DNA from: Gammaproteobacteria bacterium
GTDB taxonomy: Bacteria; Pseudomonadota; Gammaproteobacteria; UBA6429; Thiohalophilaceae
NCBI GenBank assembly: GCA_024275115.1
Contig: JAJRZT010000021.1
Span: 1-64,000 of the forward strand
Length of the DNA: 64,000 nt
Direction: 5' to 3'
Positions 1 to 64,000 of the stretch are shown here, piece after piece. Every line of letters starts with the position of its first letter. Position 1 is the stretch's first letter. The notes under the pieces are model-generated. The model was given only the letters and a program-made list of their open reading frames with translations, did no database searches and was not told where the DNA came from. The translations under genes were made by a program, and so were the position numbers.

Positions 1-4
1 AATT

Positions 5-319
5 ATGGCGAAGTCCATTCGTATACGTGCCAACGCTAAAGGCGATGTGGTACTGGTTAAAGCGCTGCTGACCCACCCGATGGAAACCGGTTTGCGCAAA
101 GACAAAAAAACAGGTAAGAAAATTCCTGCCAATTACATTCAGGAAGTCGATTGCACGCACAATGGTAAAACAGTGATGACCGCTCAGTGGGCGGGTGCAG
201 TTTCTAAAAACCCTTATCTTTCTTTCAAATTCGGTGGTGGTAAATCCGGCGATACCGTAGGTATTGCATGGGTGGACAACATCGGCAAGAAAGATTCCAT
301 TGAAACCAGGGTTAAATAA
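5..319 (+). CDS. soxZ: Thiosulfate oxidation carrier complex protein SoxZ
   Basis: 104 aa ORF MAKSIRIRANAKGDVVLVKALLTHPMETGLRKD..., typical SoxZ N-terminus and length. Confidence 0.95.
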   Translation: MAKSIRIRANAKGDVVLVKALLTHPMETGLRKDKKTGKKIPANYIQEVDCTHNGKTVMTAQWAGAVSKNPYLSFKFGGGKSGDTVGIAWVDNIGKKDSIETRVK

Positions 320-357
320 AAACCTGCTTCAAACAGGTAGTTACATCCCCCCGCAAG

Positions 358-384
358 GCGAAGCTCGTCCAAACCGAGCTTCGC
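358..384 (+). terminator. Hairpin downstream of soxZ, probable terminator
   Basis: Perfect 10-bp inverted repeat gcgaagctcg-tccaaac-cgagcttcgc, 39 nt after the soxZ stop; only a weak T tract follows. Confidence 0.6.
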
Positions 385-432
385 TTTCACTCACTATTAT
401 CAGCCCTCTAGATTTACAAAAGTCTATTCTTG

Positions 433-897
433 TCAATCGTCGGCTCGATATTTAAGCTGCATACCTTTTAGAAATTTACGTAAAACCTGATCCTGGCAGG
501 CACGGAAGTTTTTATGTGTAGGCTTTCGAAAAAAAGCACTTAATTCATGTTTGCTAATATCAACTTCAACCCTATTCAGAATATCCAATATTTCATCAGA
601 TTTTAGATTTAATGCTATTTTAATTTTTGTAAAAATAATATTATTTGTTAATTTTTCTTCGGGTTCAGGCTGCTCACCTTCTTTCTTGCCCCGCATCTTA
701 TTTATAAATCCATTTAAGAAAATCGCAAGCACCTTGTCACTGCATTCTTTATACTCTAGGGCATCTTCTTTTTTTAGCAAGTCACTGATCTGGGCGCGTG
801 TTGCCTCAAAATCGGCTGCCGCAAATATCGCAATCATTGCTGAATCAGCAAAATTAAAGGTATAACGGATGCGGCGCATGATATCGTTATTAGTCAT
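433..897 (-). CDS. DUF1456 (YehS-like) family protein
   Basis: 154 aa; two repeats of the MTNNDIMRRIRYTFN.. / LTNNIIFTKIKIALNLKSDEILDIL type. Confidence 0.8.
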   Translation of the reverse strand: MTNNDIMRRIRYTFNFADSAMIAIFAAADFEATRAQISDLLKKEDALEYKECSDKVLAIFLNGFINKMRGKKEGEQPEPEEKLTNNIIFTKIKIALNLKSDEILDILNRVEVDISKHELSAFFRKPTHKNFRACQDQVLRKFLKGMQLKYRADD

Positions 898-945
898 TAA
901 TCGTTCCTGTATATTTATCTAGTTGTAATCGTTAAATCATGGTGA

Positions 946-1251
946 CTAACTGGCGCCCTTCTCTCTTTTTTCATAGGCTTCACGGGCTATCCTTTCTTGC
1001 TCTTGTTTTTCTTGCCCATTTTCGTCTCTCAACTCACGTTGCTTACCATGCCGTTTATTTTTTTCTGCTTGATTATCAAGAAACAATTTTAATTCTTTTT
1101 CAGCCCACTCCGTTGCTTCAGCTTCTGAGGCAAACCCAGCCTGTCTTTTTGAAACAACCGTTTTAGATGATGTAGCCTTTCTAATTATTTCCACCTTCCA
1201 GTTTTTCCTGTTTTTTGCTACACGGTAGTCATATTTCTTAACTTTTGACAT
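946..1251 (-). CDS. DUF3622-like small protein
   Basis: 101 aa MSKVKKYDYRVAKNRKNWKVEIIRKATSSKTVVSKRQAGFASEAEATEWAEKEL. Confidence 0.7.
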   Translation of the reverse strand: MSKVKKYDYRVAKNRKNWKVEIIRKATSSKTVVSKRQAGFASEAEATEWAEKELKLFLDNQAEKNKRHGKQRELRDENGQEKQEQERIAREAYEKREKGAS

Positions 1252-1434
1252 AATTTTATCTTCCAGAATATTGTTTATGGATTAGATTCCATGTACCACA
1301 TAATAACATATAAGCTAATGATAGCTGACTCTGATTATATTGCTTCTAGGAATATTTCCCTCGCCCTATGCACATATCAATCTAAATTATATTTCTACAT
1401 TTAAATTCCACCAACCAGGTGATAAACTCAACGA

Positions 1435-2100
1435 ATGCAAACACTCAAAACCCTTGAAATAAATATTGCCGATGCACGCTACAGCGTGATCTGGCTGCAC
1501 GGCTTAGGTGCCGATGGCCATGACTTTGAACCCATCGTTGCCGAACTGGATTTTAAAAATAAAGAACAAACCCGTTTTATTTTTCCACATGCGCCGAACA
1601 TACCGGTTACCGTAAACAATGGCATGGTTATGCCTGCATGGTACGATATTGCAGCCCCGCAGATTGATGCTGAGCAGGACGAAAAAGGCATGCGTCACTC
1701 CGCTATGCAAATTAATCAGCTTATTGAAGCTGAAATTGAGCGCGGCATTGACAGTAAAAATATTGTCCTTGCTGGTTTTTCACAGGGCGGTGCAATCGCC
1801 CTGCATACGGGCCTGCGCTTTAACCAACCACTCGCCGGTATTATGGCCTTATCCACTTACTTACCATTGGATACGTTTGTTTCTGCCGAAGCCGCCGTCG
1901 CTAACAAAAATATCGCCATTTTTTATGCCCATGGCGCACAGGATCCTGTCATCCCAATATCACTCGCTGAAACGTCAAAAGAGTTTTTAACCCAGCTAGG
2001 CTATAAAATTGACTGGCACCGTTACCCGATGGAACACAGCGTGATACCACAGGAGATAGACGATATCAGTCACTGGTTAAACCAAATACTGACAAATTAA
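1435..2100 (+). CDS. Alpha/beta hydrolase, carboxylesterase/phospholipase family
   Basis: 221 aa; WLHGLGADGHDFEPI and nucleophile motif GFSQGG, C-terminal HSV region. Confidence 0.9.
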   Translation: MQTLKTLEINIADARYSVIWLHGLGADGHDFEPIVAELDFKNKEQTRFIFPHAPNIPVTVNNGMVMPAWYDIAAPQIDAEQDEKGMRHSAMQINQLIEAEIERGIDSKNIVLAGFSQGGAIALHTGLRFNQPLAGIMALSTYLPLDTFVSAEAAVANKNIAIFYAHGAQDPVIPISLAETSKEFLTQLGYKIDWHRYPMEHSVIPQEIDDISHWLNQILTN

Positions 2101-2199
2101 AATACCCACAACGTGTTAACTTGAAAAAGGTTTTTTCGTTGTGTACCCAAAGCACTTCGTGGGGCAGGCTCTTCGTCGTGCCCGTTGTGGTTAAAAAAA

Positions 2200-2421
2200 C
2201 TAAACCAACGCCTCTAAAGCCAAACTCAGGTAATCCTCAATTTCTTTTTTGTACTTTAAGTAATGAAAGGTTTGCAAATACCGCATATCCATATCAAGCA
2301 GGCTCTTCGATAAGTCTATATCAGTAATATAGATAGGATACTTTGCACCACTACGGCGCTTATTAAGAATATGTTTTGCAACTTCAACATATAACTTTTC
2401 GCCAAACTCCAATGAACTGAA
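2200..2421 (-). pseudogene. Disconnected C-terminal part of the adenylate cyclase (same frame, after the TAA at 2422-2424)
   Basis: Reverse strand reads GGC CAG TAA TTC AGT TCA TTG GAG TTT GGC GAA; FSSLEFGEKLYVEVAKHILNKRRSGAKYPIYITDIDLSKSL..LQTFHYLKYKKEIEDYLSLALEALV resembles the tail of gammaproteobacterial class I cyclases. Confidence 0.75.
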
Positions 2422-5055
2422 TTACTGGCCTTCACAATAAATAGTAAAGACAACGGCACCGTCTACTTTATCACCTATTACCTGCAAGCTAATGTATTTA
2501 GATGGCCGCACATAGCGGTTAATCGCATGTTGTTCTAAATAGGACCCCTCAAAATCTGAAGATTCTATTTTGTAGAACTGCACCAGCTCAGCCACTGCCT
2601 GATTGTCTTCAATCGCATTTAAAAAATTCATTCGTTTATGTACAGATGAAAAAAACTGTTGCAGGTGCTTCACTAAACTATAAACATCATGAAAATCATC
2701 CTGCTGATAAAACAGTGTTCCCTTCTCATCCAGCACGTAGATCATGGCACTTTTATTCTTAACGCGGTAAAAACATTGCACCACACCGGGCTTGTTAACA
2801 CTATATATAATAGGCAAATCCGAATCTTTATCTGCCTCAATATCAAACTCGGTTAAATAAAACGTTGATTGTGGTGCAGACAAATGTTCCAGCAAGCGCT
2901 CTAAAGTGCCCGCCGCATAAAATTTTAAGTTATCATCTTCTATCTGCAATAAGTAATAGTCCCATTGCACGCCAAGTATATATTGTTTGGCAATATTAGT
3001 TGGCTGCGTATAAAAGAAGGCTATCACCTGTTCAAAAACATTTTCTATCCGCAAAGCAATGGATGGGCCACGATAGGATGAATAGCTATGCGCATTAATT
3101 CGCGGCGGGCGCTGCCCTTTAGACGGCGGCGACCACTGTAAATAATCTCGCAAACAATTCATTAAGCCTTTTACACCAAAATAGCGAAAGGTCAGAACTT
3201 CCTGCCAACTGGTTACAATTACCTGTTCAATGCTGAGTGCTAGATTTTCCCACATGCCGCCAAAACGTAAGGCATCGGTTCGGTTGCTGGCAATTTGTTG
3301 GCCTTTTTTTGTGTAGTCAGAAAATGGATCAACGCCGAGATTAATATAAGTACCCACGGCACTGACTTTTGCAGGGCGGCTAAAGTCATGGAACGATGCA
3401 TTTTGTAAATGCTCGTCTGGAAATAATTTTTCCATGCTTTGGATGGTTTGCAAAATTTCACGTTCAGACAGATCACTTTTACCTGCATATAAGGCAATAA
3501 TAGTATTATGGTTAAATAGTTTATTAAAAAAGCACCAGGTTATTAACTCCATTAAATCATAAGATCGTTTAATGGGTGAGCGTACCGCTATTTCTTTTTC
3601 GTCAACAATGCCGCTAAATATCATCCAGGATTCAGTATTATCATCCCCAAAAAATTGATGAATAGACAAATGGCTTTCATATAAATTTTTTGTAATCCCC
3701 TGATGAATAACATCTATTTTGCCAGCCTTACGCTCAAAGGCAGCATATAATTTTCGCCCCAGTACGTTTAAGTCTGACTGCTTGATGAAATGACTGTCGA
3801 TACTCGACTCACGTGCAAAGTCTGATAAAAAGTGGTAGCTGCGAGTAAATTCATCAATTAAGATAGCGCGTTCTTCCATCACATGATTCACATTCCATTC
3901 ATTGCGACTGTCTAGCAACACCAGCTTACCGCTAGGCCATGCCCATTTTTTTACACGTTCAATAAGTACTTCAACTCTCCAGTCATTTTTATTTGATGCA
4001 CCTTTCGATTCATCACTGAGAGCAATGTCCACTTTAAAATAAAAACTCCGCCGCACCAGCTCCAGGCGATCCATCTCATTTTGCTGAATAAGATACTGCT
4101 CCACTTTATCCAGCATCATTAAGTAAGGGTCGAGCGAATTAATATCAATATTATCTTCATACACGGCACGCTTATAACGCAGCGCTATCATTTCAATATC
4201 CGGGTATTCCCATGCATACGCCTGCATCAGTAATATTTTCAGAATGGATTTATACGGTGAATTAATACCTTTATATAACAGCCATAAGCTTGCACCATAA
4301 AATTCTTCTGCCGGGATTCGATTTAAGCCGCCAAAATCAATATGCTCATGCGCATGCATAAAACGCTGGCGTTGGAATTCTTCCACCATTTCATCGTATT
4401 GCTCTTCTTTATCTGGTGGAATCAACCACCATGCAGGATAACGCCCGGCCAATAATAAACTGGTGCGATAAAATTCTTCAAGCAATAAATAATGCAGCGC
4501 ACTGCCCGAACTTTCTGAACTCAGCTGGCCAATTTCACCACGTTTAAATTTAACCGGATCAACCAGATAAATATTGGCCTCAACCCCCAGTTCTCTTGCC
4601 CATTCTTCCACAGCTTTGGCTTTATTTTGTAACTCTTCAATCTGCAGCGCAGTCAAATTACTTTCATGGCATATCCAGATGTCAAAATCACTTTGTTTTG
4701 AATAGGCAATACTGCCACTGCTACCCATCAGATAAATCGCCAGAATTTCAAACTTCCAATAGGCGCGTTTTTTAAACTCAAAACTTCTAAAATGTTTTTT
4801 TATACGGCTTATTGATGATGAGCTGACACTATAATTTGGAATACCCGCAGGTGTTGCCTTGCTCACATAGCCAGGCAATATAGGATGATTAACGTGAAAC
4901 AGCACCGGCAGCAGTTCGACAAACTGGCGCTGAGTTTGCCGCATATCGGCAAAACTACGGCTTAAACGCTGTGCATTTAGCTTTTCGAAGCGCTGTTTGA
5001 TGTCCTGATAATAGCGCTCTTCACCCAATTTGGGAGTTATTTTGGGACTTCTCAT
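2422..5055 (-). CDS. cyaA: Class I adenylate cyclase, C-terminally truncated by an in-frame TAA
   Basis: 877 aa; YLMGSSGSIAYSKQSDFDIWICHES nucleotidyltransferase motif; ends ..FTIYCEGQ-stop and the same frame continues FSSLEFGEKLYVEVAKHIL.. Confidence 0.9.
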   Translation of the reverse strand: MRSPKITPKLGEERYYQDIKQRFEKLNAQRLSRSFADMRQTQRQFVELLPVLFHVNHPILPGYVSKATPAGIPNYSVSSSSISRIKKHFRSFEFKKRAYWKFEILAIYLMGSSGSIAYSKQSDFDIWICHESNLTALQIEELQNKAKAVEEWARELGVEANIYLVDPVKFKRGEIGQLSSESSGSALHYLLLEEFYRTSLLLAGRYPAWWLIPPDKEEQYDEMVEEFQRQRFMHAHEHIDFGGLNRIPAEEFYGASLWLLYKGINSPYKSILKILLMQAYAWEYPDIEMIALRYKRAVYEDNIDINSLDPYLMMLDKVEQYLIQQNEMDRLELVRRSFYFKVDIALSDESKGASNKNDWRVEVLIERVKKWAWPSGKLVLLDSRNEWNVNHVMEERAILIDEFTRSYHFLSDFARESSIDSHFIKQSDLNVLGRKLYAAFERKAGKIDVIHQGITKNLYESHLSIHQFFGDDNTESWMIFSGIVDEKEIAVRSPIKRSYDLMELITWCFFNKLFNHNTIIALYAGKSDLSEREILQTIQSMEKLFPDEHLQNASFHDFSRPAKVSAVGTYINLGVDPFSDYTKKGQQIASNRTDALRFGGMWENLALSIEQVIVTSWQEVLTFRYFGVKGLMNCLRDYLQWSPPSKGQRPPRINAHSYSSYRGPSIALRIENVFEQVIAFFYTQPTNIAKQYILGVQWDYYLLQIEDDNLKFYAAGTLERLLEHLSAPQSTFYLTEFDIEADKDSDLPIIYSVNKPGVVQCFYRVKNKSAMIYVLDEKGTLFYQQDDFHDVYSLVKHLQQFFSSVHKRMNFLNAIEDNQAVAELVQFYKIESSDFEGSYLEQHAINRYVRPSKYISLQVIGDKVDGAVVFTIYCEGQ

Positions 5056-5241
5056 ATCCCTCTATATCGGCCAAAATAAAGGAGACTCAAGTCAAATTTT
5101 TACTGACGGTTTTTATAAGCTATTGATATTAGGTCAATAAATATTTCACTTATTTTTAATTTTCACTTTAGGAAATATTTCATTGGCCGATAAATTGTTT
5201 TAGAGGTAAAAGTACAACTATTCACATAAAAATAAGGAATA

Positions 5242-6096
5242 ATGGGGATTATGTTAGAGCAACTCGACAAGCAAACATTACAGCATATTATCGAAACCTC
5301 GCCCATCGGCTTATTTTTAACCGACAAGCAAGGAAAAGTGAACTGGCTTAACCCAACCTTGGCGCACCTGCTCGAAACTCAGCCAGAAGACTTTATTGGC
5401 CAGAGCGAACAGTCCGTTGCAGAAGGACTCAAAGCGCTGTTTTCAGAACAAGGTGTTGTGCGCATTGATTCTGAAACCGAACCCGGCAAGCATTTTATCT
5501 GTACCAAACAACCACTGGATGCAGACGCTGCCACACATATACACTTTGTGCATGATGCTAGCAGCATGCATGCACTGTTTCAGGAACGTGATGAATTAAA
5601 AAATATCATCGAAGAAATGAAGGCCATTGATCCTGTTACCGGTATGCCAAATTACCGTGCTATTTTAAATGCACTCGAGCCACAGGTTTCCCGCAGCCGT
5701 CGTTATGGCAATGTGCTATCGGTTATCATTGTTCAACTCACTAACTTAAATGAGTTGCAAAAAGAAATAGGTGAAAATCAACTAAACGAACTTATTGTCG
5801 CCTGTTCACATATGCTCAACGACCAGGTTCGCTGGGCTGATATGATTGGCCATATCAACGATCATGAATTTTTGCTTATCCTGCCTGAAACATCCGAACA
5901 GGATACGCACAAACTTAAAGATATTTTAAGCGAGCGTTTCACCAGTATTAAGGTTGGCGATATGGCCGAAAATAATATGAAACTAAACATCGACTTTGGA
6001 CTTGCCCAGTGGGACAAAGGCATGGACGTTCCTTTGTTTATTCAAACTGCCCGGGATATGTTAGAAGAAACACCGCCAGAAAAAGCAACCGCCTAA
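5242..6096 (+). CDS. PAS-GGDEF-like protein with degenerate GGDEF signature
   Basis: PAS-like N-terminus (IIETSPIGLFLTDKQGKVNWLNPTL) followed by DPVTGMPNYRAILNALE..; GGDEF replaced by INDHEF. Confidence 0.8.
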   Translation: MGIMLEQLDKQTLQHIIETSPIGLFLTDKQGKVNWLNPTLAHLLETQPEDFIGQSEQSVAEGLKALFSEQGVVRIDSETEPGKHFICTKQPLDADAATHIHFVHDASSMHALFQERDELKNIIEEMKAIDPVTGMPNYRAILNALEPQVSRSRRYGNVLSVIIVQLTNLNELQKEIGENQLNELIVACSHMLNDQVRWADMIGHINDHEFLLILPETSEQDTHKLKDILSERFTSIKVGDMAENNMKLNIDFGLAQWDKGMDVPLFIQTARDMLEETPPEKATA

Positions 6097-6264
6097 CACC
6101 ACTTTAACCCGGAAAGCGGTTCCAAATTAAAGCCACCACTTTTATTTTGATTTAAACTACCCATATATAGCTACAAAAGCACTAAAGGCCCTTTCTCGTA
6201 TGCTGTTATTAAATATTCTTGGTGCAAAACAATGGGGGCTTGCTTTTTGACTTTGCAGTGAGGG

Positions 6265-6891
6265 CTATCCATCATCAACAAGGTGTGCCATAAATTTGGT
6301 AAAGGGCACAATATTTTGGTTCACGCTCGCTTCTTCAAGTGCAGCCATGTAACTATCACGTTTTTCCACTGGGACAATAGTCCATGGATAGCCGCCACTC
6401 GCTAACATTGTATTCATTAAAAAGCGCCCCATGCGACCATTTCCATCCATATACGGATGGATATATACAAAAATAAAATGTCCGAGTACCACACGCACGG
6501 AGGCTTCCGTTTCTTCACGGAGTAAATCAAAAAGTGCTGGCATAGCATCGCGCACTGCTTCACAGCTTGGCGGTACATGCATTGAGCGGCGAATATAAAC
6601 TGGCGCGTTACGGTAACCAGCAAGATCAGCAGGTTGCAAAATACCTGCTGTCACACCAGGCGCAAACATTTCCCGATACCAGGCTCGATGGGCATCATCC
6701 GCGACAGTCCCCGCATTTTTGCCTTGTAATACTTTTTCAACACTATCACGAACTTGTTGATAAGCTTGCCAATAGCCACGTGCTGCCAATGCATTTTTGT
6801 GTTCGCGATCTTCTGGATTATCATCTGGCTCCCAATTTCCGCTGCGAACCCGCTCAATCAACTCCAAACTTACACGGTAGCCCTCAATTGA
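6265..6891 (-). pseudogene. Fic-domain protein, 5'-truncated (ORF-track call 6265..6867)
   Basis: Fic motif HPYMDGNGRMGR; in-frame codons upstream of the called start (LSIEGYRVSLELIERV) look like family sequence, but a TGA lies about 30 nt further on and no N-terminal domain is present. Confidence 0.7.
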
Positions 6892-6896
6892 TAAGG

Positions 6897-6915
6897 AAAG
6901 TAAGATAAGGGGTCA
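6897..6915. repeat. 19-bp direct repeat copy 1 (AAAGTAAGATAAGGGGTCA)
   Basis: Identical to 6973-6991. Confidence 0.9.
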
Positions 6916-6972
6916 AATCGCTTGTTAAACAATATAGACTCCGGCTATGAGCAAAAGGTGACAGAACTATTT

Positions 6973-6991
6973 AAAGTAAGATAAGGGGTCA
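6973..6991. repeat. 19-bp direct repeat copy 2 (AAAGTAAGATAAGGGGTCA)
   Basis: Identical to 6897-6915. Confidence 0.9.
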
Positions 6992-7096
6992 GGATAAAGA
7001 GAGGGACACTGATAACTTAATAGCTTTAGTCTTTTTAAAGAATAAAAGGTTGCCACCAAGCCTTGCTCTTAAGCAAGACTTTTTTATTTTAAACGA

Positions 7097-7788
7097 TTAA
7101 CAAAACTGTTTCATTTTTATTTCAAGTTCAGCTAATCCATTTTGATAAACCCCAGGAAAGCGATCCACGGCCATGGCTAAATCTTTAACCGCGGGCTCAA
7201 TCCATGTCATGGCCTCTAAAATATCGTCGTGTTGTTGTGCTAAATCTTGCCAATACCAAATCGGCTCATGATGAAAAATCCGATTTCACAGCCGCCTGAT
7301 TTTATTAAAACGCGGGCTAAGGTTTTGTCGAGTACGCCGTGTTCGCGGCATGGCTGGGAAAGCAGTTTTAATAATACTCGGCCACAGTATTTGCTCATAG
7401 CGTTTATCAAACAAGCTTGTCCAGAACCCAAAATTTAACTCAGCAATGAGCCGACCTGGCTCTAAGGTCTTTTTTTGGCGTAGTAGAGATTGCTTTGCTT
7501 TGTCGATAGAGCGTTGATCGCGTGTGTGAATAATTTTGTTATTATCAAACCAATCATCCTGACCAAAATGTGCCGTAGCCGCTTGATGAATGGTATTACG
7601 TAAACCTATTTCCAAGAGCTGCAAGGTGGGGTAAAGACTCTCACTGAGGGCAACATTCCACGCATAATGGCTAAATAAATTAGGTCGCCATTATTAGAGG
7701 CTAATTGCTGCTGATAAGCCTCTAACCGCTCATTTGACAGTACTTGTTTTAGCTTATTTGCAAAGTCCGCTTGCATAAAAGGTTCCAT
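7097..7788 (-). pseudogene. Abi-family (abortive-infection-like) protein gene with two frameshifts
   Basis: Segments in successive frames: MEPFMQADFANKLKQVLSNERLEAYQQQLASNNGDLI / NLFSHYAWNVALSESLYPTLQLLEIGLRNTIHQAATAHFGQDDWFD..LWPSIIKTAFPAMPRTRRTRQNLSPRFNKIRRL / NRIFHHEPIWYWQDLAQQHDDILEAMTWIEPAVKDLAMAVDRFPGVYQNGLAELEIKMKQFC-stop. Confidence 0.8.
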
Positions 7789-8135
7789 CTCACTATGATT
7801 AAAGAACAGTCCTCGGGCACTTCCTCTCCTGGTGAAAATCAGTGATGAATCCGGGGTTTTTTTTGCCTATTATATTTAGCCCTACATCAACTGCGTTAGC
7901 AAAAAAAGCACACAGGGGGCAGGTTTTGCCTTTAAGCAGTTCCACCGTCCACAAAGGCTTGTTCTTTACCTTTTAACACTAATCTTGCCTGATTATGGAT
8001 AGCCCACTTTGCAAAGTCAAAAAGAAAGACCTCGGCATGGCGCCAATTTATGTATCAATTAGCAATACATCTGATACACAAAAAAACCATTGTATTTTTA
8101 TAAATCTAACTAAACCAAAGCCCTACAAGTTTTTT

Positions 8136-9560
8136 TTACAACACAATTCTTTTTCGCAATGCCTTCACGGCCTGCTTCACCTGAGCAGGCGCGGTACCAC
8201 CCAGATGGTCACGTGCTGCAACCGAACCTTCTACCGTTAGCACATCAAAAACATCGTCTTTTATTGCATCACTAAAGGATTGCAGTTCGGCCAGTTTTAA
8301 TTCGGATAAGTCCTTACTCTGCTCGACACCTAAACGTACCGCCTTGCCCACCACTTCGTGTGCATCTCTAAACGGCACACCATTTCGAACCAGATAATCG
8401 GCTAAATCGGTTGCGGTCGAAAAACCTTTGCTTGCCGCATCGTACATGGCTTGTTTGTTAACATTAATATGCGGCAACATATCGGCATAAATTTTTATAC
8501 TGCCTTTTAAATTATCAATGGTGTCAAACAAGGGTTCTTTGTCTTCCTGATTATCTTTATTGTAAGCAAGCGGCTGGCTCTTCATTAAAGTGAGCATATT
8601 CATTAAATGACCATAGATGCGTCCGGTCTTGCCGCGCACTAACTCAGGCACATCGGGGTTTTTCTTTTGCGGCATAATACTGGAACCGGTACAAAAGCTG
8701 TCTGACAACTCAATAAAGTTAACCAGCGACGAACTCCATAACACCAGCTCTTCGGCTATACGTGACATATGCATCATCATAATGGACGCGCAGGAAATAA
8801 ACTCGATAACAAAATCGCGGTCACTCACTGCATCGAGTGAATTTGCGGCAGGCTTATCGAAACCTAATTTTTCTGCGGTAAAATTTCTGTCGATAGGATA
8901 AGTTGTACCGGCAAGTGCTGCGGCACCCAATGGCATGATATTCACGCGCTTACGACAGTCGAGCAAGCGCTCCGCATCACGCATAAACATTTCGGCCCAG
9001 GCTAAAACATGGTGGCCAAATGTCACCGGTTGTGCAATTTGCAAATGGGTAAAGCCCGGCATAATGGTGTCGGCTTCGGCTTCGGCTTTATCGAGCATGC
9101 CGTTTAACAGGCGTGTTAATTCCGTGCTGATGATATCTATTTCTTCGCGCAGATATAAACGCACATCGGTGGCCACCTGATCATTTCGTGAGCGCCCGGT
9201 GTGTAATTTTTTACCCACGTCACCTATTTTGCTGGTCAACGCCGACTCGATGTTCATATGCACATCTTCCAGTGCAACCGACCAGGTAAAATTACCCGCC
9301 GCAATATCCGCTTCAACCACCTTTAAGCCATCAACGATTTGCTGACATTCGTTATCCGTTAACACACCCACATGCGCCAGCATTTGTGCATGCGCAATTG
9401 AGCCTTGAATATCCTGCCGATAAAGTCGCTGGTCAAAACCCACCGAAGCAGTAAAGGCTTCAACAAAAGCATCGGTTGGCTCGGTAAATCGACCGGCCCA
9501 GGGCTTTTCAGCGGTTGTTTGATTTGCTTGAACCTGTTTTGTGGGCGCTTTGTCGCTCAT
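8136..9560 (-). CDS. argH: Argininosuccinate lyase
   Basis: 474 aa; [35 protein letters not shown] signature. Confidence 0.97.
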
Positions 9561-9689
9561 GCTGCTTACCTTAATCTATATAGAGTGCGAAATTATATCA
9601 TGGAATATCCATCTTATTTAACCGCAATGGGCCTCTAAATGACAGCCCAAAACAAGACGAAACCGGTATTGTTTAGTACACTTTAAACA

Positions 9690-10778
9690 ATGTTTAAATT
9701 TGCCCAACGACTCAAACGCCGCAATAACCAGTCGGTTTTTTTACCCGACCTTTGTACCATTCGCATGGTGTTTGTTGTAATTATTATTGCACAACTGTTT
9801 GCCTTTATTCTGGTGCTCAGTCCTAATCGTAGTTTAGCCGTTCACTGGATGCAGCTCAGCCTGGTATCGCTGTTTATTCAGTGGTGCGCTCTGACCAGCA
9901 GTGCGGTACTTTGTCTGCTGCGCAATTCACTGGGGCGGTTCACCGATGCTTTTGCCGGTTTTTTAAGTTATATGATTATTCTGATTATTATCTATGTCAT
10001 CAGTGAACTGACTTATTATGCTCTGGCGGTGCCCGCATGGGAATATATTAACCAGAGTCGTTTGAGCTTTTTAACGCATAACCTGCTTATTGGTGCACTC
10101 ATAAGTGGCCCGATATTGCGCTACTTTTATATACAGCACCAGTGGAAACTTAAAGTAACCGCCGAGTCTAAAGCGCGGTTTGCTTCTTTACAGGCGCGTA
10201 TCCACCCACACTTTTTATTTAATAGCCTCAATACCATTGCCAGCCTCACTCGCAGCAAGCCCGAACAGGCAGAAATTGCGGTTGAAAACTTATCGGATCT
10301 GTTTCGTATCAGTCTACGTGATAACGAAAAACCCCATACCATTAAAGAAGAATGTCATTTGTGCCAGCGCTATATTGATATAGAAACGTTGCGTTTAGGT
10401 GACAGGCTATCCATTGACTGGCAAATAGACAGCCTGCCCGATGATGCCCTGTTACCGCCACTTACATTACAACCACTACTGGAAAATGCCATTTACCACG
10501 GCATCGAACCGCTTGCCGATGGCGGCACGGTTGAAATAAAAGGTGCATTAACAAAAAACAAATTACTACAAAAACAAATATCCATTGTTATCAGCAACCC
10601 GCTACCCCCTCACCATAAACAAACGGGTAACCAGATGGCACTGGAAAATATTCAGCAACGTTTGCAAAGTTTTTACAATAATAAAGCACAGATTGAAATT
10701 GAAAATACTAACGACAACTTTACTATTACCTTAAAATTCCCGTATATTACACGCTATGAAGATCCTGATCGCAGATGA
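9690..10778 (+). CDS. algZ: LytS/AlgZ-type sensor histidine kinase
   Basis: Multi-TM N-terminus; HPHFLFNSLNTIASL His_kinase motif; followed by a LytTR regulator with 23-nt overlap. Confidence 0.85.
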   Translation: MFKFAQRLKRRNNQSVFLPDLCTIRMVFVVIIIAQLFAFILVLSPNRSLAVHWMQLSLVSLFIQWCALTSSAVLCLLRNSLGRFTDAFAGFLSYMIILIIIYVISELTYYALAVPAWEYINQSRLSFLTHNLLIGALISGPILRYFYIQHQWKLKVTAESKARFASLQARIHPHFLFNSLNTIASLTRSKPEQAEIAVENLSDLFRISLRDNEKPHTIKEECHLCQRYIDIETLRLGDRLSIDWQIDSLPDDALLPPLTLQPLLENAIYHGIEPLADGGTVEIKGALTKNKLLQKQISIVISNPLPPHHKQTGNQMALENIQQRLQSFYNNKAQIEIENTNDNFTITLKFPYITRYEDPDRR

Positions 10779-11508
10779 TGAACCGCTTGCACGCGAACGA
10801 CTAAAAAGTTTGTGTGAAGAACTGCACGATTATAATGTCGTTGCTGAAGCCAGGCACGGCAAGCAGGTATTAGATTTAATACCAGAACACCAGCCCGATA
10901 TTATCCTGCTCGACATACGCATGCCCGGCATGGATGGCCTGGAAGCGGCACAACATATCGCTAAACTCGAAACGCCGCCGGCTATTATTTTTACCACCGC
11001 CTATGAACAATATGCACTCGATGCATTCGACAACCACGCCGTTGGCTATTTACTTAAACCGATTAAAAAAGAAAAGTTAGTCGATAGTTTGCAAGCCGCT
11101 AGTAAGCTAAGCCGCGCACAACTGCAATCGATTCAAGATGAAAATAAAAACACGTCATGCCCTCATTACATTAGCGCACGAGTAAAAGGAAATATCCAGC
11201 TGATCCCTATCGATAGTATTCGTTATTTCCAGGCCGACCAAAAGTATGTGAGCGTTGGCTTTTTTGAAAACAACACCGCAAGTGAAGTGCTTATTGAAGA
11301 GTCATTAAAATCATTAGAACAAACACTCAGCACTGTTTTTATACGCGTACATCGTAATGCGCTGATTGCAGAATGCTATATTACTGGCTTGAATAAAGAT
11401 AAGGAAGGTGCGCACTGGTTATGCTTGCAGGATATGCAACATAAATTAGAAGTGAGTCGACGACATCTGTCTGATGTCAGAAAAATAATTAAAGATAAAG
11501 CGCTTTAA
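10756..11508 (+). CDS. algR: LytTR-family response regulator (AlgR-like)
   Basis: Receiver MKILIADDEPLARERL, LLDIRMPGMDG; LytTR C-terminus FIRVHRNALI. Confidence 0.9.
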   Translation: MKILIADDEPLARERLKSLCEELHDYNVVAEARHGKQVLDLIPEHQPDIILLDIRMPGMDGLEAAQHIAKLETPPAIIFTTAYEQYALDAFDNHAVGYLLKPIKKEKLVDSLQAASKLSRAQLQSIQDENKNTSCPHYISARVKGNIQLIPIDSIRYFQADQKYVSVGFFENNTASEVLIEESLKSLEQTLSTVFIRVHRNALIAECYITGLNKDKEGAHWLCLQDMQHKLEVSRRHLSDVRKIIKDKAL

Positions 11509-11521
11509 TGAATGCTTAAAG

Positions 11522-12253
11522 TTAAGGAATAGCCACACCGACTTCAAGTGCCTCGAACCAGTCTATAAATCGTGCTACGTTTTCGCCTTTAAAAATTCGG
11601 CCATGTTGTGGCGCCATATATTCGATGTCTAAAGTACGTACACGCTTTACCCAGTCGTTCTTTGCCCGGTTAGACGGCATCCAGCGTTTGTGAAACATTT
11701 CCATTTTAGGTATGTGTTCATCAAAATCTTCTACAAAAAGCGGGGCTTCGCTGGCTTCCAGTGCCGCACCCACATCACCGCTCATTAATATTTTTGCTTT
11801 AGGGTCGTAAACGTGGAAGTTGCCGGACGAGTGTAAATAGTGTGCAGGAATAAACCGTACATCAACCTCACCCAAGTTTAGCTCATTGCCTTCATCAGGA
11901 ATGCCAACATATTCAATATTGTTCATTCCAAAGTGGCGAAGAAAACCTTCCCATAACCAGGGCGAGTGCAGCTTTGCATGAGGCAATGCCTGATCCCATA
12001 AACCAAGCGAGGAAATAATATCCGGATCCTGATGAGAGGCAAAAATGTCGGTGATCTCATCGACCTTTGCATGGTGCAAAATGGCACCCAGCATTGGCGC
12101 AAAAACTTCAATACCACCGGGATCCATCAGCAAAGCCCGATTACCGGCAACAATCATATACTGATTGGTGTCAATAATACTTTCTGGCTTTTCCGGGTCA
12201 CGACCAAACATGATCCACTGGTGGCCTTTGTCATAAATTGTTGTTGCTTTCAT
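11522..12253 (-). CDS. MBL-fold protein, putative oxygen-binding di-iron (ODP-like) protein
   Basis: 243 aa; metal-ligand type motifs SHQDPDI, AHYLHSSGNFHV, MSGDVG, APQHGRIF. Confidence 0.75.
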   Translation of the reverse strand: MKATTIYDKGHQWIMFGRDPEKPESIIDTNQYMIVAGNRALLMDPGGIEVFAPMLGAILHHAKVDEITDIFASHQDPDIISSLGLWDQALPHAKLHSPWLWEGFLRHFGMNNIEYVGIPDEGNELNLGEVDVRFIPAHYLHSSGNFHVYDPKAKILMSGDVGAALEASEAPLFVEDFDEHIPKMEMFHKRWMPSNRAKNDWVKRVRTLDIEYMAPQHGRIFKGENVARFIDWFEALEVGVAIP

Positions 12254-12284
12254 TATTGTTTCCTAATGATAAAATCAAATGCCC

Positions 12285-12908
12285 TTATCTCTGAGCATTT
12301 ACATTATTTAAATGCCGATAACTGTTTAATAATCGCTGCTTAATATAACGGGCTGCTTTATCCAGGTCATTGGAAACAACCGTCAGTTTGTCTCGATATT
12401 CCTGACCACTTGAAGTAACAATCCGAGAAACAGAAGCAACTGCTCGGGCAGTTAACATGCATTGATCCATTGTCTCCAGCAGCAAAGTCAGATTATTCAT
12501 GCTTTTTTTGAATTCAGATATCGAAGCCCGCATGCTCTGTTCAACTTTATTGACCGCAGGCAAGATGGTCTTGATGTACTTCGCATCCACATTTTTTTTT
12601 ATAACCGAGTTAAACCGTTGATAAGCATCAATACTGCGTTGCTCATGAACCGCTATTTTTGATAAGCGCAAGGCTTCACTGCTTATATCATCCACGCCAC
12701 GAATAGCCTGTTGTGAAATCTCGTCTATCGACTCAGTAATTGGGCGAAATCCCAGTCCCTTATCGCCTGCCTGAGCAGAAATCACTTTGGCATTCTTGCC
12801 CGCCAGCGACACACTCCAGACAACACCCATTACAGAATGTAATTCTGCTGCTATGCTCGCCAGTGCAACAAGCTTGTCTTCAACCGGTTCGGTCGGTGCC
12901 CCCATCAA
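12285..12908 (-). CDS. Soluble short protein with MCP-hairpin-like segment
   Basis: 207 aa without obvious TM; NAKVISAQAGDKGLGFRPITESIDEIS aligns by eye with the MCP signalling tip (NAAVEAARAGE.G.GFAVVA.EV..L). Confidence 0.6.
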   Translation of the reverse strand: MMGAPTEPVEDKLVALASIAAELHSVMGVVWSVSLAGKNAKVISAQAGDKGLGFRPITESIDEISQQAIRGVDDISSEALRLSKIAVHEQRSIDAYQRFNSVIKKNVDAKYIKTILPAVNKVEQSMRASISEFKKSMNNLTLLLETMDQCMLTARAVASVSRIVTSSGQEYRDKLTVVSNDLDKAARYIKQRLLNSYRHLNNVNAQR

Positions 12909-13045
12909 AACACTCCATCAATATTACTAACTCATTCTTTATACTGGCTATATCGGCCGTTATTACAATAACATTAGTAAGAAAGGGGATAAAAGTGGGA
13001 AAATACGTTCCGTATTTTCGTACTCATTATGTCAAATTTGATAAC

Positions 13046-14206
13046 ATGCACACCATGAACCCATTTAAAGTGCCACAAGGCAACTTCAGCCTTGCCCGTT
13101 ACCCGCAAACGAAAAAAGAAACCTTACGTGCCTGGGATGCCGCAGATGAATATTTATTGCAACATCTCGATAAACCGGATAACACACCCGACCATACACC
13201 ACGTATTCTGATTATAAATGACAGTTTTGGTGCACTGGCGACTGCCTTACATACCTTTAAACCAACTGTACAGCTTGACTCGTATTTAGCAGAGCAAGGC
13301 TTAGCCAATAACTTTCATACCAATAAGGTGGACATGAATGCTGTTACTTTACTCAACAGTATGGAGCCACTCGAAGGACACTATGATTTAGTCCTTATTA
13401 AAGTACCCAAAAGTCATGCTTATTTAGAAGATATTCTTTACAAAATACAACCGCATATCAACCCGCAAAGTAAAATTATTGCGGCGGCCATGGCCAAAAA
13501 CATTCACTCATCCACGCTTAAGTTGTTTGAAAAAATAATAGGGGAAACAACAACGTCCTTAGCAAAGAAAAAGGCACGCTTAGTTTTTTCTTCTTTTACA
13601 ACGAATAAAATAACGGAATCGCCCTACCCTAAGCAGTACGAACTTGAAATAGAAGACAACACGCTCACCATCACTAACCATGCCAATGTTTTTTCGCGTG
13701 AAAAACTGGATATAGGCAGCCGCTTTTTTCTCGAAAATATGCCACAGCCCCGGCCTTATAAAACCATTGTTGATTTAGGCTGTGGTAATGGTCTTTTAGG
13801 GTTGGTTGCCGCACAGCAAAATCCTGATGCACATATTATTTTTACCGATGAATCTTATATGGCCGTCGCATCGGCTAAAACCAATTTTCAAAATGCCTTT
13901 GGCTCATCACGTGCAGCAACATTTTTAGTAACGGATGGTATGGCCGGTGTTGAAAAACAAAGCGTGGATTTAATTTTATGCAACCCACCGTTTCACCAAA
14001 ACCATGTAGTGGGTGACCATCTTGCCTGGCAAATGTTTAATGAAGCCTGGGCAGCTTTAGAGCCGGATGGGGAATTCTGGATTGTGGGGAATCATCATTT
14101 AGCTTATCACGCCAAGCTGAAGAAAATATTTGGTGGCTATACGGTTGCTGCAAGCAATAAAAAATTTGCCGTTATGTTTAGCCGTAAACCGGCAACAAAG
14201 AATTAA
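13046..14206 (+). CDS. rlmG: 23S rRNA (guanine-N2)-methyltransferase RlmG-like
   Basis: MHTMNPFKVPQGNFSLARYPQTKKETLRAWDAADEYLL; VDLGCGNGLLGL; ILCNPPFH. The ORF track start at 12740 overlaps the divergent gene; 13046 preferred. Confidence 0.85.
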   Translation: MHTMNPFKVPQGNFSLARYPQTKKETLRAWDAADEYLLQHLDKPDNTPDHTPRILIINDSFGALATALHTFKPTVQLDSYLAEQGLANNFHTNKVDMNAVTLLNSMEPLEGHYDLVLIKVPKSHAYLEDILYKIQPHINPQSKIIAAAMAKNIHSSTLKLFEKIIGETTTSLAKKKARLVFSSFTTNKITESPYPKQYELEIEDNTLTITNHANVFSREKLDIGSRFFLENMPQPRPYKTIVDLGCGNGLLGLVAAQQNPDAHIIFTDESYMAVASAKTNFQNAFGSSRAATFLVTDGMAGVEKQSVDLILCNPPFHQNHVVGDHLAWQMFNEAWAALEPDGEFWIVGNHHLAYHAKLKKIFGGYTVAASNKKFAVMFSRKPATKN

Positions 14207-14817
14207 GGGCTTAATTTAGTAACAGCTGCCCGGTTGATACGACGGTATGCCAACTCAATGGCATCATCGAGCTCGCCACCATAATAATGTTCGTTAGTTA
14301 CCCCTAAAATACGATGGTGTGGCCTGCCCTTTGAATCAAATATAACTACCGTCGGGGTTAAGTAGGCGCTGTGAATTGTTGATAACTCGTCACTGGGTAC
14401 TTGTTTGCCATCAAAATTTCGAACATCTTCGAAGCTGTCTATTTTTACTTCCCGGATAATGGCTTTGTTTTTGTAGTCACCACTTCGAAGCATGGGCTTT
14501 AAAAACTGCTCACGAATAATACTGCAATAAGCACAGCCTTCCTGTGAAAACATCACAACAATCGGCACGCCTTTTTGTTTGGCCAGTTGTGCGTCCTGAT
14601 ATAAATCTGTACTGAGTTTAACTTCTACCGATTTTACTTCCACCAGTTTAACTTTAAGTGGCTTAACAGCCACCGAGCCCAGTTTCACGGGTTTTTCAGC
14701 CCCTGCCTGCGTTGCTCCCAGCCAAACAGTCACAACCAACGCAACGACCAAACCCTGCTTTAAATTTTTATTTAACATATCCACAAACCTGTATTTATTT
14801 CTAAATTCAAATGCCAC
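14203..14817 (-). CDS. Exported thioredoxin-fold protein (CxxC = CAYC)
   Basis: Signal-like hydrophobic segment then VVMFSQEGCAYCSIIREQFLKP; cis-Pro-like TPTVVIFD. Confidence 0.8.
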   Translation of the reverse strand: MAFEFRNKYRFVDMLNKNLKQGLVVALVVTVWLGATQAGAEKPVKLGSVAVKPLKVKLVEVKSVEVKLSTDLYQDAQLAKQKGVPIVVMFSQEGCAYCSIIREQFLKPMLRSGDYKNKAIIREVKIDSFEDVRNFDGKQVPSDELSTIHSAYLTPTVVIFDSKGRPHHRILGVTNEHYYGGELDDAIELAYRRINRAAVTKLSP

Positions 14818-14961
14818 TGAATATTTTCCTCAAAACAGAGCTTCAAAAGTCGCAATTATCGTGCTGAATCCATACAATACGAATACTTTGTTTTAGTGTA
14901 CAAATACTCGGCTCAGTTCCATCAAGCCAGATAAAACCTTAATATAGATAAAGACCTCTCA

Positions 14962-15894
14962 ATGACTAATATTATACGTATCGCCACCCGCAAAAGCCAA
15001 CTTGCTCTCTGGCAAGCCAATTATGTATCGGCGCAGCTACAAAAGCACCATACCGGCTTAAGTGTCGAGCTGGTTACCATGAGCACCCAGGGCGACAAAA
15101 TACTCGACACACCTTTGGCTAAAGTTGGCGGAAAAGGCTTATTTGTCAAAGAGTTAGAGACAGCGCTTTTGGATGACCGTGCCGATATTGCGGTACATTC
15201 GATGAAAGACGTACCGGTTGAATTGCCCGATGGCCTGCATCTGGCAACCATCTGCCCACGCGAAGATCCGCGCGATGCCTTTGTGTCCAACACATTCAAA
15301 AACCTTGAGGCACTGCCCCAGGGCGCTACCGTGGGTACGTCCAGTTTGCGCCGTCAGTGCCAGCTAAGCGCTCTGCGACCTGACATAAAAATCAAAGACT
15401 TACGTGGGAATGTGAATACTCGCTTACGTAAACTCGATGACGGCGAGTACGATGCCATTATTCTTGCCAGCGCCGGCCTTATTCGCCTCGAAATGGCCGA
15501 GCGCATCAGTGAGTATATTGAGCCCCATATCAGTTTACCGGCCATTGGCCAGGGAGCGGTGGGGATTGAATGCCGAGAAAACGATGATCGTGTGCATCAA
15601 CTTCTTAAACCGCTACACGACCAAAAAACAGCCATTCGTGTAGTTGCCGAGCGCGCCATGAACACCACCCTGAACGGGGGTTGTCAGGTACCCATTGCCG
15701 GTTTTGCCGAGCTTAATAAAGATACCTTATTTATGCGTGGCCTGGTTGGAGAACCGGATGGTTCCAATATTATAAGATCGGATATTGCCGGCAAACCTGA
15801 AGATGCCGAAGAACTCGGCATTGTACTGGCCGAAGATTTGCTTGCTCGCGGTGCCGGTGAAATACTGCAACGGCTCTACGATAACACCGATTAA
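14962..15894 (+). CDS. hemC: Hydroxymethylbilane synthase
   Basis: [34 protein letters not shown]. Confidence 0.98.
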
Positions 15895-15924
15895 TTAAAA
15901 CCACAGGCCAATGCAATCTTAGCC

Positions 15925-16719
15925 ATGAGCCAAAATCTGCCATTAACAAATAAACATATTATGGTGACCCGCCCGGCACATCAGGCCAGTGCGTTAATCC
16001 ACTTACTCGAGCAAACCGGTGCCCGGGTTTATTGCCAACCCTTAATTGAAATCAGTGCGATTGATAAGCCCGCTGCTGCCATTGAACAGGTTAAAAAACT
16101 CAGCAACACCAATATTGCAATTTTTATCAGCCAGAATGCAGTCACACACGGCGTACGGTTGATCCAGCAATATGGCGCGTTACCCGAACAACTTAAACTA
16201 GCCACCGTCGGTTTAGGCAGCGCTACTCTGTTAGAAACTCTGGCGAGCCGCCCCGTTGACATCATCCCGCAAAATGCCTATCACAGCGAAGGCTTGCTGG
16301 CTCACCCGGCACTGCAAAATGTGGATGGACAAACGATAACCATATTCCGTGGTATTGGCGGTCGAAATTTACTCGCCGAGACCCTACGTGAACGCGGTGC
16401 AAAGGTTGATTATGCCGAAGTTTACCAACGCCGCTGCCCGCAAATAAACCTTCAACAACTTGCGAAGATGTGGCAACAACAACCCATCGATGCTATTTGT
16501 ATTACCAGTGCTGAAGGGCTGGATAATTTAGTCGCAAATATTTCAAAAAAAACTGCACCAGAACAATTACGTGCCGCTATACTTAATTGCAGGCTTGTTA
16601 TTGTTAATCAACGTATTGAATCACAGCTGCAACAACACGGCTTTACTCAAACGCCGATTATAACTGACAATGTCAGTGACAAAGCCATTGTTGATGCTAT
16701 TATAAAAAACTTTATGTAA
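15925..16719 (+). CDS. hemD: Uroporphyrinogen-III synthase
   Basis: Directly after hemC; MVTRPAHQASAL, FRGIGGRNLLAETLRERGAKVDYAEVYQR. Confidence 0.92.
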   Translation: MSQNLPLTNKHIMVTRPAHQASALIHLLEQTGARVYCQPLIEISAIDKPAAAIEQVKKLSNTNIAIFISQNAVTHGVRLIQQYGALPEQLKLATVGLGSATLLETLASRPVDIIPQNAYHSEGLLAHPALQNVDGQTITIFRGIGGRNLLAETLRERGAKVDYAEVYQRRCPQINLQQLAKMWQQQPIDAICITSAEGLDNLVANISKKTAPEQLRAAILNCRLVIVNQRIESQLQQHGFTQTPIITDNVSDKAIVDAIIKNFM

Positions 16720-16732
16720 CAGGACACGACTG

Positions 16733-17977
16733 TTGGACAAACAAGACGAAACTAAAAAAGAAGCCCCGCCACACAAAGCAAAAAAGCGAAAAAAACCCGG
16801 CTTCTCTTTTTTAAGCTTAAACCTACTTTTATCGGTTGCGATTATTGTCGCAGTCGGTTTTATTAGCTATATCGGCTGGGAAAAAACCAACCGGCAGCAA
16901 TCAATTATTGCAGCGCAACAACAGCAGCTTGAACAAATACGCCAACAGCAAACACAAATCGATAAACAGGTACAGAAGCAACTGCAACAAAATACCCTCA
17001 CTCAAAATCAAGAGCTCAATACCCTAAAGGAAACCATTACTGCCTTTTTAAAGCAGAACCAGCATAGCCGGCGCGACTGGTTAATCGCTGAGGCCGAATA
17101 CCTTATCAAACTTGCTAACCACCGTTTAGTTCTGGTGCGTGATGTTGCCACCAGTATTCATGCATTACGTGCAGCAGACGACCGACTGCGTGAAGTGGGT
17201 AATCCACGCTTTATTCCATTACGTCAGGCGTTGGCTTTTGATATACAACAATTAAATAGTACGCCCAGTATTGATATTGTTGGCCTCTCACTCAAATTAA
17301 ATACCCTACAAAAGCAAATCGAAGCCTTGCCTTTAAAAACACCCGACCCAAAAACTATCGAGAAAAAAAATCAGCAGGAAACACAGTTAAGCCAGGCCGA
17401 TGGCTGGAAAAAAATACCGGTCGCTATCTGGCAAGACCTGCTAAAACTATTTCAGATCCAACGGCATGATGAACGCATTCAACCTTTGCTCTCACCCGAA
17501 CATCGCTTCTTCCTTGTACAAAATTTAAAGTTGCAACTGGAACAAGCTCGCCTGGCCTTACTTAATAACCAGCCTATTATTTATAAAGACCGTATTCAAC
17601 AAGCACAACAATGGATTAAGCGTTATTTTAATAACCAAAATTCACTGTCAGAATCGATTAATAAAAATTTAGCCGAACTGGCACAGGCTAAACTAAATGT
17701 TACTTTACCGGATATTTCTAGCAGCCTGACTAAATTGCAACTGCTTAACTCAAATAATGCTAAACCAGCTAAAATAAAGCCAGGCGTTAAGAAATCTATA
17801 CCGAAAAATAACATCCAGAAAAAGAAACCAGTAAAGCACAAGCCGCAGAAAAAAGAATCCGCAAATAAAAAACCCACTGAAAAGAATAAACCATCAGTCG
17901 GTAAACCTGAAAAAGCAGACAAGACAACACCACCCATTAAGCCAGCACCTAAAGAAAATAACGGCGCTACTATTTAA
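16733..17977 (+). CDS. hemX: HemX-like protein (uroporphyrinogen-III C-methyltransferase-like, non-catalytic)
   Basis: TTG start; single TM, Q-rich coiled coil, ..RRDWLIAEAEYLIKLANHRLVL; position in hemCDXY. Confidence 0.88.
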   Translation: MDKQDETKKEAPPHKAKKRKKPGFSFLSLNLLLSVAIIVAVGFISYIGWEKTNRQQSIIAAQQQQLEQIRQQQTQIDKQVQKQLQQNTLTQNQELNTLKETITAFLKQNQHSRRDWLIAEAEYLIKLANHRLVLVRDVATSIHALRAADDRLREVGNPRFIPLRQALAFDIQQLNSTPSIDIVGLSLKLNTLQKQIEALPLKTPDPKTIEKKNQQETQLSQADGWKKIPVAIWQDLLKLFQIQRHDERIQPLLSPEHRFFLVQNLKLQLEQARLALLNNQPIIYKDRIQQAQQWIKRYFNNQNSLSESINKNLAELAQAKLNVTLPDISSSLTKLQLLNSNNAKPAKIKPGVKKSIPKNNIQKKKPVKHKPQKKESANKKPTEKNKPSVGKPEKADKTTPPIKPAPKENNGATI

Positions 17978-17979
17978 TT

Positions 17980-19200
17980 ATGAAAACACTTTTTACTTTT
18001 TTAATTATTCTTATTCTTGCCGCCATACTGGGTATTATTGCCTACCAGGATAATGGCTATGTTTTAATTGGCCGCGGCCACACCACGGTTGAAATGTCAC
18101 TGGCACTGTTTATTGTTTTACAAATCAGTTTATATTTATTAATTGCCTTTATTTTACGCAGCATAAAACAAACATGGTCCTTACCGGATGTCATTAAACA
18201 ACATCGCCGCCGCTCAAAAAAAGTAAAAGCGCATAAAACATCCAGACAGGGGCTAATCGCTCTGGCGCAGGGGCAATGGAAAAAAGCTGAAAAAGCCTTA
18301 ATCAAAAATATTGATAACACAGAAACACCGCTACTGAATTATTTATCAGCGGCTCGCGCAGCACAAAAATTAAATGAACCCGAACGCCGAGACCATTATC
18401 TTTCAATGGCGCATAAAAGCATGCCCGATGCAGATTTTGCGGTGGAACTGACTCAGGCAGAATTGCAGTTAGCCCACGGGCAACTCGAACAGTCGCTCGC
18501 CACACTGGTGCATTTACGATCCATTTCGCCTAAACACAGCCATGTATTGAATCTGCTGGCACAACTCTACGAAAAATTAAATAGCTGGCAGGAATTAAAA
18601 GATTTATTAACTGATCTTAAAAAGTATAAAGTGGTTAGTCAGACAGAGCTGTATCGTCTGCAAAAAATTGTTTTTCAGGAATTATTAAAAAAGGCAGCCG
18701 AGGTCGCAAAAATAAATAACAACCCTGAGCATTTTATTTCAACATGGCAATCCTTGCCAAAAGAACTTAAAAATGATGCCGATCTTATTTTAGATTACAG
18801 CCAGCAACTTATTCAGTTAAAGCAAGATGATATTGCCGAACCATTGCTACGAACGGCAATAAAACATCAATGGCTAACAGCCTTTGTCTACTTGTATGGC
18901 CTTGCAAAAGCAACCCAGAGCCAACAGCAACTCGACTTTGCTGAAAGCCTTACCAAACAGCACGGACAAAATCCGGTACTGTTACTAACGCTGGGGCGCT
19001 TATGTTTAACACAGAAATTATGGGGTAAAGCACAAGCCTACTTTGAAGCTAGCCTTGGCATTACCCCTATGCCAGAAACCTATAAAGATCTGGGAACGCT
19101 AATGGAGCAACTTGGTGAGTTTGAAAAAGCGAGTGATTATTTCAAGCAAGGCTTGCTGCTGTCTGAACGCTGTTTTTCTTATCAGAACTTGCCTGTATAA
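17980..19200 (+). CDS. hemY: HemY TPR protein
   Basis: GYVLIGRGHTTVEMSLALF N-terminal motif, TPR-rich C-terminus, follows hemX. Confidence 0.9.
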   Translation: MKTLFTFLIILILAAILGIIAYQDNGYVLIGRGHTTVEMSLALFIVLQISLYLLIAFILRSIKQTWSLPDVIKQHRRRSKKVKAHKTSRQGLIALAQGQWKKAEKALIKNIDNTETPLLNYLSAARAAQKLNEPERRDHYLSMAHKSMPDADFAVELTQAELQLAHGQLEQSLATLVHLRSISPKHSHVLNLLAQLYEKLNSWQELKDLLTDLKKYKVVSQTELYRLQKIVFQELLKKAAEVAKINNNPEHFISTWQSLPKELKNDADLILDYSQQLIQLKQDDIAEPLLRTAIKHQWLTAFVYLYGLAKATQSQQQLDFAESLTKQHGQNPVLLLTLGRLCLTQKLWGKAQAYFEASLGITPMPETYKDLGTLMEQLGEFEKASDYFKQGLLLSERCFSYQNLPV

Positions 19201-19214
19201 AAACTTTTCGTAAT

Positions 19215-20957
19215 CTAATTGCATTCCCGAAAAGCAAGCTGCTGACAAGTCTGACAAATATCCCGATCTAAAATATGATAAATCGCACTGATTGCTTCTT
19301 TTTTCGAGTCAAAGAAATGATGGTTTCCAATATGGCTAATAAAACACGTTCTTGCTGCAAACTCATAAACTTCCCCATTTAAATCACAGAAGTATAAACC
19401 ACCACCGAGTTTCTTTAATCGTCGATGCTCCTGTACCAGCATTTCAGCACCGCTTAAATCAAGAAAGTTCATCCTTGATCCTATAATAAGAATCGTATAA
19501 ATCCGTTCATTTTCAGAAATTTTGTGAATTCTATTTTGAATATGATTGAGTGAACCAAAATAAACCGACATGTCCACACGAATAATTTTTAGTTGCGGAC
19601 ACTGTTTAACCGGCTTCTTCTGGATATTCACCAACGTACGTTTGTTTTCGACTTCGTCAAAATCAATGCCAAGTGTTGGAATATTTGGAGTTGATGTTTT
19701 TGCCAAAAATAAAACCAACGATAGCAGTACACCCATATAAATCGCAAATTCCAGATCAAGGAACAGGGTTGCAAGGAAGGTGGTAATTAAAATTGAAGAC
19801 TCAGACTTGCTGTTTTTTAGAATTAACCGAATATGTTTAAATTCAATTAAGTTATAAGCAACAATTAAAATAACTCCCCCCATTGCGGCAACCGGCAAAT
19901 AGGCAGTTAAAGGTGCGATAAGCACAACAATCAGCATCAACATAACCGCAGCAAAAATAGCCGACATAGGCGTTTTTGCGCCCGCCGTATAGTTAATACC
20001 AGAACGGGTAAACGAGCCTGAACCCGCGTAGCTGGAGAAAAAACTGCCCACAATATTGGATAGCCCCTGACCCACAAATTCCTGGTTGGAATCGATACGC
20101 TGATTTGATTTTGCCGCCACCGCGCGGCTAATGGACACCGCTTCAATTAAACCCAGCAAAGCAACAGCAAAAGCCCCCGGAGCAAGCTGCTTGATTGTTG
20201 CGAAAGAAAAGTCAGGCATTGACAGTGGCGGAAGATGCGCCGGAATCTCACCCACCAACATAATACCCGTTTCCTGCGTATTAAACATCAGTGCTAAAAA
20301 GCTACCCGCAACCAGCGCAATTAAAAGATTGGGCAAGCGCGGTAAATAACGTTTCATCATTAACGCAACAATAAGTGTAGCCGTCGCAATAAAAAAAACA
20401 TACTCATTGATGCTGCCCAATTGCGAGAAAACATCACCCCAGGTATGAATAAACGACTCGCCACGCGGCACTTCAACACCCAGCACATGCTTAATCTGGC
20501 TGGTCACAATTAAAAGTGCCGCACCTGCAGTAAAACCAATAATGACGGTATGCGAAACAAAATTAACCAGGCTCCCCAGACGTGCAAGGCCAAAACCCAG
20601 TTGATACACACCGGCCAAAAAAGTAACCGTCAGCACCAGCGAAATAAATTCAGGTGAGCCGGGTTCAGCATGCTGACTAACCGTCGTAAACAATACAATG
20701 GAAATAGCCGTGGTGGGACCAGAAATCAAATGCCGTGATGAACCAAACAAGGCAGCAACAATCGGTGTAATCATCGCCGTGTATAAACCATATTCCGGGG
20801 GCAAACCCGCAATGGCAGCAAACGCCACACCCTGTGGCAACACGATAACCGCACCGGTAAAACCGGCAATTAAATCGGCTTTTATCGTGTCTTTAGTGAC
20901 TAAGCGGAACCAGCTTAAAAAGGGAAAAAACCTTGCCAGCAACATGCTATACCTCAT
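19215..20957 (-). CDS. SulP family inorganic anion transporter with STAS domain
   Basis: DLIAGFTGAVIVLPQGVAFAAIAGLPPEYGLYTAM; C-terminal STAS (SRMNFLDLSGAEMLVQ). Confidence 0.95.
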   Translation of the reverse strand: MRYSMLLARFFPFLSWFRLVTKDTIKADLIAGFTGAVIVLPQGVAFAAIAGLPPEYGLYTAMITPIVAALFGSSRHLISGPTTAISIVLFTTVSQHAEPGSPEFISLVLTVTFLAGVYQLGFGLARLGSLVNFVSHTVIIGFTAGAALLIVTSQIKHVLGVEVPRGESFIHTWGDVFSQLGSINEYVFFIATATLIVALMMKRYLPRLPNLLIALVAGSFLALMFNTQETGIMLVGEIPAHLPPLSMPDFSFATIKQLAPGAFAVALLGLIEAVSISRAVAAKSNQRIDSNQEFVGQGLSNIVGSFFSSYAGSGSFTRSGINYTAGAKTPMSAIFAAVMLMLIVVLIAPLTAYLPVAAMGGVILIVAYNLIEFKHIRLILKNSKSESSILITTFLATLFLDLEFAIYMGVLLSLVLFLAKTSTPNIPTLGIDFDEVENKRTLVNIQKKPVKQCPQLKIIRVDMSVYFGSLNHIQNRIHKISENERIYTILIIGSRMNFLDLSGAEMLVQEHRRLKKLGGGLYFCDLNGEVYEFAARTCFISHIGNHHFFDSKKEAISAIYHILDRDICQTCQQLAFRECN

Positions 20958-21185
20958 GCGTTAATTTAAAAATAGCAGCAATAGAAAACCATTCACTCCA
21001 ACCGCAGCAAAATAGACACAAGATAATTCCTAATAAGAATATCTATAACATCTAATACATACTAGAATAAATAGCAGAAAAATATCGAATATTTCATAAG
21101 GCTAATGAAACAGGGATAATATCGTGTACATTATACACTTTTCCACTTGACTGACAATTGAATATCATTACACTAACATTCCTTT

Positions 21186-22088
21186 ATGGAATATAAAAAA
21201 CTACCGGATCTCTCTGGCCTGGCAGCGCTTCGTGCCGTTGTTGAGCATGGAGGTGTCTCTAGTGCCGCCGCCATTTTATCTATTGGTCAACCTGCCGTTA
21301 CCAAACGCTTGCGTGCGCTCGATGCCTGTTATGGTGCCACCTTGATGGAGCGCGTTGCAGGACGCCTGCGATTAACCACACCCGGTGAAAAAGTCTATAC
21401 CTTCGCGGTGCAAACTCTGGATCGCAATACCCTGCTCACAGAAGATTTGCAAAGCCTGGCGGACGGCACAAATTTACTCCGTCTGGAAGCAACCTATTCC
21501 ATTGGTGACCATTTTTTACCAAAGCTGCTGGTACAATTCAGCGAGCGCCTACCGCAGTACAAAATCAACAACCGACTTGGCTACTCAAAGGGCATCCAGA
21601 CCCGTCTGGTAACCGGCCTTGCCGATTTAGCCATTATGGAAAACGCACCCGACCATCCTGATATATTAGTACAAAAATGGCTCGAAGATGAATTATGGCT
21701 CACCGTTGGCCCACGCCACCCATTAGCGCACGCCAATATAAAAACCATCGAAATACAGCAACTCGAACAATTTAGCTATGTGCTGCGCGAACGTCAGGCG
21801 GCAGTGCGTAAAACCACCGATGAGGCATTGCAAAATATCGGCATTACCAATCTCAACATTAAAATGGAAGTGGGCTCGACGGATGCCATCGTTGAAATAT
21901 TACTCCGCGGAAGCCATGCCAGTTTTTTACCCCGTTTTATCGTTGAAAAATATGTTGCCAAAGCCGAGCTTTTCCACATTCGGGTAAACAATCTCAATAT
22001 CAAACGCACCCTGTGGATAGCACGTAACCGTGCCAGCCTGGATCACCATGTTGCTGAAAGCTTTATTCGCTTATTACGGGAATACTAG
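21186..22088 (+). CDS. LysR family transcriptional regulator
   Basis: LAALRAVVEHGGVSSAAAILSIGQPAVTKRLRALD winged HTH plus substrate-binding domain. Confidence 0.93.
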   Translation: MEYKKLPDLSGLAALRAVVEHGGVSSAAAILSIGQPAVTKRLRALDACYGATLMERVAGRLRLTTPGEKVYTFAVQTLDRNTLLTEDLQSLADGTNLLRLEATYSIGDHFLPKLLVQFSERLPQYKINNRLGYSKGIQTRLVTGLADLAIMENAPDHPDILVQKWLEDELWLTVGPRHPLAHANIKTIEIQQLEQFSYVLRERQAAVRKTTDEALQNIGITNLNIKMEVGSTDAIVEILLRGSHASFLPRFIVEKYVAKAELFHIRVNNLNIKRTLWIARNRASLDHHVAESFIRLLREY

Positions 22089-22208
22089 CTAAAATTAGGC
22101 GGCATACTTGTCCATCGCCATAAAACACACTAAACACTGGCCTTTTGATACAGAAAAGCTTTACAATTCAAGCACGTATCTTCCTGGTATCCCTGGCAAA
22201 ATAATTGA

Positions 22209-23906
22209 ATGTATTTACAAAAAACACAACGCCTCATCACCATTAGCTGGGTTTTAATGCGCCACGGTCTGGATGATTTAATCCTTGCCACCCACCTTTT
22301 CCGACCACTGCGTTTTTTACGGTGGATGCTACCCTGGCTCTGGCTGCAACGCCCTGAAGCTACGCGTGGCTTGCGCATCCGCCGCGCACTGGAAGACTTA
22401 GGCCCCATTTTTGTTAAGTTCGGGCAAATATTATCAACGCGCAAGGATCTGCTACCTGAAGACATTGCAGTTGAACTGGCCAAACTACAAGATCAGGTGC
22501 CACCCTTCGCTGATAGTATTGCGCTGGCTATTTTAAAAAAAACCTATCAGCGATCACCGAATGACGTTTTTGCAGAATTCAGCCCCACCCCTTTTGCCTC
22601 GGCTTCCATTGCGCAAGTCCATGCTGCAAAACTCCACAGTGGTGAAGATGTGGTGGTTAAAATTTTACGCCCCGATATTATGCCGCTCATTAAACGTGAT
22701 GTGGCCATTCTTTACAGTATTGCCAGAAAAGTAGAACGCTACTGGTCACTCGGTAAAAAGTTACGCCCGATTGAAATTGTGGCTGAATATGAAAAAACCA
22801 TACTCAACGAGCTTAACTTAATGCGTGAAGCCGCCAACGCAACCCAGTTAAGAAGTAACTTTAAAGATTCCAGCCTGCTATACATTCCTGAAATACACTG
22901 GGACTATACTCGCCAGAACGTAATGGTGATGGAGCGTATCCATGGTATTCCTGTTTCGCATACCGACACACTAAAACAACATGATATTGACTTTAAGCAA
23001 CTCGCTGAACACGGTGTCGAAATTTTCTTTACCCAGGTTTTTCGTGACAGTTTCTTTCACGCCGATATGCACCCGGGGAATATTTTTGTTGCCAAAGAAA
23101 ATAAACCCAGCAAAGATCAGCAAACACCTGCACAAATTAAAGGCCAGTATATTGCGGTTGATTTTGGCATTATGGGAACCCTCACCAAAAATGACCAACG
23201 CTATCTGGCCGAAAACTTTTTAGCTTTTTTCAATCACGATTATCGACGCGTTGCAGAATTGCATATTAACTCCGGCTGGGTCGGGCATGATACACACATT
23301 GAAGAATTTGAAGCCGCTATTCGTACGGTGTGTGAACCTATTTTTAATAAGCCATTAAAAGAAATATCGTTTGCACAGGTTTTGCTTGGCTTGTTTAATA
23401 CCGCACGTGAATTCGATATTACCGTGCAGCCTCAGCTTATCCTGTTACAAAAAACTTTGTTAAATATAGAAGGCCTGGGGCGGCAACTTTATCCTGATCT
23501 GGATCTTTGGCAAACTGCCAAACCTTTTCTTGAAAAATGGATGCACACCCAAATTGGCCCCAAAGCTATCTTTAAGCAATTTAAAGATAATTTCCCGCTG
23601 TGGTTGGAACAAATGCCACAACTACCCGCTTTAGTGCACGACGTATTAAAGCAGGCAAAAGAAGGCAAGCTCACCACGCAACTTTCAGCGCAACAGATGA
23701 AAGAAATAAAAGAAACTATACAAAAAAATAATCAACGTACTTTTATTGCGATTGTTGGTAGCAGCTTAATTATTGGTGCCAGCGTTATTTTCGCATTAGA
23801 TGGTTACGGTAAACTTATGATTGAAGATATCCCTCTTGCAACATGGTTGTTGGGCGCGCTGGGTATTATTATGTTAATTAATGTCTGGCCTGGTTCAAGT
23901 GACTAA
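22209..23906 (+). CDS. ubiB: AarF/UbiB family atypical kinase
   Basis: LGPIFVKFGQILSTRKDLLPEDIAVELAKLQDQVPPF; ASIAQVHAA; two C-terminal TMs. Confidence 0.92.
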   Translation: MYLQKTQRLITISWVLMRHGLDDLILATHLFRPLRFLRWMLPWLWLQRPEATRGLRIRRALEDLGPIFVKFGQILSTRKDLLPEDIAVELAKLQDQVPPFADSIALAILKKTYQRSPNDVFAEFSPTPFASASIAQVHAAKLHSGEDVVVKILRPDIMPLIKRDVAILYSIARKVERYWSLGKKLRPIEIVAEYEKTILNELNLMREAANATQLRSNFKDSSLLYIPEIHWDYTRQNVMVMERIHGIPVSHTDTLKQHDIDFKQLAEHGVEIFFTQVFRDSFFHADMHPGNIFVAKENKPSKDQQTPAQIKGQYIAVDFGIMGTLTKNDQRYLAENFLAFFNHDYRRVAELHINSGWVGHDTHIEEFEAAIRTVCEPIFNKPLKEISFAQVLLGLFNTAREFDITVQPQLILLQKTLLNIEGLGRQLYPDLDLWQTAKPFLEKWMHTQIGPKAIFKQFKDNFPLWLEQMPQLPALVHDVLKQAKEGKLTTQLSAQQMKEIKETIQKNNQRTFIAIVGSSLIIGASVIFALDGYGKLMIEDIPLATWLLGALGIIMLINVWPGSSD

Positions 23907-24159
23907 CAAGTCTGCATGGTATGTCTATATTTTAAAGTGTGCCGACAACAGTTTATACACCGGCATAACAACGGATGTTGAACGCCGAATCAACGAACAC
24001 AATCACAATAATAAACTGGCCGCAAAATACACCCGTGTGCGTCGACCTGTAAAAGTCGTTTATCAGGAAAAATTGAACTCTCGCTCGCTTGCAACTAAAC
24101 GTGAAGTGGAGATTAAAAAATTAAAGCGCGGCAACAAAGAAGAGCTCTTTAGTGGATAG
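23881..24159 (+). CDS. GIY-YIG nuclease family protein
   Basis: WYVYILKCADNSLYTGITTDVERRINEHN. Confidence 0.9.
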   Translation: MSGLVQVTNKSAWYVYILKCADNSLYTGITTDVERRINEHNHNNKLAAKYTRVRRPVKVVYQEKLNSRSLATKREVEIKKLKRGNKEELFSG

Positions 24160-24162
24160 CAA

Positions 24163-24283
24163 TTAGCCGTCCAGAGTAAAAAAGAAAGTTGCACCTTTAT
24201 TAACAGCGGCTTCTGCCCAGATACGGCCATGATGGCGATGAATAAATACGCTGTACCGAGCCCAATACCGGTTCCTTTAAAAT
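24163..24283 (-). pseudogene. C-terminal remnant of a histidine kinase HATPase domain
   Basis: Reverse strand: FKGTGIGLGT (G2 box) then, after a frame change, IHRHHGRIWAEAAVNKGATFFFTLDG-stop. Confidence 0.7.
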
Positions 24284-24392
24284 ATCCCCCATAAATAAAT
24301 GAACAATTTACCTTGCATTATAGTATTAGCTTACAATTATCCTGTCTCGGGGAACATAAATGCCCAACCAAACTCCTTGTAAACGGCCTGAT

Positions 24393-25882
<1,490 letters not shown>

Positions 25883-26078
25883 GGCTTCAATTATGCAAAG
25901 TTCATTTGTACTTTGATATTTTTACCTATCAGGTGCTTTAGCAAAGCGGCGTTAATCAGATGATGTATTTTCACGGTCGGCAGGTTTACTTCCACCATTA
26001 TTGCTATGAATTTTTTTAACATAATTAAAGCCTGTTATATTAACTTAAAAGCGGGTTAGCGCTTAGAAATTGGGTTGC

Positions 26079-28439
26079 TTATTCTGCCGAGTTCTCTATT
26101 GACTCATTCGGGTCATAGGTCGGGCGAATATCGGCAAGATCAGACTCATCCACCGCCTCGACATATTTACATTCTTTTTGTGGGCAGGTTTTCTCATGGC
26201 CGCGGCGCTTGGTAATTTTAAGCGTTAGCATTGGCCATGCACAGTCCGGGCAAGCCTGTTTAAGCGGTTCATTCCATACAGCATACTTGCACTTGGGGTA
26301 ATCGGCGCAGGAATAAAATATTTTTCCATTACGTGATTTACGCATTAACATATTGTGCTGGTGACACTCCGGGCATTTAACCCCCATATCTTTTGGTTTT
26401 TCCAGTGGTTCAATATGCTTGCAATCCGGATAACTGCTGCAACCAATAAATTTGCCATAGCGACCCGAGCGAATGATTAAATCCGAACCACAGTCCGGGC
26501 ACTTACGGTCTTCAATTACTTCTGGTTCAGCGTCGGCATCTTCATTGACGTTGCGTGTATAGTCACATTCTGGATAGTTATTGCAACCAATAAAGCGACC
26601 CCGCCGACCTAAGCGAATTGCCATGTCGCCACCACACTTGGGGCATTTTTCTTCGAGTGCTTCGTGAGTGACATCTTTCCTGTCGACATTTTTATCTTTA
26701 TCAAGGACTAGCTCTTTAAACGGTTTCCAGAATTTTTTCATTATCGGAACCCATTCTTTCTCACCACGCGAGATGGCATCGAGGTCATCTTCCAGTTTGG
26801 CGGTAAAATCATAATCAACGTACTGAGTGAAATGCTCAGTTAAAAACTTAACAACAATGCGGCCCACATCGGTTGGAATAAAACGGCGCTTATCCATGAT
26901 GACATATTCACGCGCCTGCAAGGTTGAAATGATCGATGCATAGGTTGAAGGCCGGCCAATACCGTGCTCCTCCAGTGACTTAACCAGCGAGGCTTCTGCG
27001 TAGCGCGGAGGCGGTTCAGTAAAATGCTGCTCGGGTAACAATTTAACAAGATTAACCACATCACCCTCTTCTAACGGTGGCAGTAAGCGATCTTTATCGT
27101 CAGCGGGTTTAGCATCATCCACGCTTTCCTGATACACCGACATAAAACCGGGGTCAACCAACTGCGAACCATTGGCGCGAAATATTGCACCGGCTTTTTT
27201 CACATCCGTTTCACTGCCGGTGTGCAAGTCCATCGCAACGGTATCGAGTGTTGCATGAATCATCTGGCAGGCAACCGTCCGCTTCCAGATTAATGCGTAT
27301 AAACGGTATTGATCTTTGGTTAAATGTTTTTTAATCGCATCCGGTTCATAAAAAACAGAAGTCGGACGAACAGCCTCGTGCGCTTCCTGTGCATTCTTTG
27401 CCTTGGTTTTATAAGTACGCGGCTCTTTTGGTAAATTATGTTCACCAAACTTTTGTAAAATAAATTTACGAATATCTTCTAACGCTTCATTCGCCAGGTT
27501 CACTGAGTCAGTACGCATATAGGTAATTAAACCAACCGTTTCACCACCAAGGTCGATACCTTCATAAAGCTGCTGTGCAATGCTCATGGTTTTCTTTGCA
27601 GTAAAGCCTAGCTTGCGCGAGCCTTCCTGTTGCAAGGTGGATGTAATAAAAGGGGAACTGGGGTTACGTTTACGTTTTTTCTTATCAACTTTAGCAACAA
27701 TCAGTTTACCTTTTGCTGCTTTGTTAATAATATCCTGTGCATTATTGGCTTTTTCTTCACTGTTAATGGTGAATTGTGATATTTTTTCACCCTCTAAAAA
27801 AGTCAGCTTACCATTAAATTCCTGCTTGTCACTTTCGACTGTCGTGTCCAGCGACCAGTATTCTTTCGGCTCAAATTTTTCAATCGCCAGTTCACGTTCA
27901 ACAATTAATCGTAATGCCGGACTTTGTACCCGACCTGCCGATAAACCCCGGCGAATTTTTTTCCATAGCAGTGGCGATAAATTAAAGCCAACTAAATAAT
28001 CAAGTGCACGTCGGGCAAGTTGTGCATCGATCATGTCATTTGAAAGTTCTCGCGGGTTGGCAACCGCCTCATTGACTGCGGTTTTGGTTACTTCATTAAA
28101 AGCAATCCGACCCACGATTTTGTTTTTTAGCAGACCCTGATCTTTTAACAGTTCATATAAATGCCATGAAATGGCTTCGCCCTCGCGGTCCGGATCTGTT
28201 GCGAGGTAAAGATTATCGGCTTTCTTTAAGGCTTTTTTTATTGCATCAACATGCTTCTGATTTTTTTCGAGGATCTGATACTTCATCGCAAAATCATTGG
28301 CCGGATCCACCGCACCTTCTTTTGGTAATAAATCACGCACGTGACCATACGAAGCTAAAACTTCAAAGCCCTTACCAAGGTATTTTTTGATTGTTTTTGC
28401 TTTTGCGGGAGATTCTACAATGACTAAGCTTTTTGCCAT
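26079..28439 (-). CDS. topA: DNA topoisomerase I
   Basis: SLVIVESPAKAKTIKKYLG; ITYMRTDS; C-terminal zinc-finger repeats (KCPKCGGDM..). Confidence 0.98.
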   Translation of the reverse strand: MAKSLVIVESPAKAKTIKKYLGKGFEVLASYGHVRDLLPKEGAVDPANDFAMKYQILEKNQKHVDAIKKALKKADNLYLATDPDREGEAISWHLYELLKDQGLLKNKIVGRIAFNEVTKTAVNEAVANPRELSNDMIDAQLARRALDYLVGFNLSPLLWKKIRRGLSAGRVQSPALRLIVERELAIEKFEPKEYWSLDTTVESDKQEFNGKLTFLEGEKISQFTINSEEKANNAQDIINKAAKGKLIVAKVDKKKRKRNPSSPFITSTLQQEGSRKLGFTAKKTMSIAQQLYEGIDLGGETVGLITYMRTDSVNLANEALEDIRKFILQKFGEHNLPKEPRTYKTKAKNAQEAHEAVRPTSVFYEPDAIKKHLTKDQYRLYALIWKRTVACQMIHATLDTVAMDLHTGSETDVKKAGAIFRANGSQLVDPGFMSVYQESVDDAKPADDKDRLLPPLEEGDVVNLVKLLPEQHFTEPPPRYAEASLVKSLEEHGIGRPSTYASIISTLQAREYVIMDKRRFIPTDVGRIVVKFLTEHFTQYVDYDFTAKLEDDLDAISRGEKEWVPIMKKFWKPFKELVLDKDKNVDRKDVTHEALEEKCPKCGGDMAIRLGRRGRFIGCNNYPECDYTRNVNEDADAEPEVIEDRKCPDCGSDLIIRSGRYGKFIGCSSYPDCKHIEPLEKPKDMGVKCPECHQHNMLMRKSRNGKIFYSCADYPKCKYAVWNEPLKQACPDCAWPMLTLKITKRRGHEKTCPQKECKYVEAVDESDLADIRPTYDPNESIENSAE

Positions 28440-28532
28440 TCGTTTTTTAACTCACTGTGGTTAAACAGACCTGTTCTTTTTTATATTAATTACTATGGTT
28501 TTTAATCTATTTGATTTTTAACGGTATAGAAA

Positions 28533-29012
28533 TTAATGCAGTTGCCCAGTGGCTTCTTCAAAAACCAGCTCTTCCATCCAGCTGATCGAGCCATCAAAAC
28601 CTGGCTGATTAAATAACACCATTAACACAACCCATTTTAATTGCTCAATATCCGTTTCGTCTGTATCGAGCGCCATAATGCGATCAATGACCATTTCACG
28701 TGTCATATGATCAAGGACACCCGTCTGTTCCAGAAACATTAAAAAACCACGACTATTGGTGTCCAGCTTATCGCATTCTTCGCGGGTATAAATTCGAGTC
28801 GACTGCTCTGGATTAAGCGAAGGATAATGTCCTTCACCCTGATAATCGGTTAAGCCTTCCAGCCAGTCAAATGCCTGCTCTATCTGGCCAAGTTGAAAAC
28901 CGGCTTCCTGAAGCTCATTGCGCAGGGAGTCTTCGTCAACATCAAAGTCCACATCATCATTCATATAATTGTCAAACAAATACATTAAAACATCGAATAT
29001 ATTTTGCTTCAT
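28533..29012 (-). CDS. smg: Smg / DUF494 family protein
   Basis: MKQNIFDVLMYLFDNYMNDD; between topA and dprA. Confidence 0.93.
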   Translation of the reverse strand: MKQNIFDVLMYLFDNYMNDDVDFDVDEDSLRNELQEAGFQLGQIEQAFDWLEGLTDYQGEGHYPSLNPEQSTRIYTREECDKLDTNSRGFLMFLEQTGVLDHMTREMVIDRIMALDTDETDIEQLKWVVLMVLFNQPGFDGSISWMEELVFEEATGQLH

Positions 29013-29066
29013 TCTCGCCCCTTTGTTCAGATGCGCTTTACTTTAAATACCCAGCTCAAATTCCAG

Positions 29067-30233
29067 CTAAATCTGGTGAGCTCCAGACGGCTCGGACAGC
29101 TTGCAATAATGACCACCGTGCGTTGACACAATGTAGCCTTGCAATTCCAGTACCAATAGCATGGAGCAAACAGCGTCTGCCGTCAATCCACTTCGTTCCA
29201 CAACGGTATCCACCGCGGTCGGCTCAAATCCCACATGGGTGAGGACCGCTTGGTAATCCGCATCCAACTCAGCCTGGACTTTTTCATCCTCAGCCTTATT
29301 TCCAGTGCGCTCACTCATTAGTTGGGGGCGGTACGGCAGTATTTCAATCAATTCTTCATAGATATGTTCAGCTGTTTCAACCAGCTTGGCACCCTGCCGA
29401 ATCAACGAATGGCAACCACGCGCAAGCGGGTTGTGAATCGAACCAGGCAACGCAAACACCTCCCGACCCTGCTCAAGTGCTTGTTTTGCCGTGATTAATG
29501 AGCCACTACGCAATGCGGCCTCAACCACAAAAACACCCCGGCTCATACCACTAATAATCCGATTACGCCGCGGAAAATTGCCGGGAACCGGCGCGGTGCC
29601 CAAAGGAAATTCACTGACAATAGCGCCTTTTTGCGCAATCTGATGTGCTAACTCCCGGTTTCGAGCCGGATAAACCCGGTCAATCCCGGTCCCAATTACC
29701 GCTATCGTCCGCCCATTTTGAGCCGCTAATGCCCCCTGATGACAGGCCGTATCAATCCCCAGAGCCAGGCCACTGGTCAGGGTCCAGCCAACTTCGGCCA
29801 GATTTTTAGCAAAATCCTCGGCGGTTTGCAGCCCCATAGGGGTTGGAGTACGGCTGCCCACCATCGCGATTTGTTCGCTCAGAAGTAAGCTTTTGTCGCC
29901 CAAAAGAAATAATAAAGGTGGTGGATCGGCTATTTCTTTCAATAACGTGGGGTAAGCCTCATCGGCCAACGTTAATACGCTCGCCTGATTGGCCTCAAGC
30001 CATGCACAATCTTTTTCAACCTGTTGCCAGTCCGGTGCCAACAGGTACTCAACACTCTTTTTCTTTAACCCACACGCGGTTAATTTTGTATGGCTTGCTT
30101 CGAGTATTTTTTTGGGATGCTCAAAAACAGAAAGCAGTTTGAGAAGAGTCGTTGCCCCGATACCCGGTGCGCGATGAACCGCTAACCAGCTAGCCAGTTC
30201 TGTTTGAAGATGTTCTGCCATGATATTCCTCAA
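29067..30233 (-). CDS. dprA: DNA-processing protein DprA
   Basis: AMVGSRTPTPMGLQTAEDFA; SGLALGIDTACHQGAL; FPRRNRIISGMS. Confidence 0.96.
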   Translation of the reverse strand: MRNIMAEHLQTELASWLAVHRAPGIGATTLLKLLSVFEHPKKILEASHTKLTACGLKKKSVEYLLAPDWQQVEKDCAWLEANQASVLTLADEAYPTLLKEIADPPPLLFLLGDKSLLLSEQIAMVGSRTPTPMGLQTAEDFAKNLAEVGWTLTSGLALGIDTACHQGALAAQNGRTIAVIGTGIDRVYPARNRELAHQIAQKGAIVSEFPLGTAPVPGNFPRRNRIISGMSRGVFVVEAALRSGSLITAKQALEQGREVFALPGSIHNPLARGCHSLIRQGAKLVETAEHIYEELIEILPYRPQLMSERTGNKAEDEKVQAELDADYQAVLTHVGFEPTAVDTVVERSGLTADAVCSMLLVLELQGYIVSTHGGHYCKLSEPSGAHQI

Positions 30234-30278
30234 GACACATCCTTGTACCTATATTAAAAATGCACCAAGTAAAAAGTA

Positions 30279-31457
30279 CTACTCAGGATTTTGTACCACA
30301 TCCAGCACATGCAATACACGTGTGGCTTCCAGTACCAGTGCATAACTGACTTTATCAAAGACACGGAAAACCATTAAGATACCGGCTTTTTCATCGGGTA
30401 ACTTAACCTTCTCATTCACTTTTCGGTCCCGTACAACAACGCCGCCCTGATAAATATCAAGCACATCGCCTTCTTCCATCCCTTCACGGCGACCTAAGGA
30501 TAACGCCACCACATTGTGCTGGCCAATATCGTTTACACCATTAAGAACCGAGATAATGTAGCCTTTCACCTTTTGATTAGGGGCTTTCGGTAAGAAATTA
30601 ATCGTTTTTCGTTCTCTGTTCAGTGGCAATAAATAATCACCGTCCAGTATCTCAATAAATGCGCGGTTAATTCTTAAAGTAGAAGGTTTACCCACTTTAA
30701 TTAAATTACTCTCACCTAAATTAAGAGCTTCATAACCCAGTATTTCATTGGTTATCGGGTGCCGGTAAGTGGCGCCCGGACGCACAATCTGGAAACTGGT
30801 TGTTTGAGGATTTTCCAACCGCCGTACATAAATTTTATGGCCTGGCCCAGAAATAAGGTGCTGCTCAAAGGAAGAAACAATATAAGGCGCAAACTCTAAT
30901 TCTTTCTCTCCAATAATACGGTGGGCATATAAAAAGGCATCAATGGCCGAACGGGGAATCGTGGTAATAGCTTGCTCCAGCGGTTCGGCATGCACCCTGG
31001 GGGATAATTTAATGGTGTCAATGCCCTTAGGTGGAGGCAAAACACCACCGGCACCTTCTAAGGTTAAGAAAGGCTGGCCATCAACATAATGTAACAACAC
31101 AACATCACCCGGGTAGATTAAATGCGGATTGCGAATTTTTGGATTAATATTCCAGACTTCTGGCCATAACCACGGGCTTTTTAAGAACTTGGCTGCAATG
31201 TCCCATAAGGTGTCACCTTTTTTCACCACATAGCGATCCGGGTAATCACGCTTGATAGCGGTAACCTGTGTTTCTGCCTCCACTTGCATTGGCATGGTGG
31301 TCACTTCATCTTCAACAGGAGCAGCCTGGACAACATGCTCAACAGGCTCAGGCTTTGGTTCGGCTTTTTGTGTTGAACTGCAACCTGTCAGACCCCATAT
31401 TCCTAATAGCAATAAAATTCCTGAAAGAGATACTCGGCATGCTTTGTTCTGTATCAT
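30279..31457 (-). CDS. LysM peptidoglycan-binding lipoprotein
   Basis: Lipobox LTGCSS; LysM YVVKKGDTLWDIAAKFLKSPWLWPEVWNINPKIRNPHLIYPGDV. Confidence 0.92.
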   Translation of the reverse strand: MIQNKACRVSLSGILLLLGIWGLTGCSSTQKAEPKPEPVEHVVQAAPVEDEVTTMPMQVEAETQVTAIKRDYPDRYVVKKGDTLWDIAAKFLKSPWLWPEVWNINPKIRNPHLIYPGDVVLLHYVDGQPFLTLEGAGGVLPPPKGIDTIKLSPRVHAEPLEQAITTIPRSAIDAFLYAHRIIGEKELEFAPYIVSSFEQHLISGPGHKIYVRRLENPQTTSFQIVRPGATYRHPITNEILGYEALNLGESNLIKVGKPSTLRINRAFIEILDGDYLLPLNRERKTINFLPKAPNQKVKGYIISVLNGVNDIGQHNVVALSLGRREGMEEGDVLDIYQGGVVVRDRKVNEKVKLPDEKAGILMVFRVFDKVSYALVLEATRVLHVLDVVQNPE

Positions 31458-31677
31458 ATAATTAACCTTAATATAGGGCTGTTGACACTTTTAACTAACT
31501 GGCTAGTTACTTTAATAAAACCATATGGAATGCACCTTAATTTAAAAAATGGGGTGTTTCCAGACATTTTATAATTTAAGTTATGTACTCAAATAATGGA
31601 ATAATTTACCGTTTTAATACCAGTTATTCTAGTAGTATCATAATGTTAGCAGATCTTTTTACAAATGTACTATAAAT

Positions 31678-32190
31678 TTGGCACGAAATGGTATGGCATT
31701 ACTCAATATTTTAAATTTCCCTGATCCTCGTCTTCGCACAAAAGCAAAGCAAGTTACTGATTTTAATAAAAAAATCTGCGAGCTCACTGATAATATGTTT
31801 TTAACCATGTACGCCGCTCCCGGCATCGGTTTAGCCGCCACCCAGGTGAATGTGCATCAGCGTATTATTACCATAGACATCTCTGAGGAAAAAAACCAAC
31901 CACTGGTTGTCATAAACCCCACAATTCTTGAAAAAGAGGGTGAACAGGCCACCGATGAAGGTTGTCTGTCCTTACCGGGTATTTACGAGCCGGTAAAACG
32001 TTATGATAAAATTCGCCTCAAAGCACAGGACAAACACGGCAAATTTTACGAACTGGATACAGAGGGTTTATTATCGGTTTGCATTCAGCATGAAATGGAT
32101 CACCTTGAAGGTAAATTATTTGTCGACTACCTGTCTGAAATGAAACGTAACCGCATCCGCAAAAAATTGGCCAAAGCGTTAAAAGCCTAA
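31678..32190 (+). CDS. def: Peptide deformylase
   Basis: [27 protein letters not shown]. Confidence 0.97.
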
Positions 32191-32228
32191 AACTAAATTT
32201 ATCGGACAATAATTTAAAACGAGACTGT

Positions 32229-33194
32229 ATGTCCTTAACTCCTCCTTTACGTATTATTTTTGCTGGCACACCCGAGTTTGCAGCCACAGCGCTTGATGCG
32301 CTGATTAAAAATAATGTTGATATTATCGCTGCGTATACTCAACCAGACCGCCCAGCAGGCCGAGGCCGACAATTAAAAGCCAGCCCTGTTAAAGAGCTTG
32401 CAGTTGAACATGCTATTCCTGTTTATCAACCCAGCAATTTTAAACAGCCAGAAGACATCGACAACTTAAAAACGCTCAATGCCGACTTAATGATTGTGGC
32501 TGCTTATGGTTTAATTTTACCTGTCGATGTTTTAACTGCACCTAAACTAGGCTGTATAAATATCCATGCCTCATTATTACCAAGGTGGCGCGGTGCCGCA
32601 CCGATTCAACGCGCCATTATTGCAGGTGATAACCAAACCGGCATTACTATTATGCAAATGGATAAAGGCCTGGATACCGGCGATATGTTGCTCGCTAAAA
32701 GCTGCGACATTTCAACCAACGACAGCGGTAGCAGCTTGCACGACAAACTGGCCAAACTCGGTGCAGCCACTATCATTGAAGCCCTTGCCTTACTACAAAA
32801 AAATAACCTCCAGGCCGTTAAGCAGGATGAAGCACAAGCCTGTTATGCACACAAACTCAGTAAAGAAGAAGCGTTGATCGACTGGCAACAATCGGCTGAG
32901 CAAATTGCCCGACAGGTACGTGCCTTTAATAGCTGGCCTGTTGCGCAAACCCACTTTAATAACAAAACGATTCGGATCTGGCAGGCAACGGCAAAGAGAA
33001 GTTCCGATGTTGATACAACATCCGTTAACATTGGTAAAATCAGTGCGGTCAACAAAGAAGGCATTCAGGTTCTCTGCCAGCAAGGCGTATTAAATATAAC
33101 CGAATTGCAATTAGCTGGGGCCAAACGCATGACCGTTAAAGACTTGCTAAACGGCAAGCCCGACTTTTTTCAAATCGGCCAGTGTTTTAACTAA
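32229..33194 (+). CDS. fmt: Methionyl-tRNA formyltransferase
   Basis: FAGTPEFAATAL; HASLLPRWRGAAPIQRAI. Confidence 0.97.
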   Translation: MSLTPPLRIIFAGTPEFAATALDALIKNNVDIIAAYTQPDRPAGRGRQLKASPVKELAVEHAIPVYQPSNFKQPEDIDNLKTLNADLMIVAAYGLILPVDVLTAPKLGCINIHASLLPRWRGAAPIQRAIIAGDNQTGITIMQMDKGLDTGDMLLAKSCDISTNDSGSSLHDKLAKLGAATIIEALALLQKNNLQAVKQDEAQACYAHKLSKEEALIDWQQSAEQIARQVRAFNSWPVAQTHFNNKTIRIWQATAKRSSDVDTTSVNIGKISAVNKEGIQVLCQQGVLNITELQLAGAKRMTVKDLLNGKPDFFQIGQCFN

Positions 33195-33218
33195 CCGGCT
33201 TGTCTTATTTTTAAAACC

Positions 33219-34601
33219 ATGCAAAAACAAAATACCAAAAAACTTTCAACTATCGCAGCAACGGCAAGCATCATTAACAGCGTTATAAAAAATAAAAAAT
33301 CCTTGCCTGATTGTATTGCTGAACACCAGCAAAAAATAAACCCAGAAGACACACCCAAAATTCAGGCCTATTGCTATAACATTTTACGCCGTTATGAATT
33401 TTATCAGTTTATCGTTAACGCACTATTAGATAAGCCGCTTAAAAATAAAGACCAGGATATTTATCACTTAATATTAAGTAGCGTGATGTTGCTTAACGAA
33501 GGCAACCTGCCTGCTCATGCTGCCATTAACGAAACCGTCAAAGTCACTCACAAAGGCAAAAAAGCCTGGGCTAAAAATTTAGTCAATGCCTTATTGCGGC
33601 GCTACCAACGAGACCAGTCTGACTTACATCATGCGGCAAATGATTGTTTAGTTAGCCGCTATTGCTGCCCGCAATGGCTGTTAAAAAAGATTCAGCTTGC
33701 CTATCCAGAAAAAAAGAAGGGTACATTACAGTGGCAAACCATTTTAAAAGCCAACTTACTACACCCGCCGATGACCTTACGGGTCAATCAATTAATCAAC
33801 AGCCGTGAAGATTATCTGGCATTACTCAGCGAAAAAAATATTGCCGCACAACCTTGCCCACTCACAAAACACGGCATATTGTTACAACAGGCAGTTAATG
33901 TTGAAAAGCTGCCACTGTTTACAAAAGGCGCGGCAAGCGTTCAGGACAGCGCGGCACAGTATTGTGCTGAGCTATTAAACCCGCAAGCCAGTGAAAACAT
34001 ACTTGATGCCTGCGCGGCACCCGGCGGCAAAACACTGCATCTGTTTGAATCCTGTCCCGAGCTTGGGCAATTAACGGCTATCGATATATCAGCAAAACGG
34101 CTTGAAAAAGTGCAGCAAAATATAATGCGTATCGCCCCCAGCCAGAAAGACAAATTTACCCTGATTACAGCAAATGCCAGTGACACTAAAAGCTGGTGGA
34201 ACGGAAAACAGTTTGACCGCATTTTGCTCGATGCCCCTTGCAGTGCCACAGGTGTTATTCGCCGTCACCCGGATATTAAACGGCTGCGTAAAGCATCAGA
34301 TATCAATGCACTGCTGATTACCCAGCAACAACTGCTTAGCCAATTATGGCCAACACTTAAACAAGGTGGCCTGTTACTGTATGCAACCTGCTCCATTCTG
34401 CCAGAAGAAAATGCACTGCAAATAAAAGCCTTTTTAAGTTCACATAACGATGCACAGAGTGTTAATTTTGACGTATCATGGGGGCAACCATGTGAATATG
34501 GGCAGCAATTATTACCCACTCAAAGTAGTAACGACCAGACTGATAAAACAAACAAGGGAAATAGTGATGGCTTTTACTATTGCTTACTCCAGAAAAAATA
34601 A
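33219..34601 (+). CDS. rsmB: 16S rRNA (cytosine(967)-C(5))-methyltransferase
   Basis: DACAAPGGKTLHLFE; DAPCSATGVIRRHPDIK; YATCSILPEEN. Confidence 0.95.
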   Translation: MQKQNTKKLSTIAATASIINSVIKNKKSLPDCIAEHQQKINPEDTPKIQAYCYNILRRYEFYQFIVNALLDKPLKNKDQDIYHLILSSVMLLNEGNLPAHAAINETVKVTHKGKKAWAKNLVNALLRRYQRDQSDLHHAANDCLVSRYCCPQWLLKKIQLAYPEKKKGTLQWQTILKANLLHPPMTLRVNQLINSREDYLALLSEKNIAAQPCPLTKHGILLQQAVNVEKLPLFTKGAASVQDSAAQYCAELLNPQASENILDACAAPGGKTLHLFESCPELGQLTAIDISAKRLEKVQQNIMRIAPSQKDKFTLITANASDTKSWWNGKQFDRILLDAPCSATGVIRRHPDIKRLRKASDINALLITQQQLLSQLWPTLKQGGLLLYATCSILPEENALQIKAFLSSHNDAQSVNFDVSWGQPCEYGQQLLPTQSSNDQTDKTNKGNSDGFYYCLLQKK

Positions 34602-35223
34602 CCCCGCATATCAGGCATCCAGTTTTAGAACAATGCTTCGCTTCTTTATGATGGTTATTTTCTTTTCCCTTGGCAGCGCAAACACACTTTTTGCCGAAAA
34701 CAAACAACCCAGAACAACCGATGCTGTCAACACACCCGGCTTCAGTATTCAGAGCCTTGAAACATTGATGCAGGATCGTGTTTACCTGCTTAATGCACAT
34801 TTTCATTACTACTTTTCAAACGAAGCCATTGAAGCACTTGAACACGGCGTACCCTTACTTATTTTAGTAAATATAGAAATTCGTTCGCCACGCTGGTGGT
34901 GGAAAGACACAACCGTTGCCGAGCTGGAACAGGGTTACTTACTGCTTTATCATGCGCTGTCTGAAAGCTATGTTGTGCATAACCTGAATAGCGGCACACA
35001 AAATAATTTTATTCGTCTTAATCAGGCACTCACTTTTTTAAGCAGCATTAACAAACTTCCAATACTGGATGCCAATTTACTCGACCCGGGGAAAGAATAC
35101 TATCTACGCGTGCGCACACATCTTGATATTGAATCATTGCCCGCACCCATGCGTCCACTTGCCTATATATCCAGTGACTGGCAACTATCAAGCGACTGGT
35201 ACGAATGGCCGCTACAAAAATGA
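34567..35223 (+). CDS. DUF4390 domain-containing protein
   Basis: Start moved to MAFTIAYSRK (in-frame ATG at 34567) to reduce overlap with rsmB; sits between rsmB and ntrY. Confidence 0.8.
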   Translation: MAFTIAYSRKNNPAYQASSFRTMLRFFMMVIFFSLGSANTLFAENKQPRTTDAVNTPGFSIQSLETLMQDRVYLLNAHFHYYFSNEAIEALEHGVPLLILVNIEIRSPRWWWKDTTVAELEQGYLLLYHALSESYVVHNLNSGTQNNFIRLNQALTFLSSINKLPILDANLLDPGKEYYLRVRTHLDIESLPAPMRPLAYISSDWQLSSDWYEWPLQK

Positions 35224-37535
35224 AGCGACTGGTAAAACAATTCTTTAATCGCCTGTTCAGCGGCAGCGCACCTATTATTTCTCTGATTATATTATTGGTT
35301 GCTTCGCTTTATTTAATGAGTGGCGCAACCCATAACTCGGCTCAATTCAGCCAGCAGTTTTCAGTCCTTTTAGGCATTAATGCTCTGGCCGCTATTTTAC
35401 TGGTTGGGCTGATCACCAAAAATTTAATTACCCTTATTAAGCAATACCGACGCCGCCAGGTTGGCTCCCGCCTTACCGCCAAACTGGTTATTATGTTTGT
35501 AATTTTATCGGTAACACCTGTAAGTGTTGTCTATTATTTTTCACTGGATTTTTTACAACGCGGCATTGATAGCTGGTTTGATGTACGCGTAGAAAAAGCC
35601 TTAAGTGACTCGCTTGAATTAAGTAAAGCTTCACTTGAAGAACGTATGAATGATTTAGTTACCGATGTAAAACAACAGGCAAGCGAACTGGTTAACACCA
35701 CCGACGGACTGGTTGCACTTAAGCTAAATGAGTTGCGTCTCGATAGTAAAGCCTCTGAATTAACCTTGTTTCACTATAGCGGGCATATCATCGGCTCGAG
35801 CACTGCCAATACCCGGCAACTTATTACGTTTGGGTTGAAAGAAAAAACGGTTGGCAAGGCGCGTAAAGGTGAACCTGATTTTGGGCTGATCCCCTTCAGT
35901 GACATAAGTGTTGATAAAAATTCCGGTATCAATAAAGGTAATATTCGTATTCGTATCGCGGTGCCCGTAGCCAGCCCCGACCCCGTTGCAGAAGGCCGCG
36001 TTCTGCAAGCCCTGTATCCAGTCACACCCCGCATGAATAGTCTGGCCACCACCGTACAAATCGCTTTTAGCGATTATAATGAACTTACTTATTTGCGCAC
36101 CCCTCTTAAATACAGCTTTATTCTGACTTTGTCTCTGGTGTTAATGCTGAGTATTTTATCGGCTATCTGGGCGGCTTTTTTCTATGCACGCCATCTGGTT
36201 GCACCGGTAACCAATCTGGTAAAAGGTACGCTGGCCGTTGCAAAGGGGGATTACACTATTCGTCTACCGCTGCCGGGTAATGATGATCTGGGTAACTTAG
36301 TCCGCTCATTTAATGACATGATGCACCAGCTCACTATGGCACGTGAATCAGCTGAACTGAGCCAGCAACAACTTGAATCGTCCCACTCTTATTTACAGGG
36401 CGTACTGGCTAACCTGACATCGGGTGTATTAACGCTCGATACCCATCATAATTTAATCACGTCCAATATTACTGCCAGCCAGATATTGGCCGTTGACCTG
36501 ACCGATTATATTGATAAAGAGCTTGAGCTTATTGTTGATGACCACACTTTTCTGTACTTTTTTCTGGATGCTATTAAACCCCACCTTGAAAACAGCGATA
36601 AGCAATGGACTGAAGAAATCACGTTGTTCGCAAAAGAAGGCCGCCAGGTTATCATGTGCCGTGGCACCACGTTACCCGACGGTGGTTTTGTTATTGTCTT
36701 TGACGACATTACCCAGTCACTGCAATCACAACGTAACGCCGCATGGGGTGAGGTTGCTCGTAGGCTGGCACATGAAATAAAAAACCCGCTTACCCCCATT
36801 CAACTTTCAGCCGAACGACTAAGGCACAAGTATTTAAACACGATGCCAGCAGAAGATGCTGAAGTACTGGATCGTTCAACCAACACCATTGTTCAGCAAG
36901 TTGAAACCTTAAAACAAATGGTCAAAGCTTTTTCTGACTATGCGCGAATGCCTGCTGTTGAATTAAAAACCATTGACTTAAACTCTTTAATTAGTGAAGT
37001 ACTCGACCTTTATCAGGACACAAAAACAAACGTAAAAATAAATACGCAGTTAGATAACACCATGCCACATATTGAAGCCGACATTAATCGCATGCGGCAG
37101 TTGCTTACTAATTTAATTAAAAATGCGCTGGAAGCAATGGAGGAGCAAACCGAAGGTGAACTTATCATTACCACCGAGTGTGCTAAAAAAGCCGCCTGCC
37201 ATTACGTTGAATTGCAAATTAAAGACACCGGCCCCGGCATACCACATAATATGTTTAGCACCTTGTTTGAGCCCTATATTACAAGCAAACCCAAGGGCAG
37301 CGGCTTAGGGCTGGCCATTGTTAAAAAAATAGTTGAAGAGCATGGTGGTGTACTATGGGCTGAAAATAATCAGTCACCGCTTAATGCACAAACAATGGGT
37401 ACCAATGGCAATCAGTCAGGTGCAACCATCTTTATTCGCTTACCCGTCGTCAGCATTAAAAATAAAAAGTCCACCGACTCCCCTGCAGCACAGTTAGACT
37501 TACTGAACAAAGGAAACAACAATGCCGCAACATGA
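35205..37535 (+). CDS. ntrY: NtrY-like HAMP/PAS sensor histidine kinase
   Basis: HAMP, PAS, VARRLAHEIKNPLTPIQLSAERLRHKY, GSGLGLAIVKKIVEEHGG; likely true start at the ATG at 35220. Confidence 0.9.
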   Translation: MAATKMKRLVKQFFNRLFSGSAPIISLIILLVASLYLMSGATHNSAQFSQQFSVLLGINALAAILLVGLITKNLITLIKQYRRRQVGSRLTAKLVIMFVILSVTPVSVVYYFSLDFLQRGIDSWFDVRVEKALSDSLELSKASLEERMNDLVTDVKQQASELVNTTDGLVALKLNELRLDSKASELTLFHYSGHIIGSSTANTRQLITFGLKEKTVGKARKGEPDFGLIPFSDISVDKNSGINKGNIRIRIAVPVASPDPVAEGRVLQALYPVTPRMNSLATTVQIAFSDYNELTYLRTPLKYSFILTLSLVLMLSILSAIWAAFFYARHLVAPVTNLVKGTLAVAKGDYTIRLPLPGNDDLGNLVRSFNDMMHQLTMARESAELSQQQLESSHSYLQGVLANLTSGVLTLDTHHNLITSNITASQILAVDLTDYIDKELELIVDDHTFLYFFLDAIKPHLENSDKQWTEEITLFAKEGRQVIMCRGTTLPDGGFVIVFDDITQSLQSQRNAAWGEVARRLAHEIKNPLTPIQLSAERLRHKYLNTMPAEDAEVLDRSTNTIVQQVETLKQMVKAFSDYARMPAVELKTIDLNSLISEVLDLYQDTKTNVKINTQLDNTMPHIEADINRMRQLLTNLIKNALEAMEEQTEGELIITTECAKKAACHYVELQIKDTGPGIPHNMFSTLFEPYITSKPKGSGLGLAIVKKIVEEHGGVLWAENNQSPLNAQTMGTNGNQSGATIFIRLPVVSIKNKKSTDSPAAQLDLLNKGNNNAAT

Positions 37536-38934
37536 ACCCGCATCCACCGAAGTCAGCAACCAGGCAAAGGGTGTACCGTACATTCTTGTGGTTGACGATG
37601 AACCCGATATTCGAAACCTGGTACGCGAAATTCTTGAAGACGAAGGCTATGAAGTCGCCGTTGCGGAAAATGGTTCGGATGCGCGTGACTCACAACGTGC
37701 ACGTCGCCCTGATCTTGTGTTACTCGATATCTGGATGCCCGATGTCGATGGCATTACTTTATTAAAAGAATGGTCAAAAGAAGAAGGGGGATTATCCATA
37801 CCGGTTATTATGATGTCTGGACACGGTACGGTTGAAACCGCCGTTGAAGCCACTCGACTGGGCGCCTATGACTTTATCGAAAAGCCTTTATCACTCGCCA
37901 AACTATTGCTCACCATTGAACACGCTCTCGAAGCAGATAAATTGCAACGTGAAAACATGGGCCTAAGAAAACGCGGCCAGCTCAATATTGAACTGCTGGG
38001 CAAAAGTGCCACGATGCAAAGCTTTCGCGAAAATGTTCAACGTATCGCCGAACATGATACCTGGATACTGCTTAGCGGCGAGCCCGGCACTGAACTGGAA
38101 ATTACTGCACAATATCTGCATCAAAACAGCCGCCGCAAAGACCGCCCTTTTATTGACGTGAATGTTGCAACACTTTCTCCCGATACAGCCGCAAAAGAAT
38201 TATTTGGTAGCGAAGTAAATGGTAAAATTACCTACGGCTTACTGGAACAAGCCAGCGGTGGTACCCTGTACCTGCACGATATGAGTGATATGGATCTGGA
38301 ATCACAGGCTAAATTTTTTTCTGCACTTGAAAAAAAGTCCTTTGTGCGTATTGGTGGCAACGAAGCTGTTACCATTCATATTCGTATTATTGCCGCCACC
38401 CACCGCAACCTGCAAAAACTGGTTGAAGATGGCCACTTTCGAGAAGATTTATATTACCAATTAAATGTTGTACCCGTAAATGTTCCCCCTCTTCGCGAAC
38501 ACCATGAAGACGTCCCTGAATTATTAAATTACTATATCAATCTTTTTGTTGAATACGACAACCTGCCTTATCGTAAATTTTCGATGGCGGCACAAAATAA
38601 ACTGCGCAATCACAGCTGGCCGGGGAATATCCGTGAATTAAAAAATATGGTGCAACGATTACTTATCGTCGGTGCTGGTACAGAAATTGAAGTAAATGAA
38701 ATTAATAATGCACTCGGGCAAATAAAAACAACCAGCAGCGCATTACCAACAGGCTTTGAACTCCCTTTACGCGAAGCACGCGAACAGTTTGAACGAAACT
38801 ATATTATCCACCAGTTAAAAATTGCCAACGGCAGTGTTGGCAAAGCCGCTAAAACCATTGGACTGGAGCGTACTCATTTATATCGAAAACTACGCTCACT
38901 GGAAATTGATCCTAAACATTTAGATGATGATTAA
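37522..38934 (+). CDS. ntrX: NtrX-like response regulator with degenerate AAA+ domain
   Basis: Receiver ILVVDDEPDIRNLVREILEDEGYE; Fis-type HTH at C-terminus; AAA+ domain lacks canonical Walker A and GAFTGA. Confidence 0.88.
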   Translation: MPQHEPASTEVSNQAKGVPYILVVDDEPDIRNLVREILEDEGYEVAVAENGSDARDSQRARRPDLVLLDIWMPDVDGITLLKEWSKEEGGLSIPVIMMSGHGTVETAVEATRLGAYDFIEKPLSLAKLLLTIEHALEADKLQRENMGLRKRGQLNIELLGKSATMQSFRENVQRIAEHDTWILLSGEPGTELEITAQYLHQNSRRKDRPFIDVNVATLSPDTAAKELFGSEVNGKITYGLLEQASGGTLYLHDMSDMDLESQAKFFSALEKKSFVRIGGNEAVTIHIRIIAATHRNLQKLVEDGHFREDLYYQLNVVPVNVPPLREHHEDVPELLNYYINLFVEYDNLPYRKFSMAAQNKLRNHSWPGNIRELKNMVQRLLIVGAGTEIEVNEINNALGQIKTTSSALPTGFELPLREAREQFERNYIIHQLKIANGSVGKAAKTIGLERTHLYRKLRSLEIDPKHLDDD

Positions 38935-38993
38935 AGTTCGAATAAAGCGTAAGTAGTAACCACAACCATCGATTGACCTTATAACCTATTTAT

Positions 38994-40142
38994 TCAGAAA
39001 TACCATTGGACTTGCAGAGTCACATTATCTTCTAATGCCCCGTACTCACTGCCACTGTTACCTTTGTATAATTGTGTACCCGCCGACAATTCAGTGTTAT
39101 CGGTAGCGGAAACAATTAAGCGTAAATATAAAAACTGACTGCCATCGTCAAGATTTTTAATATAGTAGTTTTCTAATTTCCAGAGGGATGAAATGTCATA
39201 CCCCACCAGCGCACCCACATAACGCCGTGCCAGACTCTGGATTTTTCCCGACAACAAGCGATCAAAATCATAGTCCAACGAATTACTTTTACCCTGCCCG
39301 TTGTAATAGAGTTCGACCATAAATAACAACGTATTGGGAAAACTGTAATCAGCACCGAGTACGATACGTTGATATTGACCATCAACCGGAGACGACGTCC
39401 GAGTCCACTCGCCACGCACACCCACCGGCCCCAGTTGCCCGGCAAAATCGAAACCGGCCATGGTGTCATTTCGGAATCGACCCACGGTCATACCCAGGTC
39501 GTAACGCGCTATATTCGTGCGCCAACGTAACGCGGTCGTATTGCGTACCGATTTGTCATGCGCTGCACCAACCAGGCTAAGACGCGATAAGTCGTTATAG
39601 TCCCAATCAACAACAACCGCACCAACACCAACACGCTCTTCGCGTTCGATCTGCGTGGGTGTAAACGGATTAATAATATCGACCGGACTCCAAAACAGCG
39701 CAGTACCCCAGGCAATACGTTGTCGACCGATACGCACATCCGCATCCATCACTCGAGCATCAAGATAGGCACGATAAAACCCGTGGCGCGCATAGACTGA
39801 TTTATTATCAGCATAGGTCTTGTTTAGATCAAGGAAAGTGTCCGAAGCCCTGTTCTGTTGTGTCAGGAACTGATTTGTTTCCAGATAATTACCCAGCAGA
39901 ACTTCATTATCATATTGCACATTGAATGTCGTTTCTTTAGCCAGACTGCCCTTCAGTTCCAGGCGCAGCCGATTGAGATCAAGATTATAGGATTGCTGCG
40001 ATCCAAATAAACTCAGCGTGCGTGAATTTACGAATAAATTTTTATAGTAACCACTAAGCTCAATCTCTGCTTTTGCTGTTTGCCAAAATCCACTAACAAA
40101 CAAACTCAGTAGCAGTGTCGACCCGACTTTTTTATCCAACAT
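38994..40142 (-). CDS. Outer-membrane beta-barrel protein (porin-like, DUF1302-like)
   Basis: Signal peptide, RIGRQRIAWGTALFWSPVDIINPFTP, C-terminal ..VQWYF. Confidence 0.75.
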   Translation of the reverse strand: MLDKKVGSTLLLSLFVSGFWQTAKAEIELSGYYKNLFVNSRTLSLFGSQQSYNLDLNRLRLELKGSLAKETTFNVQYDNEVLLGNYLETNQFLTQQNRASDTFLDLNKTYADNKSVYARHGFYRAYLDARVMDADVRIGRQRIAWGTALFWSPVDIINPFTPTQIEREERVGVGAVVVDWDYNDLSRLSLVGAAHDKSVRNTTALRWRTNIARYDLGMTVGRFRNDTMAGFDFAGQLGPVGVRGEWTRTSSPVDGQYQRIVLGADYSFPNTLLFMVELYYNGQGKSNSLDYDFDRLLSGKIQSLARRYVGALVGYDISSLWKLENYYIKNLDDGSQFLYLRLIVSATDNTELSAGTQLYKGNSGSEYGALEDNVTLQVQWYF

Positions 40143-42645
40143 TACGGATAGCCGTCACCGGCTCCAAATGTGATGCACGAATAGCAGGATAGATTGCCGT
40201 TAGCACACCGGTGGCAAACAAAATCAGCGCCGCCCACCAAAAACTGCCGATGATAATCACCGGCCTAAGAATCGGCGTCATCCCAGGTATGGTTTCGGAG
40301 GCATCCATTAAATTTGTTAAATCGATACCGGTACTACCGTAGTAAGCGGTGACGACTAAGCCAAGAACCATACCCACAATAATACCGATAGCTGATAACG
40401 CCAGCGATTCATAAATGACAATACGCAATACCTGCCCAGGTGCCGTGCCCAATGCCATCATCACGCCAAACTCGCGGGTACGCTCAAGCACCGACATTAA
40501 TAAAGTATTCATTATTCCCATGGCAATCACGAACAACACGATAGCCAGTATGATGTAAAAAAACACATCACTGAATTCAATCATCTGCACAACAGCGGGC
40601 ATCAGCGTTTCCCATGGCAGCGCTTCAAGTCCACTATTACCACCCATACGGCGATTCAAACTTGTTGCAAATTCTTTACTATCCCGACGATCTTTTAATG
40701 CTATCGCAATGGTGGAAATACTATTATTTAAGCCTAACAATGCCTGCCCCGCCGAAAGAGGGATGAGCCCCATCAATCCATCAAAAAATTCATTGCCTGT
40801 TTCAAATATGCCAACGACACGGTACGCCGCAGAACCCAGGTCGCCATTGACCTGTTGTGCGGTAACAACCACTTTCTCGCCGATTCGAATATCCAGTTTT
40901 TTCGCCACCCGTTGCCCAAGCACGATACTGTTTTTATCGCTGGCAGCAAGATATGTGCCCTCAACAATCACCTTCTGTAACTGGGTCACCTGTTGTTCCC
41001 TTTGTGCATCAATACCCAAGATCAACAAGGGTTCAGATGCCATCGGGCTACTGACCATCGCGCGAGTCTGCACCCGAGGGGTTGCCTCTACAACATTCGG
41101 CGCTTGCTTTACTTTCTGTAATATATTTTCATAATCGTTGATGCGCAGCTCCGGTTCCATATCCAAACGAAAACCTTGCTGTTCTATCTGCACATGGGCA
41201 CTAAAATAACGGGTTGAGTTTTCTACCAACTGTGCATACCAACCTTCAATCAAACCATATAAAACTATAAAGGCGGCCAACCCAAAAGCAGTGGCACCGG
41301 CGGTCAACACGGCACGACGCGGGTTGCGCATAATGCCCCGACTGGCAATCGCCCAGAATACAGCGCGAGTGCGTTGTTGCGTTTTATGCTCACGCGTTTT
41401 ATGGTGTCGGCTTTTATGCGTATGACTTCCACGGATTGCCTCGACTGGTTCAACACTGGCTGCACGCCATGCCGGATAAAGTGCAGGGACGATGCTGATA
41501 AAAAAAACGATGGCTGACAACACTGCAATATGATCCCAACGTGAAACCGGATAGACAATGGCAGAAAGCCCCGGCATGCTTTCCAGCGCTGCAGTAAATT
41601 GTTCAAGGTTCAAGCCCGTGCTGGCAAGGTAAAAATTGATACCCAGCCCAATGATATTGCCGACGGTAATTCCAGCAACACCCAGTAACATCGATTCCAG
41701 AATGACTAACCCTACAATTTGAGAACGCGAGGTGCCCAACGCCATCATCACGCCAAACTCGCGGCTGCGTTCCATCACCGCCATAAGAATGGTATTAGCA
41801 ATACCCACGCCGACCACCACAAACATAATGACCAGAATAATGTAGGTCATCGCTTCATGGAACTGCACCGCCTGTACCACCGATGGCAGTAACTTACGCC
41901 ATCCTAGAACTTCGTAGTCGGTTCCCAACTTGCGTGAGAGTGCCGTTGCCACCTGAGCCGATTGTTGGCGTTGATTTAGCCGAATCGCCCATGCCGTGGC
42001 TCGTCCCCACATCGCATACAAATCACGCGCGGCCTCCAGAGTTAGAAAAGCATAGTTAGTATCGATAGCCTCAATGCCGGTATCGAAAATACCGACAATA
42101 CGATAACGCCCGGCACCAATAGAGCCATCGGCTGCCTGCGTGATCAATACGGCCTCTTCACCCGGCTTGGTACCGAGTATTTTTGCCATTTTGTTACCAA
42201 TCAAAATGCCATTTTCATCATCCGGTTGCAGGTAGCGGCCTTCGATAATCGTTTTATTAATCGTGGTAATCTTGATTTCGTTTTCGGGTTCAACACCCAC
42301 CACCAATACACCGCGACTCTTGTTCGCACCACTGAGCATGGCCTTTCCTGCCAGGCGTACGGACAATGCTTTTATATTATTGTCTTTGAGAATCTCCGCG
42401 CGAACCGTCGGACTATCCGTTAACGCGCGATGTAATTTTTTATCTTCGTGATAACCTTTCCCATGTACTTTTAAATGCCCGGTCAGATAGCTGGTACTGT
42501 TTTCGATCATCTGCTCGTTCATTCCATCGATAAGCCCCCACAAAAACACCAACGATGCCAACCCAACCGTGATCGCAACGACCGTAATCAGAGAACGCCG
42601 AACATTGCGCAGCACGTTTCGCCAGGCCAAACGCAGCAGTTTCAT
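40132..42645 (-). CDS. Fused double FtsX/MacB-type ABC transporter permease
   Basis: 837 aa with two homologous halves, each containing N-MLI/TLLMSV-ERxREFGVMMALGT and C-terminal P-AI-AS--EPV-AIR. Confidence 0.9.
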   Translation of the reverse strand: MKLLRLAWRNVLRNVRRSLITVVAITVGLASLVFLWGLIDGMNEQMIENSTSYLTGHLKVHGKGYHEDKKLHRALTDSPTVRAEILKDNNIKALSVRLAGKAMLSGANKSRGVLVVGVEPENEIKITTINKTIIEGRYLQPDDENGILIGNKMAKILGTKPGEEAVLITQAADGSIGAGRYRIVGIFDTGIEAIDTNYAFLTLEAARDLYAMWGRATAWAIRLNQRQQSAQVATALSRKLGTDYEVLGWRKLLPSVVQAVQFHEAMTYIILVIMFVVVGVGIANTILMAVMERSREFGVMMALGTSRSQIVGLVILESMLLGVAGITVGNIIGLGINFYLASTGLNLEQFTAALESMPGLSAIVYPVSRWDHIAVLSAIVFFISIVPALYPAWRAASVEPVEAIRGSHTHKSRHHKTREHKTQQRTRAVFWAIASRGIMRNPRRAVLTAGATAFGLAAFIVLYGLIEGWYAQLVENSTRYFSAHVQIEQQGFRLDMEPELRINDYENILQKVKQAPNVVEATPRVQTRAMVSSPMASEPLLILGIDAQREQQVTQLQKVIVEGTYLAASDKNSIVLGQRVAKKLDIRIGEKVVVTAQQVNGDLGSAAYRVVGIFETGNEFFDGLMGLIPLSAGQALLGLNNSISTIAIALKDRRDSKEFATSLNRRMGGNSGLEALPWETLMPAVVQMIEFSDVFFYIILAIVLFVIAMGIMNTLLMSVLERTREFGVMMALGTAPGQVLRIVIYESLALSAIGIIVGMVLGLVVTAYYGSTGIDLTNLMDASETIPGMTPILRPVIIIGSFWWAALILFATGVLTAIYPAIRASHLEPVTAIRNVG

Positions 42646-43340
42646 TTTTTTGCTCCCATTTGTCTGCGTTCATCAACAATTTTTCCATCGCGCAAGGTAA
42701 CAATACGCCGAGCACGCTCCATTACCATCGAGTCATGGGTAGAGAAGATAAAGGTGGTTTTGTGACGCTCATTAAGATCGCGCATTAAATCCAACAAAGC
42801 GGCACCGGTATGAGAATCGAGGTTAGCAGTCGGCTCGTCCGCCAACACAATCGCAGGCTGCGACACAATCGCGCGAGCAACGGCAACGCGCTGCTGTTGA
42901 CCGCCGGACAACTGTGTTGGCCGTCGGTGAACAAAGTCTTTCAAGCCCACTTCACCCAACATACTTTCGGCACGCTCACGTCGTTCTTTGTCCGGCACAC
43001 CCTGAAGCAACATCACATATTCAACGTTTTCAACCGCGCTCAACACCGGAATTAAATTATATTCCTGAAAAATAAAACCAATTTCCCGTAAGCGTAAACG
43101 CGACAACTCCGTTTTCGGTAGACGGCCAATTTCCTGTTCACGGATCCAGATCTGCCCACGGGTTGGCGCATCCAGACCACCAATAATATTCAAAAGCGTG
43201 GTCTTGCCCGAACCGGATGGCCCAACCAACGCCATAAACTCAGCACTTTCCACTGTCAGATCCACACCATCCAGTGCATCAACAATAATGCTGTCCTGAT
43301 GATACTGCTTGCTGACTTGTTTAACGGTGACAAGCGGCAT
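42642..43340 (-). CDS. LolD/MacB-type ABC transporter ATP-binding protein
   Basis: GPSGSGKTTLLNIIGGLD; LSGGQQQRVAVARAIV; LADEPTANLD. Confidence 0.95.
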   Translation of the reverse strand: MPLVTVKQVSKQYHQDSIIVDALDGVDLTVESAEFMALVGPSGSGKTTLLNIIGGLDAPTRGQIWIREQEIGRLPKTELSRLRLREIGFIFQEYNLIPVLSAVENVEYVMLLQGVPDKERRERAESMLGEVGLKDFVHRRPTQLSGGQQQRVAVARAIVSQPAIVLADEPTANLDSHTGAALLDLMRDLNERHKTTFIFSTHDSMVMERARRIVTLRDGKIVDERRQMGAKK

Positions 43341-43352
43341 AATATTTCTCCC

Positions 43353-44162
43353 TTAGCGTCGACGGCGCAGATTGCGGAGCGTAAAAATAGAATCTTTAAT
43401 TGGCTTATCAAAAATCACGTCGATAACACGAATACGGGTGACATTTCCTGGCTTCTGTGTGGGTCGCATTTCCCATTCCGTCGGCAACGAGCGATTACCA
43501 AACTTGCGAATTTTAGAGAAGCTCAATACCTTGATTGTCTGGCCGCGTTCATCAATAAATTCCTGCCGCAGCGGCATTAAATCGGTCTTGCGCACCCGAT
43601 ATACGATGCTGCCCCAAACCACGGCAGCATCGGGTTTTGGAGTAGAAAGCACACGATAGACTTCTATACCATTTATATTTTCTGTTGCAACAATTTTGTG
43701 AGTGTAGTCGTTAACCATGCTGCTTTGCTTCACCAAATCATCATTGGAAAAATCCGATCCCATCCAGGGCTGTAACATCATGGAGGGTGGAATTTTAATA
43801 ACCCGTTCGACCTTCGGCAGATAGTTCCACATCTCGCTCTTTACTCGTAATGAACCGATACCCGCTTCTTTAGCCGGAGATAGAATACGAACAAAACTTT
43901 TATTCGGGCGTCGCATCCACATCCGCAATTTGAGTGTACGATTCCAATAAGGCGTGGTGATCGTCATCTCATACTCGCCTAATACCGTGTTGCCCCACAG
44001 GCGACTTTCAACCGCTGACACGATATCCCCGCCTGTTTTATCCTCAGCTGCTAGCAATGCCTCATAATAGAAAGATAGTATAAAAAACACGCCCACCATC
44101 AAAGTGCGATAAGTCAGCTGCCCGCCCATTCCCGGTTCTTTTCGAGTTGAGGTGATTTTCAT
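43353..44162 (-). CDS. Outer membrane lipoprotein-sorting protein (LolA-like fold)
   Basis: 269 aa; ..RMWMRRPNKSFVRILSPAKEAGIGSLRVKSEMWNYLPKVERVIKIPPSMMLQPWMGSDFSNDDLVK. Confidence 0.85.
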   Translation of the reverse strand: MKITSTRKEPGMGGQLTYRTLMVGVFFILSFYYEALLAAEDKTGGDIVSAVESRLWGNTVLGEYEMTITTPYWNRTLKLRMWMRRPNKSFVRILSPAKEAGIGSLRVKSEMWNYLPKVERVIKIPPSMMLQPWMGSDFSNDDLVKQSSMVNDYTHKIVATENINGIEVYRVLSTPKPDAAVVWGSIVYRVRKTDLMPLRQEFIDERGQTIKVLSFSKIRKFGNRSLPTEWEMRPTQKPGNVTRIRVIDVIFDKPIKDSIFTLRNLRRRR

Positions 44163-44363
44163 TGCAGTCTTCCTTTTAGTTAAACCGGATGCCCCTTATT
44201 ATTAAATAAGTATAGTAAGTAAAAGCTCGGTTACCATAAGTTTAGCCGAAAGGTACTTACCCTTTATTCAAAGACAGGTGCACATCAAGAACAACCACCC
44301 GTAGAGTTTTTATTCTCAGCGTTAATAAATGAAAAAGAAAAACACTTAGCGGCTCCATATAAA

Positions 44364-44419
44364 AAGCGACCGATTTATTTTTTATCTCACTAAATTCTAA
44401 TTAAATAAATCGGTCACTT
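44364..44419. repeat. Long imperfect inverted repeat (17-bp arms, 22-nt loop)
   Basis: AAGCGACCGATTTATTT ... AAATAAATCGGTCACTT, one mismatch. Confidence 0.85.
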
Positions 44420-44562
44420 TTCAGCGTCATTCGGAAACACAACATAATTGGACGGTGTCGCATTTCATATTTGCCATAGAACCATGAAAGCGTTGAACTT
44501 GGGCAAAGAAGATAAAGGCTTTAGTTACATTGATGAGTAATATCCGCATGAGCACTTACCTA

Positions 44563-45768
44563 TTAATCAATCGCTTTTAGTTTACTGATACGCGGCAACA
44601 AACGAAAATCAGCCAGTGCTGCCAGTAAAGCATCCATCACACTCGCATCATCATAAACCATACGATAATATTCAAACCGCATGGTTAGCCCACTGCCTAT
44701 AATAAACGACGCAAATGCAATCAGTGAACCCAAAGCCAATGTTGAAAAACCTGTAATGCCCTGCCCAAAGGTACAACCCATTGCCAACACACCGCCAATG
44801 CCCATGAGTGAAGCGCCAATAAAGTAGCGTATAAAGTCTTTTAGTGAACTAAACCATTCAAATCGTAAACTACCGGTAAATAAACCATAGATAAAAGAAC
44901 CCACTATTACACCAACAAGAATGGCGACACCAAAAGTAATCAGCGACACTTCTAAAGGGTGCACAAGGTAGTAAAGCGTTTCCCCCATTGGGTTAACAAA
45001 AGTAAAAGACATAGCTCCCACACCCGGTGGTGGCGAATCCATAAAGCTCGCCGCTTCAACCGCCGCCTGCCCCAACGGACCAGCCGTTGCATACCAGCCC
45101 GCAACCACGATTAAACCTACAATTGCGCCGCCGAGCAGGTTATCGAAGCGGTTGCGAAAATCAGTTGAGCGAAAAATAAAATACAACAGGGTTAAAATAA
45201 TTAAGCCTGCAGACACAGGGTGGAACCAGCCGCTGTCGGCAACACCAAACAGGCTACCCAGCAGGGTTGTAATTTGCTGACTGTCAATATCATATCTTTG
45301 TAAATTAATGGTAAGCGGCTCCATCCAGACATGAAAGCCATAATGATAGAAATCGGTCTTGGTCATCAGAAAAGCAAAAATACCGCCAATAAATAATACA
45401 AACAACGACTTCATATTACCGCCACCAATACGGATCAACGTTTTATTGACACACCCCCCGGCCAGTGTCATACCCACACCAAAAATAAGCCCGCCAAGCA
45501 AATAACGTATCCAGGCAAAATTCGCAGTACGGTACGGCGGCATTGTCATACCAAGGCTGATAACACCGAATTGCTCAAGCAGTAATACACCCGTCATGGC
45601 AATCGCTATCGCTAATAGCCATGCATACATGCGTCCCTTATCATTCATATTAACCCAGTCAGAAATGGCACCCATGGTACAAAAATTGGTTTTATGCACC
45701 ACCATACCCAGAACAACGGCCAGACTAAAACCTGATAAAATGACATACCATATCGCTGCGCTTTCCAT
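44563..45768 (-). CDS. YeeE/YedE family (thiosulfate-type) transporter
   Basis: Multi-TM; HKTNFCTMGAISDWVN, GGLIFGVGMTLAGGCVNKTLIRIGGGN, GIGGVLAMGCTFGQGITGFSTLA. Confidence 0.93.
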   Translation of the reverse strand: MESAAIWYVILSGFSLAVVLGMVVHKTNFCTMGAISDWVNMNDKGRMYAWLLAIAIAMTGVLLLEQFGVISLGMTMPPYRTANFAWIRYLLGGLIFGVGMTLAGGCVNKTLIRIGGGNMKSLFVLFIGGIFAFLMTKTDFYHYGFHVWMEPLTINLQRYDIDSQQITTLLGSLFGVADSGWFHPVSAGLIILTLLYFIFRSTDFRNRFDNLLGGAIVGLIVVAGWYATAGPLGQAAVEAASFMDSPPPGVGAMSFTFVNPMGETLYYLVHPLEVSLITFGVAILVGVIVGSFIYGLFTGSLRFEWFSSLKDFIRYFIGASLMGIGGVLAMGCTFGQGITGFSTLALGSLIAFASFIIGSGLTMRFEYYRMVYDDASVMDALLAALADFRLLPRISKLKAID

Positions 45769-46113
45769 TGGCTTCTCCCGTGTAATGTTCGCTGTGTTTT
45801 TTAATTATGATTGAATGCCACCGTTTATCTTTTTTAAGCCTAGAACCTGTGTGCAGCAAACAGGTCAAGTCTTAAGCTCAAGGAAGCTTAATTAATTTAT
45901 AAACGACAATTTAATAGCTCGGAATTAACAGGATTTCTGCAAAGCAACACCCAGTTCATTAGTGACCAGGCAATACGGCCAGTAACCTCAATAAAACGAA
46001 TTGCCCTAAATTAAGCCACCAACCTAAGCATTAATTTGCTAAGCTAACAGTAGTCGATAGGGCAAATTTGCCTCGATTTTACGCCACCTGATTAAAGAGC
46101 TCGGGGCTTTAGT

Positions 46114-47601
46114 TTGACACCACACGACATTGTTTTTATTAACCCACCCTATGAGCGTATTGCTGCGGGCTATGAGTTTGTTAAACACATTACCAATAAT
46201 TCCCCCTCATTGGGCTTGCTGCATTTAGCAGCCGAAGTACGGCAACAGGGTTTTAACCCGTCCATTATTGAAAGCGACATTTTTAATCTCAGCGTTAAAC
46301 AGGTTGCCGCACAGGTAATTAAACAAAATCCAAAATACGTCGGCATTACCTTATTCACTGTCGGCGTCTGGGGTGCGGCTGACATTGCAAAACGAATAAA
46401 AGCCGCTCTACCTGATACCACCATTATTGTTGGTGGGCCACATATTTCCTCTATGGGCACCGAAACCATCGAGCGCTTTAGCCAGTTTGATTATGCGGTG
46501 GACGGTGAAGGCGAAAAAGCCCTCTCCGAGCTACTTGAAGCACTCGAAAACGGTACTGATTTATTTAAGGTGCCCAGCCTGATTTACCGTGATGAATTTA
46601 TGACCCGCAAAACAGCCGGTAAACCCATTAACCGAGTGCTTGACGAACTACCCTTTCCCGCATGGGATTTATTACCGGATTTTCCGAAAGCTTACAAACC
46701 GGCTATTTATGACTTTCCGCGAGGCCCGGCTGCCACCATTGCCGCTTCACGCGGCTGTCCATTTCACTGTAAATTTTGCGACACCTCCACTTTCGGTGCC
46801 AGCGTGCGCCATTATTCACCCGCCATCGTGTTTAAAATGATGAAGCACCTCAACGACAAATACGGCGTAAGACACATTGCCTTTGTCGATGATTTATTTC
46901 TGGCCAGCAAGGTGCGGGTAAAAGAACTCTGCGAAATGATTCTTGAAGACGGCCTGAAAATGAGCTGGAGTTGCACCGCACGGGTCGATACTGTCAAACC
47001 GGATATTCTTGGGCTTATGAAACAGGCCGGCTGCTGGGAAATCAGCTTTGGTCTGGAAACCGGCTCCAATGATCTTTTAAAGAAAATGGATAAAAAAGCT
47101 GAAGTTGAAAAGTCCGAACAAGCCGTAAAATGGACCGCTGCCGCCGGTATTCGTACCAAAGGTTTATTTATGCTAGGTTTTCCAGGTGAAGATGAACACA
47201 CCATTCAACAAACCAAAGACTTTATTCGTAATATCCCGATGACTATTATGAACCTGACCAAATTCACCCCCTACCCCGGCTCCCCCATTTACCGTGAAAT
47301 CTACGGCACCAATATTCGCGATGACCACTGGGAAAAAATGAACGGCATGAACTTTGTCTGGGCGCCGGATGGGATCTCGGTAAAAGAACTGGACAAACAC
47401 TACCAGCAAATACTCAAAGCCTTTTATAAGCGCCCAAAAATTGGCCATTACTACCTTAAACTCACCTTGCAATACCCAAACCATTTTAGTCGTTTACTGC
47501 GCTTCGGTATTGGTTTTCTCAACGCCAAACTCGTTAGCCTGTTAAGTGGTCGTGGTGGCTTGCTGGTAAAAGAAGCCCCACATCTGGATCATAGCGATTA
47601 A
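46114..47601 (+). CDS. B12-binding-domain radical SAM protein
   Basis: N-terminal cobalamin-type domain (VGITLFTVG..IIVGGPHIS); RGCPFHCKFCDTS radical SAM motif; TTG start. Confidence 0.93.
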   Translation: MTPHDIVFINPPYERIAAGYEFVKHITNNSPSLGLLHLAAEVRQQGFNPSIIESDIFNLSVKQVAAQVIKQNPKYVGITLFTVGVWGAADIAKRIKAALPDTTIIVGGPHISSMGTETIERFSQFDYAVDGEGEKALSELLEALENGTDLFKVPSLIYRDEFMTRKTAGKPINRVLDELPFPAWDLLPDFPKAYKPAIYDFPRGPAATIAASRGCPFHCKFCDTSTFGASVRHYSPAIVFKMMKHLNDKYGVRHIAFVDDLFLASKVRVKELCEMILEDGLKMSWSCTARVDTVKPDILGLMKQAGCWEISFGLETGSNDLLKKMDKKAEVEKSEQAVKWTAAAGIRTKGLFMLGFPGEDEHTIQQTKDFIRNIPMTIMNLTKFTPYPGSPIYREIYGTNIRDDHWEKMNGMNFVWAPDGISVKELDKHYQQILKAFYKRPKIGHYYLKLTLQYPNHFSRLLRFGIGFLNAKLVSLLSGRGGLLVKEAPHLDHSD

Positions 47602-47722
47602 CCCTGCCTTGCCCCGCTTTTCTTCATAATATAAAGCATTGTAATACGGCCACCAACCGCTACAATACGCTTACAAGAACAATATTAAAGAGTCGCTAAA
47701 CGGCTCCATAAAACTATAAACT

Positions 47723-49099
47723 ATGAAAATTATTATTTTAGGTGCCGGGCAAGTTGGAAGTTCGCTGGCTGAAAACCTGGTTAGCGAAGACAATGACATC
47801 ACCATTGTCGACACCAACGAAGCGCAACTACGCAACCTGCAAGATCGACTTGATTTACGTACCGTGCATGGTCTTGCCTCACACCCGGATGTGCTGCGCA
47901 ATGCTGGTGCCGAAGATGCCGACATGATGATTGCCGTCACCGACAGCGATGAAACCAACCTGGTCGCCTGTCAAATAGCTTATACTTTATTTCACACCCC
48001 CACAAAAATTGCCCGAATCCGTGGCATGGGTTACTTAAAAGAAAGTGAAAAACTTTTTACTCAGGACGCTTTCCCGGTTGATGTGTCCATTAGCCCCGAA
48101 CAAATTATTACCGATAATATTTACCGTTTAATTAAACACCCCGGCTCATTACAGGTGCTCGACTTTGCCGAAGGCCAGGTACAAATGGTGGGTGTAAAAG
48201 CCTTTTATGGCGGCACATTAGTTGGCCGTGAGTTGCGTGCACTGCGCGAACATATACCCAACGTCGATACCCGGGTTGCCGCTATTTACCGGCGCGGCCA
48301 TGCCATCATCCCCGAAGGCCATACCGTTATTGAAGCCGACGATGAAGTATTTTTTATCGCCGCCACAAAAGATATTCGTGCCGTAATGAGTGAATTGCGC
48401 CGGGTAGACAGCCCTTACAAACGTATTATGATTGTTGGCGGTGGCAATATCGGCCGCCGTGTTGCCGCATCACTTGAGAAGGATTATAGCGTTAAGCTAA
48501 TCGACCACAACCCTATCCGCAGTGAAGAAATTGCCAATGAACTGGACAACACGCTGGTTATTCTGGGTGATGCGGCCGATGAAGAGCTGTTACAGGAAGA
48601 AGGCATTGAAAAAGTGGATGTGTTTTGCGCCTTAACCAACGATGACGAAGCCAATATTCTTTCGTCAATGCTGGCCAAGAGCATGGGCGCACGTAAAGTA
48701 ATGACCTTAATCAACCGCGCAGCCTATGTTGATCTTATTCAAAGTGGCAACATCGATATTGCGATTTCACCGCAACAGGCCACCATTGGCAGTTTGTTAA
48801 CCCATATTCGCCGCGGTGACGTTGTAAAAGTGCATTCCTTACGCCGCGGTGCAGCAGAAGCCATTGAAGCGATTGCACACGGTGAAGAAAGCTCATCTAA
48901 AGTGGTTGGCAAAGCCATCGAAGATATAAAGCTGCCACCCGGCACCACCATTGGCGCGATTGTTCGCGGCAAAGAAGTTATCATTGCGCACCACGACACC
49001 GTTATTCAATCCGAAGATCATGTTATTCTGTTTCTGGTTGATAAAAAATTCATTCCTGTTGTCGAGCGCTTATTCCAGGTCGGCATTACCTTTATCTAA
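47723..49099 (+). CDS. trkA: Trk system potassium transporter peripheral protein TrkA
   Basis: [30 protein letters not shown]; duplicated RCK_N/RCK_C. Confidence 0.96.
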
Positions 49100-49115
49100 A
49101 GATTAATAAAATACG

Positions 49116-50570
49116 ATGCAATTTTTTGCTATACAAAGAATTATTGGCTTGTTGTTAGTGATCTTCAGTATCACCCAACTCCCCCCGGTTATTGTTTCTT
49201 TAATTTATAACGATGGTGCCCTTAATGCTTTCCTCGTTACTTTTTTTGTAACCATTGCCACAGGTGCTGCTCTTTGGCTGCCTGTTTATAAATCACGAAA
49301 AGAACTGCGCTTACGTGATGGCTTTATTGTCGTGGTTGCCTTCTGGACGGTGCTGGGTTTATTTGGCTCATTACCACTCATACTTTCAGAACACGTTACT
49401 ATATCCATTACTGATTCTATTTTTGAATCCATCTCTGGGTTAACCACAACTGGCGCCACCGTTATTACCAACATTGAATCGCTGCCAAAATCCATACTCT
49501 ATTATCGACAGCAATTACAATGGTTGGGCGGTATGGGTATTGTTGTTTTAGCGGTTGCCATTATGCCAATGCTCGGCATTGGTGGTATGCAACTGTACCG
49601 TGCAGAAACACCAGGGCCCATGAAAGACAGTAAACTCACACCTCGTTTAACTGAAACAGCAAAAGCACTCTGGTATATCTACCTTACACTTACCATCCTC
49701 TGCGCACTTGGCTACTGGGCTGCGGGTATGACTGTTTTTGATGCGATTGCTCACAGCTTTTCTACTGTTTCCATTGGTGGCTTTTCAACACATGACAACA
49801 GCATGGCCTACTTTATTGACAAACCTTTAATTGAAGTAACCGCCATTATCTTTATGTTTATTTCCGGCATTAACTTTGCTCTGCATTTTACTTCATGGCG
49901 AAGTCGCAGCATTAAAGCCTATTTAATGGATGCAGAATTTAAAACTTACCTTTCACTTATGCTTATTGCCATTGTGATCGCAACAAGTTATTTATTTTAT
50001 ACCAATCATTTTCCAACAACCAATCAAACGATTTTAAACAGTGTTTTTCAGGTTGTATCCATCGGCACAACCACGGGCTTCACCACACAGGAATACCATT
50101 TATGGCCCGGCTTCCTGCCTATTATGTTACTGTTTCTAAGTTTTGTGGGTGGCTGTGCAGGTTCAACCGGTGGCGGAATGAAAGTTATTCGATTCCTGCT
50201 TTTATTTAAGCAGGGCAAGCGCGAAATCATGCGTGTTATTCACCCGAATGCCATACTCACTATTAAAATAGGTGGCAAGCCGTTACAAACCCGCGTTATC
50301 GAATCCGTATGGGGGTTTTTCTCTGTCTATGTTGCTGTCTTCAGCATTATGCTTTTAGCGTTGATGGCATTAGGGCTGGATCAAGTCACCGCCTTTTCTG
50401 CTGTTGCCGCCTGCCTGAATAACCTTGGCCCCGGGCTTAATGAAGTAGCTCTTAACTATGCCAGCCTGGATGACAGTGTTAAATGGATACTTTGCTTTGC
50501 CATGCTACTAGGGCGGTTAGAAATCTTTACCCTGCTAGTATTGTTAACCCCTGCATTCTGGAGACGTTAA
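49116..50570 (+). CDS. trkH: TrkH potassium transporter
   Basis: SISGLTTTGATVI; SIGGFSTHD; CAGSTGGGMKVIR. Confidence 0.95.
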   Translation: MQFFAIQRIIGLLLVIFSITQLPPVIVSLIYNDGALNAFLVTFFVTIATGAALWLPVYKSRKELRLRDGFIVVVAFWTVLGLFGSLPLILSEHVTISITDSIFESISGLTTTGATVITNIESLPKSILYYRQQLQWLGGMGIVVLAVAIMPMLGIGGMQLYRAETPGPMKDSKLTPRLTETAKALWYIYLTLTILCALGYWAAGMTVFDAIAHSFSTVSIGGFSTHDNSMAYFIDKPLIEVTAIIFMFISGINFALHFTSWRSRSIKAYLMDAEFKTYLSLMLIAIVIATSYLFYTNHFPTTNQTILNSVFQVVSIGTTTGFTTQEYHLWPGFLPIMLLFLSFVGGCAGSTGGGMKVIRFLLLFKQGKREIMRVIHPNAILTIKIGGKPLQTRVIESVWGFFSVYVAVFSIMLLALMALGLDQVTAFSAVAACLNNLGPGLNEVALNYASLDDSVKWILCFAMLLGRLEIFTLLVLLTPAFWRR

Positions 50571-50653
50571 TTTGCGGAACTGGCAACATACGCAAACATC
50601 ATAAATGCTCCCCATCATAAGGGCACGTCTTTTTAAAGTTACCTTATTCGAAC

Positions 50654-51043
50654 TTACAGACTGCTCAACTGTGAATTAATACGCTGCTCCAGGTTTTTAA
50701 TCCAGTTGTTATAACTGCGGTGGATATTTGTACCGTCATAATTTAAGCCCGCACTGTCTTTATAGTCAATACTAAACTTCTTTTTATCGTATTTAATTTC
50801 TACTTTTGCCATATGGTTACGCACAAAAATTGTTGCAATAATTAAACCAGGTTTAACTGGTTTCATACCCCAACCAATGCTTTGCCCTGCACGTATAATT
50901 GCTTTCTTTACATCTTTTTCAGTATATTGACCCGATGCCATCACCGGTGCTTCGCTAACCGTTCGTATAGGGTTTGCACGGCAACCAATCATGGTAACCA
51001 CTAAAATAGTAAGAATGAGTGCTGAAATCTTTTTAAGTGACAT
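50654..51043 (-). CDS. Small putative lipoprotein
   Basis: 129 aa; signal with lipobox VTMIGC. Confidence 0.65.
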   Translation of the reverse strand: MSLKKISALILTILVVTMIGCRANPIRTVSEAPVMASGQYTEKDVKKAIIRAGQSIGWGMKPVKPGLIIATIFVRNHMAKVEIKYDKKKFSIDYKDSAGLNYDGTNIHRSYNNWIKNLEQRINSQLSSL

Positions 51044-51204
51044 AATTTTTCCTTAAATATTCAATGTTTTAATATTATTCTCAGGCCTTTACCTTATAAT
51101 AACGCCTGACACTTATAAGCGTCAATTTCCAATGACTGTAGCGTATTTCGCTTTCAAAATACAATTAAAAATAGACGTAAATTTAACCATATATAACTTA
51201 GCCA

Positions 51205-52626
51205 ATGAGAACAACCATGCAAATTGCTGTCGTTATCCCGGCATTCAACGAACAACGCAGTATTGTTGATGTTGCCACGCGCGCCTTACAGCAAGCCGAC
51301 CACGTTATTGTTGTTGACGATGGCTCAAGCGATCAAACCCTTGCTCTCGCACAAGGCTTACAAAAAACCCACAGTAAACTGGTTGTATTAGCGAATGGGC
51401 AAAATAGGGGTAAAGCCGCCACGCTCTGGGCAGGCATGCAATATGCAGAAAAACTGAAGGTCGATGCCGTCATTACACTTGATGGTGACGGCCAGCACTG
51501 CCCCGAAGATATTCCACGCTTTATACAAACAGCCCAACAGCAGCCTCAAACCATTATTATTGGTGCCCGGCTGGCCGATAAAAGTGCGATACCTGCAAAA
51601 CGTTATTATGCCAATAAGTTTGCCAACTTCTGGCTGTCATGGGCTGCCGGCTATGTGATTGATGACAGCCAGTCGGGCTTTCGTCTATACCCGAGTAAAC
51701 TTATCAGGCAATTAACACCCGATATTCAGCGCTCTAAAAGTTTTGTCTTTGAAAGTGAAATCCTCATCAGTGCCGCCAAATTAAACATTACAAGCATTCC
51801 GATAAAAATAGAAGCCATTTACAATGCCGATGCCCGACCCTCTCACTTTCGTGGTGTTACCGACATTCTTTTAATTACCCGAATGGTAGCATGGTCACTG
51901 TTTAGTCGTGGTATGCATCCATTGGGGCTATTTAATATTACCGTTATGCATGCACTGAAAGGTAAACACTCCAAAGCCATCGGAGCAGACGGCTTTGCAA
52001 TGCTACTGCTTTCCACTCTTATTATTTTACTCACCGGCGGATTGAGTTATCTTTATTTTTTATATAAAACACTCCGTATGGCAAAGAACGCACCCAGCTA
52101 TGTCAGCGACACAGAAATTTTGTTATTACCAGGCATGCGGCTTAAAAAAAATAACGTAAATAAACTCTACCAGCAACGTCTGGATAAAGCAGAAGAACTA
52201 CTCAGCAGCCAACCTGACTTAAAAATTATTATTCTCGGCGGTTTAACCGGCAATGCCAGCATTACCGAGGCCCAGGCCGGTAAAAATTATTTAACGAATA
52301 AAAATATTACATCTGACCGTATTATTACAGAACACCAGTCACGCCATACACTGGAAAATTTAAAATATTCTAAAGAACTTATTAATGAAATGAGAATTAC
52401 AAAAATAGCCTTGCTAACCAACCGTTTTCATTTGTACCGCGCATTAACACTGGCACGTGGCTTTAAACTCTACGCCAAACCCTGTGCGGCCAAAAATATT
52501 TTCTTATACAAGCCTGGCAATATACTAAGAGTTTTAACCGAAGCCTTTTTTAATCACTGGTATACTGTTGGGAAAGCCTATGCCTTTACAACAAAAAATA
52601 AAAAAATGATAAACCGTATCAGCTAA
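51205..52626 (+). CDS. GT2 glycosyltransferase fused to a C-terminal DUF218 (SanA/YdcF-like) domain
   Basis: N-term VVIPAFNEQRSIVDVA..VVDDGSSDQT..LDGDGQH; TM; C-term ILLLPGMRL..ILGGLTGNASITEAQAGKNYLTNKNI..EHQSRHTLENLKYSKEL..LLTNRFHLYRAL. Confidence 0.85.
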   Translation: MRTTMQIAVVIPAFNEQRSIVDVATRALQQADHVIVVDDGSSDQTLALAQGLQKTHSKLVVLANGQNRGKAATLWAGMQYAEKLKVDAVITLDGDGQHCPEDIPRFIQTAQQQPQTIIIGARLADKSAIPAKRYYANKFANFWLSWAAGYVIDDSQSGFRLYPSKLIRQLTPDIQRSKSFVFESEILISAAKLNITSIPIKIEAIYNADARPSHFRGVTDILLITRMVAWSLFSRGMHPLGLFNITVMHALKGKHSKAIGADGFAMLLLSTLIILLTGGLSYLYFLYKTLRMAKNAPSYVSDTEILLLPGMRLKKNNVNKLYQQRLDKAEELLSSQPDLKIIILGGLTGNASITEAQAGKNYLTNKNITSDRIITEHQSRHTLENLKYSKELINEMRITKIALLTNRFHLYRALTLARGFKLYAKPCAAKNIFLYKPGNILRVLTEAFFNHWYTVGKAYAFTTKNKKMINRIS

Positions 52627-52662
52627 TTAATAAACGTAAATAGAAATATTAGGGGGACAACA

Positions 52663-54054
52663 ATGAATAATAATACACCAGTAAAACCATCACCTTTTAC
52701 GCAACAACAACTCGATGCCTACCGCCGCCAGGGCGACCCACTGGCAGATGAAGTGATTGATGCCTTTGCGGCCCAATATGGCGCATCGATTCAGGAACTG
52801 GCAGAAAAACTCCAGAATATTATTAGAATGCCAACCGAAGACGATATGCTGAGTATTATTAATCGTATTTTCCCGGATGATGAAAATATTCGAAATGCCC
52901 TTGAAAAATATTTTACCCAGGCTACCTCATTACCTGACTGGGTCGATGCAGATAAATTAAATTTAGGTGGCCAGGTTTTTCAGGATCATTTATTCAGTGG
53001 TTTTATGGTGCTCGGCTGCTCCAGTTTACCCATTTGCTATGTATGCCGACCCGATGTAAAAGTATTAAGTTTTACAAGACGCTTAATCGACGACGCACCA
53101 AGACGGCTGGTCGAAACATCACAAATGGTAACCGATGTAATGAGCACCGGCGGTCTTACCATCAAGGATGGCCGATTAGCCGGTAAAGGGGTACAGTCCA
53201 TTTTAAAAATACGCTTAATCCATGCATCAATTCGCCACTTACTATTACAAAAGGAAAAATTATTAGCCGCCCACCCGCACGCAAATGATATTGACCCTAA
53301 AAATTTCCTGCTAGCCTATGTGTACGACTCCATTAAGGATCAATGCCACTGGTATGGTGACGCTAAACCGGATGCATGGAACGAAGAAAAAGATGGCATC
53401 CCCATTAATAAAGAAGCTCTTGCTGAAACCCTGCTGACCTTTTCATTTTTAATTTTACGCGGTTTACACAAAATTGGTGTACATCTTAATGCAAACCAGC
53501 AAAACGCCTATTTGCATAGCTGGAATATTGCCGGTTATATTCTCGGCGTCGATGAAAAATTTTTGCAGCACTTTAATAATTTCAAAAATACTGAAGTTAT
53601 TTATGAACAAATACTTCAACGCCGCTTTGGCTCAACAAAAGACGGCATTTTATTACAACAATCTCTACTGGAAGTTTTTTCTGACAATGCTGCACGCCTT
53701 ATTCCTTTCGGTCGCATTTTACATGTGCGCCGTTTGGCAAGGCTGGTTACTTCCAAATTAATATCTGAAGAATGCTACACGGCTCTCGGTTTAAAACTTA
53801 GCCTTTATGATAAATTTATACGTATGTTTGTATGGATGGGCGTTCGTACATTCGGCTGGTTTGTAAACCATGGTTGGCTACGCCCCATCGCCGATTATAT
53901 GTTTGGCCGTATTGCTCAATCTTTATGGGACTGGCGAGCCGACTTTTCTGAGCAGCAAACTAAACAAAGTCATGATAAACATGGCATTTGTAACCCGCTC
54001 GTTATCCCGCGCCACTTAATTAAAACAAGCCACTTATCAACTTCAAAAAAATAA
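52663..54054 (+). CDS. Oxygenase MpaB/Lcp-like (DUF2236) family protein
   Basis: 463 aa; LPDWVDADKLNLGGQVFQDH, ..RLVETSQMVTDVMSTGGL..KIRLIHASIRHLL.., LHSWNIAGYILGVDE. Confidence 0.75.
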   Translation: MNNNTPVKPSPFTQQQLDAYRRQGDPLADEVIDAFAAQYGASIQELAEKLQNIIRMPTEDDMLSIINRIFPDDENIRNALEKYFTQATSLPDWVDADKLNLGGQVFQDHLFSGFMVLGCSSLPICYVCRPDVKVLSFTRRLIDDAPRRLVETSQMVTDVMSTGGLTIKDGRLAGKGVQSILKIRLIHASIRHLLLQKEKLLAAHPHANDIDPKNFLLAYVYDSIKDQCHWYGDAKPDAWNEEKDGIPINKEALAETLLTFSFLILRGLHKIGVHLNANQQNAYLHSWNIAGYILGVDEKFLQHFNNFKNTEVIYEQILQRRFGSTKDGILLQQSLLEVFSDNAARLIPFGRILHVRRLARLVTSKLISEECYTALGLKLSLYDKFIRMFVWMGVRTFGWFVNHGWLRPIADYMFGRIAQSLWDWRADFSEQQTKQSHDKHGICNPLVIPRHLIKTSHLSTSKK

Positions 54055-55001
54055 TGAAAAAAACACTAAAGGAAAGCATTCAAATACAACGCGAGGCGCT
54101 GGAAAAAAGTCTGGCCGCACCACTGGCAAAAATTGCCTTTGCTTGTGAAGCTGCCTGGCCAGACAGGAATGCCCTAAACGATGTACTGCTAAAATCACTC
54201 AATACCATTCCGAACTGTACCTTTTTATATGCGCTAGACACCAGCGGCATACAAATTAGTGACAACATATCCAAGGACGGGTTAATCGTCGAACACTTTG
54301 GCCGCGACCGCTCTAAACGTCCTTATATGAAAGAGTTAGTCCCAGTAAGCGGTTTTTTACTTTCAGAAGCATACATCAGTTTACGTATTGCACGCCCTTC
54401 GCTTACTGCTTTACAGGTTATGCGCAAAGGCAACGAAGTGGTTGGCTTTATTGGTGCCGATTTTGATTTACGTAATCTGCCTGTTACCGCAGAAATGTAT
54501 GAAGAACCATCACAATGGCGACAAATTAAAGGCGATGCTGCCATTCGTGGCACCTTGTTCCAACAAACACGCGCAGAAAGTTTGCTCGACAAACAAATCG
54601 ATCTTGTCATGTCCATACTAGAAGAACTTTGCGTTGCCCACGGGATGTTTCAGTCAGTCATTCACTTTTCCAGCAGCCGCGCAACCATCTGGTTAATGAA
54701 CGACCCTTATCGCTACCATATTTTACAAGCCGACGAATTAACCGACCCAGACATCTGCCTGGCTTACCCCCTGCATAAATACCCCAAAGATGCATTAATA
54801 CCCGCCGAAGCAATCAGCAGTATTATGGATAACATGAAACAACTCCGCTTTACCGACGAAAATATTTATTTACGCTCGGCCTCCATTAATATATTCAACG
54901 GCATGGTCAGCCTGACCTTTTCATGTGACGGCTCACACTATATGCCTTATAAAGAATTTATTGATAAAAATATCCGTTTTTGGGTGGGTAGTGCAACATA
55001 A
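54054..55001 (+). CDS. Soluble PDC/Cache-like sensor-domain protein
   Basis: 315 aa, no obvious TM; TFLYALDTSGIQISDNI..GRDRSKRPYMKEL..LSEAYISLRIARPSLTALQVMRKGNEVVGFIGADFDLRNL. Confidence 0.75.
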   Translation: MKKTLKESIQIQREALEKSLAAPLAKIAFACEAAWPDRNALNDVLLKSLNTIPNCTFLYALDTSGIQISDNISKDGLIVEHFGRDRSKRPYMKELVPVSGFLLSEAYISLRIARPSLTALQVMRKGNEVVGFIGADFDLRNLPVTAEMYEEPSQWRQIKGDAAIRGTLFQQTRAESLLDKQIDLVMSILEELCVAHGMFQSVIHFSSSRATIWLMNDPYRYHILQADELTDPDICLAYPLHKYPKDALIPAEAISSIMDNMKQLRFTDENIYLRSASINIFNGMVSLTFSCDGSHYMPYKEFIDKNIRFWVGSAT

Positions 55002-55176
55002 ACACAAACAACCTCTTTATTCTAAATAGTTTTTCTGCACTAACCATACTTTCCTACCGCGAGCCTTTGCCGTATTTATTTTTCTTAAATATTAAGCGTC
55101 AGAGTATCAAAATAAACGACAGGGCAAGCAAATGCTTGTTTTTATAGAATATAAACTCGCCCAAAGATTAAAAGTT

Positions 55177-55345
55177 TGCTACTTATTAAACACAAAGCTG
55201 GTTTACTTAATTTAGCGGAAGAATTGGGTAATGTCTCCAGAGCTTGTAAAGTGATGGGCGTATCTCGTGATACATTCTATCGCTATCAAGAACTGGTGAA
55301 GAAGGTGGAATCGATAATCTTATCGAAAAAACAAGACGCAAACCT
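55177..55345 (+). pseudogene. Transposase N-terminal remnant (helix-turn-helix, IS481-like)
   Basis: LLLIKHKAGLLNLAEELGNVSRACKVMGVSRDTFYRYQELV / frameshift / EEGGIDNLIEKTRRKPNLIWG. Confidence 0.75.
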
Positions 55346-55577
55346 AATTTAATATGGGGGAAATGCCTGAAAGCCCACTGTTACAACTTCTGGGCTATTG
55401 GAATCTTTTAAATGATACTGCCCGCTCAATTGGCGAATTGTTCAATTCTGTGAATAACATAAAACCCTATAAGGCGTCCAGTTTACCCCTTAACGCGCCG
55501 CTGCGCTCTGCTTTAAGGCCAAATTAACTATAACATTATGTGTAAAAAATGTAGCGCATGACATATGTTTTGTTACA

Positions 55578-56009
55578 ATGAACAAAGTTATGGGCATAAA
55601 AACAACTAAAATTTGGTCTAATCACTTGCTGTTACTGTTGCTAGTAACGGCTTTTCTTACTATGCAGTGGTCATCTGCTCACATCCATTTAAGTGAGCAA
55701 CACAATCATGATGGGATACATCACCAGCATCAGACTAAAACACATGCACATAATGTAACAAATCAAACGGGTGCTATTGATTTCTCACACCAAACAAGTC
55801 ATGCCGATGTCATTGACCTTGTTTATGAATGCAGTTTTCCCAAACAAACAAAACAGAACAGCCCCTCAATTGCTTTAGTTTCCAAGTTTGCTATCCCACT
55901 ACAGTCATTGTTGCTGGTCAGCATTAAAACGCCAGCGATGACAACGACTAAGATAAGCTATTTCGAGCTTTCAACAGTCAATCCACGCGCCCCGCCACAC
56001 CACTCTTAA
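55578..56009 (+). CDS. His-rich exported protein
   Basis: 143 aa, signal peptide, HIHLSEQHNHDGIHHQHQTKTHAHN. Confidence 0.65.
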   Translation: MNKVMGIKTTKIWSNHLLLLLLVTAFLTMQWSSAHIHLSEQHNHDGIHHQHQTKTHAHNVTNQTGAIDFSHQTSHADVIDLVYECSFPKQTKQNSPSIALVSKFAIPLQSLLLVSIKTPAMTTTKISYFELSTVNPRAPPHHS

Positions 56010-56113
56010 ATTTTTTATTGTAAAACCTGTTATCAGCCGTTGTGCTGTTTCAGTCGTTTTAATTATTTTAGAGCGATTGCTGTCGTCCTAAATAAAAATT
56101 TAATGAGGTATTT

Positions 56114-57256
56114 ATGTTACACGTTATAAAACAATTACGATGGCTTCTGGCTGTCTTCATCGCACTGTTTGCGAGCTTGGCTTTTGGGCATGGGATGTCC
56201 GATGCTGAAAAACAACTTATTATTGAAGGAGGCAATCTACGTTATATCTGGATTGGTGCAACCCATATGTTATCGGGTTACGATCATTTAGCTTTTGTCT
56301 TTGGTATTATCTTTTTTCTAACGAAATTTAGGGATATTGTAAAATATATTACCGTCTTCACGCTGGGTCATAGTATCACCCTGATTTTTGCGACCTTTAA
56401 TGCCATTCAGATCAATTACTTTTTAATTGATGCCGTCATTGCATTAAGTGTTTGCTATATCGCCTTCCATAATCTTAATGGTTTTAAGAAACATCTAAAT
56501 ATTAAAGCCCCCAATATGTTGGCGATGATATTTAGCTTGGGGTTAATTCATGGTCTTGGTTTATCTACTCGGTTGCAGCAGTTGCCACTCAATCCTGATC
56601 AGCTATTAATGAATATTATTTCCTTCAATATTGGTATAGAACTAGGTCAAATATCGGCTCTAGCTTTAATGTTACTATTGATTACTGCTTTTCGAAAAAG
56701 TCACCATTTTCCTACTTTTAGCAGGATTTCAAACTACTTTTTAATTCTTTTAGGGGCTTTTCTTTTTCTTATGCAAATGCATGGTTATGAGCATACTGCT
56801 AACGCGGGCGAGTTTGTCGTTAGTGCAGAACCAGTGCAACAAAAGGCAAACCTTGAGCAAGTTCAATCATCTGATTGGAGGGATAGGATAATCATCACTA
56901 TTCCAGCCAGAGGAGAAAAAGAATATAAATTACAACTTGCTAATGGGGCAATGCTTAAATACGCATGGGAAACGGATAAAGGAGAATTATTTTTTGACTT
57001 TCATGGTGAACCAAAAAGCGATACAACAGGTTATTTCAAGAGCTTTTCAAAAGGTACAAAATTTAAGGTAAATGGGGGGTTAACTACGCTGTTTGAAGGA
57101 ACGCACGGCTGGTATTGGAAAAACAATAATAGTTTTCCAGTGGTGATTACTTTGCAGGTAGCAGGTGAATATCAGCGTCTGGACTTAGAGCCTGGTAGCG
57201 AGAAAGTACCCTCTACACAAGCCCCTAATAAACCAACTCGCGATACCATTGATTAA
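56114..57256 (+). CDS. HupE/UreJ family membrane protein with fused C-terminal soluble anchor-type domain
   Basis: GATHMLSGYDHLAFVFGIIFFL..FTLGHSITLI (HupE/UreJ_2), then EKEYKLQLANGAMLKYAWETDKGELFFDFHGEP..LFEGTHGWYWKNNNSFPVVITLQVAGEYQRL. Confidence 0.85.
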   Translation: MLHVIKQLRWLLAVFIALFASLAFGHGMSDAEKQLIIEGGNLRYIWIGATHMLSGYDHLAFVFGIIFFLTKFRDIVKYITVFTLGHSITLIFATFNAIQINYFLIDAVIALSVCYIAFHNLNGFKKHLNIKAPNMLAMIFSLGLIHGLGLSTRLQQLPLNPDQLLMNIISFNIGIELGQISALALMLLLITAFRKSHHFPTFSRISNYFLILLGAFLFLMQMHGYEHTANAGEFVVSAEPVQQKANLEQVQSSDWRDRIIITIPARGEKEYKLQLANGAMLKYAWETDKGELFFDFHGEPKSDTTGYFKSFSKGTKFKVNGGLTTLFEGTHGWYWKNNNSFPVVITLQVAGEYQRLDLEPGSEKVPSTQAPNKPTRDTID

Positions 57257-57268
57257 CAGGAGATTGTT

Positions 57269-57406
57269 ATGAAACAAATAAAATTATTACCGCCATTACT
57301 ATCAGGCGCTTTTATTCTTATGGTGGCTGGATGTTCGAATAGAGGACACTCGCATGATGATAATTCATACAGCAACTCATCAAACAAGCACGATTCAATT
57401 GATTAA
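57269..57406 (+). CDS. Tiny putative lipoprotein (45 aa), not in the ORF track
   Basis: MKQIKLLPPLLSGAFILMVAGCSNRGHSHDDNSYSNSSNKHDSID; lipobox VAGC; preceded by AGGAG. Confidence 0.65.
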   Translation: MKQIKLLPPLLSGAFILMVAGCSNRGHSHDDNSYSNSSNKHDSID

Positions 57407-57424
57407 ACTATTTGGAGAATATGT

Positions 57425-57775
57425 ATGAAAATTTTAAAAACATCACTCGTATTGTTATTATTACTTTTTGGCTCATCTGTGGTGGCCGGGACTGGACACG
57501 ATCATGGCCACAGTCATGCACAAGCCCCTGTTAGTCAAGAAGTAGCGAAAAAAAATGCCTACAAAGTGATGGCCTCTCTTGTCAAAAGAGACAAAATTGA
57601 TAAAAGCTGGTCATCAATATCGGTAAATTCTGTTGATAAAAAAGTAATTAATGGTCGTCCTGAATGGGTTGCAATTTATATAAATGAAAAAATTACCAAC
57701 CCTGACAAACAAAAACTTTATGTGTTTCTGACAATAGGCGGAGAATATATTGCCGTAAATTACACTGGGAAGTAA
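57425..57775 (+). CDS. Exported DUF6488-like family protein
   Basis: 116 aa; signal peptide then GTGHDHGHSHAQAPVSQEVAKKNAYKVMASLVKRDKIDKSW. Confidence 0.75.
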   Translation: MKILKTSLVLLLLLFGSSVVAGTGHDHGHSHAQAPVSQEVAKKNAYKVMASLVKRDKIDKSWSSISVNSVDKKVINGRPEWVAIYINEKITNPDKQKLYVFLTIGGEYIAVNYTGK

Positions 57776-58123
57776 AATCACATAATAAATAGCTGCACCG
57801 GACAATTCAAAGCGGCACTTATTTTGCTAAAAAAACAGCAAAAATGTGCCACTTTAAATTGCCAGTGAGCAAAACGTTAACGGTAATATGACTATTTTCT
57901 ATACCGAGTCTATGCTTATCCTATGAAAGAACAGAATTTTGAGTGGGGTGATTTAAAAAATTGAGAAAACCAGCAAAACATCGTGTTACACTCCCTAAAA
58001 AAATTAATGTAAAAGCAATCCGTAAAAACGAGCATAAACCAACCGTATTTCTGTGCAACTTTTGGTATTTTCTTAGACACCCTTCGCATTGGGAACAAGG
58101 TCTTCGTTTTTCGCGTGGAACTG

Positions 58124-58996
58124 CTAATGCGTATAGCATCGCAAACTCAACCTGAATTGCGTAACCAGTTTGTGCTCCTGGCCAAGAATATTAAATATTT
58201 TTAGCATTGCCACTCGCGGATACGCATCGTTATAAGTTTTGTCTATTTCCATAATATCAACCAGGAGTTGCAGTGCATCGGCATATTCTTTATTTAATAC
58301 GTAAAAAGCAGAGAGCTGTTGCTTTGCCAGTAGATCATTTTTATTTTTATTGACCGTTTCGATTAATATTTCTACATCAATAATTTTTTCTGCAATTACT
58401 AAAAAACTCAACTCATCCTGTAACGCAATAATTTCTTTTAACTTATGCATTTCAGCTGGCAGTGATGCTAATAATTTAAGCGCATCGGCATAGCGCTGTT
58501 CATGTTTTAATAATTTACACAATGAAATAGGTAGCTGGCTATTGTCGGGGTCGGTAACAATGGCATCGGTGATCATTTGATAGGCCTGGTCATGGTTGCC
58601 CTGCGCATACTCGGCAATCGCATCGGCTAAGGCCTGATCTGAATCCTTTGCAATATACTGGCTTAAAACGCGACTAAGATCCGTTTCGGACTGGTAACCG
58701 TGCATGGTTTCAATAACACGTTCATTTCTAAATAATTTTAAAGTAGGTACGCTTGTTATGCTGTATTGTTTGCTAACTTTATATTCTGTTTCGGTATTGA
58801 TGTTCACTAATAACATGCGGCCATTAAACTGGTGAATAATCTTATCCAGAATGGGGTACTGTCGCAAACATGGCCCGGCTTTTTTAGACCAGAAATTAAC
58901 AAGCACCGGGCCTTTGTTTGAATTATCGAGCACAAGCGCCTGAAAGTTATCGGCATTTGCAGCATGAATATAGGGAGAGTCGATTGAATCTATCAT
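58124..58996 (-). CDS. Thioredoxin-domain TPR protein (CnoX/YbbN-like)
   Basis: VLVNFWSKKAGPCLRQYPILDKI, SVPTLKLFRN; TPR-like C-terminus; first active-site Cys replaced (AGPC). Confidence 0.85.
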   Translation of the reverse strand: MIDSIDSPYIHAANADNFQALVLDNSNKGPVLVNFWSKKAGPCLRQYPILDKIIHQFNGRMLLVNINTETEYKVSKQYSITSVPTLKLFRNERVIETMHGYQSETDLSRVLSQYIAKDSDQALADAIAEYAQGNHDQAYQMITDAIVTDPDNSQLPISLCKLLKHEQRYADALKLLASLPAEMHKLKEIIALQDELSFLVIAEKIIDVEILIETVNKNKNDLLAKQQLSAFYVLNKEYADALQLLVDIMEIDKTYNDAYPRVAMLKIFNILGQEHKLVTQFRLSLRCYTH

Positions 58997-59019
58997 TGCA
59001 AAGTTGTATCTTTTTAATG

Positions 59020-59757
59020 CTAGTGGATTTGAGGCATATCGGTTTGGTCAAAATATTCCTGCATAATGTCACGCACAGGTTGTGGATAATTTAAACGTAC
59101 CATTTCAGACATGCCTTCTTTAAAGAACCCTGGGGCATCCATAGGCAGTGCTTCAATTAAAGCACTAAAAACCTGTCGCATCGTGCCAGAATGATGTGAT
59201 CGAGTTGCAACAATACCACGGTTAATATTAAGTATCCGCCACGGACGGTGCATATTGGTAATTTCAATGTCCTGTTTAATGCTGTCGCTACAGGCATCCG
59301 CAATCTGCCCCATAAAGTCAGCTAAAGCAATCAGCTCTCCCGGCTCTTTTAATGCATTGGCTAATTGAGCCAGCGCATCGACAATCGGCTCAAGAATATT
59401 TATATGGCCGTCATTTTTTATTACCCAGTCGGCAATAACTAATGACAATTCCTGCAAACTGTTTTTTTCGACCAGGCTCTTGTTTGCCTCTGCCTGATAG
59501 ATTAATTTTTCTAAAATAGATAAGCCATGCTCACCAATATCGGTAATGTCATTGGCAACAAAATTAGCATGTCGCTTGTCAACGCCCTCGGCAATCTCAA
59601 AGAACTGGTTCATTGCCGCTATCGTGGCTGGCAGTGATTCTTCTGCACTATTATGTACATGACTTTTTTCAGCCTCGATTAAGCGCTCACATAGCTGCAC
59701 AAATTTTTCCCGAGCATCCTTTAACGATATTATTTGTAATTCCATTGATGCCATCAT
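59020..59757 (-). CDS. Conserved hypothetical protein
   Basis: 245 aa, helical; one base from the fabG-like gene on the same strand. Confidence 0.6.
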   Translation of the reverse strand: MMASMELQIISLKDAREKFVQLCERLIEAEKSHVHNSAEESLPATIAAMNQFFEIAEGVDKRHANFVANDITDIGEHGLSILEKLIYQAEANKSLVEKNSLQELSLVIADWVIKNDGHINILEPIVDALAQLANALKEPGELIALADFMGQIADACSDSIKQDIEITNMHRPWRILNINRGIVATRSHHSGTMRQVFSALIEALPMDAPGFFKEGMSEMVRLNYPQPVRDIMQEYFDQTDMPQIH

Positions 59758-60495
59758 TTATACCATCGCGCCGTTAATGTTAATGATCTGGCCAGAGATA
59801 TAAGCAGCATCTTCCGATGCTAAAAATCCAACCAGTTTTGCAACTTCATCGGGTGTGCCGGCTCGTTGCATGGGTACTATTTTTTTAATGGTTTGTTTAT
59901 CAAAAACCCCCTCGGTCATTTCACTTTGAATAACGCCGGGCGCGACCACATTGGCAGTAATGCCACGTGATGCCATTTCAATCGCAATGGATTTTGTTGC
60001 ACCGTGCAAGCCGGACTTAGCCGCAGCATAATTAGCCTGACCACGGTTGCCCATTACCGCAGCAACCGACGACATAGAAATTATTCGCCCCCATCGTGTT
60101 TGCATCATCGGTAATAATAGTGGCTGTGTCACATTAAAAAAACCATTCAGGCTAACATCCAGTACCTTTTTCCACTGCGGTGCCTGCATGCCAGCCATAA
60201 TAGCATCGTCATGAATACCGGCATTGTTCACCACAATTTGTATTGCGCCATTATCTAGCAAAGACTGGAGTTGCTGTTTTGTTTGTTCTGCGTCAGTTAT
60301 ATTAAAAACAATCGCTTCTGCGCTACCACCATCGCATTTTATTTCTGCTACCATTTTTTCCGCACGTTCTGGGCGCGTATTGGCATGCACGATAACATGA
60401 TGGCCACCGGCCGCGAGTTGCCTGCATATTGCAGAGCCAATATCGCCGCTGCCGCCAGTAACAAGCGCACGTCTGGTTTTAGTTTCTATTTTCAT
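59758..60495 (-). CDS. 3-oxoacyl-ACP reductase (FabG-like SDR), aryl-polyene-type cluster
   Basis: ALVTGGSGDIGSAICRQLA; NNAGIHDD; YAAAKSGLHGATKSIA. Confidence 0.92.
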   Translation of the reverse strand: MKIETKTRRALVTGGSGDIGSAICRQLAAGGHHVIVHANTRPERAEKMVAEIKCDGGSAEAIVFNITDAEQTKQQLQSLLDNGAIQIVVNNAGIHDDAIMAGMQAPQWKKVLDVSLNGFFNVTQPLLLPMMQTRWGRIISMSSVAAVMGNRGQANYAAAKSGLHGATKSIAIEMASRGITANVVAPGVIQSEMTEGVFDKQTIKKIVPMQRAGTPDEVAKLVGFLASEDAAYISGQIININGAMV

Positions 60496-60965
60496 CCTGC
60501 CTCTGCCATCTGAATAACCGTTGCCCGACCGGTTGCCACTTTTATCTTTTCGCCTTTTGAATTTTCGCTGGCATCAATAAAGTACATTGTAAATTCATAT
60601 ATTAAACTACCACCCTGCGCCATGCATTGTGTAACGTAAATCATCATCTCCTGTTTAATCTCATCTAACCAAGTATAGCTTAATTCAACATTGCGTACTG
60701 CCGCTAGATAACCGGGCGGTAGCGTTGCACCTTTTTCACGTGCTAGCAAGCCACCATGGATAGCCATTGCCTGAGCACAATATTCAATGGCATGCAGCGC
60801 AGACAATTTATTGTTTTTATACAACGGATTATCTTTTCGCAAGTGTGATTGTGTTGAGCAAAGCGCCGACTGCGTATTCCATTCATGTACGGCGTCATTC
60901 AAACACATTAAGCCTGCATGGGGAATTAGCGTGGCAAGTTCATCTCTTTTAATTATAGGTATCAT
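60492..60965 (-). CDS. Hotdog-fold 3-hydroxyacyl-ACP dehydratase-like protein
   Basis: LIPHAGLMCLNDAVHEW..LSALHAIEYCAQAMAIHGGLLAREKG; 4-bp overlap with the SDR gene. Confidence 0.85.
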   Translation of the reverse strand: MIPIIKRDELATLIPHAGLMCLNDAVHEWNTQSALCSTQSHLRKDNPLYKNNKLSALHAIEYCAQAMAIHGGLLAREKGATLPPGYLAAVRNVELSYTWLDEIKQEMMIYVTQCMAQGGSLIYEFTMYFIDASENSKGEKIKVATGRATVIQMAEAG

Positions 60966-60978
60966 TTTAATAACAATA

Positions 60979-61776
60979 TTAACAGGGCGTTGTATTAATT
61001 TTTAGCGCAGTCGATTGCACATGCGGAAGAATAACAGTCATTGTTTCCTGTTTTGCCAAAGCTTGCAACAAAGGTAATGATCGCGCTGCCGGGTTACCTA
61101 GCCGAAGTTGCTCTAAATTTGAGTCGGCGCAAGTGCTATAAGCAGATTGCTGCATTAATTCAAGTTCTAGCACGGCTATGCTACTTTCCTCTTTTTTTAC
61201 TGACAAACACATTGCCACTGCAAATGCAGCCTCTAAATGACGAGCACCATCAAGTGGTGCAGGCGCAGGGTAGTCATAAGTAACAAGCAGGACTGTTTTT
61301 TGCTCAATGACTGCAAAAGTAGCAGCCTCCAGAAGTGCCATTGTAAAAGTCTCATCACAAGCAGATAAACTGTTTGAGTTATTCTGTGCTTTCGCTGCAA
61401 TCGCCCAATAGCCCGCTGCTGCGTTATGCACGGAGTTATGAAAATTTGTTGGCGAAAGCAAACATTCTGGCAAGGTCAATGCGCTACAAATTTTATCCAG
61501 TATGCCATGATCACCGTCCGATGATGCAAATACGGTGGCATAATTTTGCGCTGCTTCTAAATCAGAACCCACACATTTTTCGGCAGCATGCAGCGCCAGT
61601 TTGATTAATGGTGTTGTGCGCCGCCGCTCATTGGCAGGAAGAATGGCGGGTGAAAATTTTTCTAATGGTTCTGCTCTGTATTTTTCATTTCCACACAGCA
61701 CTGCCTGGCTCCGTTGCCAGTCAGGTAACCCCGGTGCAACCAGACTTATTGCATTCAAATATACTGTCGCACTCAT
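60979..61776 (-). CDS. Beta-ketoacyl synthase chain-length-factor-like protein
   Basis: LSPTNFHNSVHNAAAGYWAIAAKAQNNSNSLSACDETF; no catalytic Cys at the KS nucleophile position. Confidence 0.85.
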   Translation of the reverse strand: MSATVYLNAISLVAPGLPDWQRSQAVLCGNEKYRAEPLEKFSPAILPANERRRTTPLIKLALHAAEKCVGSDLEAAQNYATVFASSDGDHGILDKICSALTLPECLLSPTNFHNSVHNAAAGYWAIAAKAQNNSNSLSACDETFTMALLEAATFAVIEQKTVLLVTYDYPAPAPLDGARHLEAAFAVAMCLSVKKEESSIAVLELELMQQSAYSTCADSNLEQLRLGNPAARSLPLLQALAKQETMTVILPHVQSTALKINTTPC

Positions 61777-61782
61777 GCTGGC

Positions 61783-62976
61783 TTAATCCTGCCTTCCGAT
61801 TAACAAGCTGCAATTACTGCCACCAAAACCAAATGAGTTTGAAATAAAATTGCTTACTTCTCTATTATTTTTCTTTGTTATAATATTAGCTTGTGTTGCA
61901 GGGTCAAGCTCGGTTGTATTTAAATTTACCGGGGTAAAATTATTTTCAATCGCCATGCAACCAAACACCACCTCGGTAATACCGGCTGCGCCGAGTGTGT
62001 GGCCGGTCCAGCCTTTGGTTGAACTTGCCGGTGTTGCTGAACCAAAGACAGTCATCACTGCTTTGTCTTCTGCATTGTCATTGGACTGGGTTGCCGTGCC
62101 ATGTAAATTAATATAATCCACTTTATCCGCTGGCATAGCCGCTGAATCCAGTGCAGCCTGCATCGCCTGCGCGGCACCTCGCCCTTGAGGGTGCGGCGTT
62201 GACATATGGTAGGCATCGCTACTTTCACCATAACCAAGCAAACAAAGCTCATCTTCATTGTTTTTTTCTGACCGTTCCAACAAGGCAAAACCCGCGCCTT
62301 CGCCAATATTAATACCTAAGCGATCTTTGCCCCAGGGGGTGCATTTTTCTTCTGAAATAAGTTGCAAGCTATTAAAACCATATAATGTCGTTAAACATAA
62401 ACTATCAACCCCACCGACAATGGCGGCATCACAAAACCCCGACTGTATATAGCGGTAGGCACTGGCAAAAACTTTGGCACTGGATGAGCAGGCGGTTGAA
62501 ACCACATGCGCAACACCGTTTAATTCAAAATAGTTTTGCACAAAATCTGCCAGGGAAAAAACATTGTGTGTTTTAGAATAAATATATTCTTTGGGTAGAT
62601 TATTATCCGCATCGAGTTGTGTATATGCCCACTCTGTTTGCTGGGTACCCGATGTGCTGGTTCCTAAAAAAACGGCAATACGATCTGCACCGTATTTTTC
62701 ACGTGCAGATAATACTGCCACACTAAAATTATCCTGTTGCAGAGCAAGATAGGCCAGCCGATTATTTCTGCAATCAAACTCAGATAAAGCACCAGGCAAA
62801 CGCGTTTGTTCTATTCCCGCAACCCGACCAATATACGTTTTTAAATTACAACCCTCAAAATTATTCTGGATTAACCCTGACTGCTGTTGTTGTAATGCTT
62901 GCAAGGATGCCTTGTTTCCTGCACCCAGTGCATTGGTTACGGTATAACTCGTTAATTTTAAGGGTTTAATAGGCAT
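61783..62976 (-). CDS. Beta-ketoacyl-ACP synthase (KAS II-like)
   Basis: VVSTACSSSAKVFASAYRYIQSG; NLHGTATQSNDNAEDKA; KGWTGHTLGAAG. Confidence 0.93.
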   Translation of the reverse strand: MPIKPLKLTSYTVTNALGAGNKASLQALQQQQSGLIQNNFEGCNLKTYIGRVAGIEQTRLPGALSEFDCRNNRLAYLALQQDNFSVAVLSAREKYGADRIAVFLGTSTSGTQQTEWAYTQLDADNNLPKEYIYSKTHNVFSLADFVQNYFELNGVAHVVSTACSSSAKVFASAYRYIQSGFCDAAIVGGVDSLCLTTLYGFNSLQLISEEKCTPWGKDRLGINIGEGAGFALLERSEKNNEDELCLLGYGESSDAYHMSTPHPQGRGAAQAMQAALDSAAMPADKVDYINLHGTATQSNDNAEDKAVMTVFGSATPASSTKGWTGHTLGAAGITEVVFGCMAIENNFTPVNLNTTELDPATQANIITKKNNREVSNFISNSFGFGGSNCSLLIGRQD

Positions 62977-63000
62977 TTTAACTCTATATTTAAAATCGAT

Positions 63001-64000
63001 TTAATGCTGGCGTAAATCGGCATGACTGAACAATATGGCAAAAATAAAACTCAGGCTCACACCTAAAAAAACCGTTAAACCAATCGCACTTAAAACTGGA
63101 ACACTTGAACCTGCTAGCATACCAAAAACCAGCGCGGTTGACCCGAAACAAACTAAAATTCCATAAACTGTTTTTTCACGCTCAGCCTGACCGCCATTTT
63201 GGCGGGTAAAAAATAAACTGTAATCCAGCCCCAAACCCAGCACCAGTAATAGCGAAACCAGATGAAATAACGATAATGCCTGGCCAAGCATATTTAATAG
63301 CAAGATGTCGAAGGCGAGCGCCATTGCCACAATAAAGCTTACCTGCATTAAACGTCGAGAGTCTTTTAAGCTAAGCAGTAATGCAATAAAAATAACCACA
63401 AGGCCAACTCCAATAAGACTAATCGCCTCATTTCTAAATTCATCAATAATGGATTGAGAAGCCGCTTTAATATTCAAAAAAGATAAATCTGAATGATTGA
63501 GTTGCTGGATAGTTTGCTCTAACACCACACGGTCTTTTACACCAACAAAGCGAATAATACCCAACCACGTCTGGTTAGACTTAAACAACATCGGTGAAAG
63601 TTGCTTAGCCAGTAATGTGCCTTCTAATTGCACTAGCGTCAAGGGAGCCAGTTCCCGACTGCCATCCACATCGCTCAAAAAGCCTGTAAAGCTATTTTCC
63701 CTAAAAGGACTATCTTGTGTCGCAGCAGAAACAATAGCTTGTAGTTTCTCTTTTTTCGGTAAATTCTTTTGTCGTGACACTTGAGTTTCGATACTGGGTA
63801 AGATTTGATACGGTGTACGGAAGCCTGAAATAATGTTGCGCTCAACAAGGCTAGTTAAAAAAACCTCGAGCTTTTCTGTTTTACGAATAACCTCATTGCT
63901 ATTGGTTCCGCTCACGATGGCAATATTTGCTAAATCATCTGTATTTAATTGCTGCCGAAGTTGTGTGTCAATTTTTAATTGCTCGGCAGAAACAGGGCTA
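63001..64000 (-). CDS. MMPL/RND-type exporter, partial (reading frame open to the right edge)
   Basis: Multi-TM C-terminal half LGLGLDYSLFFTRQNGG; frame continues upstream of the called start (..SPVSAEQLKIDTQLRQQLNTDDLANIAIVSG). Confidence 0.85.
   Translation of the reverse strand, partial: SPVSAEQLKIDTQLRQQLNTDDLANIAIVSGTNSNEVIRKTEKLEVFLTSLVERNIISGFRTPYQILPSIETQVSRQKNLPKKEKLQAIVSAATQDSPFRENSFTGFLSDVDGSRELAPLTLVQLEGTLLAKQLSPMLFKSNQTWLGIIRFVGVKDRVVLEQTIQQLNHSDLSFLNIKAASQSIIDEFRNEAISLIGVGLVVIFIALLLSLKDSRRLMQVSFIVAMALAFDILLLNMLGQALSLFHLVSLLLVLGLGLDYSLFFTRQNGGQAEREKTVYGILVCFGSTALVFGMLAGSSVPVLSAIGLTVFLGVSLSFIFAILFSHADLRQH

What the first reader, a model, noticed from the sequence alone, without database searches (positions are those of the whole stretch)
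2200..2435. In-frame TAA cuts the regulatory tail off a class I adenylate cyclase
Seen directly: the reverse strand reads ..ATT TAT TGT GAA GGC CAG TAA TTC AGT TCA TTG GAG TTT GGC GAA.. with no frame change. The codons after TAA encode FSSLEFGEKLYVEVAKHILNKRRSGAKYPIYITDIDLSKSL..QTFHYLKYKKEIEDYL, which from memory resembles the C-terminus of gammaproteobacterial CyaA. A single change (e.g. GAA or CAA to TAA) would explain it. In E. coli the CyaA C-terminal part is regulatory, so truncation could leave an active but deregulated enzyme. The tail still looks intact, which suggests a recent mutation, a sequencing error, or readthrough.
Basis: partly seen in the sequence, partly recalled or inferred. 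Interest (0 to 1): 0.7.

Follow-up and report, generated by a model that had tools for sequence, protein, structure and literature searches.

The report
Recent nonsense mutation in adenylate cyclase

Summary
On the minus strand a TAA at 2424-2422 ends a class I adenylate cyclase (cyaA) after 877 codons. The frame then runs 73 more codons to a TAG at 2202-2200. These 73 residues are the normal C-terminus of the long (~950 aa) class I cyclases. Of 60 loci read through this site (some the same genome fetched twice), none outside the window's own genome has a stop; 55 have Glu (GAA/GAG). Both congeners (93% and 89% identical) read GAG and are open to the end. The tail has stayed under selection on this branch (11 silent: 2 replacement changes; body 130: 30), so the stop is very young or an assembly/consensus error. 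The window otherwise looks well assembled.

The functional reading needs correction. Homology with E. coli CyaA (848 aa) ends at window residue ~830, and its C-terminus falls at ~872-880. The lost tail therefore lies beyond the E. coli protein, whose regulatory region is retained here. None of 40 family genomes encodes EIIA-Glc, so E. coli-style loss of glucose control does not apply. Most likely: a recent private nonsense allele leaving an active, perhaps mis-tuned or unstable enzyme. Readthrough is unlikely. Low interest.

The parts
2422..5055 (-). cyaA, class I adenylate cyclase, truncated open frame of 877 aa
   Evidence: ATG start shared with congener G002
4426..5007 (-). Adenyl_cycl_N catalytic domain (PF12633, residues 17-210), intact
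   Evidence: E 3.6e-69
4675..4728 (-). nucleotidyltransferase-like signature MGSSGSIAYSKQSDFDIW (residues 110-127), intact
   Evidence: M110, G111, S112, G114, S122, D123, D125, I126, W127 invariant in 33 sequences
2557..4347 (-). Adenylate_cycl domain (PF01295, residues 237-833), intact
   Evidence: E 4.6e-124
2422..2424 (-). premature TAA (codon 878) at a position that is Glu in nearly all relatives; at the start of predicted strand 877-880
2200..2421 (-). homologous tail after the stop, 73 codons plus native TAG; long-form-specific C-terminus (end of strand 877-880, helix 881-899, strand 912-915, helix 929-950 predicted)
2104..2194 (.). dispersed repeat with terminal inverted repeat TTAACCACAACG, inserted between the convergent stops of cyaA and the esterase gene
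   Evidence: absent from the same junction in G002, where the two genes overlap by 4 bp

Best explanation
A recent nonsense mutation, private to this genome among those held, turned a conserved Glu codon (878) of a long-form class I adenylate cyclase into TAA. The cell then makes an 877-residue enzyme with the complete nucleotidyltransferase-like catalytic half and the whole region shared with E. coli CyaA. It lacks the end of the last hairpin strand, both helices and the final strand of the terminal alpha/beta module that is specific to ~950-residue cyclases. Shown: the stop, homology of the tail, intact catalytic signature, selection on the tail until recently, and where E. coli CyaA ends. 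Inferred: that the DNA change is real rather than a consensus error, that translation stops there, and that the product is still catalytically active but with altered stability or control. CRP is still encoded, so cAMP signalling is presumably still in use.
For: No relative shares the stop; 55 of 60 loci have Glu there and both congeners are open to the native stop. Tail selection on this branch equals the body: 11 silent: 2 replacement against 130: 30. Neutral drift over 10% of the branch would give <=2 replacements with P about 0.001 or less. Of 37 other window genes with an ortholog in G002, none is interrupted; one differs by 3 codons at its end. Catalytic domains score far above cut-off. 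E. coli homology ends before the stop. The predicted fold puts the stop at the start of strand 877-880 of the terminal module. A true CRP is encoded (NF008732, 354 bits against a 266 cut-off).
Against: The genome is an 83%-complete draft and no reads could be examined, so a consensus error is not excluded. Both congeners read GAG, so TAA is two changes away from them (one if this lineage had GAA, the commoner Glu codon here: 771 vs 234). No biochemical data were found for a long-form cyclase without its tail. Tail conservation (mean majority share 0.60, against 0.41-0.51 for residues 461-877) suggests it matters, so the product could also be unstable or inactive.
Confidence: 0.62

Rival explanations
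1. Sequencing, assembly or population-consensus error: the real codon is sense and the protein is full length.
For: Draft genome, 115 contigs, 83% complete. The tail is intact and selected exactly as expected if nothing had happened. The stop is seen in only one assembly.
Against: No other interruption in 37 orthologous window genes, so the error rate looks low. The codon differs from both congeners at two bases, and a single error explains only one of them.
Confidence: 0.2
2. First step of gene loss: the truncated enzyme is unstable or inactive and cyaA is decaying, as happened elsewhere in the family.
For: 6 of 22 good-quality genomes of the family have no class I cyclase, including two at 100% completeness. 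The lost tail is well conserved and the stop cuts a predicted module.
Against: Body and tail show no relaxation yet; there is no second lesion; a true CRP is retained. E. coli CyaA works without any such tail, although it belongs to another subfamily.
Confidence: 0.12
3. Translational readthrough or re-initiation supplies the tail (full-length minority product, or a separate ~70-residue peptide from TTG at 2412).
For: The tail keeps its coding constraint. A survey finds many in-frame stops in bacterial genes with dN/dS below 1 (PMC7918605). A TTG lies 9 bases after the stop.
Against: TAA followed by T is not a leaky context (general knowledge), and 38 of 52 window genes end in TAA, 10 of them TAAT. 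No stop-reading tRNA among those found, though the set is incomplete. The stop is not conserved in any relative. No Shine-Dalgarno sequence at a useful distance from the TTG (by eye).
Confidence: 0.06

Closest known systems
Long-form class I adenylate cyclases (NCBIfam PRK09450.2 series, mostly models of 949-956 aa, e.g. NF006984)
   Same: Alignment runs along nearly the whole 877 residues (16-877 on model positions 20-879 of 956). Congeners and most family members have open frames of about 950-980 aa with the same tail.
   Different: Its score (939.5 bits) falls below that model's curated cut-off (1300), so it belongs to a branch without a model of its own. This copy stops 73 residues early.
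E. coli CyaA (848 aa, short form, PRK09450.1 series)
   Same: Same catalytic signature and 31% identity over residues 15-830.
   Different: E. coli CyaA ends where the long-form terminal module begins; it has no counterpart of the lost tail. Its EIIA-Glc control partner was not found in this family.
In-frame stop codons in otherwise conserved bacterial genes (Belinky et al. 2021, PMC7918605)
   Same: Single in-frame stop, no other decay, dN/dS far below 1 after the stop.
   Different: Single genome only; conservation of the stop among strains could not be tested.

Membership tests
Class I adenylate cyclase | PF12633 (N-terminal) plus PF01295 above gathering score | tested here: met
   233.2 and 415.6 bits against cut-offs of 27
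Class I adenylate cyclase | conserved GSxG...SDxDIW nucleotidyltransferase-like signature | tested here: met
   MGSSGSIAYSKQSDFDIW, invariant columns in 33 sequences; the best PDB fold matches of the congener model are nucleotidyltransferases, but weak, E >= 1.4e-3
Class I adenylate cyclase | conversion of ATP to cAMP | not testable with these tools
   needs expression and assay
Long-form (about 950 aa) subfamily | C-terminal module after residue ~850 ending in the YPIYITDIDLS...YKKxIE tail | tested here: not met
   present in the DNA (2200-2421) but placed after the stop; full length in congeners
Long-form (about 950 aa) subfamily | NCBIfam equivalog cut-off | tested here: not met
   best NF006984, 939.5 bits against 1300
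E. coli-type glucose-regulated CyaA | EIIA-Glc (PF00358) encoded in the genome | tested here: not met
   0 of 40 family genomes, own included, while the E. coli control is positive
Pseudogene | relaxed selection (dN/dS near 1) or multiple lesions | tested here: not met
   dN/dS about 0.035 in body and tail; one lesion
Programmed readthrough gene | stop conserved among relatives | tested here: not met
   no relative has a stop there; conspecific strains not available
Programmed readthrough gene | full-length product detected | not testable with these tools
   needs proteomics

The most novel reading that the evidence does not exclude
The long-form terminal module is a control device of class I cyclases in bacteria without EIIA-Glc, and this genome carries a natural, selected C-terminal deletion that frees the enzyme from that control.
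Probability: 0.1. Interest if true: 0.4.

Novelty: new member of a known kind. Interest (0 to 1): 0.13.

Why it matters
As an event it is a routine nonsense allele in a draft genome. Its main use is as a pointer: many class I cyclases are ~950 aa, with a well-conserved C-terminal module that E. coli CyaA lacks, and in this family no EIIA-Glc was found. What that module does is open, and this natural truncation suggests where to cut to test it.

Tried and rejected
Tail as a repeat of earlier modules: profile-profile comparison of residues 455-599, 600-682, 683-750, 751-850 and 851-951 gave nothing. Solved relatives: none by sequence. By fold, only weak nucleotidyltransferase matches for the N-terminal half, and insignificant actin-like/RNase H-like matches for the C-terminal half (best E 8e-3, TM about 0.1), not used. 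The viral structure library gave no useful match: one E 2e-5 hit with TM 0.06 was discarded. Stop shared by relatives: no. Suppressor tRNA: none among the tRNAs found, incomplete genome. Stop caused by the neighbouring repeat insertion: no, the repeat lies beyond the native TAG. Sister genome G001: no cyaA found; its esterase gene is followed by repeats up to a contig end, so loss cannot be told from a gap. Rfam: nothing in the window. Viral contigs: no relative. Literature on a long-form cyclase C-terminus: nothing found in the library.

Full report
What is there. On the minus strand an ATG at 5055 opens a frame of 877 codons that ends in TAA at 2424-2422; the same frame continues for 73 codons to TAG at 2202-2200. 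Pfam places PF12633 on residues 17-210 and PF01295 on 237-833, both far above cut-off, so this is a class I adenylate cyclase. The genome is a draft of 2.5 Mb in 115 contigs, about 83% complete, with this single class I cyclase. Named relatives are Chromatiales and other gammaproteobacterial metagenome-assembled genomes.

The stop is private. I collected 60+ homologous loci from relatives and from GTDB genomes and read the codon at the stop in each that covers it. Apart from the window's own gene, which was fetched as two overlapping loci, all are sense: 29 GAA, 26 GAG and single AAG, GGG, CGA, ACT and TTA (some genomes are counted twice because two searches fetched them). The two congeners, 93% and 89% identical, both read GAG and are open to the native stop, with tails of the same length. 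The tail is about as conserved as the body in these comparisons. TAA therefore differs from the congeners by two bases, or by one from GAA, the commoner Glu codon here (771 GAA to 234 GAG in the window's main genes).

How old. Pairwise dN/dS is about 0.035 in body and tail alike. Changes private to this genome are 11 silent and 2 replacement in the tail, against 130 and 30 in the body. A Poisson estimate says that drift without constraint over even 10% of the branch would very rarely leave so few replacements (P about 0.001 or less). The stop is thus very young, or it is not real, or the tail is still made. A three-sequence comparison with silent sites near saturation is a rough clock, and I use it only in that sense.

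Is it an error. No reads are available. Of 37 other window genes with an ortholog in congener G002, none is interrupted (one ends three codons earlier), so the window looks well assembled. A real mutation is favoured but an error is not excluded; I give the latter 0.2.

What is lost. Aligned with E. coli K-12 CyaA (848 aa), BLAST homology covers residues 15-830; in the multiple alignment E. coli residue 840 falls at 872 and residue 848 at 880. Past residue 830 this alignment is loose. The NCBIfam models show the same split: short models of 807-850 aa (PRK09450.1) and mostly long models of 949-956 aa (PRK09450.2). The 73 lost residues belong to the long-form extension and have no E. coli counterpart. 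Features assigned to E. coli CyaA control, namely the EIIA-Glc site near residue 609 and the glycerol-3-phosphate effect linked to its last 48 residues (PMC7382830), and the inhibitory C-terminal domain of Crasnier et al. 1994 as cited in PMC7735965, map to the retained part. EIIA-Glc (PF00358) is not detected in the own genome or in 39 others of the family, while the E. coli control is positive. A true CRP is present.

Fold. AlphaFold2 on the intact congener protein with 33 sequences gives mean pLDDT 86 and pTM 0.78; the C-terminal 352 residues alone give 87 and 0.85. The terminal module is strands 857-864, 867-874 and 877-880, helix 881-899, strand 912-915, helix 929-950. The stop leaves the first two strands and removes nearly all the rest, so the remaining half-module is probably disordered (inference). 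The catalytic half is untouched. No solved structure matches the C-terminal half convincingly.

Mechanism and rivals. Most likely the cell makes an 877-residue cyclase that is still catalytically competent but of altered stability or control. Early gene decay is a fair rival, because 6 of 22 good-quality genomes of the family lack any class I cyclase. Readthrough has little support: TAA followed by T, no stop-reading tRNA found (incomplete set), and no conservation of the stop. Belinky et al. (PMC7918605) report that single in-frame stops with dN/dS below 1 are widespread in bacterial genes and that many are short-lived, which fits an ordinary transient allele.

Verdict. Observation confirmed; interpretation partly supported; ordinary in kind. 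The open point worth keeping is the unknown role of the conserved long-form C-terminal module in a family where no EIIA-Glc was found.

Noticed in passing
window 2104-2194, and 35 exact ends in the own genome: A dispersed element with terminal inverted repeats TTAACCACRACGRRCACG..., often paired about 60-480 bp apart and, in several copies read, close after a stop codon; some copies carry a nested AGAGCCTGCCCCACGAAGTGCTTTGGGTACAC piece or CATTGCGAG-type repeats. 35 ends here, 7 in congener G001, none in 38 other family genomes. It split the overlapping stops of cyaA and the esterase gene seen in G002. It looks like a non-autonomous (MITE- or REP-like) element; no transposase was sought.
   Followed up: partly
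window 6265-7788, minus strand: A short Fic-domain frame (PF02661) and, by eye, pieces of a possible abortive-infection-like gene spread over several frames (no Pfam match), in a stretch for which no G002 counterpart was found; looks like decayed accessory genes.
   Followed up: partly
family of the window's genome: Class I cyclase is patchy: absent from 6 of 22 good-quality genomes, including two of 100% estimated completeness from one genus.
   Followed up: no
L171 (G001:C60) 1513-1739: In congener G001 the esterase gene is followed by a run of CATTGCGAG/GCGGCAATCTTG repeats up to the contig end, where G002 has cyaA.
   Followed up: partly
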